A DNA stretch of 43,548 bases, taken from NCBI GenBank assembly GCA_016178585.1, contig JACOTA010000015.1, positions 1 to 43,548 on the forward strand, read 5' to 3'. The position numbers and the translations under genes are program-made. Each line of letters begins with the position of its first letter. Position 1 is the first letter of the stretch. Shown here piece after piece: positions 1-43,548 of the stretch. The notes beneath the pieces were generated by a model. That model was given only the letters and a program-made list of their open reading frames with translations, did not search any database and was not told where the DNA came from. This stretch comes from Nitrospirota bacterium (GTDB taxonomy: Bacteria > Nitrospirota > Nitrospiria > JACQBW01).

Positions 1-132
1 GGATTTAACCTCAAGGCGAAACTGACCATGAGAAAAGCATACGGTTTTCGGTCGGTAGAAAACCTACAAATCGCCTTATATCATACACTTGGTAATCTGC
101 CAGAACCGGAAACAACCCACAAATTCTGCTGA
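1..132 (+). CDS. ISL3-family transposase, C-terminal end (partial, 5' end outside window)
   Basis: Frame 1 is open from base 1 to a TGA at 130-132 and encodes 43 residues. The run MRKAYGFRSVENLQIALYH followed by LGNLPEPETTHKF is the kind of tail seen at the end of DDE transposases of the ISL3 (IS204/IS1001/IS1165) family, which end with an Arg-Lys-x-Tyr-Gly-Phe-Arg core and a Pro-Glu-Pro..His-Phe end. The catalytic domain lies outside the window, so activity cannot be judged. The right end of the element probably lies in the following 200 bases. Recognition is from memory of the family, not from a search. Confidence 0.65.
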   Translation, partial: GFNLKAKLTMRKAYGFRSVENLQIALYHTLGNLPEPETTHKFC

Positions 133-512
133 GGAGCCAACTTTTCTTTCCATTTTTTGTCGGCTCCCCCCACACCTCCCGCCGAAAGAATAAGAAAGAT
201 AAGGAAAATTTTTGATTTTTGTTCCCCGCGACTGCAGGGAGCGGACGAGGCGCGCAGATTAGTCCGTTTTCTGTTCAAAATAGGTTCGAGCAAAGCAAAG
301 TAATACAGCACTAAAAATAAAAAAGGGAGGCTTTTGGCCTTTCTTTTTTTATCTTCTCAAAACATCCAAATTTCCTAATGATATCCATGATGTCAAATCA
401 AAGGCGTTTTCTTATAGTAAAGATTTGGAAGGAAAAAGAAATTCATCATGAACATTGATTATATACACTCGAATTGCTAAACTTAATCTACAATAATTTA
501 TTGGAGGAGGCC
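133..512. other. Non-coding stretch between transposase and antitoxin (IS end plus terminator)
   Basis: I see no convincing gene here. A 76-codon minus-strand frame (81-311) overlaps the transposase tail and lacks a ribosome binding site, so I treat it as a shadow. The stretch probably contains the right end of the insertion sequence and the promoter region of the following antitoxin gene. Bases 351-480 are AT-rich, with no clear consensus promoter that I would commit to. Confidence 0.5.
321..350 (+). terminator. Rho-independent terminator
   Basis: GGGAGGC (325-331) pairs with GCCTTTC (337-343) through a five-base loop, allowing two G-U pairs. The stem is flanked by A's and followed by seven T's (344-350). 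Orientation and place fit termination of the upstream transposase transcript. Confidence 0.7.
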
Positions 513-737
513 GTGCCAAAAATTTCTTTTCAGATACCTATTGAAGTCAGTAAGGTCATATCAAAACATCCAGAAATAAACTGGAACAAGGTAATCAGCA
601 ACACCCTAGGTAATTATACTAAAAAAATAAGACTCCTGGATTCAATCACCTCTAAAAGCAAACTTGCTGAACAAGACATTGAAGAAATCGATCATGTCAT
701 CAAGTCCGGCCTTCTCAAAAGATACAAAAAAGCCTGA
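513..737 (+). CDS. Antitoxin of a PIN-toxin (VapBC-like) pair
   Basis: A small acidic/basic protein of 74 residues, VPKISFQIPIEVSK at the start, with a ribbon-helix-helix-like N-terminal strand (ISFQIPIEV) and a helical C-terminus. The GTG at 513 is preceded by GGAGGAGG (503-510) at ideal spacing. An upstream ATG at 474 has no such site, so I choose 513. The gene overlaps the toxin start (TGATG at 735-739), the usual coupled arrangement. In such pairs the antitoxin neutralises the PIN RNase and represses its own operon; here the toxin is damaged (next entry). The exact RHH family is not recognised. Confidence 0.6.
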   Translation: MPKISFQIPIEVSKVISKHPEINWNKVISNTLGNYTKKIRLLDSITSKSKLAEQDIEEIDHVIKSGLLKRYKKA

Positions 738-1096
738 TGAAGTTTGTGATAGATACAAACATTCTCATTTCGGCCCTCCTTAAAAAATCCGTTACCAGAG
801 AAATTCTTCTCTTAGACTCTTTTGAGTTCTTATTGCCTGAATTTGCTCTTGAAGAAATAGAGGTTCACAAAGATTATATTTCCAGGCGAAGCGGTTTAAA
901 CAGGGAAGAGTTAGATGTAATACTATCCATCCTCCTGGAAAATATAGCGATCATACCGTTTTCTGAGATAAAATCTAACTTGAAAAAGGCTGATAAGATT
1001 ATGGGCGGTATTGACCCTCTGGACGCTCCCTTTGTCGCTCTTGCTCTCTCTGTAGTAAAAAGAGGGGACAGGTCTATTTTATTGTCATTCTCCTAG
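737..1096 (+). pseudogene. PIN-domain (VapC-like) toxin with replaced C-terminus
   Basis: Residues 1-105 read as a PIN-domain ribonuclease: FVIDTNILISALL carries the first catalytic Asp, LPEFALEEI the conserved Glu region, and GIDPLDAPFVALAL the third acidic motif. After ALAL the family normally continues with a Trp-Ser/Thr-x-Asp-x-Asp-Phe motif carrying the last acidic residue. Here the frame instead runs into RGDRSILLSFS and stops. The switch coincides with an inverted-repeat element starting near 1060. PIN RNases need the full acidic cluster to bind Mg2+/Mn2+, so the toxin is probably inactive. It overlaps the antitoxin gene by one base. Confidence 0.65.
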
Positions 1097-1199
1097 AATT
1101 TTAATTTATCAGCCCGCTCACTGACGTAAAGCAATAATGTCAACTAAATAGACCTGACTCTAATATTTGGACTCTAATATTGGTTTGACTCTAATATTT
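1060..1199. repeat. Small inverted-repeat (MITE/REP-like) element plus three short direct repeats
   Basis: CAGGTCTATTT at 1069-1079 is the exact inverse of AAATAGACCTG at 1146-1156, bounding about 88 bp. Just beyond it, GACTCTAATATT occurs three times (from 1156, 1170 and 1187). The left end lies inside the PIN-toxin reading frame and supplies its aberrant last residues. The GGGGACAGGTCTATTTT type of end resembles palindromes mobilised by REP-type Y1 transposases, but no transposase is present. Confidence 0.5.
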
Positions 1200-1253
1200 T
1201 GTTACGAAAATAGAAATAGGGCTTTTACTATGAAATATCTAGGGGAATACAGA

Positions 1254-1394
1254 ATGGAAAATTCTGAGAAAATATTCGATATAAAGAAAGTGACATTAAA
1301 ATTAGAAGGAGGCACCTTACGGGTTATTTCCGAAAACGGCAAAGAGAAACTTGTTTATTCCGGTCTTCAATTTCTATCCCTACAATCCCATTAA
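1254..1394 (+). CDS. Hypothetical small protein (doubtful)
   Basis: An ATG at 1254 preceded by AGGGGAA (1241-1247) opens a 46-residue frame (MENSEKIFDIKKVTLKLEGG...) ending four bases inside the convergent barrel-protein gene. The composition is protein-like and a ribosome binding site is present, but I recognise no family. The frame could be open by chance in AT-rich DNA next to a repeat. Confidence 0.25.
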   Translation: MENSEKIFDIKKVTLKLEGGTLRVISENGKEKLVYSGLQFLSLQSH

Positions 1395-2782
1395 AAATAG
1401 CGGGTTAGCTGAAGAACGGCGCTACTTACCTGCGGCACACTTCCATTTACCGTTTCTATCCCTCCGGATGAAAAGCTAATGTAACTCGCAATCGTTGACC
1501 GGCTCGACAAGAAATAGGCCCCGGACATTTGAGTCGTCGTTGATTCATCATAGGGGCTGATGAATGCGATGGCTCCAAGCTCAAGGTTCTTTACCAGGGA
1601 ATCAGGCCAATCGGCACGGACAAACAACTCCTGTTGCATCCACGGCTCCTGCTGGTCAAAGGCATACTGCCGGACATACCAGAGTTCACTTGCCAAAAAA
1701 GGATTAGCGGCGCCCAGGCTGAACCAGCGGTTTAATTCCTCATGATTCAGACCCGACTGGTGAAAGTGATACTCCAGATTCACCGTCAGTTTTGACGGAC
1801 CCGACCATGAAAGGCCAAAAGCAGAGTCTTGTTGCAGACTTGCACCCGCGGCTTGCTGTGGGATCACAGGCGTCATCGCAGGAAGGCTTCCCGTCATTTT
1901 TCCAAAAGTAACCGCTCTTTCACTTAAATCAGGTTCCTTCGCTGCGGACCATTCGAAAAGGCCTACCAAACTGGGACAGATTACCTTGCTGACATTGAGC
2001 CCGACCCGCGTAATCGCGCTTTCGTGATAAAAGAGCATCTGGGGAGAAAAACTTGCAATATCGTATGAAAGAGTAAGAAGAATTCTATCGGAATCATTGG
2101 TCTGTCCGAAAAGAGGGTCCAGACTGGCAGGTCCTGAGGCTGTGATGGGTTGGGCTGCCTGCAGTCTCGGCGCGTAAATGATGCTTGCAGCGCCTGAGTC
2201 CCATATCTTGTGAAGATGAAACATGACCGTTCCCAGCCTATTTTCCCTCAAGGAGGAGGGATCCTGAGATGCCTGGGTCAACCCGGAGCGGGATTTGAAG
2301 TAATCGGTGGGATTAAAACCTAACGCGACGCCATTTCGGATGTTGATCCTTCCCGCCTCCAGAAATGTTCCTGGAAAAGTCTCCTCCGAGAGATACACCT
2401 CGCGAAAATTCATCTGGGCCGATCCTTGAGAAGGAAAAGGAAGGTTCTCCGCCTCAAAGGCGCTGAGGCGGCTGCTCAATATGAAACTCAACGATTGCGC
2501 GACTTCCCAACGACGCGTCAAATCGACGCTCGTTCGATTTTGCCAGCGGGGGGAATCTATTGGAACGGGAACAGACAAGGTCTCCCTAAAAGAGGAGACC
2601 GTCAATGCATCTTCAATGTAAAGACGAAAAAAGTTCTTGGAAAGCATCCGCGGAGCTTCCTGACGTTCGGGCTGGTTTCGTACCACGTCCGGAATTAAGC
2701 CGAGATCGGAGTTCTCGTCGGCCAAGAGAGGCGCCGCAGTAAAAAGGAGCGCCATAAACAGAAAAATCGCTCTACCCATCAT
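1391..2782 (-). CDS. Outer-membrane beta-barrel protein of the ABC export cassette
   Basis: 463 residues with a Sec signal peptide (hydrophobic FLFMALLFTAAPLLA, cleavage near residue 21). The long remainder is rich in alternating Ser/Thr/aromatic strands and ends with a terminal Phe (LQLTRYF), the classic outer-membrane barrel end. Many strand-turn blocks such as INIRNGVALGFNPTDYF resemble porin-like proteins. It is the last of four genes, and its ATG overlaps the stop of the LolA-like gene by four bases, so all four are translated as one unit. I infer it is the outer-membrane component or client of that system. The exact family is not recognised. Confidence 0.7.
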   Translation of the reverse strand: MMGRAIFLFMALLFTAAPLLADENSDLGLIPDVVRNQPERQEAPRMLSKNFFRLYIEDALTVSSFRETLSVPVPIDSPRWQNRTSVDLTRRWEVAQSLSFILSSRLSAFEAENLPFPSQGSAQMNFREVYLSEETFPGTFLEAGRINIRNGVALGFNPTDYFKSRSGLTQASQDPSSLRENRLGTVMFHLHKIWDSGAASIIYAPRLQAAQPITASGPASLDPLFGQTNDSDRILLTLSYDIASFSPQMLFYHESAITRVGLNVSKVICPSLVGLFEWSAAKEPDLSERAVTFGKMTGSLPAMTPVIPQQAAGASLQQDSAFGLSWSGPSKLTVNLEYHFHQSGLNHEELNRWFSLGAANPFLASELWYVRQYAFDQQEPWMQQELFVRADWPDSLVKNLELGAIAFISPYDESTTTQMSGAYFLSSRSTIASYISFSSGGIETVNGSVPQVSSAVLQLTRYF

Positions 2783-3585
2783 TCGATTTTCAGATGCGGC
2801 AAGAACTCTCGTTGGAACCAGGCCTCCGGTATTTCCTGGTAACGATAGTCTGAAAAATTCATGGTGGTAACCTGTCTCGTATTTACGGCGTCGATGATGA
2901 TCACCTCTCCTGGCCTTTTTGTATCAAGCTGTTCTTTGTACCTATGATAATAGGCTATTTTTAGGAGCCTTCCGCTATCGGCGTAAAACTTTCCTTTGAC
3001 GGGATAAAAAGTCCCTTGTTCCACCCAATATTCGACGCGGCTGTAAATCGTGTCGTCCCTGGCCGGCGCCAGGTCGAGATGCCAACAGATTTTCGGCTTC
3101 CGATCGGCATCGTCAAGCGTTTCAGTTCCGAGAAGTTCAGCCTTGTAGTCTGTCGCCAGATTAACCGTGACGACATCACCTTCGGAGGCTTGCCCGATCA
3201 AGCGCTGTTGGGGGGAGATCCGAACGCTCGCCTTTGAAGAGGGGTCAAAGAACCACATCTGGGAACCATTCATCAGAACCAGCTTTCCGAAATCACGAAG
3301 AGGCTCGATGTATCGAACAAGCGTTTTGTATTGGCCCAACTCCTTATCTTCCTTGGAAAAAATGATCAATGTTAATTCATTGCGGGCCACTCCTCCGTCA
3401 TATTCGATGAGCTGACTCATCATCCGGAAGGGCTTAGCAGGATTTCGAACTTGATCCGATCGTGTAATAATCTCTTGAGCTGAGACCTTTTCCGGATCCG
3501 GTGACGCGGCAATCGAAAGATTAGAGTTGAAACCCAAAAGGAAAACCAAAAAAAAGACGACCATCAGGCACTCCTTCATTTTCAT
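2779..3585 (-). CDS. Outer membrane lipoprotein-sorting (LolA-like) periplasmic protein
   Basis: 268 residues with an N-terminal signal peptide (CLMVVFFLVFLLGFNSNLSIAA). The body matches the LolA-like half-barrel family (PF17131 type): the opening QEIITRSDQVRNP, the central MNGSQMWFFDPSSK, RISPQQRLIGQASEGDV and the EYWVEQGTFYPVKGKFY strand pair are characteristic. Such proteins bind lipid or lipoprotein in the periplasm. It sits between permease and barrel genes with four-base ATGA overlaps on both sides, which makes it the natural periplasmic link of the cassette. It is not the housekeeping LolA, which is shorter and not linked to a barrel gene. Confidence 0.8.
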   Translation of the reverse strand: MKMKECLMVVFFLVFLLGFNSNLSIAASPDPEKVSAQEIITRSDQVRNPAKPFRMMSQLIEYDGGVARNELTLIIFSKEDKELGQYKTLVRYIEPLRDFGKLVLMNGSQMWFFDPSSKASVRISPQQRLIGQASEGDVVTVNLATDYKAELLGTETLDDADRKPKICWHLDLAPARDDTIYSRVEYWVEQGTFYPVKGKFYADSGRLLKIAYYHRYKEQLDTKRPGEVIIIDAVNTRQVTTMNFSDYRYQEIPEAWFQREFLPHLKIE

Positions 3586-4982
3586 ACATGTCCCAATGCA
3601 TCAACAACTTTCATCCTGGCCGCACGATTTGCGGGAATGAACGAGGCAAGGGCCGCCATCAGACAAAGACCCAGCCAGATACCAAACATAAGCCCGCCTG
3701 ATCTGTTGGTGAGGACATTCAATGGAACGGGAGCGGCTTGTCCGGGCGGAAGCCATGTCAGACCCGCATGATTGATAATCTCTGCGGCCGCAGATCCCAA
3801 CAAGATTCCGGCTGTGGCTCCGAGCACTCCAATGATCAACCCCTCAATCAAAAACTGAAGGCGAATCCCTTTGCGTTTTACGCCAAGGGCGCGAAGCGTT
3901 CCGATTTCCTGGGTTCTCTCCATAACGCTCATACTCATCGTATTGATGACCATAAACAGGACAATCACTCCCATGATCGCCGCGATAAATGAAAAAATGG
4001 AACCAAACATGGAGACGACCTGTTTATAAAAAGGCTGAAGTTCCAGGAGATCGCGGACTTCAAGGTCCAGTCTCTTTTCCCGGATCAGTTGTTCAATCCT
4101 CGCGCGGGCAGGACTCATCTCTTCTGTATTGTGGAATTGCAATACAATGCTAATGGCCTGATGCTCGCTACGTCCGAAGAGAAGCTGCTGGGCCAGGTTA
4201 AAGTGCATACCGATGAAACTATCGTCAAGCTCCTTAACCCCCAGAGGAACGGCTCGATCCACATATAGACTGACGACGTTAGGAGCGCCTGCAGTAGTTC
4301 CGGCTAGAAGATCGAGCCTTGGGAGCGTGCTGTTTTGGTCTCTGCTTGTCAGATCCTTGTCCCGCCCGGTCAGTGAACTAAAATCCCGGTTCAATGAGGG
4401 TGATCCGGAGATAATGGGAGGCTGCTTCGAAGGGCAATCGGTAAGGTGAAGCGGCTTGCAAAGACCGAGGATCCGCCCCACGCCGGCGCCGACGAATCCA
4501 CGTGTGATATCATCGTCGACAAGCCCCGTCTCTGACCTGGGATATCCGCGTCCCATGTCATACTCATCCCATTTTTGCATCTGTCGGTAGTCTAATGGAA
4601 CAAGCCCAACCCCGAAAAACGTCTTCGAAACATCGGCATCGAAGTTTCCGGCAATTCCAAAGAGGTTTATAGTGGGGGTAATCACGGCGATCCTGGACTT
4701 GAGGAGAGGATCTTGTGAAAGGAGAGAAATCACCGACGAGTAATCAGGTATCCCATAGGCTGAAGGATTTCCGGAACCATATTTGAAATATCCATTACGG
4801 AAAAGCGCAACGTGCCCCCCTTGTTTAACGGCATTCGTTTGAAGCCCCAGGACAATGTAATTTACAAATTCGCCGAAGAGGAGCATCGACATTGCACCCA
4901 CGGCAATTGCGGAAATGGTCATCAGGGATCGCCTGGTATTTCGGAAAATATTACGGAAGGCGGTTTTGAGAAGAAGGTTCAT
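3582..4982 (-). CDS. ABC transporter permease, FtsX/MacB/LolE type
   Basis: 466 residues. The N-terminus (LLLKTAFRNIFRNTRRSLMTISAIAVGAMSM) is the usual FtsX/MacB start with the first membrane segment. It is followed by a large periplasmic region of about 260 residues and three C-terminal segments (from about 325 to 460) containing MERTQEIGTLRALGVKR, the conserved coupling motif facing the ATPase. Permeases of this class do not move substrate through the membrane; they drive mechanical work on periplasmic lipids or proteins. Its start overlaps the ATPase stop by four bases. Only one permease is present, so it should act as a homodimer, as in MacB rather than LolCE. Confidence 0.9.
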   Translation of the reverse strand: MNLLLKTAFRNIFRNTRRSLMTISAIAVGAMSMLLFGEFVNYIVLGLQTNAVKQGGHVALFRNGYFKYGSGNPSAYGIPDYSSVISLLSQDPLLKSRIAVITPTINLFGIAGNFDADVSKTFFGVGLVPLDYRQMQKWDEYDMGRGYPRSETGLVDDDITRGFVGAGVGRILGLCKPLHLTDCPSKQPPIISGSPSLNRDFSSLTGRDKDLTSRDQNSTLPRLDLLAGTTAGAPNVVSLYVDRAVPLGVKELDDSFIGMHFNLAQQLLFGRSEHQAISIVLQFHNTEEMSPARARIEQLIREKRLDLEVRDLLELQPFYKQVVSMFGSIFSFIAAIMGVIVLFMVINTMSMSVMERTQEIGTLRALGVKRKGIRLQFLIEGLIIGVLGATAGILLGSAAAEIINHAGLTWLPPGQAAPVPLNVLTNRSGGLMFGIWLGLCLMAALASFIPANRAARMKVVDALGHV

Positions 4983-5725
4983 TTAGTCTCCGATCTGCGC
5001 TCGACAAGCTCCCCGTCCCGAACGACGAAAACTTCCTGGGCATGAGAGATCAGCTGTGGATCATGGGTTGAAAAAAGAAACGTCGCGCCCTGCTCTTCCC
5101 TAACCCGATGCATGATCTCAATAATCGCGGCTCCGGTCTTGCTATCGAGATTGGCTGTGGGTTCGTCCGCAATCACCAGTCCGGGACCCTTGACCAACGC
5201 CCTTGCAATGGCCACGCGTTGCCGCTGTCCGCCGCTAAGCTGATTGGGACGGTGATCCGCATGTCGATCTAATCCTACGGATTCGAGTATTTTCAGGGTC
5301 CTTCTTTGACGTTCCAGCTTGGGCAGCCCCAGGAGGATTAAAGGGTATTCCACGTTCTCGTAGGCGCTCAGGACCGGAATTAAGTTAAAACTTTGAAAGA
5401 TAAACGAAATGTTCCGCGCGCGAAACTCTGAAATCTGGTTGTCCGTAAGCTCGGCGATCGGTTGACCGAAGATGCGAATGCTCCCTTCCGTCGGGAGGTC
5501 AAGGCCTCCTACAAGATTTAGAAGCGTTGTCTTCCCGCTTCCGGAGGGGCCCAGGATCATTGAGAACCGATTACGAGGAATTTCAAGGCTAATGGTCTTG
5601 AGGGCTGGCACGCGAATCTCTCCGGATTGATAAATTTTGGAAACGCGATCAAAAATCACCGCCGGGGCGGTGGCCCGGTTGTCATCGGGAGTCTGAATTC
5701 CAGCTTGCAATATGCCCTCGCTCAT
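4979..5725 (-). CDS. ABC transporter ATP-binding protein, LolD/MacB-like
   Basis: 248 residues with Walker A GPSGSGKTTL, Q-loop FIFQSFNLIPVLSAYENVEYPL, signature LSGGQRQRVAIARAL, Walker B LVIADEPTANLD and H-loop STHD. The NLD after Walker B and the Q-loop context place it in the LolD/FtsE/MacB branch. It is the first gene of the cassette. Its promoter (TTGACA 5793-5788, 18-bp spacer, TATGTT 5769-5764) is overlaid by TetR-type operators. No clear Shine-Dalgarno site lies before the ATG. Confidence 0.93.
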   Translation of the reverse strand: MSEGILQAGIQTPDDNRATAPAVIFDRVSKIYQSGEIRVPALKTISLEIPRNRFSMILGPSGSGKTTLLNLVGGLDLPTEGSIRIFGQPIAELTDNQISEFRARNISFIFQSFNLIPVLSAYENVEYPLILLGLPKLERQRRTLKILESVGLDRHADHRPNQLSGGQRQRVAIARALVKGPGLVIADEPTANLDSKTGAAIIEIMHRVREEQGATFLFSTHDPQLISHAQEVFVVRDGELVERRSETK

Positions 5726-5739
5726 GGTTCAATAGGATA

Positions 5740-5793
5740 GTACCAGTTGGTACCGGTTGGCCTAACATACAGTACCAATGGGTACTTTGTCAA
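5740..5793 (-). promoter_or_regulatory. Operon promoter with two TetR-type operators
   Basis: On the minus strand TTGACA (5793-5788), 18 bp and TATGTT (5769-5764) form a near-consensus sigma-70 promoter. AGTACC-AATG-GGTACT (5771-5786) is a perfect inverted repeat lying entirely inside the spacer. A second perfect repeat, GTACC-AGTT-GGTAC (5740-5753), covers the expected start-site region. Their centres are 32 bp apart, three helical turns. This is what a TetR repressor binding both sites would need to shut off the ABC cassette; it probably also controls the divergent tetR gene. Confidence 0.8.
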
Positions 5794-5819
5794 GCGTTCG
5801 TGTAAACTTTTAAAAAAAG

Positions 5820-6491
5820 ATGACAAAGATAAATGGGGTAAAACAAAAAATCAATCAAGACCGGACAAGTGAAAGGCCCGCGTGGCTTCCGATACTGCCG
5901 GATCCTCGAGATGAGGAAATTTTGGGCGCGGCTTTTCATGTTTTTTCCGAGCGCGGCTTTTACGAAGCGACGATGCTTGAGATCGCGCGTTGCGCTCGCG
6001 CCTCCAAGGCGACGCTCTACGCTCGTTTTCAAAACAAGAGCGGTCTTTTCAAGGCATTGCTCGAATGGGGGGCGCGCCGGTACCTGGGCATATCTAATTC
6101 AATCGAGAAAGACTCGGCCATTGATCCAAAAGAAGCGCTGATTCATTACACCACTTTGATCCTGGAAATCTCTATGCAGGCCGAGGCCCTGGCATTATTT
6201 CGGATTGCAGTCGCTGAATCGAGGAGATCTCCCCAAATTGGTCGAATTTATTCGAATACCCTAAAGGAACATTGTGAGGGAGTGTTAAGCACGATAGCAG
6301 AACAATTAGTCCGCGCCGGACAATTGGGCCGGGTGGATGCCTCGGAATTCAGCGACGTATTGCTAGGTCTGTTGAGAGGGGAACTCTTTTATAGAGCGAT
6401 CCTGGGTACTGAGACCTCTCCCTCCGCTGGACAATTGAAAAAACGCGCCCGGCGGGCGGTGGAACTGACCCTTCGGGCCTTCCCCCCATGA
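5820..6491 (+). CDS. TetR-family repressor of the ABC cassette
   Basis: 223 residues. The N-terminal helix-turn-helix (about residues 35-80) reads FSERGFYEATMLEIARCARASKATLYARFQNKSGLF, a textbook TetR DNA-binding domain. The rest is the all-helical ligand and dimer domain. The gene diverges from the ABC operon, and two matching palindromes lie in the 94-bp gap, so it very likely represses the cassette until a ligand, probably an exported or toxic compound, binds. The ATG at 5820 has only an A-rich leader, so the start could be slightly downstream. Confidence 0.85.
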   Translation: MTKINGVKQKINQDRTSERPAWLPILPDPRDEEILGAAFHVFSERGFYEATMLEIARCARASKATLYARFQNKSGLFKALLEWGARRYLGISNSIEKDSAIDPKEALIHYTTLILEISMQAEALALFRIAVAESRRSPQIGRIYSNTLKEHCEGVLSTIAEQLVRAGQLGRVDASEFSDVLLGLLRGELFYRAILGTETSPSAGQLKKRARRAVELTLRAFPP

Positions 6492-6569
6492 ACAAAAACG
6501 CTTGTCGCCTTCCAGTGCGAATATCCCCTGGGACTCCTCTCCCTGCGCGGCCCCTTTTTTATCTCGCCC

Positions 6570-7190
6570 TTATTCCAAGCCATTCACAACAAAGTCCACA
6601 TTGCGACTTTTGGCAATCACTTCATATCCCATGAGTTCGAGGTCTTCGGCATCCAGTTTTCCGTCGCCATTGCGGTCCTCGATCACATCGGGAGCCGTAC
6701 CCTTTACCATCGTGATAAAGAGATGCGAAGGAATCATCTCCCCTTCAACTCCAAAAGCATTTTTGGCTCCGGCGATCCAGGTGGCCCAAATTTCCGTACT
6801 TGCGGGCGTGCGGTTAGTCACCGCAATGATATTGAATAAGTTCGCGATATTTTGGCCCGGACCGGCGCCCACCTTTGTGGAGGAGATCAGGACGACCAAA
6901 CCGGGAAAATGGTCCTTATCCGCTCCCAAACTAAATGTTCCGGGAAATGGCGCCGCATTCTGATGCGCGCCCGGACCGGTGAGTTCCAGCGAGGCCCCGG
7001 TTGAGGCCAGATCCCCTTTGAATTCCACCGCCAAATCAACCAGGAACCCTCTTGATGCCACACCGGCAATATCTCCGGCGCCTGGCGCGAATATGGTTAC
7101 CTTCGCCGGACGATCATCAGCAGCCGCGGCTACACCAGCCGTCAGAACAAGAATGGAGGCGCTTAGTATAAGTTTTTTCAATATAGACAT
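6570..7190 (-). CDS. Secreted protein with spondin-like body and dockerin/EF-hand motif
   Basis: The true start is the ATG at 7190, with AAGGAG eight bases upstream, giving 206 residues; longer frames lack a signal. A signal peptide (ILKKLILSASILVLTAGVAAA) is followed by a beta-rich body (KVTIFAPGAGDIAGVASRG...). A C-terminal DRNGDGKLDAEDLELMGY has the D-x-N-x-D-G-x-L-D Ca2+-loop pattern of dockerin type I/EF-hand repeats. No cysteine is visible. It is separated from the upstream lactonase-like gene by a strong hairpin, so it probably has its own promoter. Function is unknown; an extracellular or periplasmic, calcium-binding role is an inference. Confidence 0.75.
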   Translation of the reverse strand: MSILKKLILSASILVLTAGVAAAADDRPAKVTIFAPGAGDIAGVASRGFLVDLAVEFKGDLASTGASLELTGPGAHQNAAPFPGTFSLGADKDHFPGLVVLISSTKVGAGPGQNIANLFNIIAVTNRTPASTEIWATWIAGAKNAFGVEGEMIPSHLFITMVKGTAPDVIEDRNGDGKLDAEDLELMGYEVIAKSRNVDFVVNGLE

Positions 7191-7271
7191 GTGATCTTTC
7201 TCCTTAGAGTCTCTATCGGAAGAGATCGAATCAAGCCTGTCGGCCATCTCCCCATCCGACTGTTTAATAAT

Positions 7272-7310
7272 AAGGGGTGCAAAGGGTTCACTCTGCACCC
7301 CTTTATTTTT
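7272..7310. terminator. Strong hairpin, probable bidirectional terminator
   Basis: AAGGGGTGCA (7272-7281) pairs perfectly with TGCACCCCTT (7294-7303) over a 12-base loop. On the plus strand it is followed by TATTTTT; on the minus strand by ATTATTAA. It lies 34 bases beyond the stop of the minus-strand lactonase-like gene and upstream of the gene starting at 7190. Confidence 0.65.
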
Positions 7311-7343
7311 GTCTGTTGAAGCCTTTTTACTTGTCTCGATTTC

Positions 7344-8438
7344 TTAGCGTACCGCGATCCCTTGCGCAAACAGGGCGAATTGTCCATAGACAACCCCCAA
7401 ATTGCTCAAGCTCCCATCACGTTCGATACGGAACATATCCACGTTTCCGCTCCCAGGATCCAGGGCATAGAGAAAACGTCCGTCTGAGGTAATACCGAGG
7501 TCGAGCGGTTTATTGCCTCTCCTATCCGTAGCGTTCAAGAGCGACACTTGCCCGTTTTGGGGCATGAGGTTGTAGCTGGAGATCGTCCCACTGCCGGGAT
7601 TCGTAGTGAAGATATCACCCCGTTCGTTGCCCGCGATCCAGCAGGCCGCTTTCTGCCCATTGACCACCGATCCGCTGATCACCTGCAGAGTATCATTTGG
7701 AAGAATATTGTAAGTCGAAACAGCATCGGGACCTACTTCAACCACCACGAGGCGACCCCGCTCGTCAAAAATAAAACCGAAGGGGACTTTACCGTTTGAT
7801 GCCGAGGTGACCGGAGTCGCTGCGGGCAATCCGTCGTCGCTTACCGAGTAGACGATAATCTGACTTTCAGCTCTATCCGTCACCACCAACTTATTTCCCT
7901 CCGGGTCGAAACCGATCTGGGAAAACGCCCCGGTCGACACCAGCGATCGGGTGGAGTTCGACAGGGGAGTTAAATGGCCTCTCTGGCTCAAATTGAAACC
8001 TGTGATATTAGGAGATGGCCCGGCGTTTAGAACATAGACCAGGTTCTGGTCGACCGTCACGCTGACGGGAAATGTTCCTCCTGAAGCAACCTTATCCGCC
8101 AGTTCTAATCCATCCGGCAGGACCCGGAAGAGAGAGAGTTCATTGCTCCCTCCATTGACGGCAAGGAGCCATCTGTGATCGTGGCTCAGGACAAGGGAAT
8201 TCTGGGAAGCAAGCGGATCAAAACCGCCCCCTGAACCCTTTCCGCCTGTCAATACCGAACCAATGTTCGTTAGAATCCCTTCCTCGTCCCGGCTGAAAAC
8301 AACCACGCTGTTCCCGTTTGAAACGTTGGTCATACTGTAGACGGCCCCGACCGGGTTCGTGTTTTTTGCAAAAACGGTCATTGTGGAGATCATCAGCATC
8401 CCCACGCTTAATACGGTTGCTATAAACTTATGTTTCAT
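7344..8438 (-). CDS. Secreted beta-propeller protein, lactonase (6-phosphogluconolactonase-like) family
   Basis: 364 residues with a Sec signal peptide (FIATVLSVGMLMISTMTVFA). Seven-bladed propeller repeats follow: AVYSMTNVSNGNSVVVFSRDEEG, LVLSHDHRWLLAVNGGSNELSLFRV, PVSVTVDQNLVYVLNAGPSPNITGFNL, IGFDPEGNKLVVTDRAESQIIVYSV and LGITSDGRFLYALDPGSGNVDMFRI. This is the PF10282 lactonase pattern. The exported location argues against the cytosolic pentose pathway; such proteins may bind or hydrolyse lactones at the envelope. An AAGGAG site precedes the ATG. It follows the first Met-rich gene by 102 bp and may share its regulated promoter. Confidence 0.8.
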   Translation of the reverse strand: MKHKFIATVLSVGMLMISTMTVFAKNTNPVGAVYSMTNVSNGNSVVVFSRDEEGILTNIGSVLTGGKGSGGGFDPLASQNSLVLSHDHRWLLAVNGGSNELSLFRVLPDGLELADKVASGGTFPVSVTVDQNLVYVLNAGPSPNITGFNLSQRGHLTPLSNSTRSLVSTGAFSQIGFDPEGNKLVVTDRAESQIIVYSVSDDGLPAATPVTSASNGKVPFGFIFDERGRLVVVEVGPDAVSTYNILPNDTLQVISGSVVNGQKAACWIAGNERGDIFTTNPGSGTISSYNLMPQNGQVSLLNATDRRGNKPLDLGITSDGRFLYALDPGSGNVDMFRIERDGSLSNLGVVYGQFALFAQGIAVR

Positions 8439-8540
8439 TTTAATACTCCTTATATTGATTGATTAAAAGTGGTTCGCAGCAAATCTAAAAAAAGCGCTTC
8501 GCAATTTTATTAGATCAGTGAAAGTAATTTTTACGGAAAC

Positions 8541-8876
8541 CTATTTATCCATTTTCATTTCATCTTTCTTCATTTCACCTCCTTTCATGTCGTTTTCCAT
8601 CATCTTGTCGTCCCCTTTCATCATTCCATCTTTCTTCATCTCTTTTTTCTTCATCATCATCCCCTTTTTTTTCATTTCATTGCCTTGAGCAATCATTTCA
8701 ATCCCCTTCTTGATCATCTCATCAGCGCTCATCTTTTCGCTTTGCATCATTTCCCCTTTCTGGCCCTCCATCTTCATGCCTTCCGAATCCATTGCAAATG
8801 CCGGCAAAGTGGTCAATAACATCCCCATCAACGCTGCCGCTAATATTAACGGTCTTCTTTTTACTGCTGTTTCCAT
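8541..8876 (-). CDS. Exported methionine/lysine-rich small protein, copy 1
   Basis: 111 residues: a signal peptide ending LPAFA, then 83 mature residues containing 21 Met (about 25%) mixed with Lys, Glu, Asp and Gly. The mature chain has no Cys, His or aromatic residue. Blocks such as KKKGMMMKKKEMKK and a SADEMI motif are shared with the paralogue at 11450-11788. Such a chain can serve as an oxidisable Met reservoir repaired by Msr enzymes, or bind soft metals such as Cu(I)/Ag(I) by thioethers. The nearby msrB and dipZ genes favour the first reading (inference). It has its own promoter with three 11-bp repeats (8982-9014). Confidence 0.85.
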   Translation of the reverse strand: METAVKRRPLILAAALMGMLLTTLPAFAMDSEGMKMEGQKGEMMQSEKMSADEMIKKGIEMIAQGNEMKKKGMMMKKKEMKKDGMMKGDDKMMENDMKGGEMKKDEMKMDK

Positions 8877-8959
8877 CTGTTTCTCCTTTTATTAAATGAT
8901 TGGGTTGAATTTTTTAAGTTATTTTTCATGGATACGAAATCAATAACTTTGATGGAGTG

Positions 8960-9014
8960 ACTTTACCAACAGAGTGTGAAAAAAAAAATAAAGGGAGTAT
9001 GAAGAATTAATGAA
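8960..9014 (-). promoter_or_regulatory. Direct-repeat response-regulator promoter of Met-rich gene 1
   Basis: Reading the minus strand, TTCATTAATTC (9014-9004), TTCATACTCCC (9003-8993) and TTTATTTTTTT (8992-8982) form three adjacent 11-bp repeats. After 16 bp comes TAAAGT (8965-8960) as a -10 box. There is no -35 consensus. The same architecture occurs at four other places in the window. The leader to the ATG is about 75 bases. Confidence 0.75.
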
Positions 9015-9053
9015 GAAGGGTTCGAAGGTGAAGAAGAAATCTTTTTTTTGTAT

Positions 9054-9551
9054 CTACTGGCCAGGAACAAACTTTAATGCCGCTGAGTTAATACAATACC
9101 GTAAGCCAGTGGGAGGCGGTCCATCCTTGAATAAATGCCCCTGATGACCGCCGCACCGTCTGCAATGGACCTCGGTCCGGGGATAAAGTAATTTCCAGTC
9201 GGTCCGGGTCCGTACCGCCGACTCGCTTACCGGCTGCCAAAAGCTTGGCCAGCCGGTATGGCTGTCATACTTGGCCTCAGAGGAAAATAGGGGTAAATCA
9301 CATCCCGCGCAGAGGTAGATGCCATGAGCTTTATTGTTGAAATAGGCATTCTTAAAGGGGGGGTCTGTTGACTCCTTTCGTAGAACGTTGTACTGATCCG
9401 GGGTCAAAAGTGACCGCCACTCATCGTCTGTCCTGGTCATTTCAAAGGATTCGTCAGACTCACCCGATCGAACCAGTCGGGGCTTGACGGAAACGGCAAG
9501 AATTCCGACTCCCGCAACCAGGGTAGATTTAAGGAATGTTCTTCGATCCAT
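9054..9551 (-). CDS. msrB: Exported peptide-methionine (R)-S-oxide reductase MsrB
   Basis: 165 residues. The N-terminus DRRTFLKSTLVAGVGILAV is a twin-arginine signal, so the enzyme is exported folded. The MsrB domain shows Zn ligands C81-A-G-C84 and C130-R-R-C133, the substrate motif GWPSF (100-104), GGHQGH (134-139) and catalytic Cys153 in RYCINS. It reduces the R-epimer of methionine sulfoxide. The resolving cysteine usually sits near residue 100 and is not obvious, so thioredoxin-type reduction by DipZ may act directly. It follows dipZ by 75 bp and lies between two genes for Met-rich proteins, its likely substrates. Confidence 0.93.
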   Translation of the reverse strand: MDRRTFLKSTLVAGVGILAVSVKPRLVRSGESDESFEMTRTDDEWRSLLTPDQYNVLRKESTDPPFKNAYFNNKAHGIYLCAGCDLPLFSSEAKYDSHTGWPSFWQPVSESAVRTRTDWKLLYPRTEVHCRRCGGHQGHLFKDGPPPTGLRYCINSAALKFVPGQ

Positions 9552-9626
9552 TGGCCCTCCTGCTATTTAACTTTAAAAAAGATGGTTTCACCTGCATAGT
9601 CTTAAACTCGAGTAAATTAAATTTAT

Positions 9627-11393
9627 CTACCCAAATGTAAACGCGAAGAGCTTTACATTTGCTTTTTCAAAGAATAGTTCGAAGAGATGATCTCTTCCGT
9701 CGCTTTCTGAAAGCGCAACAAGATTGTACATTCTTGATTCGGAAATCCTGACTGTGCCGTCTGGTCCCACATCTTTCCCGCGAAACTCCGCAGGAATTGG
9801 TTTTCCATCCAGAAGAACTTTTGCGGTCAATTCTTTCTCTCCCGCGACCATGACCAGGTTGAGCTTTGGCGCGTTAAACCGGAATTGAACCGCGCCGTGC
9901 GGAGATTGGAGAACCGCGGCCTCTTTAGTGATTTTCCACAGACCTTTCAGCGCCCAGCGGTTCAGAGATAGTGTCGAGGGCGCCGTATAAGGCAAGGCGG
10001 AATCCGCCATCATTTTTTGAGGAGATGAAAAATGTTCCGTCCGTCCATACCCAAGGTAGGTTTCGTCCGAATGGATTTTTGTAAAATCAACCGAACTTTT
10101 TGGAGCCTCCAGCCTCATAGGTTTATGAAGAAGTTTTGCCTCGACTAATAGAGCCTGGATGGCTTGCTCAGTCTCATCAATATTACCTTCCCCAAAATGT
10201 TCTTCACGGATATTCCCCTGAACGTCGATTAAATAGTGCGCCGGCCAATATTGATTGTTATAGGCATTCCAGGTCCCATAATTATTGTCTATGGCAACCG
10301 GGTAATGGATGCCATGCCGGATGATCGCCTGTTTCACATTGGCTTCTTCTTTTTCAAAACTAAATTCCGGAGTATGCACCCCGACGACGACCAATCCCTG
10401 ATCTTTATACTTTTCGTACCATTTCGTGACGTAAGGAAGGGTTCGAATGCAATTGATACAGGAATAGGTCCAAAAATCCACCAGGACCACTTTTCCTCTC
10501 AAATCCATAGAGGTCAGACCAGGAGAATTAATCCATGTCGTAATCCCGGAAAATTCCGGCATCTTGCCCAAAACAGGCAACGGTATTTTTCCAGTCGAGG
10601 CCAGAACGACACCAGGTGAAAAGTTAGCTATGGGTGTAAAACCCGCGAGACGCGTCGAGGAATCATTTTTCCCCAGCAATTCTTTTTCAATCTTGTTGGT
10701 GATGAAAAATTGTCCGGGAAGGTGAGAAAGAAGCTGAGTATCAAGATTAAAGAAGAGACCAATGACCGTCGCGAGCGTCGTAAATCCAAAAAACCTGTGG
10801 AAAAATGGCCCCCACGAGCGAAACCTTTGAATTTGGCGAAAAATTCTCTGTCCCCCATAACCGATCAGGAGCATTGGGACAGCCGCTCCCAGAGCATATC
10901 CTCCCATCAAGAGGAGGGTATGTGTAAACGATCTCTGAACGGTTGCCAATGTAAGGACAATACCCAGGATCGGTCCTGCGCAGGGCGCCCAGATCAAACC
11001 CAACGATGCCCCGATCAGAAGGGAGGAGAGTCGGCCCTCTTCCGCAACGAACCGGTTAGTCCCTACAATCCTTTGCGCCATGGAACTGATTCGGCCTCCA
11101 ATTCCTTCCCAGAGCTTCGGCCATATCAATGTGAGGCCAAAGAAAAAGAGAATGACCAATGCCACTTTGCGGAGGAGGGAGTTGCTTAATCCCAGAATGC
11201 TTCCAAAGAGAGCAAAGGCCGTTCCGAATAAGGCAAAACTACTCGAAAGACCCAACACGATCCAGAAAGGACGGTGACGAAGGGGCGTCGAGACTGACGC
11301 GCTCAGAAGGGGTGGTAGAATGGGAAGAACGCAGGGACTTAACACCGTCATCAATCCAGCGAAAACCGATAATAACTCCAGAGTCCAATTCAT
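9627..11393 (-). CDS. dipZ: DipZ-type CcdA-thioredoxin fusion (electron carrier to the periplasm)
   Basis: 588 residues. Residues 1-220 are a CcdA/DsbD-beta-like membrane domain with its two redox cysteines in SPCVLP (C21) and WAPCAGP (C138). Residues 280-425 are a TlpA/thioredoxin-like domain with C312-I-N-C315 in WTYSCINCIRTLPY. Residues 430-588 form the beta-rich C-terminal domain seen in DipZ proteins. This family moves electrons from cytoplasmic thioredoxin across the membrane to extracytoplasmic thiol proteins. Directly upstream of the Tat-exported msrB and downstream of a Met-rich gene (56 bp), it is the natural reductant source for MsrB here. Confidence 0.92.
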   Translation of the reverse strand: MNWTLELLSVFAGLMTVLSPCVLPILPPLLSASVSTPLRHRPFWIVLGLSSSFALFGTAFALFGSILGLSNSLLRKVALVILFFFGLTLIWPKLWEGIGGRISSMAQRIVGTNRFVAEEGRLSSLLIGASLGLIWAPCAGPILGIVLTLATVQRSFTHTLLLMGGYALGAAVPMLLIGYGGQRIFRQIQRFRSWGPFFHRFFGFTTLATVIGLFFNLDTQLLSHLPGQFFITNKIEKELLGKNDSSTRLAGFTPIANFSPGVVLASTGKIPLPVLGKMPEFSGITTWINSPGLTSMDLRGKVVLVDFWTYSCINCIRTLPYVTKWYEKYKDQGLVVVGVHTPEFSFEKEEANVKQAIIRHGIHYPVAIDNNYGTWNAYNNQYWPAHYLIDVQGNIREEHFGEGNIDETEQAIQALLVEAKLLHKPMRLEAPKSSVDFTKIHSDETYLGYGRTEHFSSPQKMMADSALPYTAPSTLSLNRWALKGLWKITKEAAVLQSPHGAVQFRFNAPKLNLVMVAGEKELTAKVLLDGKPIPAEFRGKDVGPDGTVRISESRMYNLVALSESDGRDHLFELFFEKANVKLFAFTFG

Positions 11394-11449
11394 GATTTTC
11401 TCCTTTTCAACTCACCACTAAACATCATCGAGGATACTCGATCCACCGA

Positions 11450-11788
11450 TTATTTCCCCATCTCCTTCATCTTCATATCCTCCATTTTATCGCCTTTCAT
11501 TTCGTTTCCCTTCATCATCCCCTCTTCTTTCATCATTCCACCCTTTTTCATCTCTTTTTTCTTCATCATCATTCCCTTTTCTTTCATTTCTTTTCCCCGG
11601 GTCATCATCTCATCCCCCTTCATGATCATCTCATCGGCGCTCATTTGTCCGCTCTGCATCATTTTTTCTTTCCCGCTATCCATCTTCATGCTATCCGGAT
11701 CCATCGCATAAACCGGCAGACTGAGGAAGAGCATTCCGAGAAAAGCTATTGTCCAGAAGGAATGATTTAATTTTAAGATTTTTTTCAT
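11450..11788 (-). CDS. Exported methionine/lysine-rich small protein, copy 2
   Basis: 112 residues: a signal peptide ending LPVYA, then 84 mature residues with 24 Met (about 29%) and no Cys, His or aromatic residue. MMQSxxMSADEMI and EKGMMMKKKEMKK align directly with copy 1, so the two are paralogues. It is the first gene of an apparent operon with dipZ and msrB (gaps of 56 and 75 bp), transcribed from the repeat-bearing promoter at 11867-11920. A role as repairable oxidant sink or soft-metal binder is inferred from composition and neighbours. Confidence 0.87.
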   Translation of the reverse strand: MKKILKLNHSFWTIAFLGMLFLSLPVYAMDPDSMKMDSGKEKMMQSGQMSADEMIMKGDEMMTRGKEMKEKGMMMKKKEMKKGGMMKEEGMMKGNEMKGDKMEDMKMKEMGK

Positions 11789-11866
11789 GGGTTTCTCCTT
11801 TTTTGTTTGGGTTAGACTTCCTTTTTCCCTGTACTGGAAAAAGGCGCTTTTTATTTTACAGAAGTA

Positions 11867-11920
11867 ATCTTATCAGAAAATCTTGAAGGAAGAATAAAGG
11901 AAATATGAAGAGTTTATGAA
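11867..11920 (-). promoter_or_regulatory. Direct-repeat response-regulator promoter of Met-rich gene 2/dipZ/msrB
   Basis: On the minus strand TTCATAAACTC (11920-11910), TTCATATTTCC (11909-11899) and TTTATTCTTCC (11898-11888) lie head to tail. After exactly 15 bp comes TAAGAT (11872-11867), a good -10 box. No -35 consensus exists, so the site looks like an activator-dependent promoter with the regulator over the -35 position. Confidence 0.8.
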
Positions 11921-11931
11921 GAACCATTCAA

Positions 11932-13324
11932 TTAAAAAAACTGTTGCAAACCAAAAGTAAATCCAACCTGCTTGATCGGCTCTTGAGTCCAGGCGATATC
12001 CCCTCTTAGAATACCACGATAAACTCTCGGAAGAATAATCCGGAAACCGGTTCCAAACGTAATAAAGGGCTTGTCGAACCCGGCGACTGAAAAGCTTTTT
12101 CCATCCCATGTCTTCGCTAAATCGGCAAATAGATTTCCCTGGAGGATCCAGTTCGGGGTTTCCAAAAGTGTTGGACGGACCTCAAGATTAAACAGCCAGA
12201 AATGATCGCCGCGGAATTGTTTATCCAAAAATCCGCGGAGAGTATCCAATCCTCCCAGATAAAATTTATGCTGAAACTCATTGCCGGTCTTTGAACCGAC
12301 CTGAAACTGGGTGGCGACATTAAGTTTTTCCTCCGGACGGAATCCAGCATTCCAGCGCAATTCTCCTCTGACAAAATCAAAGTCTGATCCCAAAAAACGC
12401 TTGGCAACCTCTCCTTGTAAAGTGACCTCAGACCCCTCCACATAAAATTCATCTTTATTGACCTTTCCTAAAATGATCTGAGGTAAAAAGGAAACGGTAA
12501 GACCGGAGTTTAACGCCTCATTGCCGGCAAAAAGAGCGTTTCTAGTGTAGTGTCCGCTAAATAACTGGACAACTATTTATGATTATACCCCTCCCTTGAT
12601 GGGAGGGGTAGGGGAGGGTGAAAGGTGATCTGTTCCCCTCTCCCAGCCTCTCCCACAAGGGGAGAGGAGTCGTGTAATACTTACGGTATAGACTGAGACC
12701 AATCCCCGCGCGTACATTATCAGTTAGTTCTCTTAAAAACCGGGTATTCCATCTCACTTCTTCATTATCGAAATCCCCTTCTTCCACGCCTTCAGATGTA
12801 AACAGAGGCAAATTGATGGTATGAACATAAACCTCAGTTCCGAAATTATTTCTTCGGGAATAAAAATAGGGATGGCGGAACCAGGCAACACCACCACTTC
12901 TGCCGCTCATATTTTCATACTGCGCTCCAATCTCCAGAAGCCTGTCCAGGAAATTCACCTCATAGGCCCCTACGGTTAAAAGGGATGTTCCTCCGCCCTG
13001 TTTGTACTTAAAAATGGGAATTAAAGAAATCTTGTTTCTGAGATGAAAGTGAATGACCTGTTTCCCATTTTCTTCCTCCACTTCATGATGAAGATCATAA
13101 AAGAGCCCCGTATTTTTAATTCTTTGAATATCCCTTTTCCATGTCTCTGGATCAAATTCATTTTCTGCTGTTGTATCAAGAAGCTGGCGAACAACATTAG
13201 AGTGAGTCCTGGCTCCTTCAATTTCGACCTTTTCTACCGGAAAAGCTGAAACATCGATTGGAAAATATAAGACCCCTATTGAAAAAATGCAAAATAATAA
13301 TCTTTGATTATAATTGGTTATCAT
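11932..13324 (-). pseudogene. Omp85/BamA-like outer-membrane barrel gene, interrupted by a repeat insertion
   Basis: The N-terminal piece (13324-12557) has a signal peptide, a POTRA-like segment (VEKVEIEGARTHSNVVRQLL, then RDIQRIKNTGLFYDLHHEVE) and the first barrel strands. The C-terminal piece ends with GFTFGLQQFF, a barrel terminus of Omp85/D15 type. Between them the frame enters a GC-rich repeat (TTPLPLWERLGEG...) and stops. Removing the 127 bases between the GTGTA copies at 12545-12549 and 12672-12676 restores one continuous frame through YRKYYTRNALFAGN. The gene is therefore recently broken. Omp85-family proteins insert or translocate proteins at the outer membrane. Confidence 0.85.
12545..12676. 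mobile_element. Short non-coding palindromic element with 5-bp target duplication
   Basis: GTGTA at 12545-12549 and 12672-12676 flank 122 bases that hold two strong dyads: TACCCCTCCC/GGGAGGGGTA (12586-12610) and CCTCTCCC/GGGAGAGG (12647-12667). No coding capacity. It resembles the GC-rich repeats that give LPLWERLG-type peptides in many genomes. The flanking duplication and the clean repair of the host gene on removal show it inserted as a unit. Confidence 0.75.
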
Positions 13325-13350
13325 CTGAAAAGATTCATTGGTAAAATGGA

Positions 13351-13375
13351 GAAGGCCTGTTTAGAACAGGCCTTC
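13351..13375 (-). terminator. Hairpin terminator below the two-repeat secreted protein gene
   Basis: GAAGGCCTGTT (13351-13361) and AACAGGCCTTC (13365-13375) form a perfect 11-bp stem with a three-base loop. On the minus strand it is followed by TCCATTTT. The stem shares AAGGCCTGTT with the terminator of the spondin gene at 16508-16540. Confidence 0.65.
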
Positions 13376-13445
13376 TGATTAAATGTCATTTCTGACCAAG
13401 AATCGATGGTGTCATCGATTGACTTATCGGCCTGATTCTGATCTT

Positions 13446-14444
13446 TTATTTATCACCGTTGCCCGCGACCCGCACAATAGGGCAGTTGATGATTAACCCC
13501 GGCTCCGGAAGAAGTCTCATTTGCCCTATTCCAGCCAGGCGAAAAATCTCCTGCTCCGATTTAATAAGAGGATAAGCCTGGAATGACTGATTGGTAAATG
13601 TCACCGGCGCGATATCCCACATCGGGCTATAGTCTTTGTCGATATTTGATGGGCCTACCGGATTCGGCGCCGAATCTTCTACGTTTTTTTGCGCAGGGTT
13701 GGCACTGCCCACAAAAGGGTGAAGATCTGCTTCTGCTCCGCTTCCTCTCAGATTAACAAGCTTGGACACAAAGTTCGAACCATCCTGAACCGCCGCAGCC
13801 CTGTCAGAAGCATCTGTGCTAATATAGAAATTGACATGGCCATTTGCAAAACCTTTAATCAGCGGAAGCGTAATGGTCCCCTCTCCCTCAGCGGCCTCTT
13901 CAAGGTTAACTTCAAGCGCGCCAGGAAATGTTCCTGTGGAAGTAACCATGACGGGGCAGTTTACCACTATCGTGGTCGCCTGGACAATCACTTTACCGGC
14001 AGATTGAGCGTCCTGAATATCTGCTTCCGATTTCAATGTCACCGGCGTAAAACCTTTTTGCCAGGTTACCAAATGGATCAGCCAGAGAGGACTGTAGTCA
14101 GGATCGGTATTGTTTGGACCGACAGGATTCGGTACGGAATCCAGGATATTCGGCTGACTGAAGTTTGTGACATGGTACAAATCGGCTGTTCCCAATGCCC
14201 CGATTGCATTCACCAGTCTGGGAACATAGGTGGTCCCATCAGCGGCAGCCACAGCCGCATCGGAAGCTTCGGTATTGATGTAATAAATCATCTCCCCGTT
14301 AAAGAAACCTGGAACAAGGGGCATCGTTATCTTGGGAGCCGCAGACGCGCTGACAGGATAAGCCATTGAGACCAGAGCGATGATTCCCCCTAAAAATACG
14401 GCCGTTGAAAATACCCGAGCCAATCTAACTATGAAACGTTTCAT
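13446..14444 (-). CDS. Secreted protein with two tandem ~130-residue repeats
   Basis: 332 residues with a long signal peptide (to about residue 35, SASAA). Two homologous units follow (about 37-165 and 190-325). Each begins ITxPLxxGFxNG, contains TxASDxAAA, then PNPVGPxNxDxDYSPxW, then a hydrophobic V-T strand, and ends in a single cysteine as NCPxxxV. These are the only cysteines of the mature protein, one per unit. The layout recalls DUF7482-type secreted proteins, a family of unknown function (tentative). The gene has the direct-repeat promoter (14571-14624) and its own terminator. Confidence 0.75.
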   Translation of the reverse strand: MKRFIVRLARVFSTAVFLGGIIALVSMAYPVSASAAPKITMPLVPGFFNGEMIYYINTEASDAAVAAADGTTYVPRLVNAIGALGTADLYHVTNFSQPNILDSVPNPVGPNNTDPDYSPLWLIHLVTWQKGFTPVTLKSEADIQDAQSAGKVIVQATTIVVNCPVMVTSTGTFPGALEVNLEEAAEGEGTITLPLIKGFANGHVNFYISTDASDRAAAVQDGSNFVSKLVNLRGSGAEADLHPFVGSANPAQKNVEDSAPNPVGPSNIDKDYSPMWDIAPVTFTNQSFQAYPLIKSEQEIFRLAGIGQMRLLPEPGLIINCPIVRVAGNGDK

Positions 14445-14570
14445 ACTATCTCTCCTATATTTTATAAGGTTTAGGTGCTTTAAAAGACAACCGCATCCGC
14501 TGGACTAACCGCGATCCAGATTAAATTTATTTCTTGTTTAAAAAAGACGCTTTTGCTTTTTTCTGAAATG

Positions 14571-14624
14571 ATTCTACCGAAACATTTTGAAGGAAGAATA
14601 AAGGGAATATGAAGAGCTTATGAA
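14571..14624 (-). promoter_or_regulatory. Direct-repeat response-regulator promoter of the two-repeat secreted protein
   Basis: On the minus strand TTCATAAGCTC (14624-14614), TTCATATTCCC (14613-14603) and TTTATTCTTCC (14602-14592) are followed after 15 bp by TAGAAT (14576-14571). The box starts eight bases past the end of the histidine kinase gene, so the kinase operon and this gene are separately transcribed. Confidence 0.8.
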
Positions 14625-14631
14625 GAGTGCT

Positions 14632-15711
14632 TTACAGGGGAAGGGTAAACCAGACCTGAGTCTGACCGGATCTGCTCCTGGTTCCTACCTCTCCGCCATG
14701 AGCCTCAATAATCTGTTTTACAATGGCCAGTCCAATGCCTGCTCCGCCCCATTCACGCGACCGGGATTTTTCTCCCCGGTAAAACCGTTCAAAAATATGA
14801 GGCAGATCCTCCTCCGGAATTCCGGTTCCGCTGTTGGTGAAAAGAACCTTTAGCCGATTCCCTTCTCTCAGTAAATCAATAGCGGCCTTCCCTTCTTCAG
14901 GCGTATATTGCAGAACGTTCTGGATCAGGTTTTGAACAACCTGTATGATCTGATCGGTATCGGCGATAACGGGAATCGGCGCTCCATTCATTTTTAACCG
15001 AATCCTCTTTTGATCAAAACGGGTCTGCTCTTTTTGAACCAACCGCAGAATCAAGGGATAAAGATCAATCTGCTCTTTTTTCAGGACTCCTGTTTCGGAG
15101 TCAATCTGAGAAAGATGATGAAGCGCTTCAACCAGACGAACCAGCCGTAGGAGCTCTTCATGGAGGGAATCGATCGTCTCCCGTGACGGCTCCATTAAAC
15201 GGTCTTGAATCGCTTCCAGTTGGCCCCGCATATTATTGAGCGGGGTGCGAAGCTCATGGGCCACGTTGGCGACCAGTTCTTTTCTCATCCCCTCGATTTT
15301 TTCCAGGCTTTCCACCATTCGATTAAAAGCGAGTCCCAGGTCGCCAACCTCATCATGGGTGGTCACCTTGACCCGCTCGGAGTAATCCCCCTGCGCCAGC
15401 TTCCCCGTTACCCGGTTCATCTGAGTCAGAGAGCGCATGACCTGCTTGGTCATAAAGAAGCTGAGAAGCGTAACCACTCCGAGACCGAGAAACATCGAAA
15501 GGAGAAGAAACTGATGGGTGGTATGAAGAAACATGGCATGGAGGACCTTGGGGTCAATATTATATTGTTTCATCAGATCCATAAAGTAGCCCGCGGCCAG
15601 ATGATCAATCACCTGCCAGGCAAGAATAATGACAGTTCCGACCCCTAGAAGGTTAATCGCAACCAGTTTCCAGATCAGGCTGATTCTCGGGATTTGCATC
15701 TTATTCCTCAT
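14632..15711 (-). CDS. Sensor histidine kinase (HAMP, HisKA, HATPase)
   Basis: 359 residues. Two membrane segments (about 13-33 and 67-87) enclose a short loop of about 33 residues rich in Met and His (M44, M47, M60, H37, H58, H63, H66). A HAMP region follows (about 88-145), then HisKA with the phospho-acceptor H152 in VAHELRTPLNN, and an HATPase with the N box (NLIQNVLQYT), G boxes (GTGIPEEDL, GAGIGLAI) and F box. The ATG at 15711 overlaps the regulator stop. A 10-bp tandem duplication (15701-15720) also gives a second SD/ATG at 15699. The signal is unknown; the loop composition would suit a metal or oxidant sensor (inference). Confidence 0.9.
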   Translation of the reverse strand: MRNKMQIPRISLIWKLVAINLLGVGTVIILAWQVIDHLAAGYFMDLMKQYNIDPKVLHAMFLHTTHQFLLLSMFLGLGVVTLLSFFMTKQVMRSLTQMNRVTGKLAQGDYSERVKVTTHDEVGDLGLAFNRMVESLEKIEGMRKELVANVAHELRTPLNNMRGQLEAIQDRLMEPSRETIDSLHEELLRLVRLVEALHHLSQIDSETGVLKKEQIDLYPLILRLVQKEQTRFDQKRIRLKMNGAPIPVIADTDQIIQVVQNLIQNVLQYTPEEGKAAIDLLREGNRLKVLFTNSGTGIPEEDLPHIFERFYRGEKSRSREWGGAGIGLAIVKQIIEAHGGEVGTRSRSGQTQVWFTLPL

Positions 15712-16412
15712 TATTCCTCAGCGAATTGGTAACCGATTCCCCTGACCGTTTTAATATACCGGGGGCGCGCGGGATTTTTCTCGATCTTCTGCCGGAGATT
15801 TTTAATATGCACATCGACCGTTCGATCAAGGACGGTAGCCTCGCCTCCCGGATAAATTTCTTCCAGCAGGGCCTCGCGTGAATAGACCCGTCCGGGAACA
15901 GCCAATAGCGTTACCAAAAGTTTAAATTCGACGTGAGTCAGTTGCAACGGAACGCTGTTTAAAGTGACCTTGTGTTTTTCCGAATCGACCGCAAGACCTT
16001 GAAACGAAAATGTTTTAAGGGACCCCGCTCCTCTTCGTTGAAAACGGCGAAGAATCACCTTGACCCGGGCGACGATTTCTCTCGGGCTGAAAGGCTTGAC
16101 GACGTAGTCATCTGCGCCGATGGAAAGACCAACCAGTTTATCGATTTCTTCCACCTTGGCCGTCACCATCATAATCGGAACATCAGACTCCTGCCGGATC
16201 TTCTTACACACTTCTATGCCATCCAGCTTCGGAATCATCAGGTCGAGAAGGACAAAAACGGGCCGGCATTTCTTAAAGAGGGAAAGCGCGTCGATTCCGT
16301 TGTAGGCTTCGAAGGTCTGAAATCCCTCTTTTTGAAGATAGAGACTGAGGATTGAAGCCGTTTTTCGGTCATCCTCCACAATCAAAATTGAATCCTTCGG
16401 TGAGGCGGTCAT
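15711..16412 (-). CDS. OmpR/PhoB-family response regulator
   Basis: 233 residues. The receiver domain has D14/D15, the phosphorylation site D57 in VLLDLMIPKLDG, T83 region VTAK and K105 region VVKPFSPRE. The winged-helix DNA-binding domain (about 130-230) contains LTHVEFKLLVTLLAVPGRVYSREALL and a recognition helix near RTVDVHIKNLRQKI. This family binds tandem 11-bp direct repeats, exactly the architecture found at five promoters around the gene, so it is the likely activator. Its own promoter region shows a -10 (TATAAT, 16444-16439) without a clear repeat box. Confidence 0.93.
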   Translation of the reverse strand: MTASPKDSILIVEDDRKTASILSLYLQKEGFQTFEAYNGIDALSLFKKCRPVFVLLDLMIPKLDGIEVCKKIRQESDVPIMMVTAKVEEIDKLVGLSIGADDYVVKPFSPREIVARVKVILRRFQRRGAGSLKTFSFQGLAVDSEKHKVTLNSVPLQLTHVEFKLLVTLLAVPGRVYSREALLEEIYPGGEATVLDRTVDVHIKNLRQKIEKNPARPRYIKTVRGIGYQFAEE

Positions 16413-16507
16413 TTTTCTATCCCCAGGTTGCTTAGAAAATTATAACATGGCTTTGTGAAGATAAGAAGAGCCGAAGAAAAAGAAGGCCTCAAACGGGATA
16501 TCTCAGT

Positions 16508-16540
16508 CAAAAAAAGAGGAAGGCCAAAAACAGGCCTTCC
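16508..16540 (-). terminator. Rho-independent terminator of the spondin-domain gene
   Basis: On the minus strand GGAAGGCC (16540-16533) and GGCCTTCC (16525-16518) form a perfect 8-bp stem with a seven-base loop, followed by TCTTTTTTT. It isolates the spondin gene from the downstream response regulator gene. Confidence 0.85.
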
Positions 16541-16596
16541 CTTGAGAGAGTTAAATTTCCTCATAAAATTCCACCCGAGAATAAAAAAAGGATCGT

Positions 16597-17289
16597 TTAA
16601 GGGACACGCCGGATCGTAATTTCCGCCACCGGATTTCGCCAATCCCGTTGATCCGCCTTTAAATCTCCGATTCCATGAATTCCCCGGTGGATATGGACAA
16701 ATCCCTCAGCGCTATCCCTGCTCGCGTTAAATCCCTCTCCCTGGCAAATAAAAGGAGGACCTGGAATATGGGAACAAAGCTCATCATTTGCTTCTGTTCC
16801 GGCATCATATGCAGGGGCATAAAGGGTTAACGATTCATTTTCGTCAGGTCCTCTGACATCGTCAATCGAAAAGAAAGCATCATTGGTAGGAACCAACATC
16901 GCGGCAATACTTAGAGAATTGAAAAGATGATCAGTCCCGATCATAAGGGTTACAGATTGACCTGGAGGGAGTGGAGCGCCTGAATTGATAACTATTTTTA
17001 CTCCAGGATCGCTGGTCAAGAGGTTAGTGAGGGGAGCGACATTTCCCCCTTCAGCGAGAATTTCCAGTTCCACACTAGCCGGTTTTCCCAGAGTAAAAAG
17101 TTTCACTCCCGGTTGATGACTTGCCAGAAGGATAGGAGTAAAAATCTGACCGGAGGTAATATTGGTAATCGTGACTTCATATTTCCCGGCGCTTTTCCCC
17201 CCATATTCCTCCGCAAAACCTTTCACAGAATTAAAAGAAAACATTAACAGAACCAATACGCTAATACCCGTCGTTTGTATAAGCTTCAT
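16597..17289 (-). CDS. Secreted spondin-domain protein
   Basis: I take the ATG at 17289 (AAGGAG upstream), giving 230 residues with a signal peptide (TGISVLVLLMFSFNSVKGFA). The body is a bacterial spondin domain: YEVTITNITSGQIFTPILLASH at the front, LAEGGNVAPL, a central APLPPGQSVTLMI, AMLVPTNDAFFSI and the late metal-site region GFVHIHRGIHGIGDL. In this family the fold binds Ca2+ or other ligands on exported or surface proteins; bacterial roles are not established. Two cysteines (ELCSHIPGPPFIC) may form a disulfide. It is transcribed from the repeat promoter 17337-17390 and ends at a strong terminator. Confidence 0.85.
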   Translation of the reverse strand: MKLIQTTGISVLVLLMFSFNSVKGFAEEYGGKSAGKYEVTITNITSGQIFTPILLASHQPGVKLFTLGKPASVELEILAEGGNVAPLTNLLTSDPGVKIVINSGAPLPPGQSVTLMIGTDHLFNSLSIAAMLVPTNDAFFSIDDVRGPDENESLTLYAPAYDAGTEANDELCSHIPGPPFICQGEGFNASRDSAEGFVHIHRGIHGIGDLKADQRDWRNPVAEITIRRVP

Positions 17290-17336
17290 CGTGTTTCTCC
17301 TTATGATTATTAGGGTTAATTTTATTGACAAGACCG

Positions 17337-17390
17337 ATCATAAAATATATTTTTAAAGAAAAGATGAAGGGATGATGAAGATTTGAGGAA
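17337..17390 (-). promoter_or_regulatory. Direct-repeat response-regulator promoter of the spondin gene
   Basis: On the minus strand TTCCTCAAATC (17390-17380), TTCATCATCCC (17379-17369) and TTCATCTTTTC (17368-17358) are followed after 15 bp by TATGAT (17342-17337). The leader to the ATG at 17289 is about 40 bases. Confidence 0.8.
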
Positions 17391-17494
17391 GAATTGACCC
17401 GGCAATATGAACCAAAGAATGAACAGGCGGATTCTTTTTTGTTTTTGCGCTCCGGTCTGTTTTTCTTTTATAAACCTTTCCTTGGAATAAGCCT

Positions 17495-17863
17495 ATGACA
17501 ACAAAAGAACTTCTCGAAGCATATTACGATGGGCTTGCGCAAAAGAGCGGATGGGAATCCGTTATATCTGATGACTTCAAGTTCGTCGGTGGCGATATGA
17601 CAAAGACAACTCCGATTGTGGGCAAGTCGGCATACATTGAAGTCATCAAAAGATTCTCTCGATTATTCAAAACCATGCGGGTGAAAGAAATGATTGTGGA
17701 AGACGATAGAGCTTGCGTCCTTGCGAGCTATGACTATATATTTCCTAACGGCACCAGGATCAATGGTGATGTTGCAGAATTTTGGAAAGTAAAGGATGGG
17801 AAGCTTCATGCGCTGACGATATTTTTTGACACCTATACTTTTTCCGTTCTTACGAAAAAGTAA
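17495..17863 (+). CDS. NTF2-like (SnoaL-type) protein
   Basis: 122 residues, no signal peptide. TTKELLEAYYDGLAQKSGWESVISDDFKFVGGDM is the usual cone-fold start: helix, then the strand bearing an Asp. It is followed by the IEVIKRFSRLFKTMRVKEMIVEDDRACVLASYDYIFPNG strand order and FWKVKDGKLHALTIFFD. Cytosolic; the family includes small-molecule isomerases and binding proteins, and the substrate is unknown. It lies 15 bp before the TfoX-N gene and is probably co-transcribed with it. Confidence 0.75.
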   Translation: MTTKELLEAYYDGLAQKSGWESVISDDFKFVGGDMTKTTPIVGKSAYIEVIKRFSRLFKTMRVKEMIVEDDRACVLASYDYIFPNGTRINGDVAEFWKVKDGKLHALTIFFDTYTFSVLTKK

Positions 17864-17878
17864 ATCAATTATCGTATT

Positions 17879-18214
17879 ATGGCATACAACGAAAAATTAA
17901 CCAATAGAGTCAGAGAGGCGCTTGCGCATTTGTCGAAAGTGGAAGAAAAGAAGATGTTTCGTGGCGTGACTTTTATGGTAAATGGAAAAATGTGTGTCAG
18001 CGTTGGTGACGATGAAATGATGTGTCGCATTGACCCTGCACTACACGAAGAAGCAATGAAGAGAAAAGGTTGCCGGACGATGGAAATGAAAGGAAGAGAA
18101 TATAAAGGATATGTTCTCATCAAAGAAGAAGGGATGAAAAACAAGAAGGATTTTGGCTTTTGGATCGGGCTTGCGCTTGACTTTAATAAGAGGGCAAAAG
18201 CAACCAGGAAATAA
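17879..18214 (+). CDS. TfoX N-terminal-domain protein
   Basis: 111 residues with the stand-alone TfoX/Sxy N-domain signature: VREALAHLSKVEEKKMFRGVTFMVNGKMCVSVGDDEMMCRIDP, then KGYVLIKEEG. It lacks the C-terminal TfoX domain, which occurs as a separate gene at 41271-41531. Full TfoX regulates competence in some gammaproteobacteria; stand-alone N-domains have no established role. Downstream of it, transcribed towards it, lies an orphan repeat promoter (18381-18434). Confidence 0.85.
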   Translation: MAYNEKLTNRVREALAHLSKVEEKKMFRGVTFMVNGKMCVSVGDDEMMCRIDPALHEEAMKRKGCRTMEMKGREYKGYVLIKEEGMKNKKDFGFWIGLALDFNKRAKATRK

Positions 18215-18515
18215 AGTCCGGATTAAAGTTTTTTTGAATTCCTCCTGGGGGGCGCGTAGCGCGCGGGAGACGCTAGTCAGCATCATCGGGGTTGGTTTCA
18301 AAGGTCTGAAACCCCTCATAAAAATTCCACCCGAGAGTAGAAAAAGGATCATTTAAGACATACTTTTATTGACAAGCCAAATCATAAAATATGTTTTTAA
18401 AGAAGAGATAAAGGGATGATGAAGATTTGAGGAATAAAACCGGTAAACTGACAGAGGCAGGGATCTCATACGACCATAACGCCTGTCGTTGCCGGATAAA
18501 AAAGCTTAAACCACT
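18215..18515. other. Gene-free stretch holding a decayed duplicate of the spondin locus
   Basis: It has no open frame of note. It holds a GC-rich hairpin region (18251-18275), a GGTTTCA/TGAAACC stem (about 18294-18312), the spondin-locus remnant (next entry) and the end of the zinc-finger gene. Confidence 0.55.
18314..18434 (-). repeat. Remnant copy of the spondin gene's flanks, including its promoter
   Basis: Bases 18314-18358 match 16559-16602 (3' end and downstream region of the spondin gene) and 18366-18434 match 17324-17391 (its promoter), each with a handful of differences. The roughly 720 bp of gene between them is missing. The promoter part keeps TTCCTCAAATC, TTCATCATCCC, TTTATCTCTTC (18434-18402), 15 bp and TATGAT (18386-18381). 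An ancestral duplicate therefore lost its coding part but kept its control element. Confidence 0.8.
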
Positions 18516-18764
18516 TTATTTGAATTTTTCAGGCAAGGCTTTTTCTTTTATCAACTCAATCAAACGAACCTTCAGGTCATGAGGGACTTCTTCTCTGGGT
18601 AAATTGTTTTTATAGAACATTAACAGTTTTTTTTCATTTTGAAGTTTGATCCGGCAGTTGGGACAGGTGTCGAGATGCCCCTGAATCAACATCGCTTCTT
18701 TTGTATCCAGTTCACCATCCAGATAAGGATGCATAATATTAAGGATCGTACTGCAATCATACAT
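18516..18764 (-). CDS. Small zinc-finger anti-sigma-like protein (zf-HC2)
   Basis: 82 residues, without a membrane segment. MHPYLDGELDTKEAMLIQGHLDTCPNC gives the anti-sigma zinc-finger pattern His-x3-Cys-x2-Cys, and Cys4 may be a further ligand. The chain is the same module that starts the membrane anti-sigma factor at 20437, but soluble. Such short proteins can bind ECF sigma factors, often with redox sensitivity. No sigma gene is adjacent; the nearest is 1.1 kb away on the other strand. Start ATG with a GGAG about 12 bases upstream. Confidence 0.8.
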   Translation of the reverse strand: MYDCSTILNIMHPYLDGELDTKEAMLIQGHLDTCPNCRIKLQNEKKLLMFYKNNLPREEVPHDLKVRLIELIKEKALPEKFK

Positions 18765-18892
18765 TTTTTAAAAATGCTCCAGGAGAGTTAGAGTTTCACA
18801 TACCTTTAAAGTTTACGAAGAGCCAGAATACAATATCTCTAACCCGTTGAATTTATTCAACTAGCATTGGGACAGTAGTGATTGGCCCCCAT

Positions 18893-19303
18893 TTATAAAT
18901 ACCATCGGAGAAAGGCGGCGCCGCTCAGCGCAGTGACTCCAAGCCCCAGCATGAACTGCCGTACAAGGATCTGACTGCGAGATGACCAATGGACGGCACC
19001 CACTCGCAGATAGACCACCGCAAGAATAAAACCGGTCGCCGCGCAGGTTATTTTTATCACGAGCGCCACGAGTGCGATACCGGCGACGTCGGGAATTTGC
19101 CCCTTTAGATACAGGCTGGTTAAACCAAAACCTGCTCCGCTTGCGCCTTGGGTGGTCCAGCCGAGCACCATCAGCCAGGCAAGCTGATGGTGCCTGGCTT
19201 CATGATCCTGGCCCAGCCATAGAGCCACAGCCGGAGCGCTGACAACCATGACCGCTCCGAAATTGTGGACCCATTGCACGCAAGTATAAATAAGATCGCC
19301 CAC
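18893..19303 (-). CDS. Four-helix membrane protein of unknown function
   Basis: 136 residues with four predicted membrane segments (about 12-30, 42-62, 75-98, 113-132) and several His (HNFGAVM, DHEARHHQ, AVHW). It starts with GTG at 19303, nine bases after the secreted Ig-like gene, whose stop lies within its ribosome binding site, so the two are coupled. The layout recalls small CopD/DUF2269-like membrane proteins, but I do not recognise a defined family. Confidence 0.65.
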   Translation of the reverse strand: MGDLIYTCVQWVHNFGAVMVVSAPAVALWLGQDHEARHHQLAWLMVLGWTTQGASGAGFGLTSLYLKGQIPDVAGIALVALVIKITCAATGFILAVVYLRVGAVHWSSRSQILVRQFMLGLGVTALSGAAFLRWYL

Positions 19304-19312
19304 GGTTTCACC

Positions 19313-19663
19313 CTACCTGGTGGCCATGACCTTAATAGATTTCTCAGGACCGGTTGGGTTGTGATCCTTGGCAACCAGTTTGATCATAATCGTGTGTTCG
19401 CCCGGGGTCATTTTGGGGAGTTTGTAGGTACCCTTTGTGTCATGAATGCCGGGTCCTCTTTTATCATCCACCCAAACATGAAAATGATCGCTTCCTGTCC
19501 CAATGGTGACCTCATAGCTAAGCGGATACGTCTCCCCGGCGTCAAGTTGGCTGCCATCTACCGGCAAGAGGATCTTGATGCTCCCGGCGGTTTCGGCTTC
19601 CGCATAGGTGGATAATGACAGGATTAATGTTAAAGCCAGCACCATCAATTGTATTGTTTTCAT
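19313..19663 (-). CDS. Secreted Ig-fold-like protein (DUF4399-like, tentative)
   Basis: 116 residues with a signal peptide (LMVLALTLILSLSTYAEA). The mature part, IKILLPVDGSQLDAGETYPLSYEV, DHFHVWVDDKRGP and MTPGEHTIMIKLVAKDHNP, reads as a single beta-sandwich with a conserved His-x-His. This is similar to periplasmic DUF4399/DUF4198-type proteins that bind small ligands or metals. An AAGGAG site precedes the ATG. It is co-transcribed with the membrane protein that follows. The role is unknown. Confidence 0.65.
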   Translation of the reverse strand: MKTIQLMVLALTLILSLSTYAEAETAGSIKILLPVDGSQLDAGETYPLSYEVTIGTGSDHFHVWVDDKRGPGIHDTKGTYKLPKMTPGEHTIMIKLVAKDHNPTGPEKSIKVMATR

Positions 19664-19882
19664 AAGACTTTGCTCCTTTTATTAATTGGGTTAACGTCGG
19701 ACTGGTCCCTTCTGGAACCTTTGCCGTTTTCTTTTACCTATAATACCGGTTAAATGGCAAAAATATTCCCGGAGAGATTAAATTTCAGCCCGGGGAATAA
19801 AATTGGAACAAATCCGGTCTCTTTAATAAAGACGGCGTGGTATAATCATTTCCCTGATCGGATCAGGTTTAAGGGAGTTGCC

Positions 19883-20440
19883 ATGCAGGAAGCGGAAAAA
19901 CCGTTGCGCTTTGAGGAAGTCATTTTACCCCATCTGAACGCCGCCTATAATCTCGCTCGCTGGTTAACGCGGAACGACCACGACGCGGAAGATATCGTTC
20001 AGGAGGCTTGCTCTCGTGCTTTAAAATATTTTTCATCTTTTCGCGGTCAGAATAGCCGGACATGGCTTCTCACCATTGTGCGGAACACGGGTTACGACTG
20101 GATGAAGCAAAACCGGCCCAGGGATCAGGTGACTTTTTTAGATGACGACCCGCAAAGTGATTCCATCGACCCGTTGGATTCCCTTGCGAGAGAATCTTCA
20201 ACTCCTGAGACCCTTCTTCTTCAGCGCGCCGATCGGGAAATGCTGATGAAAGCTCTGGAGGGGTTGCCCGTCGAATTCAAGGAGGTGGTGATCCTGCGTG
20301 AACTGGAAGAAATGACCTACAAAGAAATCTCCAGCATTTGTAACGTCCCGCTGGGGACGGTGATGTCCCGCCTCGCCCGCGGACGTAAACTGCTTCAGCA
20401 GGGGTTGGCAAATTGGGACAATCAAGGAGGATTGAAATGA
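19883..20440 (+). CDS. ECF-type RNA polymerase sigma factor
   Basis: I choose the ATG at 19883 (AAGGGAG ten bases upstream), giving 185 residues; the longer frame from 19754 has no ribosome binding site. Region 2 is visible as NAAYNLARWLTRNDHDAEDIVQEACSRAL plus RTWLLTIVRNTGYDW. Region 4 is LPVEFKEVVILRELEEMTYKEISSICNVPLGTVMSRLARGR. A TATAAT at 19841-19846 may be its -10. The stop overlaps the anti-sigma start (ATGA, 20437-20440), so the two are coupled. The stimulus is unknown. Confidence 0.93.
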   Translation: MQEAEKPLRFEEVILPHLNAAYNLARWLTRNDHDAEDIVQEACSRALKYFSSFRGQNSRTWLLTIVRNTGYDWMKQNRPRDQVTFLDDDPQSDSIDPLDSLARESSTPETLLLQRADREMLMKALEGLPVEFKEVVILRELEEMTYKEISSICNVPLGTVMSRLARGRKLLQQGLANWDNQGGLK

Positions 20441-21192
20441 ACGATCATATCGAGCGGACAATCCTTCACGTTTATCTGGATAATGAACTGGATCCGGTTC
20501 GGAGTCTGGAAATCGAAAATCACCTGAAAAAGTGCCCGGACTGCTCAACAGCCTGCCAGAACCTGCAATCCCTGCAAACAGCTATTCGTAGAGAGCTTCC
20601 TTATTATCCGGCGCCATTGCAGCTTCGCCGGCGATTTGAATCGAGTCTGAAACAGGCTGTGAGCCATGGGCGGCCTCCGGCTCGCCCGTTTAAATTATGG
20701 CTATGGCCGGGAATCGGGGCTTCATTGGCCGTCGCTTTGATCATTTTCTTGACCCTTATGACACCTCTTTGGCGGGAGCCGGCTGAAAATATTCTGGTTC
20801 GAGAAGTTTTATCCAACCATGTGCGCTCACTCATGGCAAACCACCTGATGGACGTGGTTTCCTCAGATCTTCACACCGTTAAGCCATGGTTTAACGGCAA
20901 GCTCGCTTTCTCGCCTGACGTCAAAGATTTAACCAAAGAGGGTTTCCCGTTAGTCGGCGGCCGTCTCGACTACATCGACAAACACCCGGTGGCCGCCCTG
21001 GTTTTCCAACATCAGAAGCATTTGATCAATCTTTTTACCTGGCCGTCCACCAGTGAAAAAGAGAAGACAATACAAAATCTTGAAAAACAGGGATATCATC
21101 TCTTTCACTGGTCGCAGGCTGGTCTGGAGTACTGGGCAGTATCCGACCTGAATCCCAGGGAGTTTCAGGAGTTTGTCCGGCTTTACCAGTGA
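20437..21192 (+). CDS. Transmembrane zinc-finger anti-sigma factor
   Basis: 251 residues from the ATG at 20437 (AAGGAGG upstream). The N-terminus HIERTILHVYLDNELDPVRSLEIENHLKKCPDC holds the His-x3-Cys-x2-Cys zinc anti-sigma domain. One membrane helix follows (WPGIGASLAVALIIFLTLM, about 88-106), then a periplasmic domain of about 145 residues with FSPDVKDLTKEGFPLVGGRLDYI and a Tyr/Trp-rich C-terminus. The periplasmic part resembles the sensor half of anti-sigma factors of the EcfR/RsiW kind. It holds the upstream sigma at the membrane and releases it on an envelope or oxidative signal (family knowledge). Confidence 0.9.
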   Translation: MNDHIERTILHVYLDNELDPVRSLEIENHLKKCPDCSTACQNLQSLQTAIRRELPYYPAPLQLRRRFESSLKQAVSHGRPPARPFKLWLWPGIGASLAVALIIFLTLMTPLWREPAENILVREVLSNHVRSLMANHLMDVVSSDLHTVKPWFNGKLAFSPDVKDLTKEGFPLVGGRLDYIDKHPVAALVFQHQKHLINLFTWPSTSEKEKTIQNLEKQGYHLFHWSQAGLEYWAVSDLNPREFQEFVRLYQ

Positions 21193-21200
21193 GCTGCTTT

Positions 21201-21958
21201 TCAGGTAGAATTGTGAACCGTCCTCGATTTCAGAATCTCAAGAAAAGCCCCGACTTTTAGACTTCGCCCCTCTTTTTTCCAGATCAGAGCGATTGAAGAT
21301 TTTCGGATTTGTGGCGGCAGTTCATGTGCTTTAAGTTGAGCACGATTCGGAAATGCGTTAAACACCTTTCTGGGCATGATAGCGACTCCCATTCCAACAA
21401 CGGCGCAACTGAGAATCGTGTAATAAGAAGAAAATTCAGCGATTCTCTCAGGAAACACTTCGGCGCTGGCAAGCCATCTTTCCAATATTTCCCTGTAAGT
21501 ACAGCCCATTCTGAACGAAAGAACGGTCATTTTTGAACCATCTCTGAGGTGGGGCCAGTTTGAAGCTCTAACCTCACCTCAGGAAATTGTCGATGATACT
21601 CGGCCAGGTACCGGGGCAACTCCGTGGTCGCGACGCTCTCAAGGGTCCCCAGTCGAAAAGGTCCGTTCCGGGTCGGGTCAAGCAAAGCCTGCTTCGCCTG
21701 ATCAACGAATGAAAGAATTTGACCACAATAATCGAGAAGCACTTTGCCATCAGGAGAAAGTTTAAGACGCTTATTTTCCCTCAAGAAGAGCGTCACTCCG
21801 AGTTTTTCTTCCAGTTGTTTAATTCGCGTCGTGATATTGGAAGGAACCCGGTAAAGTCTGGCCGCCGCCGAGGTAATACCGCCCGTTTGTGCAACCATCT
21901 GAAATATTCTAAGTTCTGAAGTCTCCACACATTCTCCTTTTAAGAATAATACATTCAT
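21201..21958 (-). pseudogene. LysR-family regulator with internal deletion and frameshift
   Basis: The first 143 residues (21958-21527) hold the winged helix (TSELRIFQMVAQTGGITSAAARLYRVPSNITTRIKQLEEKLG) and the start of the effector domain (GTLESVATTELPRYLAEYHRQFPEVRLELQTGPTSEMVQK). A stop follows, overlapping a second frame (21530-21201) that resumes in the middle of the effector domain with MGCTYREILERWL and runs to the usual end. About 45-50 residues between QTG and the GCTYR motif are absent, so this is a deletion with frame change, not a simple sequencing slip. It diverges from the operon starting at 22028. Confidence 0.85.
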
Positions 21959-22027
21959 AATAATTCATTTTTATTAACTTTTCAACTGCTGTAGAGTCGA
22001 ACCTTAAACTTAAATCGGAGGTGACTT

Positions 22028-22711
22028 ATGAATCTATCAGCAGTTGATCTGACAACCCTATATATTCTGACTATGGACATTGTTCTTAGCGGATTCCTTC
22101 TTGAGTTGCTCAAGAGAACGGGGGCTTCTTCAACTTTAATATTTGTGACGGGCTTAGTTTTTGCCGGCTGGCTTGCGGTTTTGTATCTGGGACTATCTGG
22201 ACACTGGCTCTTTCCGTCTGACATTGGCGGATTCTCATTTTTTGTCGTAGTTATTTTGGGGGTAATTGTGGTGAGCGGCGTGATGCTTTTCTTTCCGCCG
22301 ATCAAGAAGCATCTCTTCGCGGCGCCACAGGAGCTATTGCTTCTTCCTCAAGGCCTGCGGATGTTTCTAGGCGCTGGGTGGCTGATGGAATCCTCTCTTG
22401 GAATCATGCCAAAAGAGTTCGGCATTGCGGACGGAATCACTCATATTACCGCGGCCTTTCTCGCCCTAAAGGCCGGAATCCTGTATGCCAGAGGCGATCG
22501 AAGCCGCGGCGGGCTCTGGTTTGCGAATCTATTTGGTCTGCTTGATATCGTGGTGGTCGCACTCGGAATCTCGTTTGTCATGTTGAAAGAGATTACTCCT
22601 TATCATAACGTGATGTATGCGGTATTCTTCGTCGCACCGATCTTCATTGGCTTACACTTCGTGTCGTTGGTAAAACTTGCGACGAATAAAAGTGAAGGGG
22701 CCCGGCAATGA
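22028..22711 (+). CDS. Polytopic membrane protein
   Basis: 227 residues with six to seven hydrophobic segments (for example LDLLLEL near the start, LIFVTGLVFAGWLAVLYLGL, FFVVVILGVIVVSGVMLFF, FGLLDIVVVALGISFVML, VMYAVFFVAPIFIGLHFV). GGAGGTGACTT precedes the ATG. It is the first of three overlapping or closely spaced genes. No family recognised. It is divergent from the broken LysR gene, which probably once controlled it. Confidence 0.75.
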   Translation: MNLSAVDLTTLYILTMDIVLSGFLLELLKRTGASSTLIFVTGLVFAGWLAVLYLGLSGHWLFPSDIGGFSFFVVVILGVIVVSGVMLFFPPIKKHLFAAPQELLLLPQGLRMFLGAGWLMESSLGIMPKEFGIADGITHITAAFLALKAGILYARGDRSRGGLWFANLFGLLDIVVVALGISFVMLKEITPYHNVMYAVFFVAPIFIGLHFVSLVKLATNKSEGARQ

Positions 22712-23166
22712 AGAGACTCGAAGTGATTACCGGTTCGGAAGGGGATACGGGGGAACCTAAATTGAACGCACTTGTTACCTTTTATAACGCGTTTAACAAT
22801 CGGAACAGGGCCCTGATGAAATCTTCCTGGGCCAACGATACCGGGGTGGTGATGTCGAATCCCCTTGGCGGCGTCAAGAGAGGCTGGGGAGAAATATCAG
22901 AAGTATACGAAAGAATTTTTTCCGGACAAACGAAAGTTTTTGTCGAGTTCTATGAGTTTACGCTAAGAGGCTCGGACGAGATGTTTGTTGCTGTCGGACG
23001 TGAGCGTGGTTTTGTCCGAACGCCTGATCAGACGATTGAGCTAAAGATTCGAACAAGCCGGGTCTTTCAGCGGGTGGATGGCGAATGGAAGCAGATTCAT
23101 CATCATGGCTCGATCGACGACAGTCATTTACTGGAACTTTATCAGGAAGCAGTGATAAAGAAATAG
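22708..23166 (+). CDS. SnoaL-like (DUF4440/NTF2-fold) protein
   Basis: 152 residues, soluble. LVTFYNAFNNRNRALMKSSWANDTGVVMSNPLGGVKRGWGEISEVYERIFSGQ is the SnoaL-like helix pair and cone entrance. FVEFYEFTLRGSDEMFVAVGRERG and TSRVFQRVDGEWKQIHHHGSIDD are its strands, the last with a triple-His. Its ATG overlaps the membrane protein's stop (ATGA). It lies 22 bp before the lipoprotein hydrolase gene. Likely binds or isomerises a small molecule; the substrate is unknown. Confidence 0.8.
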   Translation: MKRLEVITGSEGDTGEPKLNALVTFYNAFNNRNRALMKSSWANDTGVVMSNPLGGVKRGWGEISEVYERIFSGQTKVFVEFYEFTLRGSDEMFVAVGRERGFVRTPDQTIELKIRTSRVFQRVDGEWKQIHHHGSIDDSHLLELYQEAVIKK

Positions 23167-23188
23167 AGGCCGGAGAGGAAAATTTAAG

Positions 23189-25051
23189 ATGAGACTACCG
23201 AAAATTGTTTTCAACCTTTTAATATTATTGGCTCTCATTGGCGGCTTGATCTTGGGCGGATGCAGTTCTGCTCCACTCAAACCACTTGCAAGAGACTACA
23301 CTTTAGATAATTTTCAAGAAGCGGGTCGATGGCCTAACCAGGATCCCGTCTTGCTCCTCAGTACCATGCAGCTTTTCTACTCGACCGGCCGCACCCAGCA
23401 GGGGGTGCGGTATTTTCACTCTCTGAGCGAGACCTATCCCGACCGGGCATTATTGAAAGTCTGCGAGGGGACGCTGATGGCAAAAATGGCCTATGACGTA
23501 TCTCTTCTTAAACGGATCGGCTGGGTCAACGACGCCCTCAAAAAACTGGATGAGGCAGAAAAGGACGGGTCCGTCGAAACGTTGTATCTAAAAGGCCTCG
23601 TTGAATCAGAGCTTCCTGGATTTCTTTTCGGCAGGGCGAGCGCCGCAATAACCGATCTAAACTCGGTTTTGTTGAGACAAAAGGAACTGCCATTTGAGGC
23701 AACGAGAGGGCTTCATTCAGCCCTCGCACGGGCTTATGCCACTCTAGGCGATGAAGAAAAATCCAAAACCCACTTGAAGATTGCGGGCCTTTCTTCATTG
23801 GATGGCCCCCATCTGTTATCCAATAACCGTGTCACTTCATTTTTATCCAACGCCAGTATCACTTCAGAAGATGGTTATCGATTCGTAAAACCCCAGGTCA
23901 TCGAAATTGCAAATAAACTATGGGTCATTCAGGGCTATGATTTTGCAAACATGATTGCCTGGGAAACCTCAGAGGGTGTCGTTCTGGTCGACACAGGAAC
24001 CACAATTCCGTCAGCGCAAAAAGCCAAGGCCGCTCTAAGGGGTGTCACGCAAAAACCGATTCATACCATCATCATCACGCATTCCCATTGGGACCATGTT
24101 GGCGGGATTTCAGTATTCATGGAACCCACTACCAAAGTCATTGCAAGTGCGCTCTTCGAGCAGGAACTTCAGGTGGTCAATGAGGCGCCCCTTCCATTCA
24201 AATATATCTTTGGAAAACATACGAAAAAAGAGCCCTATGCTTTTAAACCGGATCATCTTGTTCGGAAAACAGAAGAAATCTCCATTGGAGGTTTGCAACT
24301 GCGGCTGATTCCGGTATCGGGAGGTGAAACCGCGGATGCGTTGATTATTTATGAGGGTCAGAATCAGATTGCGGTAGTCGGTGATATCTTGATGCCCTAC
24401 TTCGGCGCTCCCTGGGCGTCGGAAGGCTCGCCCGAGAACTTATTAAAAACAATCGGCGTCTTGCGAGAACTGGACGCGAAGGATCTTATTCATGGGCACG
24501 ACCCGCTCACACGCTATTTCAACAGGAACGCCCTCCCAGGCCTTGAGAAAGCCATTGAAGAAACGATCAAAAAGACCAAGGAGATGACGTCGCAAGGTCT
24601 TACCGCGGCTGAAATTCTTCGTAATCTGAAACTCCCTGAAGTTTTGAAGAGAGAGCCCCATGCTGTCCTTTCATTCCTGGTGATGCGTGAGGGTCTCATT
24701 CAAAGAGTCGCAAGGGAAAACGTGGGATACTGGAGCGCCGATGGCGAAGGGATCGATCCCGTGACTCTGGATGAAATGGCTTTAGCCGTTGATCTTGTCG
24801 GAGGTCAAACCGCCTCGGCTTTTATCATGGCGGGAGAAAATCTCATGAACCGCGGCGACACGATCCTGGCCGCCCGCATTTCAAGGCTCGGCACTTTGCG
24901 ATATCCCGAAAATGCGAAGATAAAAGAAATCTATTTAAGCGCGCTGGAGCGTTTGCGCGACAAAAACCATCTAGTCAATCCATTCAAATTCATGATTTAT
25001 TCAGAAATGGGAAAAAAAGAACTCAAACCGATTAAGGAGACCAACCATTAG
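23189..25051 (+). CDS. Metallo-beta-lactamase-fold lipoprotein, alkylsulfatase (SdsA/BDS1)-like
   Basis: 620 residues. The signal has a lipobox LGGC (C25), so it is an envelope lipoprotein. A TPR-like helical part (about 40-215) precedes the hydrolase domain, with the metal motif THSHWDHVGG near residue 296, AVVGDILMPYFGAPW, and HGHDPL. The C-terminal part (about 490-600: YWSADGEGIDPVTLDEMALAVDLVGGQTASAFIMAGENLMNRGDTILAARI) resembles the alkylsulfatase dimerisation domain. Hydrolysis of alkyl sulfate or a related ester is a plausible reaction. It follows the SnoaL-like gene by 22 bp with GAGAGGAA before the ATG. Confidence 0.8.
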   Translation: MRLPKIVFNLLILLALIGGLILGGCSSAPLKPLARDYTLDNFQEAGRWPNQDPVLLLSTMQLFYSTGRTQQGVRYFHSLSETYPDRALLKVCEGTLMAKMAYDVSLLKRIGWVNDALKKLDEAEKDGSVETLYLKGLVESELPGFLFGRASAAITDLNSVLLRQKELPFEATRGLHSALARAYATLGDEEKSKTHLKIAGLSSLDGPHLLSNNRVTSFLSNASITSEDGYRFVKPQVIEIANKLWVIQGYDFANMIAWETSEGVVLVDTGTTIPSAQKAKAALRGVTQKPIHTIIITHSHWDHVGGISVFMEPTTKVIASALFEQELQVVNEAPLPFKYIFGKHTKKEPYAFKPDHLVRKTEEISIGGLQLRLIPVSGGETADALIIYEGQNQIAVVGDILMPYFGAPWASEGSPENLLKTIGVLRELDAKDLIHGHDPLTRYFNRNALPGLEKAIEETIKKTKEMTSQGLTAAEILRNLKLPEVLKREPHAVLSFLVMREGLIQRVARENVGYWSADGEGIDPVTLDEMALAVDLVGGQTASAFIMAGENLMNRGDTILAARISRLGTLRYPENAKIKEIYLSALERLRDKNHLVNPFKFMIYSEMGKKELKPIKETNH

Positions 25052-25384
25052 TCCGGCGAAGCGTCTTTGCCTTATCTTATATAGCTAAGGATTTTCCCGG
25101 ATTTGGGATTTGCGGATTTGCCAATGAGTTTGACGCTGAGGCTCTATCGATCATGCACACAATCAATACACCCAAGAACAGAGTTAGAAAGCTGTCATTG
25201 CGAACAAAGTGAAGCAATCTCAAGACTTTACGATAAGATTGCCACGCACCCTTCGGTGCTCGCAATGACATGATTAATAAGTGGGTGCGAAGTCTATCGC
25301 TGGTCTTGTACACACAAAAGTTGACTCCTGTCTGTTTTTGATGTACTATTTGAATATGTACAAAATAATGGGGGAGTCACTGCC
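25052..25384. other. Gene-free stretch with palindromic repeat and TA promoter
   Basis: It holds the palindromic repeat 25193-25269. The upstream region of the DUF1778 gene contains GATGTAC and GTACAAAA (about 25338-25364) as an imperfect inverted repeat that could be the antitoxin operator. No gene is seen. Confidence 0.45.
25193..25269. repeat. Dispersed palindromic repeat, copy 1
   Basis: GTCATTGCG (25193-25201) and CGCAATGAC (25261-25269) are inverted, with GAAGCAATCT and GATTGCCACGCACCCT inside. The same element occurs at 35139-35215. It is of a type seen scattered in many environmental genomes (from memory); non-coding. Confidence 0.8.
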
Positions 25385-25663
25385 ATGCCGAGAATAGCGG
25401 TTGAAGACAACAGCCGGATGTCATTGCGGATTCGGGCCGAGGAAAAAGCGCTGCTCTTGCGTGCGGTGGCGCTGAATCACACCGACTTGACGGATTTTGT
25501 CATTCGTCACGCCTTGCTTGCCGCCAAGGCGGTCATCAAGGAGGCAGATCATCTGCAACTCTCCGAGAGGGATAGTTTGCAGGTTCTGAATCTGCTGGAG
25601 AATCCGCCTGCTCCGAACACAAAACTACTGAAAGCCGCTCGGTCGTTGCCAAAACGGTCATAA
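25385..25663 (+). CDS. DUF1778 (TacA-like) antitoxin
   Basis: 92 residues. The ribbon-helix-helix part SRMSLRIRAEEKALLLRAVALNHTDLTDFVIRHALLAA is the DUF1778 signature. The C-terminal tail (LSERDSLQVLNLLENPPAPNTKLLKAA) is the toxin-binding peptide with the usual Pro-x-Asn-x-Lys-Leu. GGGGAG precedes the ATG. The toxin gene starts two bases after the stop. The antitoxin blocks the GNAT toxin and represses the operon. Confidence 0.93.
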   Translation: MPRIAVEDNSRMSLRIRAEEKALLLRAVALNHTDLTDFVIRHALLAAKAVIKEADHLQLSERDSLQVLNLLENPPAPNTKLLKAARSLPKRS

Positions 25664-25665
25664 TC

Positions 25666-26187
25666 GTGACGGCCTGGCACGAAGAGCCGATCCACAAGAA
25701 ACATGATCGGGAAGCTTTCGACTGCGGCGAAGAAGCGCTGAATGAATTTTTGCGCCGTTACGCCCGCAAGAGCCACGAGCTGGGCGGAGCGAAAACATTC
25801 CTTGCGATTGACGATGCTGACAACAAGACCATTCTCGGCTTCTACAGCCTGAGTCCCGCCTCGATTGACTACGCCCGGACGCCGGAAATTATACGGCGCG
25901 GGCTGGCACGCCATGACGTGCCGGGCTTTCGCTTGACGCGCCTGGCTGTGGACCGCAGATTGCAGGGGCAGGGAATCGGCGGACAACTTCTGCTCGCGGC
26001 TGGCAGACGCTGCCTATTGGCCTCGGCGGAGGTTGGCGGCGTCGTGCTTGTCATCGACGCCAAGAATGAAAGGGTCGCAGGATGGTATGCCATCTATGGC
26101 GCTGTGCCACTGCTGGACTCCCCGTTATCTCTGCTACTGCCGCTTGTGACAATCGAGGCCGCGCTCAAAAAAACCGGGAAATACTGA
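25666..26187 (+). CDS. GNAT-family (TacT-like) toxin
   Basis: 173 residues from a GTG at 25666. HDREAFDCGEEALNEFLRRYARKSHELGGAKTFLAID and FYSLSPASIDY are typical of TacT-like toxins. The acetyl-CoA loop is VDRRLQGQGIGGQLL, and the catalytic Tyr region is WYAIYGAVPL (usually WYxxFGF). The family acetylates the amino group of charged tRNAs and stops translation. Intact length and both motifs suggest an active pair. In place of the usual FGF the motif has YGA, a mild variation. Confidence 0.92.
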   Translation: MTAWHEEPIHKKHDREAFDCGEEALNEFLRRYARKSHELGGAKTFLAIDDADNKTILGFYSLSPASIDYARTPEIIRRGLARHDVPGFRLTRLAVDRRLQGQGIGGQLLLAAGRRCLLASAEVGGVVLVIDAKNERVAGWYAIYGAVPLLDSPLSLLLPLVTIEAALKKTGKY

Positions 26188-26481
26188 TATCATTTCATTC
26201 TCCAACCTATACATCAACCCGTTCTTCTCGAATGGTCATGACTCCCAATAACAATTTCTTAGTCCTTTCATATTGCTCTTTTGCTTCTCCTCCCACATCC
26301 TGAAAAACCAATATAAATTTCACAATAACACAAGACCCCTCTTAGGAATAAAATAATGACATAACCATTTGATATTACTAATGTTTATTAATATCATTTT
26401 GGCCCTGGGGATAGTCTGGTGACATAACTTTCCACCTGAAAATAATTTGACGTTTGATTACAGTTGTAGTAGAATGTAAAC
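26188..26481. other. Gene-poor stretch with a possible minus-strand gene fragment
   Basis: On the minus strand, 26323-26207 encodes a 38-residue peptide (GTG start; VKFILVFQDVGGEAKEQYER, then a basic/acidic tail ending RVDV). It looks protein-like but is too short to identify and has a stop upstream, so it may be a remnant. The rest is AT-rich and includes the promoter region of the following PIN toxin gene (26325-26481). Confidence 0.3.
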
Positions 26482-26979
26482 ATGATTAGTTTCGATTCCT
26501 CAACTCTTATTCTTTTGGCCAAGATTGACCTCTTAAAGGAAACGCTTCAGGATATCGAAATAATCATTACGGATATCGTTCAAAAAGAATGTACTATAAA
26601 AGATACTTATGATGCAAAAATCATTAGCGCCTTAATCGCTTCCAATCACATAAAGGTGGAGAAAAAAGTTTCCAAGAAAGAAATGCACCTGATCATGAAA
26701 GATCTTAATATCAATGCCGGGGAGGCATCTGCTTTATGGTTGGCCAAAAACAGGAAGATCCCGCTCGCAACTGATGACGGCCCCACGATAAAAGCATGCA
26801 AAGTTTTCAACATTCCATTTTTGACCGCCATTCACTTCCTGCTTGATATATTCGAGAGCGGCATCATCTCAGATCGAGAAATGGCGCTTGTGAAGGTGGA
26901 AAGACTTGCCACCTATGGAAGGTATAATCATCGGATTATTGAAAGCGTTATCAGTCGAATCAAAGGAGAAAAACCATGA
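26482..26979 (+). CDS. PIN-domain toxin (DUF3368-like)
   Basis: 165 residues. ISFDSSTLILLAKIDLLKETLQDIEIIITDIVQKEC has the first Asp and the Glu of the PIN fold, INAGEASALWLAKNRKIPLATDDGPTIKACKVFNIPFLTAIHFL the last acidic pair (TDD). All four acidic positions are present, so the nuclease is probably intact. Its stop overlaps the partner's ATG (ATGA, 26976-26979). Toxin-first order is common for PIN/UPF0175 pairs. Confidence 0.8.
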   Translation: MISFDSSTLILLAKIDLLKETLQDIEIIITDIVQKECTIKDTYDAKIISALIASNHIKVEKKVSKKEMHLIMKDLNINAGEASALWLAKNRKIPLATDDGPTIKACKVFNIPFLTAIHFLLDIFESGIISDREMALVKVERLATYGRYNHRIIESVISRIKGEKP

Positions 26980-27275
26980 GTGTCTTGAGCATCAGATTAA
27001 AGGAAAACGAACTTGAAAGAATTAAAGAACTCTCCAAGCTGAGGAAAGAGGACAAATCTACTGTCGCAAAGGAATTAATGGATTGCGGCTGGGATTATTT
27101 AATGGTGAAGCTTTATAAAGATGGAAAGATCTCTCTGGGAACGCTTTCTGAAAAACTCAATCTGTCGATGAGCGAGACTCTTGATCGCCTTGCCGAGTTC
27201 GGAGTCACAGCGCCGATTGAATATGAGGACTACCTGAAGGGCTCTGAATATTTTAAGAAGATGAAAGAGCGTTAA
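26976..27275 (+). CDS. UPF0175-like antitoxin
   Basis: 99 residues. The N-terminal SIRLKENELERIKELSKLRKEDKSTVAKELMDCGWDYLMVKLYKDGKISLGTLSEKLNLSMSETLDRLAEFGV combines a ribbon-helix-helix-like part with a helix-turn-helix, the UPF0175 pattern. The acidic tail (IEYEDYLKGSEYF) would contact the PIN toxin. It is translated coupled to the upstream toxin gene; AAAGGAG precedes its ATG. Confidence 0.8.
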   Translation: MSVLSIRLKENELERIKELSKLRKEDKSTVAKELMDCGWDYLMVKLYKDGKISLGTLSEKLNLSMSETLDRLAEFGVTAPIEYEDYLKGSEYFKKMKER

Positions 27276-27373
27276 AAGCATCCCGTCTAAATTGCTTGAT
27301 AAGCAATAAAAGACCCCTTTTGACTTTTTTACAGCAGACAAATAAATTGTCGTGAAGAAAGTCTGTCCCTATC

Positions 27374-27411
27374 TTAGGAACCTTATGTCGAGCTCGACAT
27401 AAGGTTCCTAA
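27374..27411. repeat. 38-bp perfect palindrome before the CDGSH gene
   Basis: The two 19-base halves (TTAGGAACCTTATGTCGAG and its exact inverse) meet at 27392/27393 without any spacer. It ends 21 bases before the CDGSH ATG, overlapping where a promoter or leader would be. No T-run follows on either strand, so it is not a standard terminator. The flank GTCTGTCCCTAT (27361-27372) resembles REP-type ends seen near 1065. Confidence 0.8.
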
Positions 27412-27432
27412 AAACAACAGAGGAGGAAACAG

Positions 27433-27669
27433 ATGAAAGAACCGATTATCGCGCAGAAAAGTCCGTACGTCAAAGAGATGGAGCCTGGAACCTACTATTG
27501 GTGCCGTTGCGGCAAGTCCAAAAATCAGCCTTTTTGCGACGGGGGACACAAAGGTTCGAAATTCAGCCCGTTGGAGGTCAAAATCACTGAAAAGAAAACG
27601 GTCGCCTGGTGCGGGTGCAAACATTCAGCCAATGGATCTTTCTGCGACGGATCGCATAAAAAACTGTAA
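27433..27669 (+). CDS. Tandem CDGSH iron-sulfur protein
   Basis: 78 residues with two CDGSH motifs: C-R-C-(10)-F-C-D-G-G-H and C-G-C-(10)-F-C-D-G-S-H. Each would hold a [2Fe-2S] cluster with three Cys and one His. The first has Gly for Ser at the SH position, a tolerated variation. Soluble, cytosolic. Small double-CDGSH proteins are thought to act in electron transfer or Fe-S homeostasis. GAGGAGG precedes the ATG. Confidence 0.93.
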   Translation: MKEPIIAQKSPYVKEMEPGTYYWCRCGKSKNQPFCDGGHKGSKFSPLEVKITEKKTVAWCGCKHSANGSFCDGSHKKL

Positions 27670-27739
27670 AAGACGGAACATGATAACCCAAGATGGCATC
27701 AAAGCGGCCAAAAGTGGCGGCTTCGCTATATCCGTGCCG

Positions 27740-27771
27740 ATATGGAGGGAGTCTTTATTCTCCCTCCATAT
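27740..27771. terminator. Hairpin between convergent genes
   Basis: ATATGGAGGGAG (27740-27751) pairs perfectly with CTCCCTCCATAT (27760-27771) over an eight-base loop. It sits between the convergent CDGSH and the secreted-protein genes. T-runs are weak on both sides, so termination may be partial. Confidence 0.55.
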
Positions 27772-27783
27772 TGATCTTGCAAT

Positions 27784-28371
27784 TTATTTGAGCGTTTTAG
27801 GACTTTGATAAATCATCAAATGGGCATAGGGGGTCCCTTCAAACATGACATAGGTGCCAAATTTTGAGGGGAGAGAAGGAATCCCGCTCGCTTTTGAATC
27901 GACCGGCCAAAAAATCATCCAATGGGGTGGCTCACTGACTCTTTGGGCGCCCGGTTCTTCCTTCATCAAAATCTTACCCTCTTTTTCAAAATGCCATCCC
28001 CCTTTCGCCATGTAAGAGAAACCAGGCGCTGTATTGGTCGGTTTCGGTGCGCCGCTCATGAGGTCATTGATCCATTGAGAGGCTGCCTGATCGGCACAGA
28101 CCGGGTCGGGAACCTCCTGGCCGTCCACATCGGGGAAACAGGTGAACCCGTTGCTCCCCTTTTTGGCTTCAACCATTTTTCCCTCTTCGCCGGGAACCAT
28201 GACGGATGAATCCTTTGCGATGTTTGCAGGGGCCGCGCTCAAGGCAAGCTTTACTAACGCCTCCTTGCTCATCCCTTTGACCGGGCTCTTCCCCTTTTCC
28301 ATGGCTATCGAGAGGGAGGTAACTCCCATCAAGAATAAAACAACCAGAATCATTCGTTGAAAATATTTCAT
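27784..28371 (-). CDS. Exported protein of unknown function
   Basis: I choose the ATG at 28371 (AAGGAG upstream), giving 195 residues with a signal peptide (RMILVVLFLMGVTSLSIA). A mature sequence with CFPDVDGQEVPDPVCADQAASQWINDL (two Cys), YMAKGGWHFEKEG and PPHWMIFWPVDSKASGIPSLPSKFGTYVMFEGTPYAHLMIYQ shows a well-conserved, aromatic-rich compact domain that I cannot name. The longer frame upstream covers a palindromic repeat and is not coding. It follows the DUF4242 gene by 103 bp on the same strand. Confidence 0.7.
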   Translation of the reverse strand: MKYFQRMILVVLFLMGVTSLSIAMEKGKSPVKGMSKEALVKLALSAAPANIAKDSSVMVPGEEGKMVEAKKGSNGFTCFPDVDGQEVPDPVCADQAASQWINDLMSGAPKPTNTAPGFSYMAKGGWHFEKEGKILMKEEPGAQRVSEPPHWMIFWPVDSKASGIPSLPSKFGTYVMFEGTPYAHLMIYQSPKTLK

Positions 28372-28412
28372 CGCTTCTTTCTCCTTCTCTGAGTGAGGTT
28401 TAATAGAGGAGT

Positions 28413-28436
28413 GCCTGCCCGCCGCGGCGGGCAGGC
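28413..28436. repeat. 24-bp perfect GC palindrome
   Basis: GCCTGCCCGCCG followed directly by CGGCGGGCAGGC (28413-28436). It lies between two minus-strand genes without a T-run. It is the type of GC-rich palindrome found repeatedly in many genomes, and could weaken read-through between the two genes. Confidence 0.7.
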
Positions 28437-28474
28437 TACGGCTCCTCAACGCCCCGCCGCGGCTTTGTCGACGG

Positions 28475-28747
28475 TTACTCGGCAGTCGTTGGATCGATGA
28501 CCGAAGCGACTTGGGAGACCCGGTTTGCAGGGAAACCTCCTTGCTGGGCATGTTCTCGAACCATTTTTTCGTTCGGCGCGATGTAGACGCAATAGATCTT
28601 ATCCCCAGTCACGTAACTTTGGAGCCATGAAATCTGCGGTCCCATCTTGCTCAGCACGCCGCAGGATTTCTGCGAAATGGCTTTGAGTTCTTGAGCCGAC
28701 AATTTGCCGGCCCCCGGAATTTCACGTTCAATAACAAACTTTGGCAT
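28475..28747 (-). CDS. DUF4242 small protein
   Basis: The ATG at 28747 is preceded by AAAGGAGG; 90 residues. MPKFVIEREIPGAGKLSAQELKAISQKSCGVL, WLQSYVTGDKIYCVYIAPNEKMVREHAQQGGFPANRVSQVASVIDP is the DUF4242 ferredoxin-like fold with one conserved Cys and His. Some relatives bind nickel. Soluble and cytosolic; function unknown. Confidence 0.85.
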   Translation of the reverse strand: MPKFVIEREIPGAGKLSAQELKAISQKSCGVLSKMGPQISWLQSYVTGDKIYCVYIAPNEKMVREHAQQGGFPANRVSQVASVIDPTTAE

Positions 28748-28889
28748 GTTAACCTCCTTTTGGTTGATTAATAAATTTATAATATTGGGTCTATTCCCTT
28801 TCACGGGTAGAACTCTAGCAGAGGGATGTTGCGAAATTGTTGCGGTGGAAACCTTTGTTTAAAACAGGTGAATTTAAAGTTTTTTTTGA

Positions 28890-29129
28890 TCAGGCGAAGA
28901 ACTTGGAAGGCGACACGACTTTGGCCTTGAGAAACTCTTGCGGAAAATCTTTTGGCCAGACGAAATTATCCGTTTCGGCCCATTTATGGAGTAAATCCGC
29001 GCTGGGATTCTTGTCAGGTATGTATTGCTCTCTGAAGCCTGAGATGCCCGCTACGAGCACGTTTGTATCTACGACAATACGCCGTTTCCGTTTTTTAGTT
29101 CCCTGTGGCAATGGCGATCTCCGGAGCAC
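28890..29129 (-). pseudogene. PIN-domain toxin with internal deletion
   Basis: Residues 15-55 are the front of a PIN domain (RRIVVDTNVLVAGISG... LLHKWAETDNFVW). After only one residue the chain jumps to PKDFPQEFLKAKVVSPSKF, which is the end of this family of PIN proteins (normally after TLNPKDFP). About 60-70 middle residues with the second and third acidic positions are missing, although the frame stays open. The GTG at 29129 or a nearby codon would start it, overlapping the upstream antitoxin by 35 bases. The toxin cannot be active. Confidence 0.8.
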
Positions 29130-29643
29130 TCCTCTCTTTTCGATAGGAGCGAACTGCTCGCAAAATTTCTTCTTCAGAGATTTTGCCCATGTCTTTTGCC
29201 GCCTCCGTCAGAGATTCCACAAACTCCTTCTTCCAGCCCTGGCGCTTGCGTCCTCGAGGAAGGTCCTTGTAGAGACCCACCCAGTTCATTCGCTCTTCTA
29301 TCTGTTTTCCTAGAGCTCGGAATGGCACTCCTAGTTTGATTGGGTCTTCTCCCGCTGAGGGACGGCACTCGAAGAAAATATACTTTGGATTCTTCGATTT
29401 GAGTTCCTTTTCAGACGAGAGGAATACCGCCATGAACCTGGAAAGAATACTCGTGCGAGTTCCCAGGTATTCTTTCAGAGAAAAAGCGATTTTTGCCGCA
29501 AGGAGAGCGTCTCTGTCGAAGAAATACGTTCCCTCCCGTTGCCTGGGCATAACAACTCCAAATTGGACTAGATTTTGTAACTCTTTCGGCTCGATTTGCA
29601 GAACAGCGCTCGCCTGTTTGAGCTTTAACCATTGCTTCGTCAT
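29095..29643 (-). CDS. Antitoxin-like protein with MerR-type helix-turn-helix
   Basis: 182 residues from the ATG at 29643 (GGAGG six bases upstream). The start TKQWLKLKQASAVLQIEPKELQNLVQFGVVMPRQREGTYFFDRDALLAAK is a MerR/excisionase-type winged helix. A middle part and an acidic/basic tail (EEFVESLTEAAKDMGKISEEEILRAVRSYRKERSA) follow; the tail is typical of antitoxins preceding PIN toxins. Its partner toxin at 28890-29129 is crippled by an internal deletion, so this gene is an orphan antitoxin. The gene itself looks intact. Confidence 0.7.
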   Translation of the reverse strand: MTKQWLKLKQASAVLQIEPKELQNLVQFGVVMPRQREGTYFFDRDALLAAKIAFSLKEYLGTRTSILSRFMAVFLSSEKELKSKNPKYIFFECRPSAGEDPIKLGVPFRALGKQIEERMNWVGLYKDLPRGRKRQGWKKEFVESLTEAAKDMGKISEEEILRAVRSYRKERSAPEIAIATGN

Positions 29644-29842
29644 ATTTCCTCCAATTAACATCTAAATATTAGATTATATTGTGATGGATGTCAAGGACTT
29701 CGTCGATGAGGGGATTTATGGGTGGTTTCTTTTTGATGGAGGTGCAGTGTTATCTATTTTCCCCATGAATGAGGAAGCTTCCTGTGCATTTCCAGGAAAA
29801 ATCAGCTTGGGAGAAAATAGTGTTGTCCCTATTTTCGGGGAG

Positions 29843-29877
29843 CGTGGCCAGGCGCCATACTGCGGCGCACGGCCACG
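29843..29877. repeat. GC-rich hairpin just beyond the variable-protein gene
   Basis: CGTGGCC (29843-29849) pairs with GGCCACG (29871-29877), extended by an imperfect GGCGCC/GGCGC inner stem. It begins 32 bases past the stop of the protein gene at 29909 (minus strand). No T-run follows, so it is not a normal terminator. A hairpin downstream of the variable region is a known element of diversity-generating retroelement targets. Confidence 0.55.
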
Positions 29878-29908
29878 GCCGCCAATCCTCAAATGTCAAA
29901 TCCCAAAA

Positions 29909-30820
29909 CTACCGGGCGCAACGGAACCCGAAGTCGCCCGAGCTCGGCGGCCCGTCGAACGCGCGCAGGGCAAACACTCCGGCAAAAGTGCCGCCGTACC
30001 AGTTCCCGCCGCGGAGCAGGGCCGCAGGGAAGTTGGCACTGCCGATACCTTGACCCGCAGCAGGATTGGTGCCAAACATCATGTCAGTCCCATAATCCGT
30101 ACCGGCGCTCATGGAGAACGTATTTGTAGGGGCCCAGTTATTCCCGGCTGTGCCATTCCCCTGCATCCAGTCGGCCACCCATTCCCAGACATTCCCCACC
30201 ATGTCGTTGACCATCCATTTGGAGACACAATTGCTCCGGGAGCCGGTATTGACTGGATTCCCGCTGGACACGTTACAGTCGGTGGTGCCGTTATCCGTCC
30301 CCGGGTCGGGGGTGCCGGCCGCCGCCATCTGCCACTCGGCATTGGTCAAAAGCCTTTTTCCCGATAGCGCGCAAGCCTGCTGGGCCTGAAACCAGGTGAC
30401 ACTGGATGAAGGTAAAACCCCCGGTTTTGAAACAGCATATAGTGGCGTGGTCCAGTTGCCGTTTGCCGGAAAAGTGCCGGGCAATATGGTTAGCCCAAAG
30501 GTTGGTTCTCCATAGGCAGTGCCGGAGCCATCCGGAGCGGACCAAATGCTCGCCTCGTATTTGTCCACGCACAACGGCCCCACTTTGACCATCACGTCAT
30601 TGGCGCTGTTACCGGGACAGGCGGTCTTGATCGCGTCTATCGCTGTGGCCAGGGCGCTGAAATTGGCGTTGACCTCGCTCGATTTGGCGGTGGTCCCCGA
30701 TGTGAAAATATTAGGCACCGTGGTCGCGGCCCAGGCATAGATCCCCGCTCCCACAATCACCATGGCTAATAACATCACGACTTCAAGCAGGGTAAAACGT
30801 CTTTTGAAAAGTTTTTTCAT
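29909..30820 (-). CDS. Formylglycine-enzyme-fold (C-type-lectin-like) surface protein, candidate DGR target
   Basis: 303 residues. The N-terminus RRFTLLEVVMLLAMVIVGAG is a pilin-like anchor with the Glu5 equivalent, but Arg replaces the Gly before the Phe. A NIFTSGTTAKSSEVNANFSAL linker precedes an FGE-sulfatase domain (CVDKYEASIW, SWxxAxxAC-like VTWFQAQQACALSGKRLLTNAEW, DMVGNVWEWVADWM). The end, RGGNWYGG, GVFALRAF, DGPPSSG and FGFRCAR, is the pattern of variable regions rewritten by diversity-generating retroelements. Many of its codons are NNC, as expected after adenine-directed changes. No RT or template repeat is in the window. The role is likely ligand binding at the cell surface. Confidence 0.75.
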   Translation of the reverse strand: MKKLFKRRFTLLEVVMLLAMVIVGAGIYAWAATTVPNIFTSGTTAKSSEVNANFSALATAIDAIKTACPGNSANDVMVKVGPLCVDKYEASIWSAPDGSGTAYGEPTFGLTILPGTFPANGNWTTPLYAVSKPGVLPSSSVTWFQAQQACALSGKRLLTNAEWQMAAAGTPDPGTDNGTTDCNVSSGNPVNTGSRSNCVSKWMVNDMVGNVWEWVADWMQGNGTAGNNWAPTNTFSMSAGTDYGTDMMFGTNPAAGQGIGSANFPAALLRGGNWYGGTFAGVFALRAFDGPPSSGDFGFRCAR

Positions 30821-30892
30821 GATTCATTCCTTTTTTTTATGATCCATTTTTGTATTTCATAATAGATGGATTTTGGGGTCAGAAGTTTAATT

Positions 30893-31054
30893 TCATCCCC
30901 AGGTCCCCTGATCCCAGGCCATTTGATCCCAGGCAGACCCTGCGGCCGGGTTGGCCACGGGAGCCGCCGACCCGCCGCCTCCCCCGCACCCTGCCAGAAG
31001 TCCAATGGCAAAGATCAGGAAAAAGAGCCGTGTAAATGGCTTTAACCGTTTCAT
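30893..31054 (-). CDS. Small lipoprotein upstream of the FGE-fold protein
   Basis: A 53-residue frame starts at ATG 31054 with AAGGGGGTGA upstream. MKRLKPFTRLFFLIFAIGLLAGCGGGGGS is a lipoprotein signal with lipobox LAGC (C23), followed by a poly-Gly/Ala spacer. The tail SAWDQMAWDQGTWG ends in three Trp repeats. It lies 72 bp before the FGE-fold gene on the same strand, so it is probably co-transcribed with it. No family recognised. Confidence 0.6.
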   Translation of the reverse strand: MKRLKPFTRLFFLIFAIGLLAGCGGGGGSAAPVANPAAGSAWDQMAWDQGTWG

Positions 31055-31329
31055 AGCAATCACCCCCTTTCATCAAGAAATAAAAAACGTCGGGAAGCCC
31101 CCAATAAACCATTGGAACCAGGGGGTCTAAAGACCATAAATAGAATCGTTGCCAGCGATAAAAAGATGAAAAAAGAGAAGAACTGAGGAGATCTTAAGTA
31201 AGGTGTTGTGAGTGAGTGATGCAACATCGGTACCCCAAAAACTAATTGTAGGAATATAGCCCAAAAACCATCGGGAAATCAAACCCTATTACAGACCCCC
31301 GACATGGGTATGAGATTAATTTTATTTTT
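31055..31329. other. Intergenic stretch without a recognised feature
   Basis: A promoter region for the lipoprotein gene is expected here. I see no consensus -35/-10 that I would defend, no hairpin with a T-run, and no coding frame. Confidence 0.4.
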
Positions 31330-34300
31330 TTACTGGAACATGGCTGGAAGCATTTCTGCCACCATCCGGACAGTATCAGCGGGGATTTTCGCCATCCGGG
31401 CATGTTCATAGATCAGTTCGATATTGGGCGCTTCATACTCACAATACATCTTCCCTTCATCGGAATTTTCAGCCTCTTGATACCTTCCAAACGCCAGGAA
31501 GGTTTCGCAGAGACTGGAGTAAATATTTCCTTCCGCTTCCTGATCCTGAAAGGATTGCGCGATTTTCAATGCCCCCAAACTGGTCTCAAGTGACTCTTCC
31601 ATCCGTCCTGTCTCGCGGTAAATGACCCCCAGGGCCGCCAGAACAGCTCCTTCGGCCACATGGTCCTTTTTCTCCCTGGCCAAACCAAGCGCTTCACGGT
31701 AATAAGGAATGGCTTCTTTCGATCTCTTCCCGATCCAGAGCGTTTGACCTATTTGACAAAGGAGTGAACGCCGGGGCTCAAAAAGAGCCTCTTTCCGGTA
31801 GTAAGAGAGGACGGTTTCATAGTAATGAAGCGCCCGGTCAACATCCTGAACGCCTCTGATCATCAGGTCCCCTAACCGCTTGCAGATCTCGGCCCATGAA
31901 GAAAGATCCCCGCCGTCGGAGAATAGGGCGGCCGCTTCGCTGAAACAGGATGAGGCCTGGCCGAAATCTCCTCTTTTTTCAAAAATAATTCCCATTCCCT
32001 TGAGGGCCTCTCCTTCCCGGCAGGTACTTCCCCCCATCTCCTTTGTAATCTTAAGCACAGACTGGTAAAACTTGAGCGCCTCCTCTGTATTGCCCAAGGC
32101 CAGATAAAGCGATGAGACGTCGAGAAGATAATGAATTTCACCGAGACGGTCGCTCTCTTGCCGGTGCATTTCGAGGGCTTCAAGGGTGTTGTCAATGGCC
32201 TCGCTAAGGTTCCCGGTCAATCTGCAGATCCTGGAAAGAATATTGAGCGTCCGTCCCTCGCCGTTTCGATCTCCGATTTTTTGGAATTCACGACGCGCCT
32301 GACGGTAGTATTCCATTCCTTTGTCGTAATTTCCTATGCTGGCATAAATCTGACCTAAATTATGGAGATCTCCTGCCACTCCCCTTCTATTTCCAATCTC
32401 TTCATGAATAGTGAGGGCCTCTTGATTGGCCTGAAGCGCTTTGTTCAATTGCCCGGAATGCCAGTGAATAAAACCGAGCTCCCTCAGCGCAATCGCTGTT
32501 TTTTCCCTGTTTTTCTCTTTTTTGAAAAGGTCCAATGCCTGGTCAACCAGATCCACCCCTTCCTCCCATTGCTGAGTCGCATTGCGGATATTCGCCAGGG
32601 CCAGATAGGCCTCCCCAATTTCTATGGGATCTCCCAGCCGCCGGGCAAGCTGGATCATATCGGAGACCACCTTTTCCCGTTTTTTAATCTGGCCAAGTTC
32701 ATCCAGGATCTTTTCCTTCATCTTGCATAAGGAAAGGTTCTGCCGGTATCTCTCTTCGTCATCGGCAAAGGTGGAACCATGGAGAATGAACAGTTCTTCG
32801 GCCTGTTGAATAAAGATAAGCGCCGTCCTGTAAGCAAAGGAACGAAGAGAAGCCCTGGCCGCCTCTTTCAGGTAATGAAAGGCCTTATACCACACTTCAG
32901 CCGTTAAATAATGATGGGCCAGCTCCTGATCGATCCCATCTCCGGAAGCTCCTGATTCAAGCGTCTGGGCCACCCGGAGGTGAAAGGCTTTTTTGTGACT
33001 GAACGTTAAAGAGTCAGAGATGGTCTGGCGGATATTCTCATGGACAAAACGGTAGGTCCCCTTTAGATGAGGATCTTCCTGGATAAAACCAAAGCGGATC
33101 AACTCCTCAAGAACCATCACGCTTTCCATCTTTTCGGGCAGAAGCAATTTTTTCAAGAAATCCTGCGTGAACAAACGGCTCAGGGTGGAAAGGAGTCCCA
33201 GGGTTTTTCTTTGATCCGGTTCGATCCGGTCCAACCGGGAAAGGATGATTTGTCGTATTCCATTGGGAAGTTTCCACTCTATCCTCTCCATCTGATTGGC
33301 TTCCGGGGAGATCCATTTTCCTCTGGCATTGACCTTTAAAATTCCTTTTTCCAGGAGGGCCTGAAGAAACTCCACGACAAAGAGGGGGTTCCCTTGCGTC
33401 CCCTCATAGATCCATTGAGCCATTCGTTCCATCTCGCGCAAGGATTGATCTCTGGATTTCATTTTCATAAAAAGATCGGCCATGGCCTCGTTTGAAAGAT
33501 GCGAAAGAAGGATAGCGCGGGAAGAGAACCTTTGAATCGAGGTCAAAAAATTTAAAAAAAGAGGATTTGAGGAAATCTCTTCAGCCCGATAGGTCGCTAA
33601 AATCAAGAGTTTTTCTCTGGAGATCTGCCGAACCAGATAGGTCAAAACTTCCAACGTTTCGTCGTCGACCCAGTGCAAATCGTCCAGTAACAAGACCAGA
33701 GGCGTTTGAGCAGATACGGCAATTAAAAGCCGGGTCAACGCTTCAAAAAAACGGTGCTTCTCTTGTTCCACCGGAAGAGGAGGAAGGATCGGAACATGAT
33801 GACCTGGAATCAGTTCCGGAATAATCTTGCCCGCGCAGGTTAGCCAGAAAGGTTGTTGGGAGAAAAGGATCTCCCTTCCGGGTCCTTTAAGAATCTGCCG
33901 AAAGATTTCAGTAAACGGTTCATACGACAGTCTGAGAGGAGGAGCATAACATCTCCCCACAGCCGTAAGAAAAGATCGTCCTCGTGCATAGACCAGTATC
34001 TCTTCACAAAGCCGGGTTTTTCCGATCCCCGGTTCCCCGCCAATCGCCACAATGCTCCCTTTCTGATGAAGGGCCCCGTTGAGGTGGGAAACAAGCAGTT
34101 CCACTTCTGTCTCCCTCCCCACAAATGAAAGCCTCCCCAGGGAGTAAGGCACTCTGCTCTTTTTTTTAACTGTAATGGAAGATCGCGGGGTTTTGTCAAT
34201 ACCCGAAACCCGTCTTCGAAGAATCTGTTCATGCAAATGAATGGTTTCTTCGGAGGGGGAAACCCCTAACTCCTTTTTCAAAACTTCAACGCATTTTCTG

Positions 34301-35025
34301 AAAAAAATCTCCACTTCATTAAAATGACCACTTAGATAGTGGCACAACATCATCTTCCGGTAGGCTTCTTCATGGCAGGGATCAGAAGCGAGAATTTCCC
34401 TGCAGGATTCAATCGCCGAAGGGTATTGATTTAAAAAGAGATGACTTTCCGCTTTGGCAACCAGAAGGTCCTGGCGGACTTTTTTCCAATGTTCCCGAAG
34501 GGGGACGATCCAGTCTGTGTCCGGCTCATCTGCAAGAAAATCCCCCCGAAAACAAGAAAGCGCTTTTCCATAATAATCGATGGCCTGTTCCCAAAGGTCC
34601 TGTTTTCTAACCTCCTGACCCTGACGGTAAAATGAGGTGACATCATCGGTATCCAGGCGGACCTGTGGAGAAGCGTTAAAGGCATATCCCGTTCTCTCGG
34701 TTAAAATATAGCTGGAAAGCCTTCCCTGACGAAGGTCAGGTTCCAAAACCTTTCGAAGTTTGGAAATTGAAGAGCGGAGAGATTTTTCAGCCTCTTCAGG
34801 CTCTAAATTGTTCCAGATGAGGTCGATAATCTCTTCCGATGAGAAGACACGACCCGGCGCCGTGAGGAGAACTTTGAAAAGAGAGCGGGTTTTTTGCCGG
34901 TCCCAGGCCTTTGGGGGGAGGGGGTTCCCATTGATAAAGATGGCGAGTGGTCGAAGAACCTCGACCCTTAAAGGGAAATTTCTAGAAGGAGAGACCTCCT
35001 TTTTTTCCAAAAATCCTCTTTTCAT
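31330..35025 (-). CDS. Large SARP/AAA/TPR transcriptional regulator
   Basis: About 1,231 residues from the ATG at 35025 (a TTG at 35049 is possible). Order: OmpR-like winged helix with LFKVLLTAPGRVFSSEEIIDLIW and SLRSSISKLRKVLEP (about 20-120), BTAD domain (about 125-270), STAND/AAA ATPase with Walker A GGEPGIGKTRL (about 330) and Walker B LVLLLDDLHWVDD (about 445), then about ten TPR units (800-1180). This SARP/MalT-like architecture senses a ligand or protein via the TPRs and activates transcription when ATP-bound. No target is adjacent in an obvious way. It is far larger than typical actinobacterial SARPs but usual for Gram-negative relatives. Confidence 0.9.
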   Translation of the reverse strand: MKRGFLEKKEVSPSRNFPLRVEVLRPLAIFINGNPLPPKAWDRQKTRSLFKVLLTAPGRVFSSEEIIDLIWNNLEPEEAEKSLRSSISKLRKVLEPDLRQGRLSSYILTERTGYAFNASPQVRLDTDDVTSFYRQGQEVRKQDLWEQAIDYYGKALSCFRGDFLADEPDTDWIVPLREHWKKVRQDLLVAKAESHLFLNQYPSAIESCREILASDPCHEEAYRKMMLCHYLSGHFNEVEIFFRKCVEVLKKELGVSPSEETIHLHEQILRRRVSGIDKTPRSSITVKKKSRVPYSLGRLSFVGRETEVELLVSHLNGALHQKGSIVAIGGEPGIGKTRLCEEILVYARGRSFLTAVGRCYAPPLRLSYEPFTEIFRQILKGPGREILFSQQPFWLTCAGKIIPELIPGHHVPILPPLPVEQEKHRFFEALTRLLIAVSAQTPLVLLLDDLHWVDDETLEVLTYLVRQISREKLLILATYRAEEISSNPLFLNFLTSIQRFSSRAILLSHLSNEAMADLFMKMKSRDQSLREMERMAQWIYEGTQGNPLFVVEFLQALLEKGILKVNARGKWISPEANQMERIEWKLPNGIRQIILSRLDRIEPDQRKTLGLLSTLSRLFTQDFLKKLLLPEKMESVMVLEELIRFGFIQEDPHLKGTYRFVHENIRQTISDSLTFSHKKAFHLRVAQTLESGASGDGIDQELAHHYLTAEVWYKAFHYLKEAARASLRSFAYRTALIFIQQAEELFILHGSTFADDEERYRQNLSLCKMKEKILDELGQIKKREKVVSDMIQLARRLGDPIEIGEAYLALANIRNATQQWEEGVDLVDQALDLFKKEKNREKTAIALRELGFIHWHSGQLNKALQANQEALTIHEEIGNRRGVAGDLHNLGQIYASIGNYDKGMEYYRQARREFQKIGDRNGEGRTLNILSRICRLTGNLSEAIDNTLEALEMHRQESDRLGEIHYLLDVSSLYLALGNTEEALKFYQSVLKITKEMGGSTCREGEALKGMGIIFEKRGDFGQASSCFSEAAALFSDGGDLSSWAEICKRLGDLMIRGVQDVDRALHYYETVLSYYRKEALFEPRRSLLCQIGQTLWIGKRSKEAIPYYREALGLAREKKDHVAEGAVLAALGVIYRETGRMEESLETSLGALKIAQSFQDQEAEGNIYSSLCETFLAFGRYQEAENSDEGKMYCEYEAPNIELIYEHARMAKIPADTVRMVAEMLPAMFQ

Positions 35026-35289
35026 TACCTTGAAACCCTTGTATCCCAATATCGGTCATAGTCATTTATGATAATCATGCCTTTTTTAATTTAAAAAGGC
35101 AAGTTCAGCTCTTCTCCCTAGAACAGCGATAGAAAGTTGTCATTGCGAGCGAAGCGAAGCAATCTCGCCATCGTGAACCGAGATCGCCACGCACCCTGCG
35201 GGCGCTCGCGATGACAGGCAAAACAAGGAGTTACAAATCCTATCTCTGTTCCTGGGGAAGAGAAGAGACCCTGTAAACTGGAACTCGTT
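35026..35289. other. Intergenic stretch with palindromic repeat copy 2
   Basis: It contains the repeat at 35139-35215 and otherwise no gene. Promoter regions of the large regulator (minus) and the Ada fragment (plus) must lie here, but none is clear. Confidence 0.4.
35139..35215. repeat. Dispersed palindromic repeat, copy 2
   Basis: GTCATTGCGAGCG (35139-35151) and CGCTCGCGATGAC (35203-35215) are inverted, apart from one mismatch. The interior (GAAGCAATCT, GATCGCCACGCACCCT) matches the copy at 25193-25269. No protein-coding content. Confidence 0.8.
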
Positions 35290-35418
35290 ATGGACGAGGC
35301 CCTGGAAAAGAATTTATATAAAGCGCTTAAGACGAAAGACTCGCGCTATGACGGCAGAGTCTATTATGGAGTTAAAACAACAGGGATTTACTGCCGCCCC
35401 ATCTGCCCGGCATTTTAA
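35290..35418 (+). pseudogene. Truncated Ada N-terminal (methylphosphotriester) domain
   Basis: A 42-residue frame with LYKALKTKDSRYDGRVYYGVKTTGIYCRPICPA matches the start of Ada Zn-binding domains, which use four Cys. Only the first two (C35, C39) are left, as the frame ends within four residues of the second. In intact Ada the first of these Cys accepts the methyl group. The piece lies 39 bp upstream of ogt, so the two may have been an Ada-Ogt pair that lost the rest of Ada. Confidence 0.75.
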
Positions 35419-35457
35419 AAATCATTGCGAAGATTTTTACAAGTAAAGGAAAAAATA

Positions 35458-35964
35458 ATGAAAGAGAATCTGTTTTATGAAAAATGGGGAAGCCCCGTTG
35501 GTCATTTGTTCCTTTATTCGAACGACACTCATCTGCTCGCTCTCACCTTTGCGCAGAATAACGAGAGAGTGTTAAAACAATTAAGATTCGATCATTTTAA
35601 TCAAGGGTCTTCAAAAGTGATCGAGGAGGCTATTTCTCAGCTCACCGATTATTTTCAAGGCACGTTGACTCAGTTCCAGATACCTTTCCGTCTTGAAGGG
35701 ACAGATTTTCAGAAATCGGCATGGAACTCTTTAAAACAAATTCCTTATGGGCAGACCATCACTTATAAAGAGCAGGCCCAACGATTAAACAATAAAAACG
35801 CATTAAGGGCTATCGGCACTGCTATCGGCAGAAATCCGATTTCAATCATCGTCCCCTGTCATCGCGTCATCGGATCGAACGGAACTCTTAAGGGATATGC
35901 GGGCGGATTGTCAGCAAAGGCAAAGCTCTTGGAGATTGAAAAGCTTTCTACAAAGGTTGGATAA
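35458..35964 (+). CDS. ogt: Methylated-DNA-protein-cysteine methyltransferase
   Basis: 168 residues from the ATG at 35458 (AAAGGAAAA upstream). The active-site motif is IVPCHRVIGSNG with the acceptor Cys, preceded by the Asn hinge/helix-turn-helix region (IPYGQTITYKEQAQRL, ALRAIGTAIGRNP). TLKGYAGG follows. It repairs O6-alkylguanine and O4-alkylthymine by irreversible transfer to Cys. Next to tag (convergent) and the Ada remnant, it forms a small alkylation-repair cluster. Confidence 0.95.
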   Translation: MKENLFYEKWGSPVGHLFLYSNDTHLLALTFAQNNERVLKQLRFDHFNQGSSKVIEEAISQLTDYFQGTLTQFQIPFRLEGTDFQKSAWNSLKQIPYGQTITYKEQAQRLNNKNALRAIGTAIGRNPISIIVPCHRVIGSNGTLKGYAGGLSAKAKLLEIEKLSTKVG

Positions 35965-35967
35965 CTT

Positions 35968-36480
35968 TTATTTTGAATCCATTCGGGAGTCTTCCCGCTT
36001 CCGAATCGTTTCTGGCATTTCCTCTCCAACAGCCCGAAGGAAAAAGACAACCGTTGATCCGCCAAGAAAAGAAAAACGTTTGGTCAATTCGCGGCAAAGC
36101 GCCTCTTCACCGTCCCTGCTTGTTTCTTTTAAATACTTCACAAATGATCCGTGTTCCCTGCGTATCACCAGGAGTTCCCGCGCATTTTCGAGGGTTGCGG
36201 ACACTTTCCGGTAATTTCGGACGATCCCCTGGTTTTTCATTAAGCGGTCGAGATCGGATTCGTTAAATTGAGCGACTTTTTCCACGGAAAATTCACCGAA
36301 GGCTTTCTGAAAGTCGGGCCATTTTTTCTCGATGACGTCCCAGTTCAGACCGGAGCGGAAGATCACCTTCGTCATCTGCTCAAAATAGCCGTCGTCGTTC
36401 ACCGGCCTTGCCCCTAGATGGCAAGTATTAAAACCTAGTTTTGAGGTTGAAGATAGTCGGAGTTTCGCATGTTTTTTCAT
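35968..36480 (-). CDS. tag: DNA-3-methyladenine glycosylase I-like protein
   Basis: 170 residues from the ATG at 36480 (AGGAGA upstream). The body GYFEQMTKVIFRSGLNWDVIEKKWPDFQKAFGEFSVEKVAQFNESDLDRLMKNQGIVRNYRKVSATLENAR is the Tag helical fold. SFLGGSTVVFFLRAVGE is its C-terminal helix. The typical N-terminal CPW and the C-terminal zinc His pair are not visible, so it may be a divergent Tag with altered specificity. It removes methylated purines in the family. Convergent with ogt, with four bases between the stops. Confidence 0.75.
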   Translation of the reverse strand: MKKHAKLRLSSTSKLGFNTCHLGARPVNDDGYFEQMTKVIFRSGLNWDVIEKKWPDFQKAFGEFSVEKVAQFNESDLDRLMKNQGIVRNYRKVSATLENARELLVIRREHGSFVKYLKETSRDGEEALCRELTKRFSFLGGSTVVFFLRAVGEEMPETIRKREDSRMDSK

Positions 36481-36513
36481 CGGCTGTCTCCTATGATACA
36501 CGTTTACCTGTTC

Positions 36514-36927
36514 TCAGGATTTTTCTATGAGCTGTTTTAAAGAATCGAGGCACTGAGCGTAAATTCCCTCAAACAACCGAGTCACTTCGTCCTCCTGAGC
36601 AGGATCGAGAAGATCAAAATCAGTCTCCCACACAACCACCGAACCCTTGCCGTGGGGCATGACGGCAAAACTGCCACGGTAGTTTTTCGCCGGAAGGGGT
36701 CCCTCGATAATCGTGTAAGCATAAGAACGCTTTTCGTTGGAATAGTCCCTGATGCTCTCACGCATATGACCGCTTCCATCGGCCAGGGTGCAAACCCGTT
36801 GCGTGCCTTCAACCTTGGCATCGGATAGCATAGGAACCCACCGGTTTACGGCAGCTAAATTCCCTACTACTGTCCAGGCCTTGTCCGGCGACGCATTAAT
36901 ATTGATGGTATTGTGAAATTGTGGCAT
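36514..36927 (-). CDS. SRPBCC (START-like) protein
   Basis: 137 residues. INASPDKAWTVVGNLAAVNRWVPMLSDAKVEG and CTLADGSGHMRESIRDYSNEKRSYAYTIIEGPLPAKNYRGSFAV are the polyketide-cyclase/START-like strands; the C-terminal helix (VTRLFEGIYAQCLDSLKQLIEKS) closes the pocket. It binds a hydrophobic ligand in the family. AAGGAG precedes the ATG. Upstream on the same strand is a TetR gene, and the 67-bp gap suggests a common regulator or ligand. Confidence 0.85.
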   Translation of the reverse strand: MPQFHNTININASPDKAWTVVGNLAAVNRWVPMLSDAKVEGTQRVCTLADGSGHMRESIRDYSNEKRSYAYTIIEGPLPAKNYRGSFAVMPHGKGSVVVWETDFDLLDPAQEDEVTRLFEGIYAQCLDSLKQLIEKS

Positions 36928-36993
36928 GAGATTTTCTCCTTATGAGTTGGTTATTAGTTGGATACCTGTCTACTCCTATACTAAAAAAATTGT

Positions 36994-37617
36994 CTATCTC
37001 TTTTTCGGCCTCAGCCGGCTGTTTTTCAAGACACTTGGCATGACAGCGGATTGGCTGAGACGCTTGATCAACTCAGGGTTATTTTGAGACTTTGCCAATA
37101 AAATAATCCCCTCAAAGTACCCAAGAATCGCATACGCGCTCAATTTTGTATCGATTTCATCCAGCTCTCCCATGGCGACGGCGTCACGCAGCGCTTTTTC
37201 AATGTAATAGGCAATCTTCTCAAAGATCTGGGCGATTTTTTCGCGGATCGCTCCATCCTGAGTGCTCAATTCGATCGCCAAATTACCAAAATGACAACCA
37301 TACATTTGGCCGCCACTATCTTTGACCAACCGCTGATATTGGTAAGCGAGTTTAAAATAGCGTTGAATGCGCTCGAGAGGAGGATATGTCTGAGAAAAGG
37401 CTCGTTCCAAAACCGTTTTGTTGAGCAGGTCCCATTGCTGTTCCAGGGCCGCCAGCGCCAGATCCCGTTTTGTCTTGAAGAAATAGTGAAAACTCCCCTT
37501 TTTAACATCCGCATGTTCGCAAATATCCTGCACGCTCACACCCGCGTAACTCCGGCTGTAGATCAGATCTATCGCGCTTTTAAGAAGGCGCTCTTTTGCG
37601 TCGCTTGTCCGTCCCAT
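36994..37617 (-). CDS. TetR-family regulator
   Basis: 207 residues. DAKERLLKSAIDLIYSRSYAGVSVQDICEHADVKKGSFHYFFKTKRDLALAAL is a full TetR helix-turn-helix. The C-terminal part belongs to the NemR/AcuR-like group (YGCHFGNLAIELS, with a Cys that could react with electrophiles). A palindrome overlaps its promoter (37626-37654), so it is autoregulated. The downstream SRPBCC, Tag and Ogt genes suggest a regulon for alkylating or electrophilic stress (inference). Confidence 0.85.
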   Translation of the reverse strand: MGRTSDAKERLLKSAIDLIYSRSYAGVSVQDICEHADVKKGSFHYFFKTKRDLALAALEQQWDLLNKTVLERAFSQTYPPLERIQRYFKLAYQYQRLVKDSGGQMYGCHFGNLAIELSTQDGAIREKIAQIFEKIAYYIEKALRDAVAMGELDEIDTKLSAYAILGYFEGIILLAKSQNNPELIKRLSQSAVMPSVLKNSRLRPKKR

Positions 37618-37625
37618 GTTGATAT

Positions 37626-37654
37626 GTTATAGACGACCGTCTAACTAAAGTCAA
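37626..37654 (-). promoter_or_regulatory. Autoregulated tetR promoter with operator in the spacer
   Basis: On the minus strand TTGACT (37654-37649), 17 bp, TATAAC (37631-37626). The perfect inverted repeat TAGACG-GT-CGTCTA (37643-37630) covers the spacer's end and the -10. The expected start is about 37619, two bases before the ATG, so the mRNA would be almost leaderless, consistent with no Shine-Dalgarno site. Confidence 0.75.
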
Positions 37655-38148
37655 GCCTGTTTTTCAAAAAAGCTATTCAATGTGTCTGATAGGGGCTTTC
37701 CGATTTGAACTTTTATTTTCCTTAAACATCTCGCTCTTGGCTATCTGTTTAACAACGGTTGACGCTTATCCATCCTACCAACGCAGATCAAGGGTCGCCG
37801 TTAGAAATTTCGTCAACGGGGCGGAAGTTTGGCAGAGCCTGGCAAACCGGTCAATAAAGTCAGGAGAACCGGCATCTTTTTCGGAGAGTTCGGCGATCGA
37901 TACAAAATCTTTTCGCTTTAATCATGGGGTCAGATCTATTGTTGATTATCAATTGATAACAATTGATAATTACATCCCCTGAGACTGGGAGGGTCAGTTC
38001 TTGACTTCATACACATACATAAACTTACGGAAACGAATTAATTCTAAATATTCCTTCAAAAATAAACTGAAAATTATTATTCTCCTGATTTAGCCTCAAT
38101 TTGTTAATCGATAATGGCAATTTACCTTCTTCGGTTTTTTATGGTCTC
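37655..38148. other. Gene-poor stretch with a duplicated gene end and REP-like palindromes
   Basis: It includes the copied DUF2461 3' end (37798-37920), then GGGGTCAGATCTATT (37926-37940) leading into TTATCAATTGATAA (37946-37959) plus a second CAATTGATAA, a REP-like palindrome. Bases 37980-38148 are AT-rich, without a convincing gene. A 100-codon frame here reads through the copied segment and is not a real gene. Confidence 0.55.
37798..37920. repeat. Copy of the DUF2461 gene 3' end
   Basis: 123 bases match 39346-39468 (last ~40 codons of the DUF2461 gene) with three differences counted by eye. The copy lacks the rest of the gene. It lies about 1.5 kb away in the same orientation, around the two HEPN-module genes. 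Confidence 0.9.
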
Positions 38149-38658
38149 CTAATTGAAGGAGCCGAATTCCGCTTTGGTTAAGAAATCACAGAGCACCTGG
38201 TATGCTGTTGGCGGGTTAGGTTGAGGAAAGTTGGGCTTTTCCCATCGTTTACCATGGGCAACCCAATTACGGTATTCACAAAGTCGCGAAGTATGTTCAA
38301 AGATTTTCTCGGGAACGGCCGATTCAAAATGTAGAATTGCTTTCTCAATTCCTCTGGGGCGGCCACCGGACTCTTCTCTAAGAAGAGATTTCGGATGATT
38401 AAAAATGATGTTTTCAAATTCTGAAACAAGAGATACGATGGTCTGATCGATAAGCTCTGTTTCGGCATTTTCAAGCAATTTTTTTGCTTCTTCTGTTTTT
38501 TCTTCTTTATTTATGTCAGAAAGAACAACAGCTTTTTGATATGCAATGCCTTTAAGTGAATATTTATTTTTGAGGAAGATTAATAGAATTTGCCGGCTAT
38601 CATTGAGGACATGATAGGTTAGGAGAACCTCTTTAAACCTTATGGAATCTTCGTTCAC
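38149..38658 (-). CDS. HEPN-like protein of a two-gene module
   Basis: 169 residues, all-helical by composition. YRNWVAHGKRW near the C-terminus (about residue 140) contains the Arg-x4-His motif (RNWVAH) of HEPN ribonucleases. The ATG overlaps the preceding gene's stop (ATGA, 38655-38658). HEPN proteins are RNases in toxin-antitoxin and anti-phage systems or substrate binders. No nucleotidyltransferase partner is next to it, so the pairing is new to me. Alternative: a non-catalytic HEPN. Confidence 0.65.
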   Translation of the reverse strand: MNEDSIRFKEVLLTYHVLNDSRQILLIFLKNKYSLKGIAYQKAVVLSDINKEEKTEEAKKLLENAETELIDQTIVSLVSEFENIIFNHPKSLLREESGGRPRGIEKAILHFESAVPEKIFEHTSRLCEYRNWVAHGKRWEKPNFPQPNPPTAYQVLCDFLTKAEFGSFN

Positions 38659-39095
38659 GCTAACGAACGTTTAAGGAGGTCTTCAAAGACATCTTTTGAA
38701 AGCTCCGGAAAATCAGCGGGTTTCATTCCAAACCCATGAACCCATTTTTTCTCATTGGTGAAATACAAGAACATATATGTTCCGTTGGGAGATACCATAT
38801 CCGCCCTGCCATTAGCTCCAATAATTAAGGAGCCCATTGGTTTGATCTCTACTTTTTTATTATTAAAGACTAAAGTTAGGAAAGGAACTTTGTAAGTGCC
38901 GAGAGTTTCTTCCATTATTTGTTTCTCTCCCTCCTTATAATCGATCAGTTTTTCCTTTTTTGCTTCTGCAAGCCAGGTCTTAATTTTTTGAAATAAGGCA
39001 TCAAGGGCAGCCAAGTATTCCTTTTTCATACCATCCAATAATTCTGGATCATAGACCTTTTTTTGCTGACGTAAAAAATCTGTCAGGGTACTCAT
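38655..39095 (-). CDS. Hypothetical partner of the HEPN protein
   Basis: 146 residues, soluble. STLTDFLRQQKKVYDPELLDGMKKEYLAALDALFQKIKTWLAEAKKEKLIDYKEGEKQIMEETLGTY is helical; VPFLTLVFNNKKVEIKPMGSLIIGANGRADMVSPNGTYMFLYFTNEKKWVHGFGMKP forms strands and ends with a helix (LSKDVFEDLLKRSLA). AAGGGAAGG precedes the ATG. No family recognised. Coupling to the HEPN gene suggests a functional pair (possible antitoxin or effector). Confidence 0.6.
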   Translation of the reverse strand: MSTLTDFLRQQKKVYDPELLDGMKKEYLAALDALFQKIKTWLAEAKKEKLIDYKEGEKQIMEETLGTYKVPFLTLVFNNKKVEIKPMGSLIIGANGRADMVSPNGTYMFLYFTNEKKWVHGFGMKPADFPELSKDVFEDLLKRSLA

Positions 39096-39322
39096 GATTA
39101 CCTTCCCTTCTTTTTTTATTAGCTCATCAAAGATATTGAATCTTCTTTAATAAAGCATAGTATAATTAATAGCAGGAGCAATTGCAATAAGGGGTCAAAA
39201 TCGTGTTTTGACTCATTTGCCCGTAAATAATTCCAAGGATAGAGTGGGGTGGAGTATTAGAAGGATATACTCAGAGACAATGGTAGGTAAAAAATCCAAA
39301 TCGGGAATTGGGGGACATCCAT
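39096..39322. other. Intergenic region with a REP-like hairpin
   Basis: GTCAAAA (39194-39200) and TTTTGAC (39206-39212) form a stem over a five-base loop, preceded by GGGG. No gene. The promoter of the HEPN module should lie at about 39110-39170. Confidence 0.45.
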
Positions 39323-40024
39323 TTACCAACGTAGGTCAAGCGATACCGTTAGAAATTTCGTCAACGGGGCGGAAGTCTGGCAGAGCCTGGCAAACCGGTC
39401 AATAAAGTCAGGAGAACCGGCATCTTTTTCGGAGAGTTCGGAGATCGACACAAAATCTTTTCGCTTTAGATCCTCTATAAGTGGATGGTCCGCATCAAAC
39501 CCGGCGGGTGGCCGCACAAGAGATTCGCCGTCTAATTTATGTGTTTTCTTGAATCTTTTATCGGAAAGGAGCGCTTTCCACTGTTTGGGACGGTTCGCAA
39601 TCGCTTCGCGGATTTTCTGAAGCGTATCTCTCTCCGGATGCCAGATTCCGGCTCCCGCAAAACTATTGCCCGGTTCGAGGTGGAGATAAAAACCGGGGGC
39701 ATGCGCGTCTTTGGCCATTTCATGACGGAAATGGATCCCGGCCATGGTCTTATAAGGACTTTTGTCCTTCGAAAATCGGGCATCCCGGTAGATGCGGAAA
39801 AGCGAACCTCCCACAGGACGGGAATCCGCGACATAATGGCGGCTGATCTTTTGTAAATGGGGCGCAAAATCGCGGATAAAGTCGAGAGAGGGGTTGCGAA
39901 CCTCCGCGATGTAACGGGCTTTATTTGCCGTAAACCACTCCCGGTTATTATTCATCTTCAATTCTGTCAGAAACTTAAAAAAATCAGCGTTGAAATAAAT
40001 GCGGTGGGTTAACGTGACTTTCAT
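39323..40024 (-). CDS. DUF2461-family protein
   Basis: 233 residues. FFKFLTELKMNNNREWFTANKARYIAEVRNPSLDFI, GGSLFRIYRDARFSKDKSPYKTMAGIHFRHE, APGFYLHLEPGNSFAGAGIWHPERDTLQKIREAI are the DUF2461 hallmarks. Function unknown, cytosolic. Its last residues (after LTKFL) are longer than usual, SLDLRW. It lies seven bases before the SRPBCC gene end, and a copy of its 3' end sits at 37798-37920. Confidence 0.85.
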   Translation of the reverse strand: MKVTLTHRIYFNADFFKFLTELKMNNNREWFTANKARYIAEVRNPSLDFIRDFAPHLQKISRHYVADSRPVGGSLFRIYRDARFSKDKSPYKTMAGIHFRHEMAKDAHAPGFYLHLEPGNSFAGAGIWHPERDTLQKIREAIANRPKQWKALLSDKRFKKTHKLDGESLVRPPAGFDADHPLIEDLKRKDFVSISELSEKDAGSPDFIDRFARLCQTSAPLTKFLTVSLDLRW

Positions 40025-40031
40025 CTGTTAC

Positions 40032-40424
40032 CTAACTCTTCTCCATCAGGTTTTTTAATACACCGAACTCATGTCTGAGCGCCTCCACCTGTCCGGCAAA
40101 AATCTCATCCGAAAGATCAGGGCTCTGAAAAAAGGTGAAGACATATTCAGCCCCTTGCCCATTTGAAATGACCCGTGATGCCACGTATCCCTCGACTCCG
40201 GGAGCCGGGGAGGTGTAAAAATCAATGACCCCCGTTTCCGCGTCAGTCATATACCGCACCGACATTTCACCATACGGGGTCTGGATCATCCATTTTTGTC
40301 CATCCCGCCGGATGCCCTGACAAAACTTGACGGCCCATTTAGGCATATTTTCCGGCCTTTCTAAAAAGTTAAACACCTTTTTGGGACTGGTCTCAATCGT
40401 AACAGTCTCAGTATGTGCCTTCAT
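40032..40424 (-). CDS. SRPBCC-family protein
   Basis: 130 residues. TVTIETSPKKVFNFLERPENMPKWAVKFCQGIRRDGQKWMIQTPYGEMSVRYM and YVFTFFQSPDLSDEIFAGQVEALRHEFGVLKNLMEKS fit the START-like fold. GGGAGGG precedes the ATG. It is followed directly by DUF2461 in the same orientation and probably shares a transcript. Confidence 0.8.
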   Translation of the reverse strand: MKAHTETVTIETSPKKVFNFLERPENMPKWAVKFCQGIRRDGQKWMIQTPYGEMSVRYMTDAETGVIDFYTSPAPGVEGYVASRVISNGQGAEYVFTFFQSPDLSDEIFAGQVEALRHEFGVLKNLMEKS

Positions 40425-40498
40425 CTTTATACCCTCCCTTTTTTTGTTTTAAGTTAATGAATAAGGGTATTCTCCCTTCAGAAGGTGACAACAGCTTG

Positions 40499-41209
40499 TC
40501 AGGAGTTTTTTGAGGGCGAAGAGAAGGCTTCCTTCTCACAGAGCCGGATAAAATCTTGAAGCGTTAAACCGGGTCGCGGTGTGAATGTAGCTTCCGTTTG
40601 CCGGGCTTCGATAATCCGGTCTGCCCGAAAGACCCGAAGATCCTGCCGCAACCGGCAATAGGCGGGGATCAGCCATACATTCGCATATCGAACCAGACCA
40701 AGAGGCTCGACTTCGCGCTTCGTTTTTTTACCCCGTGCAATTCCATCATACGTAATTGCCAGGACTTTCCGACGATTGACCGCTTCAAGTAGCAGACCCA
40801 TAGGTCCTGTAACCCGGTCAGGCGATTTAATCAGCACACGATCTCGACTCTCGGCCACACGGGCAAGCGCCTCGGAACTTAAGACCGCTTCGATCTTGGC
40901 GATAGCAGATCGAAGCCGGTCTTTCAGGGATGAATCCACCAGGGAATCTAACAGCCTGGCTCCAGTCGTTAGAGCTTCGGCCTCATCCGGCGAGAACGCC
41001 AATGGCCGGAGTTGAGTCGTTGGCGGCAGACGGTACCCGTCACCCGCCGTTCCCACCACGGGAAACCCGGCATCCTGAAGCGCCTGAATGTCCCGATAAA
41101 CAGTCCGGAGGCTGACCTCAAACTGTTCGGCCAGATCCCCGGCACGCAATCTTCTCCGGGCCGAAAGCAACAGACCAACGCTCAGCAGCCGTTCCAGCCG
41201 GGTCATCAT
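40499..41209 (-). CDS. YafY-type regulator (HTH and WYL domains)
   Basis: 236 residues. RLERLLSVGLLLSARRRLRAGDLAEQFEVSLRTVYRDIQALQDAGFPVVGTAGDGYRL is the DeoR-like winged helix. AITYDGIARGKKTKREVEPLGLVRYANVWLIPAYCRLRQDLRVFRADRI is the WYL domain, with Trp-Leu-Ile replacing WYL. It may bind nucleotide or other ligands. GGGAGAG precedes the ATG. Possible control of the SRPBCC/DUF2461 genes downstream is inferred from position. Confidence 0.9.
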   Translation of the reverse strand: MMTRLERLLSVGLLLSARRRLRAGDLAEQFEVSLRTVYRDIQALQDAGFPVVGTAGDGYRLPPTTQLRPLAFSPDEAEALTTGARLLDSLVDSSLKDRLRSAIAKIEAVLSSEALARVAESRDRVLIKSPDRVTGPMGLLLEAVNRRKVLAITYDGIARGKKTKREVEPLGLVRYANVWLIPAYCRLRQDLRVFRADRIIEARQTEATFTPRPGLTLQDFIRLCEKEAFSSPSKNS

Positions 41210-41270
41210 CTCTCCCTTTTCTTTTAATCATCATCTTGTCCGGATTCTAACCATGCCCCTAAGGCCAAAG

Positions 41271-41531
41271 CTATGGTTGCTTCTTTTCCAGTACTTCCAC
41301 TTGAGTGAGCAAGGGAAGACGATCGTTTTTCGCGACTTCCTTCCAGTCGCGGTCTGTCAATGCGCCTTCAATTGCCCAGAGAAGATTCAAGCTCGGGGCA
41401 CACCCCACGCGCTTCACCGCAACGAAAGCAGCCGCCGGACCCATTGCCCGCAACTGATCCTCCGTCTTGATGCCGGCGGCGGCAAGCATCTCTTGCGAGT
41501 GCCGACCTAGATTTCTGAGCTTTCTGATCAT
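41271..41531 (-). CDS. TfoX C-terminal-domain protein
   Basis: 86 residues. LRNLGRHSQEMLAAAGIKTEDQLRAMGPAAAFVAVKRVGCAPSLNLLWAIEGALTDRDWKEVAKNDR is the TfoX_C helix-hairpin-helix-like domain, whose N-domain occurs separately at 17879. Fifteen bases after the Cdd1-like gene's stop, so probably an operon. Confidence 0.88.
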   Translation of the reverse strand: MIRKLRNLGRHSQEMLAAAGIKTEDQLRAMGPAAAFVAVKRVGCAPSLNLLWAIEGALTDRDWKEVAKNDRLPLLTQVEVLEKKQP

Positions 41532-41546
41532 GATTCACCGCAGCCT

Positions 41547-41861
41547 TCACCAACGCGTCCGCATGCGCGTAGGGTCGGTTTTTTTAGGGATGGTCCCATC
41601 TTTCCAGTTCCACCATTTCAGCAACTCGGGATCATGAATGGTATTGCTCGCATAATACACAGCACACCGGAAAACATAAAGAACACAGCGGTCTATATGC
41701 ATACCGCGTAGCTGACAAAGATCACGATACATCTTTTCCGGGTCTTCGCCTTTAAGCTCTTTTATCTGTGAGTAACCAAGTTCCACGAAGTCCCGAGCGA
41801 GACTCGGGCCAACACCTGGAATAATCTGAAGTTCTTTCGAGGGGTTCGCATGGCGTTTCAT
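41547..41861 (-). CDS. Helix-hairpin-helix (Cdd1/pathogenicity locus-like) protein
   Basis: The ATG at 41861 follows GGAGGTGAG; 104 residues. LQIIPGVGPSLARDFVELGYSQIKELKGEDPEKMYRDLCQLRG shows the helix-hairpin-helix GVG motif, and DRCVLYVFRCAVYYAS is the Cdd1 (PF11731) signature with two Cys. Function unknown; possible DNA binding. Co-transcribed with TfoX_C. Confidence 0.85.
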   Translation of the reverse strand: MKRHANPSKELQIIPGVGPSLARDFVELGYSQIKELKGEDPEKMYRDLCQLRGMHIDRCVLYVFRCAVYYASNTIHDPELLKWWNWKDGTIPKKTDPTRMRTRW

Positions 41862-42057
41862 TCTCACCTCCATCTCTTCCGCAAGTCCAAGTCTAAATTA
41901 ACAGGCTCGCAGAAAGCAAGCGAGGCGGCGCTTTTCGCGAGTCCGTGTTGAACGCAATGTCAGGAGTGGGCCCGTGCATAGGCAACGAACAATGCGGTTT
42001 GAGCGGCAGAATCGGGACAATCCATTCGAAGCCACTCATTTTCCCTCCGTTTAATCT

Positions 42058-43206
42058 TTAACAACAGGATGTCTCCGCTTCGCCTGCCGGAGGACAACAA
42101 CTCTCTGAATTTGAAATTTCAGACCGAACCGTTCCCGGCTCATTCACCGTAAAGAGAGTTTTGTATGGCTCTCCCTTTAATTTTGATGCGGTATCGGTGC
42201 AGATCTCCACCCTTTTGTTCCGGGGAAAATAATGGCCTTCCTCATCCATAATCCCCTTGAAGGGACCCAGATAAATGGCCGTCTGGCCGATGAAATTGCA
42301 CCCTTCCTTTTTCTCAAATTTAAATCCTCTCACGGTGAGGGAATAAAAAGGATAGCCTTCCACCTCTTTCCAGAAGGCTTTCTTAATGATTTCCAGACCG
42401 TAAAAACCGGCCTCTTCCAGATAGGCCAGAAACTCTTCCTGGGTGAGTGCCCCTGAAATACACTCACCCCAGAGCTGGGGATTCAAGGCCAGTTTGGCCG
42501 AAACAGGATCTTCAGCGATAATATCTGAAATCACCGCTCGTCCATGATCTTTTAAGACCCGCCACATTTCCGCAAAGACCTTCTTTTTATCGGCCGAGAG
42601 GTTAATCACGCAATTGGAGGTGATCAGGTCAACCGTGCGATCCTCGACCGGAATGGCTTCCAGGTATCCCTTGCGAAATTCGACTACGTCGAATTCAAGG
42701 TTCTGAGCAACCGGAATTTTGTTTCGGTCGGCCACCTCCAGCATCGATGGCGTCATGTCCACGCCAATAACCTTTCCGGTTGGACCGGTCTTTTTGGCCG
42801 CGATAAAACAATCAATGCCCCCTCCCGAACCAAGGTCCACCACGGTCTCTCCCGCTTTTACCTGTGCTTGAGAAATGGGAGAGCCGCACCCATAAAACCG
42901 GTCGATCACCTCCTGCGGAATATGGCTGATCTCTTCAGTATTAAAATTCACCGGACAACAGAGCTCTTTTTGGGGCACCTCTGCCGCTTTTCCATAAAAT
43001 GCCTGTACCAGGTACCGGGTCTTTTCAACATTAAACGACAGGACACAATTCGAATGAAGAAGCGCCACCTCTTTTTCAACCTCGATTCCTGACCCATCGC
43101 TTCCGCAGGAGATGGCCCCCTCTCCCATGGCATGGTAAATGATTGGAGCTTGAAATCCCGATTTTAAATTGAATTGATTTTTCCGGCTTTCTGCCAGATC
43201 GACCAT
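42058..43206 (-). CDS. Arsenite-methyltransferase-like SAM enzyme (C-terminal half of a UGA-split gene)
   Basis: 382 residues from the first ATG (43206). The SAM motif I is [12 protein letters not shown] (122-133). SNCVINLS (C199) and [10 protein letters not shown] (C249) match the arsenic-binding cysteines of ArsM. YGCGSP (C107) and the terminal [13 protein letters not shown] add more thiols. It is in frame with the radical-SAM-like upstream frame: only a TGA (43254-43252) and 15 sense codons separate them, and those codons ([19 protein letters not shown]...) read as protein. The ATG has only a weak AAAGAG at poor spacing. A fusion interrupted by UGA is likely. Confidence 0.8.
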
Positions 43207-43251
43207 GGTCTCTTTAATCAGGTTGATATAAAGATCATAGTAAGGGTCCTC

Positions 43252-43548
43252 TCATTCAATATCTCCTTTGCCGGTCAGACTTTTCGTATAGAAATAACTA
43301 TGCTCGATGTCCCCTCCCCCGGTTATAAAACGGAAGGGGTCTGCCTGCAGCCCTTTTTTATGGGCTACCGTGGCCTGGCGGAACTGTTTAGCCACTACAC
43401 TATTCTCCAGAAGGTCCTTCATCGACCTCTCAAATACATTCCCCAGATCCAACTTTGAAGTGTTGGCAAACGAAGCGGAGGGATAGAGGTGTCCATCGGA
43501 ATAAAGACAAAGGCTTTCCCAGCAGGCATTCCCAAGATCAAATTTAAC
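43252..43548 (-). CDS. Radical-SAM-like protein C-terminus (partial, gene enters from window end)
   Basis: A frame open from 43548 to a TGA at 43254-43252 (98 residues). NACWESLCLYSDGHLYPSASFANT looks like the auxiliary Fe-S (SPASM/twitch-like) segment of a radical SAM enzyme, and ITGGGDIEHSYFYTKS its end. The 5' part is outside the window, so the radical SAM CxxxCxxC motif cannot be seen. Continuity with the methyltransferase frame is described in the next-gene entry. Family call moderate. Confidence 0.55.
   Translation of the reverse strand, partial: VKFDLGNACWESLCLYSDGHLYPSASFANTSKLDLGNVFERSMKDLLENSVVAKQFRQATVAHKKGLQADPFRFITGGGDIEHSYFYTKSLTGKGDIE

What the first reader, a model, noticed from the sequence alone, without database searches (positions are those of the whole stretch)
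8541..11788. Met-rich sink, Tat-exported MsrB and DipZ: a possible self-repairing periplasmic oxidant trap
Two paralogous exported proteins are 25-29% Met without Cys, His or aromatic residues. Between them lie genes for a Tat-exported MsrB and for a DipZ-type transmembrane electron carrier with a thioredoxin domain. Sequence shows each part. Established knowledge: Met-rich periplasmic proteins paired with Msr enzymes (for example MrpX with YedY-type Msr in Azospira) scavenge hypochlorite. Inference: Met-rich proteins are oxidised, MsrB repairs them, DipZ supplies electrons. This combination with MsrB and DipZ, and two copies, is not one I know. MsrB repairs only the R-epimer; no MsrA is in the window. 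Alternative: Cu(I)/Ag(I) binding.
Basis: partly seen in the sequence, partly recalled or inferred. Interest (0 to 1): 0.85.

Follow-up and report, generated by a model that had tools for sequence, protein, structure and literature searches.

The report
Two-component-controlled periplasmic methionine oxidant sink
A groundwater-type Nitrospirota bacterium carries a self-contained gene block that very probably lets the cell soak up oxidants on disposable methionine-rich proteins in its envelope and recharge them with electrons from inside the cell; each piece is known, but this combination and its private two-component switch look new.

Summary
Two related exported proteins (mature forms 25% and 29% Met; no Cys, His or aromatic residues) flank genes for a Tat-type MsrB and a DipZ. 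In all four carrier genomes the core DipZ-MsrB-Met-rich-lactonase propeller is conserved, together with an OmpR-type response regulator and histidine kinase. An 11-bp-phased direct-repeat box stands before the target genes. In the 2.45-Mb genome all nine box hits lie in this one 9.4-kb stretch; in the three other carriers every hit also lies in this locus.

A third Met-rich paralogue elsewhere in the genome sits beside an ECF sigma factor, a cytochrome b561/molybdoenzyme pair and an exported MsrA, resembling the Azospira/Brucella arrangement. In two other genomes of the class, a Met-rich protein with no detected relationship heads MsrA-MsrB-thioredoxin or MsrB-cytochrome-molybdoenzyme operons. 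This recurrence supports sacrificial Met oxidation with Msr repair. No metal-efflux gene is nearby, kinase and regulator miss the heavy-metal model cut-offs, and Met spacing avoids i+3/i+4.

Verdict: a new variant of a known kind (MrpX-like sink plus CcdA/DipZ-fed extracytoplasmic Msr). Function is inferred, not shown. Copper handling remains the main rival.

The parts
11450..11788 (-). MR1: Sec-exported Met-rich protein, 112 aa (mature 84 aa, 28.6% Met, no C/H/aromatic)
   Evidence: low-confidence AlphaFold model shows a signal helix and one long helix with a short one between, no folded domain
8541..8876 (-). MR2: paralogue of MR1, 111 aa (mature 83 aa, 25.3% Met); stands where the other three genomes have their only Met-rich copy
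9054..9551 (-). Tat-type MsrB, one-Cys form: Cys81/84/130/133 (zinc pattern) and catalytic Cys153 (RYCIN); Asp instead of Cys in KYDSHTGWPSF
9627..11393 (-). DipZ: DsbD/CcdA-type membrane domain with SPCVLP and WAPCAGP cysteines, thioredoxin domain WTYSCINC, C-terminal Thioredoxin_10
7344..8438 (-). Exported 7-bladed beta-propeller (PF10282 lactonase family); follows the Met-rich gene in all four carriers; role unknown
15711..16412 (-). OmpR-family response regulator, proposed activator of the unit
   Evidence: ortholog adjacent in L011, L012 and the split locus L054; homologue in G035 is 59% identical and lies beside the same box
14632..15711 (-). Histidine kinase with a roughly 30-residue extracytoplasmic loop containing conserved YFM..LM and LH..FL..TH; overlaps the regulator gene
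11884..11922 (-). 11-bp-phased direct repeats (TCTTCATnnnnTCTTCATnnnnCCTTTATnnnnCCTTCA) before MR1-DipZ; proposed regulator site
8989..9016 (-). Same box before MR2-lactonase
14588..14626 (-). Same box before the DUF7482 gene (13446-14444)
17354..17392 (-). Same box before the spondin-domain gene (16597-17331)
16597..17331 (-). Exported spondin-domain protein (likely start ATG at 17289); a 47% identical homologue precedes the MRalt-MsrB-cytochrome-molybdoenzyme genes of G028
13446..14444 (-). Exported protein with two DUF7482 stretches, behind a box; accessory, seen at this locus only in this genome

Best explanation
The block is a locally regulated methionine oxidant sink with its own repair line. 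An envelope stress, most likely an oxidant that reaches the periplasm, activates the histidine kinase. The response regulator binds the direct repeats and switches on MR1-DipZ-MsrB, MR2-lactonase and accessory exported proteins. The Met-rich proteins, mostly unstructured or helical, are oxidised in place of important envelope proteins. Tat-exported MsrB reduces the R-sulfoxides. DipZ carries electrons across the membrane from a cytoplasmic donor (presumably thioredoxin) to its periplasmic thioredoxin domain, which re-reduces MsrB. In this genome the S-sulfoxides can be handled by an exported MsrA and a molybdoenzyme/cytochrome b561 pair that stand beside a third Met-rich paralogue under an ECF sigma factor. 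Shown here: gene content, conservation, export signals, catalytic residues, the shared box and its confinement to the locus. Inferred: the stimulus, MsrB action on the Met-rich proteins, the electron path and the regulator-box contact.
For: (a) DipZ-MsrB-Met-rich-lactonase with RR-HK upstream in all four carrier genomes, from two families (in G006 the locus is split over two contigs). (b) Box YCTTCAYNNNNYCTTCAYNNNNYCTTYA: nine hits at up to 2 mismatches in the whole genome, all at 8989-18436 of this contig, against one for the reversed control. In G001, G006 and G011 all 15 hits lie in this locus; three relatives without the unit have none. (c) Recurrence: a Met-rich protein with no detected relationship (MRalt, 13-15% Met) heads MsrA-MsrB-thioredoxin in G022 and follows a spondin gene and precedes (MsrA remnant)-MsrB-cytochrome b561-molybdoenzyme in G028. 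MR3 sits with ECF sigma, cytochrome b561, molybdoenzyme and exported MsrA. A Methylobacterium plasmid has MXKDX-sigma-NrsF-MsrB-MsrA-cyt b-molybdoenzyme. (d) DipZ neighbours the molybdoenzyme pair in G020 and organic hydroperoxide resistance genes in Alphaproteobacteria. A peroxiredoxin-family gene follows the lactonase in G011. (e) Met is the best conserved residue between the Met-rich homologues (86% of aligned pairs; K 67%, others at most 63%). (f) Literature: MXKDX protein with MsrPQ-like proteins, HOCl-induced and contributing to HOCl resistance (PMC8315932); CcdA-thioredoxin-MsrAB (PMC3914529); two-component-controlled MsrAB/CcdA/Trx (PMC9239216).
Against: No experiment. MsrB reduces only R-sulfoxide, and carrier G006 (98% complete) shows only one MsrA, without an obvious signal peptide. 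No chlorite dismutase in this genome, so no internal hypochlorite source is evident. The lactonase, DUF7482 and spondin proteins are unexplained. In most of the 44 other exported-type MsrB loci examined in the class no Met-rich gene is near.
Confidence: 0.62

Rival explanations
1. The Met-rich proteins bind Cu(I) or Ag(I) in the periplasm, like CopM/CusF-type carriers, the two-component system senses metal, and MsrB/DipZ keep the metal-binding methionines reduced.
For: Met-only sites can bind soft metals (general knowledge). The box resembles the Synechocystis CopR site TTCATN4-5TTCAT (PMC4182526), here TTCATN6TTCAT. E. coli MsrPQ is copper-induced and repairs CusF (PMC9302797). The kinase loop holds conserved Met and His. 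A related molybdoenzyme pair lies near cueR and a metal ATPase in Paraburkholderia.
Against: No ORF the size of a metal P-type ATPase or RND pump lies in the carrier neighbourhoods by ORF lists (largest ORFs 531-619 aa in L010-L012); in the window the only ORF above 620 aa is a 1239-aa regulator-like protein. Kinase and regulator miss the heavy-metal models (TIGR01386 194.7 vs 292.6; TIGR01387 155.5 vs 279.2). Met pairs at i+3 and i+4 are depleted and i+5 enriched. The whole-genome box search finds no metal gene.
Confidence: 0.17
2. MsrB and DipZ repair ordinary envelope proteins, while the Met-rich proteins do something else (for example a Met or charge reservoir, matrix or chaperone-like role) and are merely co-regulated.
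For: Exported MsrB usually occurs without a Met-rich neighbour. Several unrelated exported proteins share the box.
Against: Every family member found sits within about 250 bp of an Msr-type, DipZ or partner-cytochrome gene, and a second Met-rich family does the same.
Confidence: 0.15
3. Low-complexity artefact or decaying genes: the Met-rich ORFs are not real proteins.
For: Low-complexity sequence; a broken Omp85-like gene and a promoter remnant lie nearby.
Against: Signal peptide, ribosome-binding-site-like sequence and reading frame are conserved in six homologues in four genomes, and five of the six have the box upstream.
Confidence: 0.02

Closest known systems
MrpX/BcrX (pentapeptide MXKDX repeat protein, TIGR02953) with YedYZ/MsrPQ, Azospira and Brucella
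   Same: Small Sec-exported Met/Lys/Asp/Glu-rich protein next to a periplasmic MetO reductase, dedicated regulator; in Brucella HOCl-induced (PMC8315932). MR3 in this genome has a similar layout with ECF sigma, cytochrome and molybdoenzyme.
   Different: MR1/MR2 fail or miss the TIGR02953 model, have a looser repeat, are coupled to MsrB plus DipZ rather than the molybdoenzyme, and are under a two-component system rather than SigF/NrsF.
CcdA-Etrx-MsrAB2 of Streptococcus pneumoniae (PMC3914529)
   Same: Membrane CcdA domain plus extracytoplasmic thioredoxin reduces an exported Msr; co-encoded.
   Different: Here CcdA and thioredoxin are fused in DipZ with an extra C-terminal domain, only MsrB is present, and a Met-rich substrate candidate is co-encoded.
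ModRS-MsrAB-Trx-CcdA locus of Fusobacterium nucleatum (PMC9239216)
   Same: Two-component system encoded with an Msr, a thioredoxin and CcdA; induced by peroxide.
   Different: No Met-rich protein is described in the abstract read; ModR has a large regulon, whereas the box here is confined to its own locus.
Methylobacterium plasmid NZ_CP099614 cluster (MXKDX-sigma-NrsF-MsrB-MsrA-cyt b-molybdoenzyme)
   Same: Met-rich protein encoded with an exported-type MsrB (49% identical to the window's).
   Different: ECF/NrsF control, MsrA and molybdoenzyme present, no DipZ.

Membership tests
penta_MxKDx / MrpX (TIGR02953) | Score above the curated cut-off (41 bits) | tested here: not met
   MR1 no hit; MR2 18.2; MR3 29.3; others 15.6-23.7 bits; the Methylobacterium protein scores 72.8
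penta_MxKDx / MrpX (TIGR02953) | Exported, Met-rich, Cys-free | tested here: met
penta_MxKDx / MrpX (TIGR02953) | Regular five-residue Met repeat | tested here: inconclusive
   i+5 excess z 1.9-3.5 in all six, but no strict repeat (z 7.7 in the true MXKDX protein)
MrpX-MsrPQ hypochlorite system | Met-rich gene beside MsrP/MsrQ under an ECF sigma factor | tested here: not met
   MR1/MR2: two-component system, MsrB, DipZ. MR3 has ECF plus cytochrome b561 (PF01292) and a molybdoenzyme scoring 99.2 vs the 207-bit MsrP cut-off
MrpX-MsrPQ hypochlorite system | Met-rich protein oxidised by HOCl and recycled | not testable with these tools
   needs biochemistry
MsrB (TIGR00357) | Model score and catalytic Cys | tested here: met
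   172.9 vs 113.05 bits; RYCIN Cys153 conserved
MsrB (TIGR00357) | Second (resolving) Cys at the human MsrB2 KYCSGTGWPSF position (present in only some MsrB) | tested here: not met
   KYDSHTGWPSF; Asp or Glu in all four orthologs: one-Cys type
DipZ | DsbD/CcdA membrane domain + thioredoxin CxxC + C-terminal Thioredoxin_10 | tested here: met
CcdA/Trx-fed extracytoplasmic Msr | Electron transfer from DipZ to MsrB | not testable with these tools
   co-encoding shown only
Heavy-metal two-component system (TIGR01386/TIGR01387) | Scores above curated cut-offs | tested here: not met
   194.7 vs 292.55 and 155.5 vs 279.2
Periplasmic Cu/Ag resistance locus | Metal efflux genes in the neighbourhood or box regulon | tested here: not met
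   by ORF size and box search

The most novel reading that the evidence does not exclude
A closed methionine redox loop under one switch: a kinase with a conserved Met/His loop senses periplasmic methionine or oxidant status and drives a catalytic, thioredoxin-powered scavenger in which Met-rich proteins turn over many times through one-Cys MsrB and DipZ. Such loops were assembled more than once, with unrelated Met-rich proteins, in one bacterial class.
Probability: 0.3. Interest if true: 0.75.

Novelty: new variant of a known kind. Interest (0 to 1): 0.56.

Why it matters
It extends methionine-sink oxidant defence from the known ECF/molybdoenzyme systems to a thiol-powered version with its own two-component switch. 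The recurrence of Met-rich exported proteins with Msr repair genes in several layouts, including a second Met-rich family, makes the sink hypothesis testable by comparing parts that arose separately. The compact box and short list of targets give a ready reporter for finding the natural oxidant in an uncultured lineage.

Tried and rejected
Genome-contig scan with the Met-rich alignment gave only one named relative, G001/JACQBY010000035. Plasmid search with MR1 found nothing. Chlorite dismutase, looked for as an HOCl source, is absent. The AlphaFold model of MR1 is low confidence (pLDDT 59), so no fold search was run. The consensus promoter/terminator scan was at background. Strict MrpX membership was rejected on the curated cut-off. 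Exported MsrB as a general marker of Met-rich proteins was rejected: most such loci lack one. A few very short ORFs (47-66 aa, 12-15% Met) in unrelated loci were ignored as noise.
Full report
WHAT IS THERE. The stated genes exist as described. On the minus strand, in order of transcription, are MR1 (11788-11450), DipZ (11393-9627), MsrB (9551-9054), MR2 (8876-8541) and an exported lactonase-type propeller (8438-7344). Upstream on the same strand lie a histidine kinase (15711-14632) and an OmpR-type regulator (16412-15711). MR1 and MR2 are 54% identical paralogues. Their mature forms are 28.6% and 25.3% Met with no Cys, His, Trp, Tyr or Phe and near-neutral charge. MsrB is a true MsrB with a twin-arginine N-terminus and only five cysteines: four in the zinc pattern and the catalytic one. 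The position that is the second Cys in human MsrB2 (KYCSGTGWPSF) is Asp. DipZ has both membrane-domain cysteines, a WTYSCINC thioredoxin site and the C-terminal domain of M. tuberculosis DipZ.

CONSERVATION. A whole-genome search of the class (270 genomes) finds the Met-rich family in four genomes from two families. One of the others is a named groundwater Nitrospirae MAG. In all four the core DipZ-MsrB-Met-rich-lactonase is kept. RR-HK stand directly upstream in G001 and G011, and in G006 on a second contig that ends inside DipZ. The window's genome differs by an extra Met-rich copy placed between the box and DipZ, and by DUF7482 and Omp85-like genes between the kinase and that box. A third Met-rich copy (MR3) lies on contig C66. 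It is 79% identical to G001's single copy and is followed by a cytochrome b561 and a Tat-type molybdoenzyme, with an ECF sigma factor and anti-sigma upstream and an exported MsrA 3.5 kb downstream. This genome therefore has two MsrA and two MsrB, one exported of each.

REGULATION. Before MR1, MR2, DUF7482 and the spondin gene stands a set of 11-bp-phased direct repeats, TCTTCATnnnnTCTTCATnnnnCCTTtAtnnnnCCTTCA (four sets before MR1 and DUF7482), followed by a TAAGAT/TAAAAT-like element. Searching the whole 2.45-Mb genome with up to two mismatches gives nine hits, all between 8989 and 18436 of this contig and all on the same strand; the reversed control gives one. In G001, G006 and G011 all 15 hits (up to one mismatch) lie before DipZ, the Met-rich gene or the regulator of this locus. 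Three relatives without the unit have none. In G035, whose genome was not among the Met-rich carriers, a 59% identical regulator stands with the same box before a 742-aa exported protein. This ties the box to this regulator, although binding is not shown. MR3 has no box; it lies beside the sigma factor instead.

FUNCTIONAL LINK. Beyond orthologues, other layouts recur. In G022 an exported protein with Met-rich ends (MRalt, 13% Met, with no family hit shared with MR1/MR2) starts an apparent operon with MsrA, MsrB and a TlpA-like thioredoxin, with a divergent ECF sigma factor. In G028 a spondin protein (47% identical to the window's) is followed by MRalt (15% Met), an MsrA remnant, MsrB, cytochrome b561 and molybdoenzyme. 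On a Methylobacterium plasmid an MXKDX protein, sigma factor, NrsF, MsrB, MsrA, cytochrome b and molybdoenzyme are contiguous. DipZ lies beside the molybdoenzyme pair in G020 and near organic hydroperoxide resistance genes in Alphaproteobacteria. These are neighbourhood data, but they point one way: exported methionine plus its repair. Among 44 other exported-type MsrB loci in the class only these two have a Met-rich neighbour, so the link runs from Met-rich protein to Msr, not the reverse.

MECHANISM. Published systems supply each step. An MXKDX protein encoded with MsrPQ-like proteins is HOCl-induced and contributes to HOCl resistance in Brucella, and the Azospira homologue is described there as scavenging hypochlorite by sacrificial oxidation (PMC8315932). 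Exported MsrA/MsrB were noted in perchlorate islands (PMC4623255). CcdA plus an extracytoplasmic thioredoxin reduces exported MsrAB in pneumococcus (PMC3914529), and a two-component system is encoded with MsrAB, Trx and CcdA in Fusobacterium (PMC9239216). The most likely mechanism is therefore a sink recharged by MsrB and DipZ under the local switch. That one-Cys MsrB can be re-reduced directly by a thioredoxin-type donor is general knowledge, not tested here. The R-only limit could be met in this genome by the exported MsrA and the molybdoenzyme pair. G006 lacks an obvious exported MsrA but has the pair. The natural oxidant is unknown; no chlorite dismutase is present.

COPPER RIVAL. It is not excluded. 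The box is similar to, but wider-spaced than, the reported Synechocystis CopR site. Copper induces Msr repair in E. coli. The kinase loop keeps Met and His. Against it: no efflux-pump-sized gene nearby, no heavy-metal two-component membership, depletion of i+3 and i+4 Met pairs with an i+5 excess as in MXKDX proteins, and no metal gene in the box regulon.

NOVELTY. New variant of a known kind. Proteobacterial chromosomes could not be surveyed, so absence elsewhere is not claimed.

Noticed in passing
window 18300-18436 (-): A fifth box plus sequence like the start and the 3' end of the spondin gene region, with no spondin ORF between: apparently a deleted second copy.
   Followed up: partly
window 11932-13324 (-): Omp85/POTRA-type gene split into two ORFs; the first half ends in a sequence (PLPLWERLGEGNRSPFTLPYPSHQGRG) that looks like a short inserted repeat.
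   Followed up: no
L009 1547-3204 and L012 5441-7098: Nearly identical gene blocks beside MR3 in this genome and beside the two-component/Met-rich locus in G001, suggesting recent exchange between genera.
   Followed up: partly
L119 2558-2719 (G028): MsrA reduced to a short in-frame remnant between MRalt and MsrB, while the molybdoenzyme pair is present.
   Followed up: no
L139 9860-12219 (G035): A homologous two-component system with the same box before a 742-aa exported protein of unknown function.
   Followed up: partly
window 42058-43206 (-): Methyltransferase resembling arsenite methyltransferase, with a Cys-rich C-terminus, near the contig end.
   Followed up: no
L080 4139-10085: Related cytochrome b/molybdoenzyme pair near cueR and a metal P-type ATPase on a Paraburkholderia plasmid.
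   Followed up: no

Follow-up and report, generated by a model that had tools for sequence, protein, structure and literature searches.

A lectin-fold gene of a Nitrospirota bacterium with a probable retroelement-written variable region and a conserved W-tailed partner

The last ~100 nt of the gene at 29909–30820, which encodes a 303-aa FGE-type protein of a Nitrospirota bacterium, very probably form a variable region written by a diversity-generating retroelement (DGR). The gene lies in the window, the whole 43,548-nt stretch of DNA analyzed here, which is contig 15 of a 2.45 Mb genome assembled in 82 contigs and 96.16% complete. Real DGR templates from other organisms, adenine-biased differences from those templates, the pattern of change among relatives and the predicted fold all support this reading, and the gene is accompanied by a hairpin past its stop codon and by a small upstream gene that is conserved beside its relatives (Table 1).

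Table 1. Coordinates of the features of the lectin locus within the window
Feature	Positions	Strand	Basis and details
FGE/C-type-lectin variable protein, 303 aa (P0001)	29909-30820	(-)	ORF; Pfam PF03781; AlphaFold model
Variable region (RGGNWYGG...GFRCAR), probable	29912-30013	(-)	11 NNC/NNT codons where real DGR templates mostly have Asn
GC-rich hairpin	29843-29877	(-)	31 nt past stop; outer stem of 7 bp and inner stem of 6 bp, parted by a GT/CT internal loop; loop of 5 nt
N-terminal hydrophobic helix (model residues 11-31), probable signal or membrane anchor	30728-30790	(-)	AlphaFold model; weak GspG match
Short putative lipoprotein, 53 aa, ends WDQMAWDQGTWG	30893-31054	(-)	LLAGC lipobox by eye; partner conserved upstream of relatives

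Results

The gene and its variable end

The 303-aa protein matched PF03781 (FGE-sulfatase) at E 2.3e-14 in a Pfam search and its C-terminal end reads ...LLRGGNWYGGTFAGVFALRAFDGPPSSGDFGFRCAR. The host assembly holds only one copy of this family and eight further FGE genes elsewhere; the AGVFAL framework was absent from the ends of the two of these eight that were inspected. The nearest relatives in sequence collections are Nitrospirae MAGs, several of them groundwater isolates by name, and literature on DGRs combined with Nitrospira, Nitrospirae, groundwater or Nitrospirota contained no title or abstract start describing the protein family. Carriage of the relatives by phages or plasmids was considered and set aside, with zero phage records, one weak plasmid match and no IMG/VR relative by protein. 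The nearest relative, from another genus (L017:5372–6196), is missing 70 bases from the 5′ half of the gene, so that its reading frame is broken.

At 11 columns that vary among the relatives, picked by the analyst from their alignment, all 11 codons of the window gene end in C or T, compared to 163 of the gene's remaining 292 codons (p 0.003). Ten of the 11 end in C, in agreement with the initial annotation, which had described the codons of this end as largely NNC. The variable region of the window lacks one codon and carries bases that adenine mutation does not explain, both of which count against DGR writing.

Templates beside reverse transcriptases

A template was predicted by placing Asn at the variable codons, and the resulting degenerate pattern was scanned across viral contigs. 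Four contigs matched, and in each of them the frame of a DGR-type reverse transcriptase (RT) starts within ~300 nt downstream; one of these templates is RGGNWNNGTNAGVFALNLNNARSNSNNNRGFRSA. The bacterial MAG G024 contains family members and also an RT, after which comes the template LLRGGNWNNGTNAGVFAANLNNAPSNVNNNIGFRC. All five RT-adjacent templates (four viral and the one from G024) share the window's framework, and at the variable positions they code for Asn. Narrower scans of the viral contigs returned no match, whether they looked for the hairpin pattern or for a template in which GCG follows the first Asn.

Aligned to these five templates under neutral scoring, the window differs at 16/23, 17/23, 17/24, 13/18 and 15/21 of the adenine sites and at 22/83, 21/82, 18/83, 27/92 and 17/79 of the other sites, an adenine bias (Fisher p 1.5e-5 to 9.7e-4) seen against templates that all belong to other organisms. 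Eight further variable regions from Nitrospirota are biased alike, with the exceptions of L014b, which had no clear adenine bias against the four viral templates (p 0.07–0.78), and L017, for which the bias was not significant against one viral template (L159, p 0.07). Six family genes of G024 were compared with a template-like copy (L135) under a scoring that, unlike the neutral one used for the window, favors adenine mismatches; 12–19 of 22–25 adenine sites and 3–9 of 97–105 other sites were changed. The 3′ flank of L135 matches that of a target, and L135 may therefore be an unmutated target gene and not a template.

In the mechanism proposed here, mutagenic retrohoming directed at adenines would have written the ~100-nt gene end, using a template with the approximate reading RGGNWNNGTNAGVFALNxNNxPSNSNNNIGFRCAR, and would have taken place in the past at the window's own copy.

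Several other template systems were encountered in the course of these comparisons. Weak matches to the predicted template adjoin DGR RTs in four genomes of the same class (G160:C10, G149:C47, G127:C100 and G134:C47); where a template was seen, at L163 and L166, its FGE type is a different one, RGGSWNN plus RNN repeats. At L131 (G003:C332), a DGR template and target that we take to be of the DUF1566 type have 11 differences in 60 nt, 11/11 at template adenines, and L132 and L133 (G029) are further template-target pairs whose differences fall mostly at adenine sites.

Change among relatives

Two family genes of a single MAG, nzgw271 (L018 and L019), differ by 12 replaced codons out of 26 in the variable region with zero third-base differences, compared to 16 replaced codons out of 253 and 53 third-base differences in the gene body (p 3.6e-7 and 0.003). 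This MAG has a DGR RT, and the adjoining template is of another type, presumably DUF1566-like. In the four copies of G050, the six possible pairs have third-base differences at 1–3 of 26 codons in the variable region and at 27–50% of the body codons; it looks as though one shared source had overwritten the variable regions once the copies had separated. The excess of amino-acid changes was significant in only two of the six G050 pairs (p 0.005–0.34). For the window gene, comparison with L017 and three G050 copies gave a moderate third-base signal (p 0.006–0.046), and third-base conservation was not significant against L014a, L018, L019 and L055 (p 0.11–0.38).

These patterns can be set against a simpler account, in which the gene encodes an ordinary FGE-fold protein that was never a DGR target and whose exposed C-terminal loops just vary between species. 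RGG...GFR ends are part of the FGE domain in general, distant relatives from Corallococcus and Piscinibacter have ends that are similar to each other and not hypervariable, and DGR machinery was not found in the host genome. That no DGR-type RT was detected in many of the genomes with the family likewise speaks against DGR writing, and in some members the tip may just vary. Against this stand the AGVFAL framework, which is common to real templates adjoining RTs, the bias of the differences toward template adenines and the unchanged third bases of L018 and L019, and we consider the ordinary-protein account improbable.

Predicted fold

An AlphaFold model built from 28 family sequences had a mean pLDDT of 81.4. 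The top five Foldseek matches of the model were five Mtd variants, and the top six rows of VIA-align were Mtd in five variants (Z 15.6–16.2) and Treponema TvpA (Z 15.6), followed by CarF (14.9) and CalU17 (14.8), with FGE enzymes and the FGE paralogue at ~13.5 and lower. TvpA is tied with the next two rows, all lying within 1 Z unit. By its model, the protein has the scaffold of DGR targets, a C-type-lectin fold with a C-terminal variable region. With templates, adenine-biased differences, relatives and fold in agreement, the original impression that the protein end resembles the variable region of a DGR target is borne out. FGE enzymes carry a catalytic Ser-Cys-Cys triad in a C-terminal loop, as described in PMC6328139. 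A sulfatase-modifying activity was rejected, as there is no Cys in NWYGGTFAGVFALRAF, the expected site of the triad segment as placed by eye.

The hairpin past the stop codon

The 35-nt hairpin (29877–29843) reads CGTGGCC-GT-GCGCCG-CAGTA-TGGCGC-CT-GGCCACG. The 54-nt stretch around it exceeds shuffled sequence in stability by only a small margin (z −1.7; 12/200 shuffles as stable), and the case for the hairpin is thus built on its recurrence in relatives and not on energy alone. The plan seen in the relatives has two stems, the outer one of 7–9 bp, parted by an internal loop that is GT/CT or GT/GA, and an automatic search found it in full at 6/16 loci compared to 47/1500 random stretches. The hairpins of L018, where the plan is kept by eye, and L019, where folding gives the same plan with different stem bases, fall outside the rules of the automatic search and are not among the six. 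Identity between the window and L017, which belongs to a different genus in the host's family, runs through the final coding bases, the 3′ flank and the entire hairpin and ends right after it. No second copy was found in the host genome by a DNA query that included the hairpin.

Other identities for the hairpin were rejected: an intrinsic terminator is ruled out by the lack of a T run after it, and the sole match to a known RNA family was at chance level (E 0.7) and outside the gene. In L018 a reading frame (L018:1488–1740) that is presumably GIY-YIG-like, and would be an endonuclease gene, separates the variable gene's stop codon from the hairpin and resembles an insertion beside the DGR target mark.

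The hairpins of phage DGRs described in PMC3240598 have 7–10-bp stems and a 4-nt GRNA loop and lie 4–34 bp from the variable region. The likeness to known DGR cassettes claimed by the initial annotation holds for the presence of a GC hairpin and for its distance from the stop (31 nt), and breaks down at the loop, which is not a 4-nt GRNA. The hairpin would act as a DGR mark, likely the target mark for retrohoming.

Search for the retroelement machinery

The initial annotation had noted that neither an RT nor a template repeat is present in the window, which was confirmed, and had proposed that the gene is diversified in trans as a remote target. A genome search for both components, chosen in advance as the test that could refute that proposal, detected no RT with PF00078 at E ≤ 0.001, no DGR RT at E ≤ 1 with a profile of six DGR RTs and no template with three DNA queries, in an unclosed assembly that is 96% complete in 82 contigs and from which a contig may be missing. 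Diversification in trans was therefore left unsupported.

The same shortage extends beyond the host. Matches to the DGR-RT profile at E ≤ 1e-10 occur in 33/146 genomes of the class and in 0/3 genomes of the host's family. Among 31 genomes with family members, 14 have any RVT_1 match, of which at least five are of the DGR type by IGxLTSQ, the motif that marks DGR RTs and for which a part of the RTs was inspected. The profile matched one of 11 genome handles checked with it, which include three pairs that each appear to be the same MAG twice, and the matching RT is itself part of the profile. Most Nitrospirota relatives are likewise without RT and template, and a scan of the DGR-RT contigs of G013, G019 and G029 found no template of their own family members. 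The family thus often lives without a detected RT.

Two readings of the window gene are compatible with a DGR-written end. In the first, the gene is an orphan target whose machinery has been lost and whose binding site is frozen; we give it about an even chance and favor it slightly because of the single gene copy, the odd bases in the variable region and the missing RT. In the second, which we hold to be somewhat less than evenly probable, the gene is an active remote target that is still rewritten in trans by an RT and template on an unassembled or unbinned contig, a plasmid or a phage. Several relatives are found at the contig ends of fragmented MAGs, a possible effect of DGR repeats, the G050 paralogues look rewritten after their bodies diverged and yet G050 is also without a detected RT, and trans activity has been reported in Thiohalocapsa PB-PSB1 (PMC10907252). 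The near-complete assembly with a single gene copy and no RT or template counts against continued rewriting, as do the 0/3 profile matches in the host's family and the absence of any viral contig matching the template or hairpin pattern closer to the host's clade.

Display and the W-tailed partner

The best pilin-type matches of the N-terminus were TIGR01710 (GspG, NCBIfam; E 0.012, 15.6 bits with a cut-off of 88.85) and NF041775 (E 0.015, 15.3 bits with a cut-off of 400). A prepilin site has a Gly before the cleavage site, followed by a hydrophobic helix with Glu5. In the 303-aa protein the residue ahead of the FTLLE motif is Arg and Glu5 is present, and the relatives keep a hydrophobic N-terminal stretch but not the FTLLE motif. 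Of the pilin-like anchor suggested earlier, the hydrophobic N-terminus stands; its pilin character is weak, with Arg in place of Gly, matches far under the cut-offs and a motif that is not conserved, and the full prepilin signal of a type IV pilin or pseudopilin is absent. Export or membrane anchoring is plausible, and the product is probably an exported FGE-type C-type lectin that would be displayed on the surface and bind a ligand there.

The initial annotation also spanned the second small ORF, at 30893–31054, without describing it. Its C-terminal WDxxxWDxGxW tail, in a pattern that allows variants and a regular expression widened after the first matches, occurs 18 times in 588 kb (window and relatives' loci), and 18/18 tails are on the same strand as, and just upstream of, a variable-protein gene, 33–236 nt from its start. 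The partner is present in 18/29 loci, window included, and upstream sequence is short at three of the 29 (L015, L018 and L030). The hosts span several phyla and include Nitrospirota, Gammaproteobacteria and Myxococcales MAGs. At L041 the tail belongs to a frame of 333 aa whose domains are Ig and cadherin-like, whereas the window version is a short lipoprotein. The W-tailed lipoprotein and the 303-aa lectin probably form a two-gene surface binding module, in which the W tail may dock the lectin. Directly upstream of the two genes is a 1239-aa regulator with BTAD, AAA and TPR domains (31330–35049, (-) strand).

Discussion

The RT is the starting point of DGR surveys, and by the account of Roux et al. 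their own approach would miss remote targets in metagenomes (PMC8144416). As the family of the 303-aa protein shows, the template framework by itself is enough to find targets, many of which, in this family, belong to genomes where no RT was detected. A testable question follows: do cells retain, duplicate and hand on DGR-made binding sites once the mutator has gone? The W-tailed partner, being conserved, provides a handle on the display of cellular DGR proteins. A broader and more speculative possibility, which we hold only tentatively, is a cross-phylum module of a W-tailed lipoprotein (sometimes Ig/cadherin-like) and a DGR-written lectin that is kept and duplicated without an RT, with a tail that docks the lectin to the surface or is itself a built-in ligand. 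Were this the case, DGR-made diversity would be spread as ready-made binding genes and not generated in place.

Four known systems offer points of comparison. The closest solved fold is that of Mtd from BPP-1 (Z 16.2, rmsd 2.8, 175 residues), which shares the C-terminal variable region. Mtd is a phage tail protein, with its RT and template adjoining. A GC hairpin after the variable region is a further likeness, although the phage type described in PMC3240598 has a 4-nt GRNA loop, where the window hairpin has a loop of 5 nt and, in addition, an internal one. TaqVP of Thermus aquaticus, as described in PMC6328139, also has a C-type-lectin fold of the FGE subtype (Z 13.6), but it ranks under Mtd and TvpA for the 303-aa model, and its sequence had no phmmer match to the protein at E ≤ 1.

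TvpA of Treponema denticola combines an FGE-type C-type-lectin fold (Z 15.6) with targets that persist without RT and template repeat (TR). The isolates lacking both that are described in PMC4891356 keep targets, likely leftovers, that differ from templates mostly at adenines. Sister isolates of Treponema supply the matching template, whereas the window's own or sister species yielded none. The genome of Thiohalocapsa PB-PSB1, according to PMC10907252, includes a cassette together with its matching template, and the targets are putative conflict-system proteins; in both respects it differs from the window. It resembles the window in having FGE-type variable ends on targets that lie apart from the cassette, some of which are explained by trans diversification.

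Follow-up and report, generated by a model that had tools for sequence, protein, structure and literature searches.

The question raised by this locus is whether an in-frame TGA between two long open frames is decoded as an amino acid, separates two genes, or interrupts a single one. The window, that is the whole stretch of 43,548 bases that was analysed, is contig C15 of an 82-contig Nitrospirota genome (G000, 96% complete), and frame translation confirmed the claim of the initial annotation that one TGA, at 43254-43252 on the minus strand, is all that lies between the two frames. Upstream of it, 98 codons (43255..43548, minus strand) are open as far as the window edge at 43548, and downstream a further 397 codons are followed by a TAA, which closes the ORF at 42058 (42058..43251 with the stop, minus strand). 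The first ATG past the TGA is at 43206 (43204..43206, minus strand), 15 codons on. In 429 kb of G000, 94 TGA codons have 60 open codons on either side, and both sides are coding-like in 5 of these, so the join of the two frames exceeds chance; the window TGA has the longest gap to the following start codon among the five. Rfam, tRNA, and promoter/terminator scans of the window returned nothing relevant. Four options had been listed for the TGA (selenocysteine, stop read-through, a nonsense mutation, and a split gene), and it is the nonsense mutation that stands, with an assembly break added to it, while selenocysteine and a natural two-gene split fall away.

The two frames had been described as radical-SAM-like followed by arsenite-methyltransferase-like, and domain matches agree with this on both sides of the stop. 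The upstream frame is the C-terminal part of a radical SAM/SPASM half, with a match to SPASM (PF13186) and a weak one to radical SAM/SPASM maturases. Past the TGA, the frame consists of a linker and an ArsM-type methyltransferase (PRK11873/NF008823, E 6.8e-71) with a SAM-dependent methyltransferase domain (PF13847, E 2.7e-32; CmArsM, E 2.4e-39), in which the cysteines of YGCGS, SNCV, and GEC fall on CmArsM Cys72, Cys174, and Cys224 in an alignment with CmArsM structures. The missing N-terminal half is found elsewhere in G000, on contig C3, where a frame at 3626-5176 stays open for 517 codons to the contig end. Its protein matches Radical_SAM (PF04055) with 93 bits against a cut-off of 29.5, carries the CxxxCxxC motif as CNLTCTHC, and includes a PqqD-like segment that scores just below the cut-off. 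The two frames are one gene of about 837 codons, encoding a PqqD-like segment, a radical SAM domain, a SPASM-like region, and an ArsM-like methyltransferase.

The same arrangement is found well beyond this genome. Homologues were found at 80 loci when bacterial and archaeal genomes were searched, and wherever the alignment extends to the query start, the frame of the relative runs on upstream, stop-free, into ...GGGDIEHSYFY..., which shows that these relatives are fused proteins. Among the loci fetched, at least 53 distinct relatives carry both halves in a single uninterrupted frame, with 704 to 1008 codons between stops. When the haplotypes and the family are compared, the frame is interrupted only in the window haplotype, since C3 is open across the site to its contig end and the 53 relatives are uninterrupted. 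The initial annotation had read the 15 codons between the TGA and the ATG as plausible protein, and the motif DPYYxLY directly after the stop is indeed conserved in homologues, so the residues past the TGA are protein and not spacer. At the position of the TGA itself, the residue across 62 distinct sequences is Ala in 30, Gly in 24, Ser in 3, and Thr, His, Lys, or Glu in 1 each, with the window contributing the one stop; none of the 62 has Cys.

How a stop came to stand in this frame is best explained by comparing C15 with C3. Apart from the window itself, a DNA search of G000 found a single location, C3:4649-5178, which matches the first 530 query bases (43019..43548 of the window, minus strand) with 95% identity. 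As C3 has a length of 5178 bases, the contig stops at the end of the overlap. Where the window has TGA, C3 has GGA (Gly), a single-base G-to-T difference. The overlap holds 29 base differences in all, comprising 20 synonymous codons, 5 nonsynonymous codons, and 1 stop. All but one of the mismatches lie within overlap positions 97-295, and the final mismatch is at position 390, 140 bases before C3 ends at 530. This 140-base tail would fit a k=141 assembler at the point where a variant bubble closes, although the opposite end of the overlap, with only 96 identical bases before the first mismatch, does not fit the same reasoning. A protein search of G000 returned only these two partial copies, plus distant radical SAM proteins, and the N-terminal half occurs once (on C3) and the methyltransferase half once (on C15), with only the overlap doubled. 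Given that each half is found once outside the overlap and that both are cut at it, the simplest reading is one locus, split where haplotypes differ.

We therefore consider that, very probably, the fused radical SAM-ArsM gene was assembled as two haplotypes at a locus split by the assembly, and the TGA is a nonsense difference carried by one of them. Two sequence variants over about 300 bases would have led the assembler to break the gene between C15 and C3, whose ends appear to be haplotypes of one locus, and in the C15 variant a single G-to-T change would have turned the Gly codon GGA into TGA. That change may be a rare nonsense allele or a read or assembly error. A cell truly carrying the TGA would make a radical SAM half that terminates after about 440 residues, and little or none of the methyltransferase half, whose translation would have to restart at the internal ATG; such a restart at ATG 43206 could yield a 382-aa ArsM-like protein. 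More generally, an in-frame stop near a contig end is a common trap, in that it may reflect variation between strains or an error of assembly. The neighborhood of the fused gene on C3 has features of its own. Two genes sit immediately upstream of it, one carboxymuconolactone decarboxylase/AhpD-like and the other short and thioredoxin-like (L146 2937-3230 and 3338-3595; PF02627, PF13192), and the three genes perhaps form one operon. C3 also has a short inverted repeat, where opposite-strand ORFs at L146 293-400 and 932-1039 share their first ~34 residues (MSLRAPKGAWQSYRKVLRLLHFVRNDSFLTLFLG).

Two stretches 95% identical within one assembly could also represent two paralogous gene copies, one of them decayed by a nonsense change. 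This is unlikely, as the assembly contains the N-terminal half and the methyltransferase half only once each, and both run off a contig end at the overlap. Strictly, a variant of this reading, in which two near-identical paralogues have been partly collapsed by the assembler, is still conceivable.

Less probable still is that the window holds two genes, with the TGA closing a radical SAM gene and ATG 43206 opening a separate one for the methyltransferase. The ATG does lie just 15 codons past the TGA, and stand-alone ArsM-like relatives exist in other genomes, their matches beginning about 65-82 residues further in. However, in the closest homologues the two halves form one fused protein, the residues between the TGA and the ATG are conserved as protein, the C3 frame continues through the site without a stop, and by eye no strong ribosome-binding site is seen in the 25 bases 5' of ATG 43206 (TTATATCAACCTGATTAAAGAGACC). 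A natural split gene was accordingly rejected on the 53 fused relatives.

It is just as improbable that the organism reassigns UGA to glycine or commonly reads through it. A glycine at the site recalls the code in which UGA is read as Gly, and it was this residue in C3, together with the failure to find release factor 2, that led us to consider reassignment: prfB (RF2) does not rise above the cut-off in G000 or in its sister genome G002. Stop usage, measured on 429 kb of G000, argues otherwise. Of 207 ORFs with a length of 250 aa or more, 68 end in TGA, and stops with coding-like sequence on both sides are rarer for TGA (5/94) than for TAA (16/97) or TAG (8/40), from which it follows that UGA is a normal stop here; reassignment was rejected on this usage, and the read-through option of the initial annotation goes with it. 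As for the release factor, a second sister genome, G001, has half of prfB at a contig edge, adjoining lnt, and the lnt gene of G001 has no match in G000 or G002. Since lnt is not found in either genome, it is more likely that a segment is missing than that RF2 alone was lost, and the gap in G000 and G002 is most likely an unassembled segment, though the prfB/lnt contig of G001 could still be a contaminant. G000 and G002 are two genomes of one family, and G000 makes frequent use of TGA as a stop. That the nonsense allele is real and is tolerated through partial UGA read-through (inserting Gly or Trp), in a lineage where release factor 2 is scarce or lacking, is similarly far-fetched, and we see no case for recoding at the window TGA.

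The possibility that the TGA encodes selenocysteine, directed by a downstream hairpin, fares worst. It draws on 397 open codons downstream of an in-frame TGA and on a hairpin (TCTTTA-T-ATCA/ACC/TGAT-TAAAGA, 43234-43211, minus strand; 43211..43234) 17 bases past it, which is present as described; moreover, radical SAM and ArsM selenoproteins occur in other families (PMC13188914). Yet the site is Ala, Gly, or Ser in 57 of the 62 distinct sequences and never Cys or Sec. The initial annotation had itself counted the ACC loop, which lacks the usual G, against a classical SECIS, and the folding results bear out this doubt: the hairpin region has a z of -0.64 against shuffles, 44 of 200 shuffles match or exceed its folding stability, and the ten stem pairs are met 4.7 times on average in homologues, with all ten present only in the two haplotypes of G000. 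The hairpin is weak and not a SECIS, and it is identical in the haplotype that has GGA. The selenocysteine machinery likewise does not reach cut-off in this 96% complete genome. SelA has no match in G000; SelB has only elongation-factor-type matches below the cut-off, the best of them EF-Tu as named from its sequence; and matches to tRNA-Sec (selC) are all below the gathering score, the eight checked being tRNA-Ser, -Leu, and -Trp. The best SelD match falls short of its threshold (79.9 bits, cut-off 125), and by its sequence the matching protein resembles thiamine-monophosphate kinase (ThiL). Selenocysteine was rejected on the residue column, the missing sel genes, and the hairpin, leaving it the most remote of the readings considered here and removing a false selenoprotein candidate.

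With the TGA read as a nonsense difference at an assembly break, the stop itself is ordinary, and the part worth attention is the fused enzyme, which is mildly interesting. Every NCBIfam match shown for the window protein is below its curated cut-off, and therefore no existing model names the fused protein. One near counterpart is ArsM (NF008823; CmArsM structures 4fr0 and 4kw7), with which the methyltransferase half aligns over 264 residues, keeping the cysteines at 72, 174, and 224, and members of the fused family also share a Cys-rich tail at the end. In contrast to ArsM, the window protein scores 238.9 against the NF008823 cut-off of 263 and sits fused behind a radical SAM protein. ArsS, the arsenosugar radical SAM (seleno)protein (TIGR04167), is likewise a radical SAM protein tied to arsenic methylation; however, the window protein matches it weakly (66.8 against a cut-off of 300), and in known systems ArsS is a separate protein whose Sec is in its own GxxU motif. 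ArsL is a radical SAM enzyme that works with an ArsM-type methyltransferase, ArsM, and this pairing is what the fused protein has in common with it. In arsQML, the arsinothricin biosynthesis cluster with ArsL and ArsM (PMC8552651; NF040538), the two are separate genes, whereas here they are a single fused protein, scoring 207.4 against the NF040538 cut-off of 500. The arsenite methyltransferase selenoproteins NF041536 and NF041537 share the ArsM-type domain, but their Sec sits within their own UxxG or CxxU motifs and not before DPYY, and the window protein scores far below their cut-offs.

The fused PqqD-like/radical SAM/SPASM-ArsM family is spread across Nitrospirota, Elusimicrobia, Acidobacteria, the anammox bacterium Scalindua, Nitrospinota, Dadabacteria, and others. 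A literature search found no radical SAM-ArsM fusion, and in a plasmid search the only matches were distant radical SAM ones with less than 60% identity. An intact fusion of this kind, present in many phyla and below every NCBIfam cut-off, may make an as yet unknown organoarsenical. Within the family (L003-L116), two groups can be told apart at the SPASM end: one has the motif CxxCxxxxxCGGGDxEH, and the other, which includes the window gene, is without those cysteines (DPFRFITGGGDIEH).
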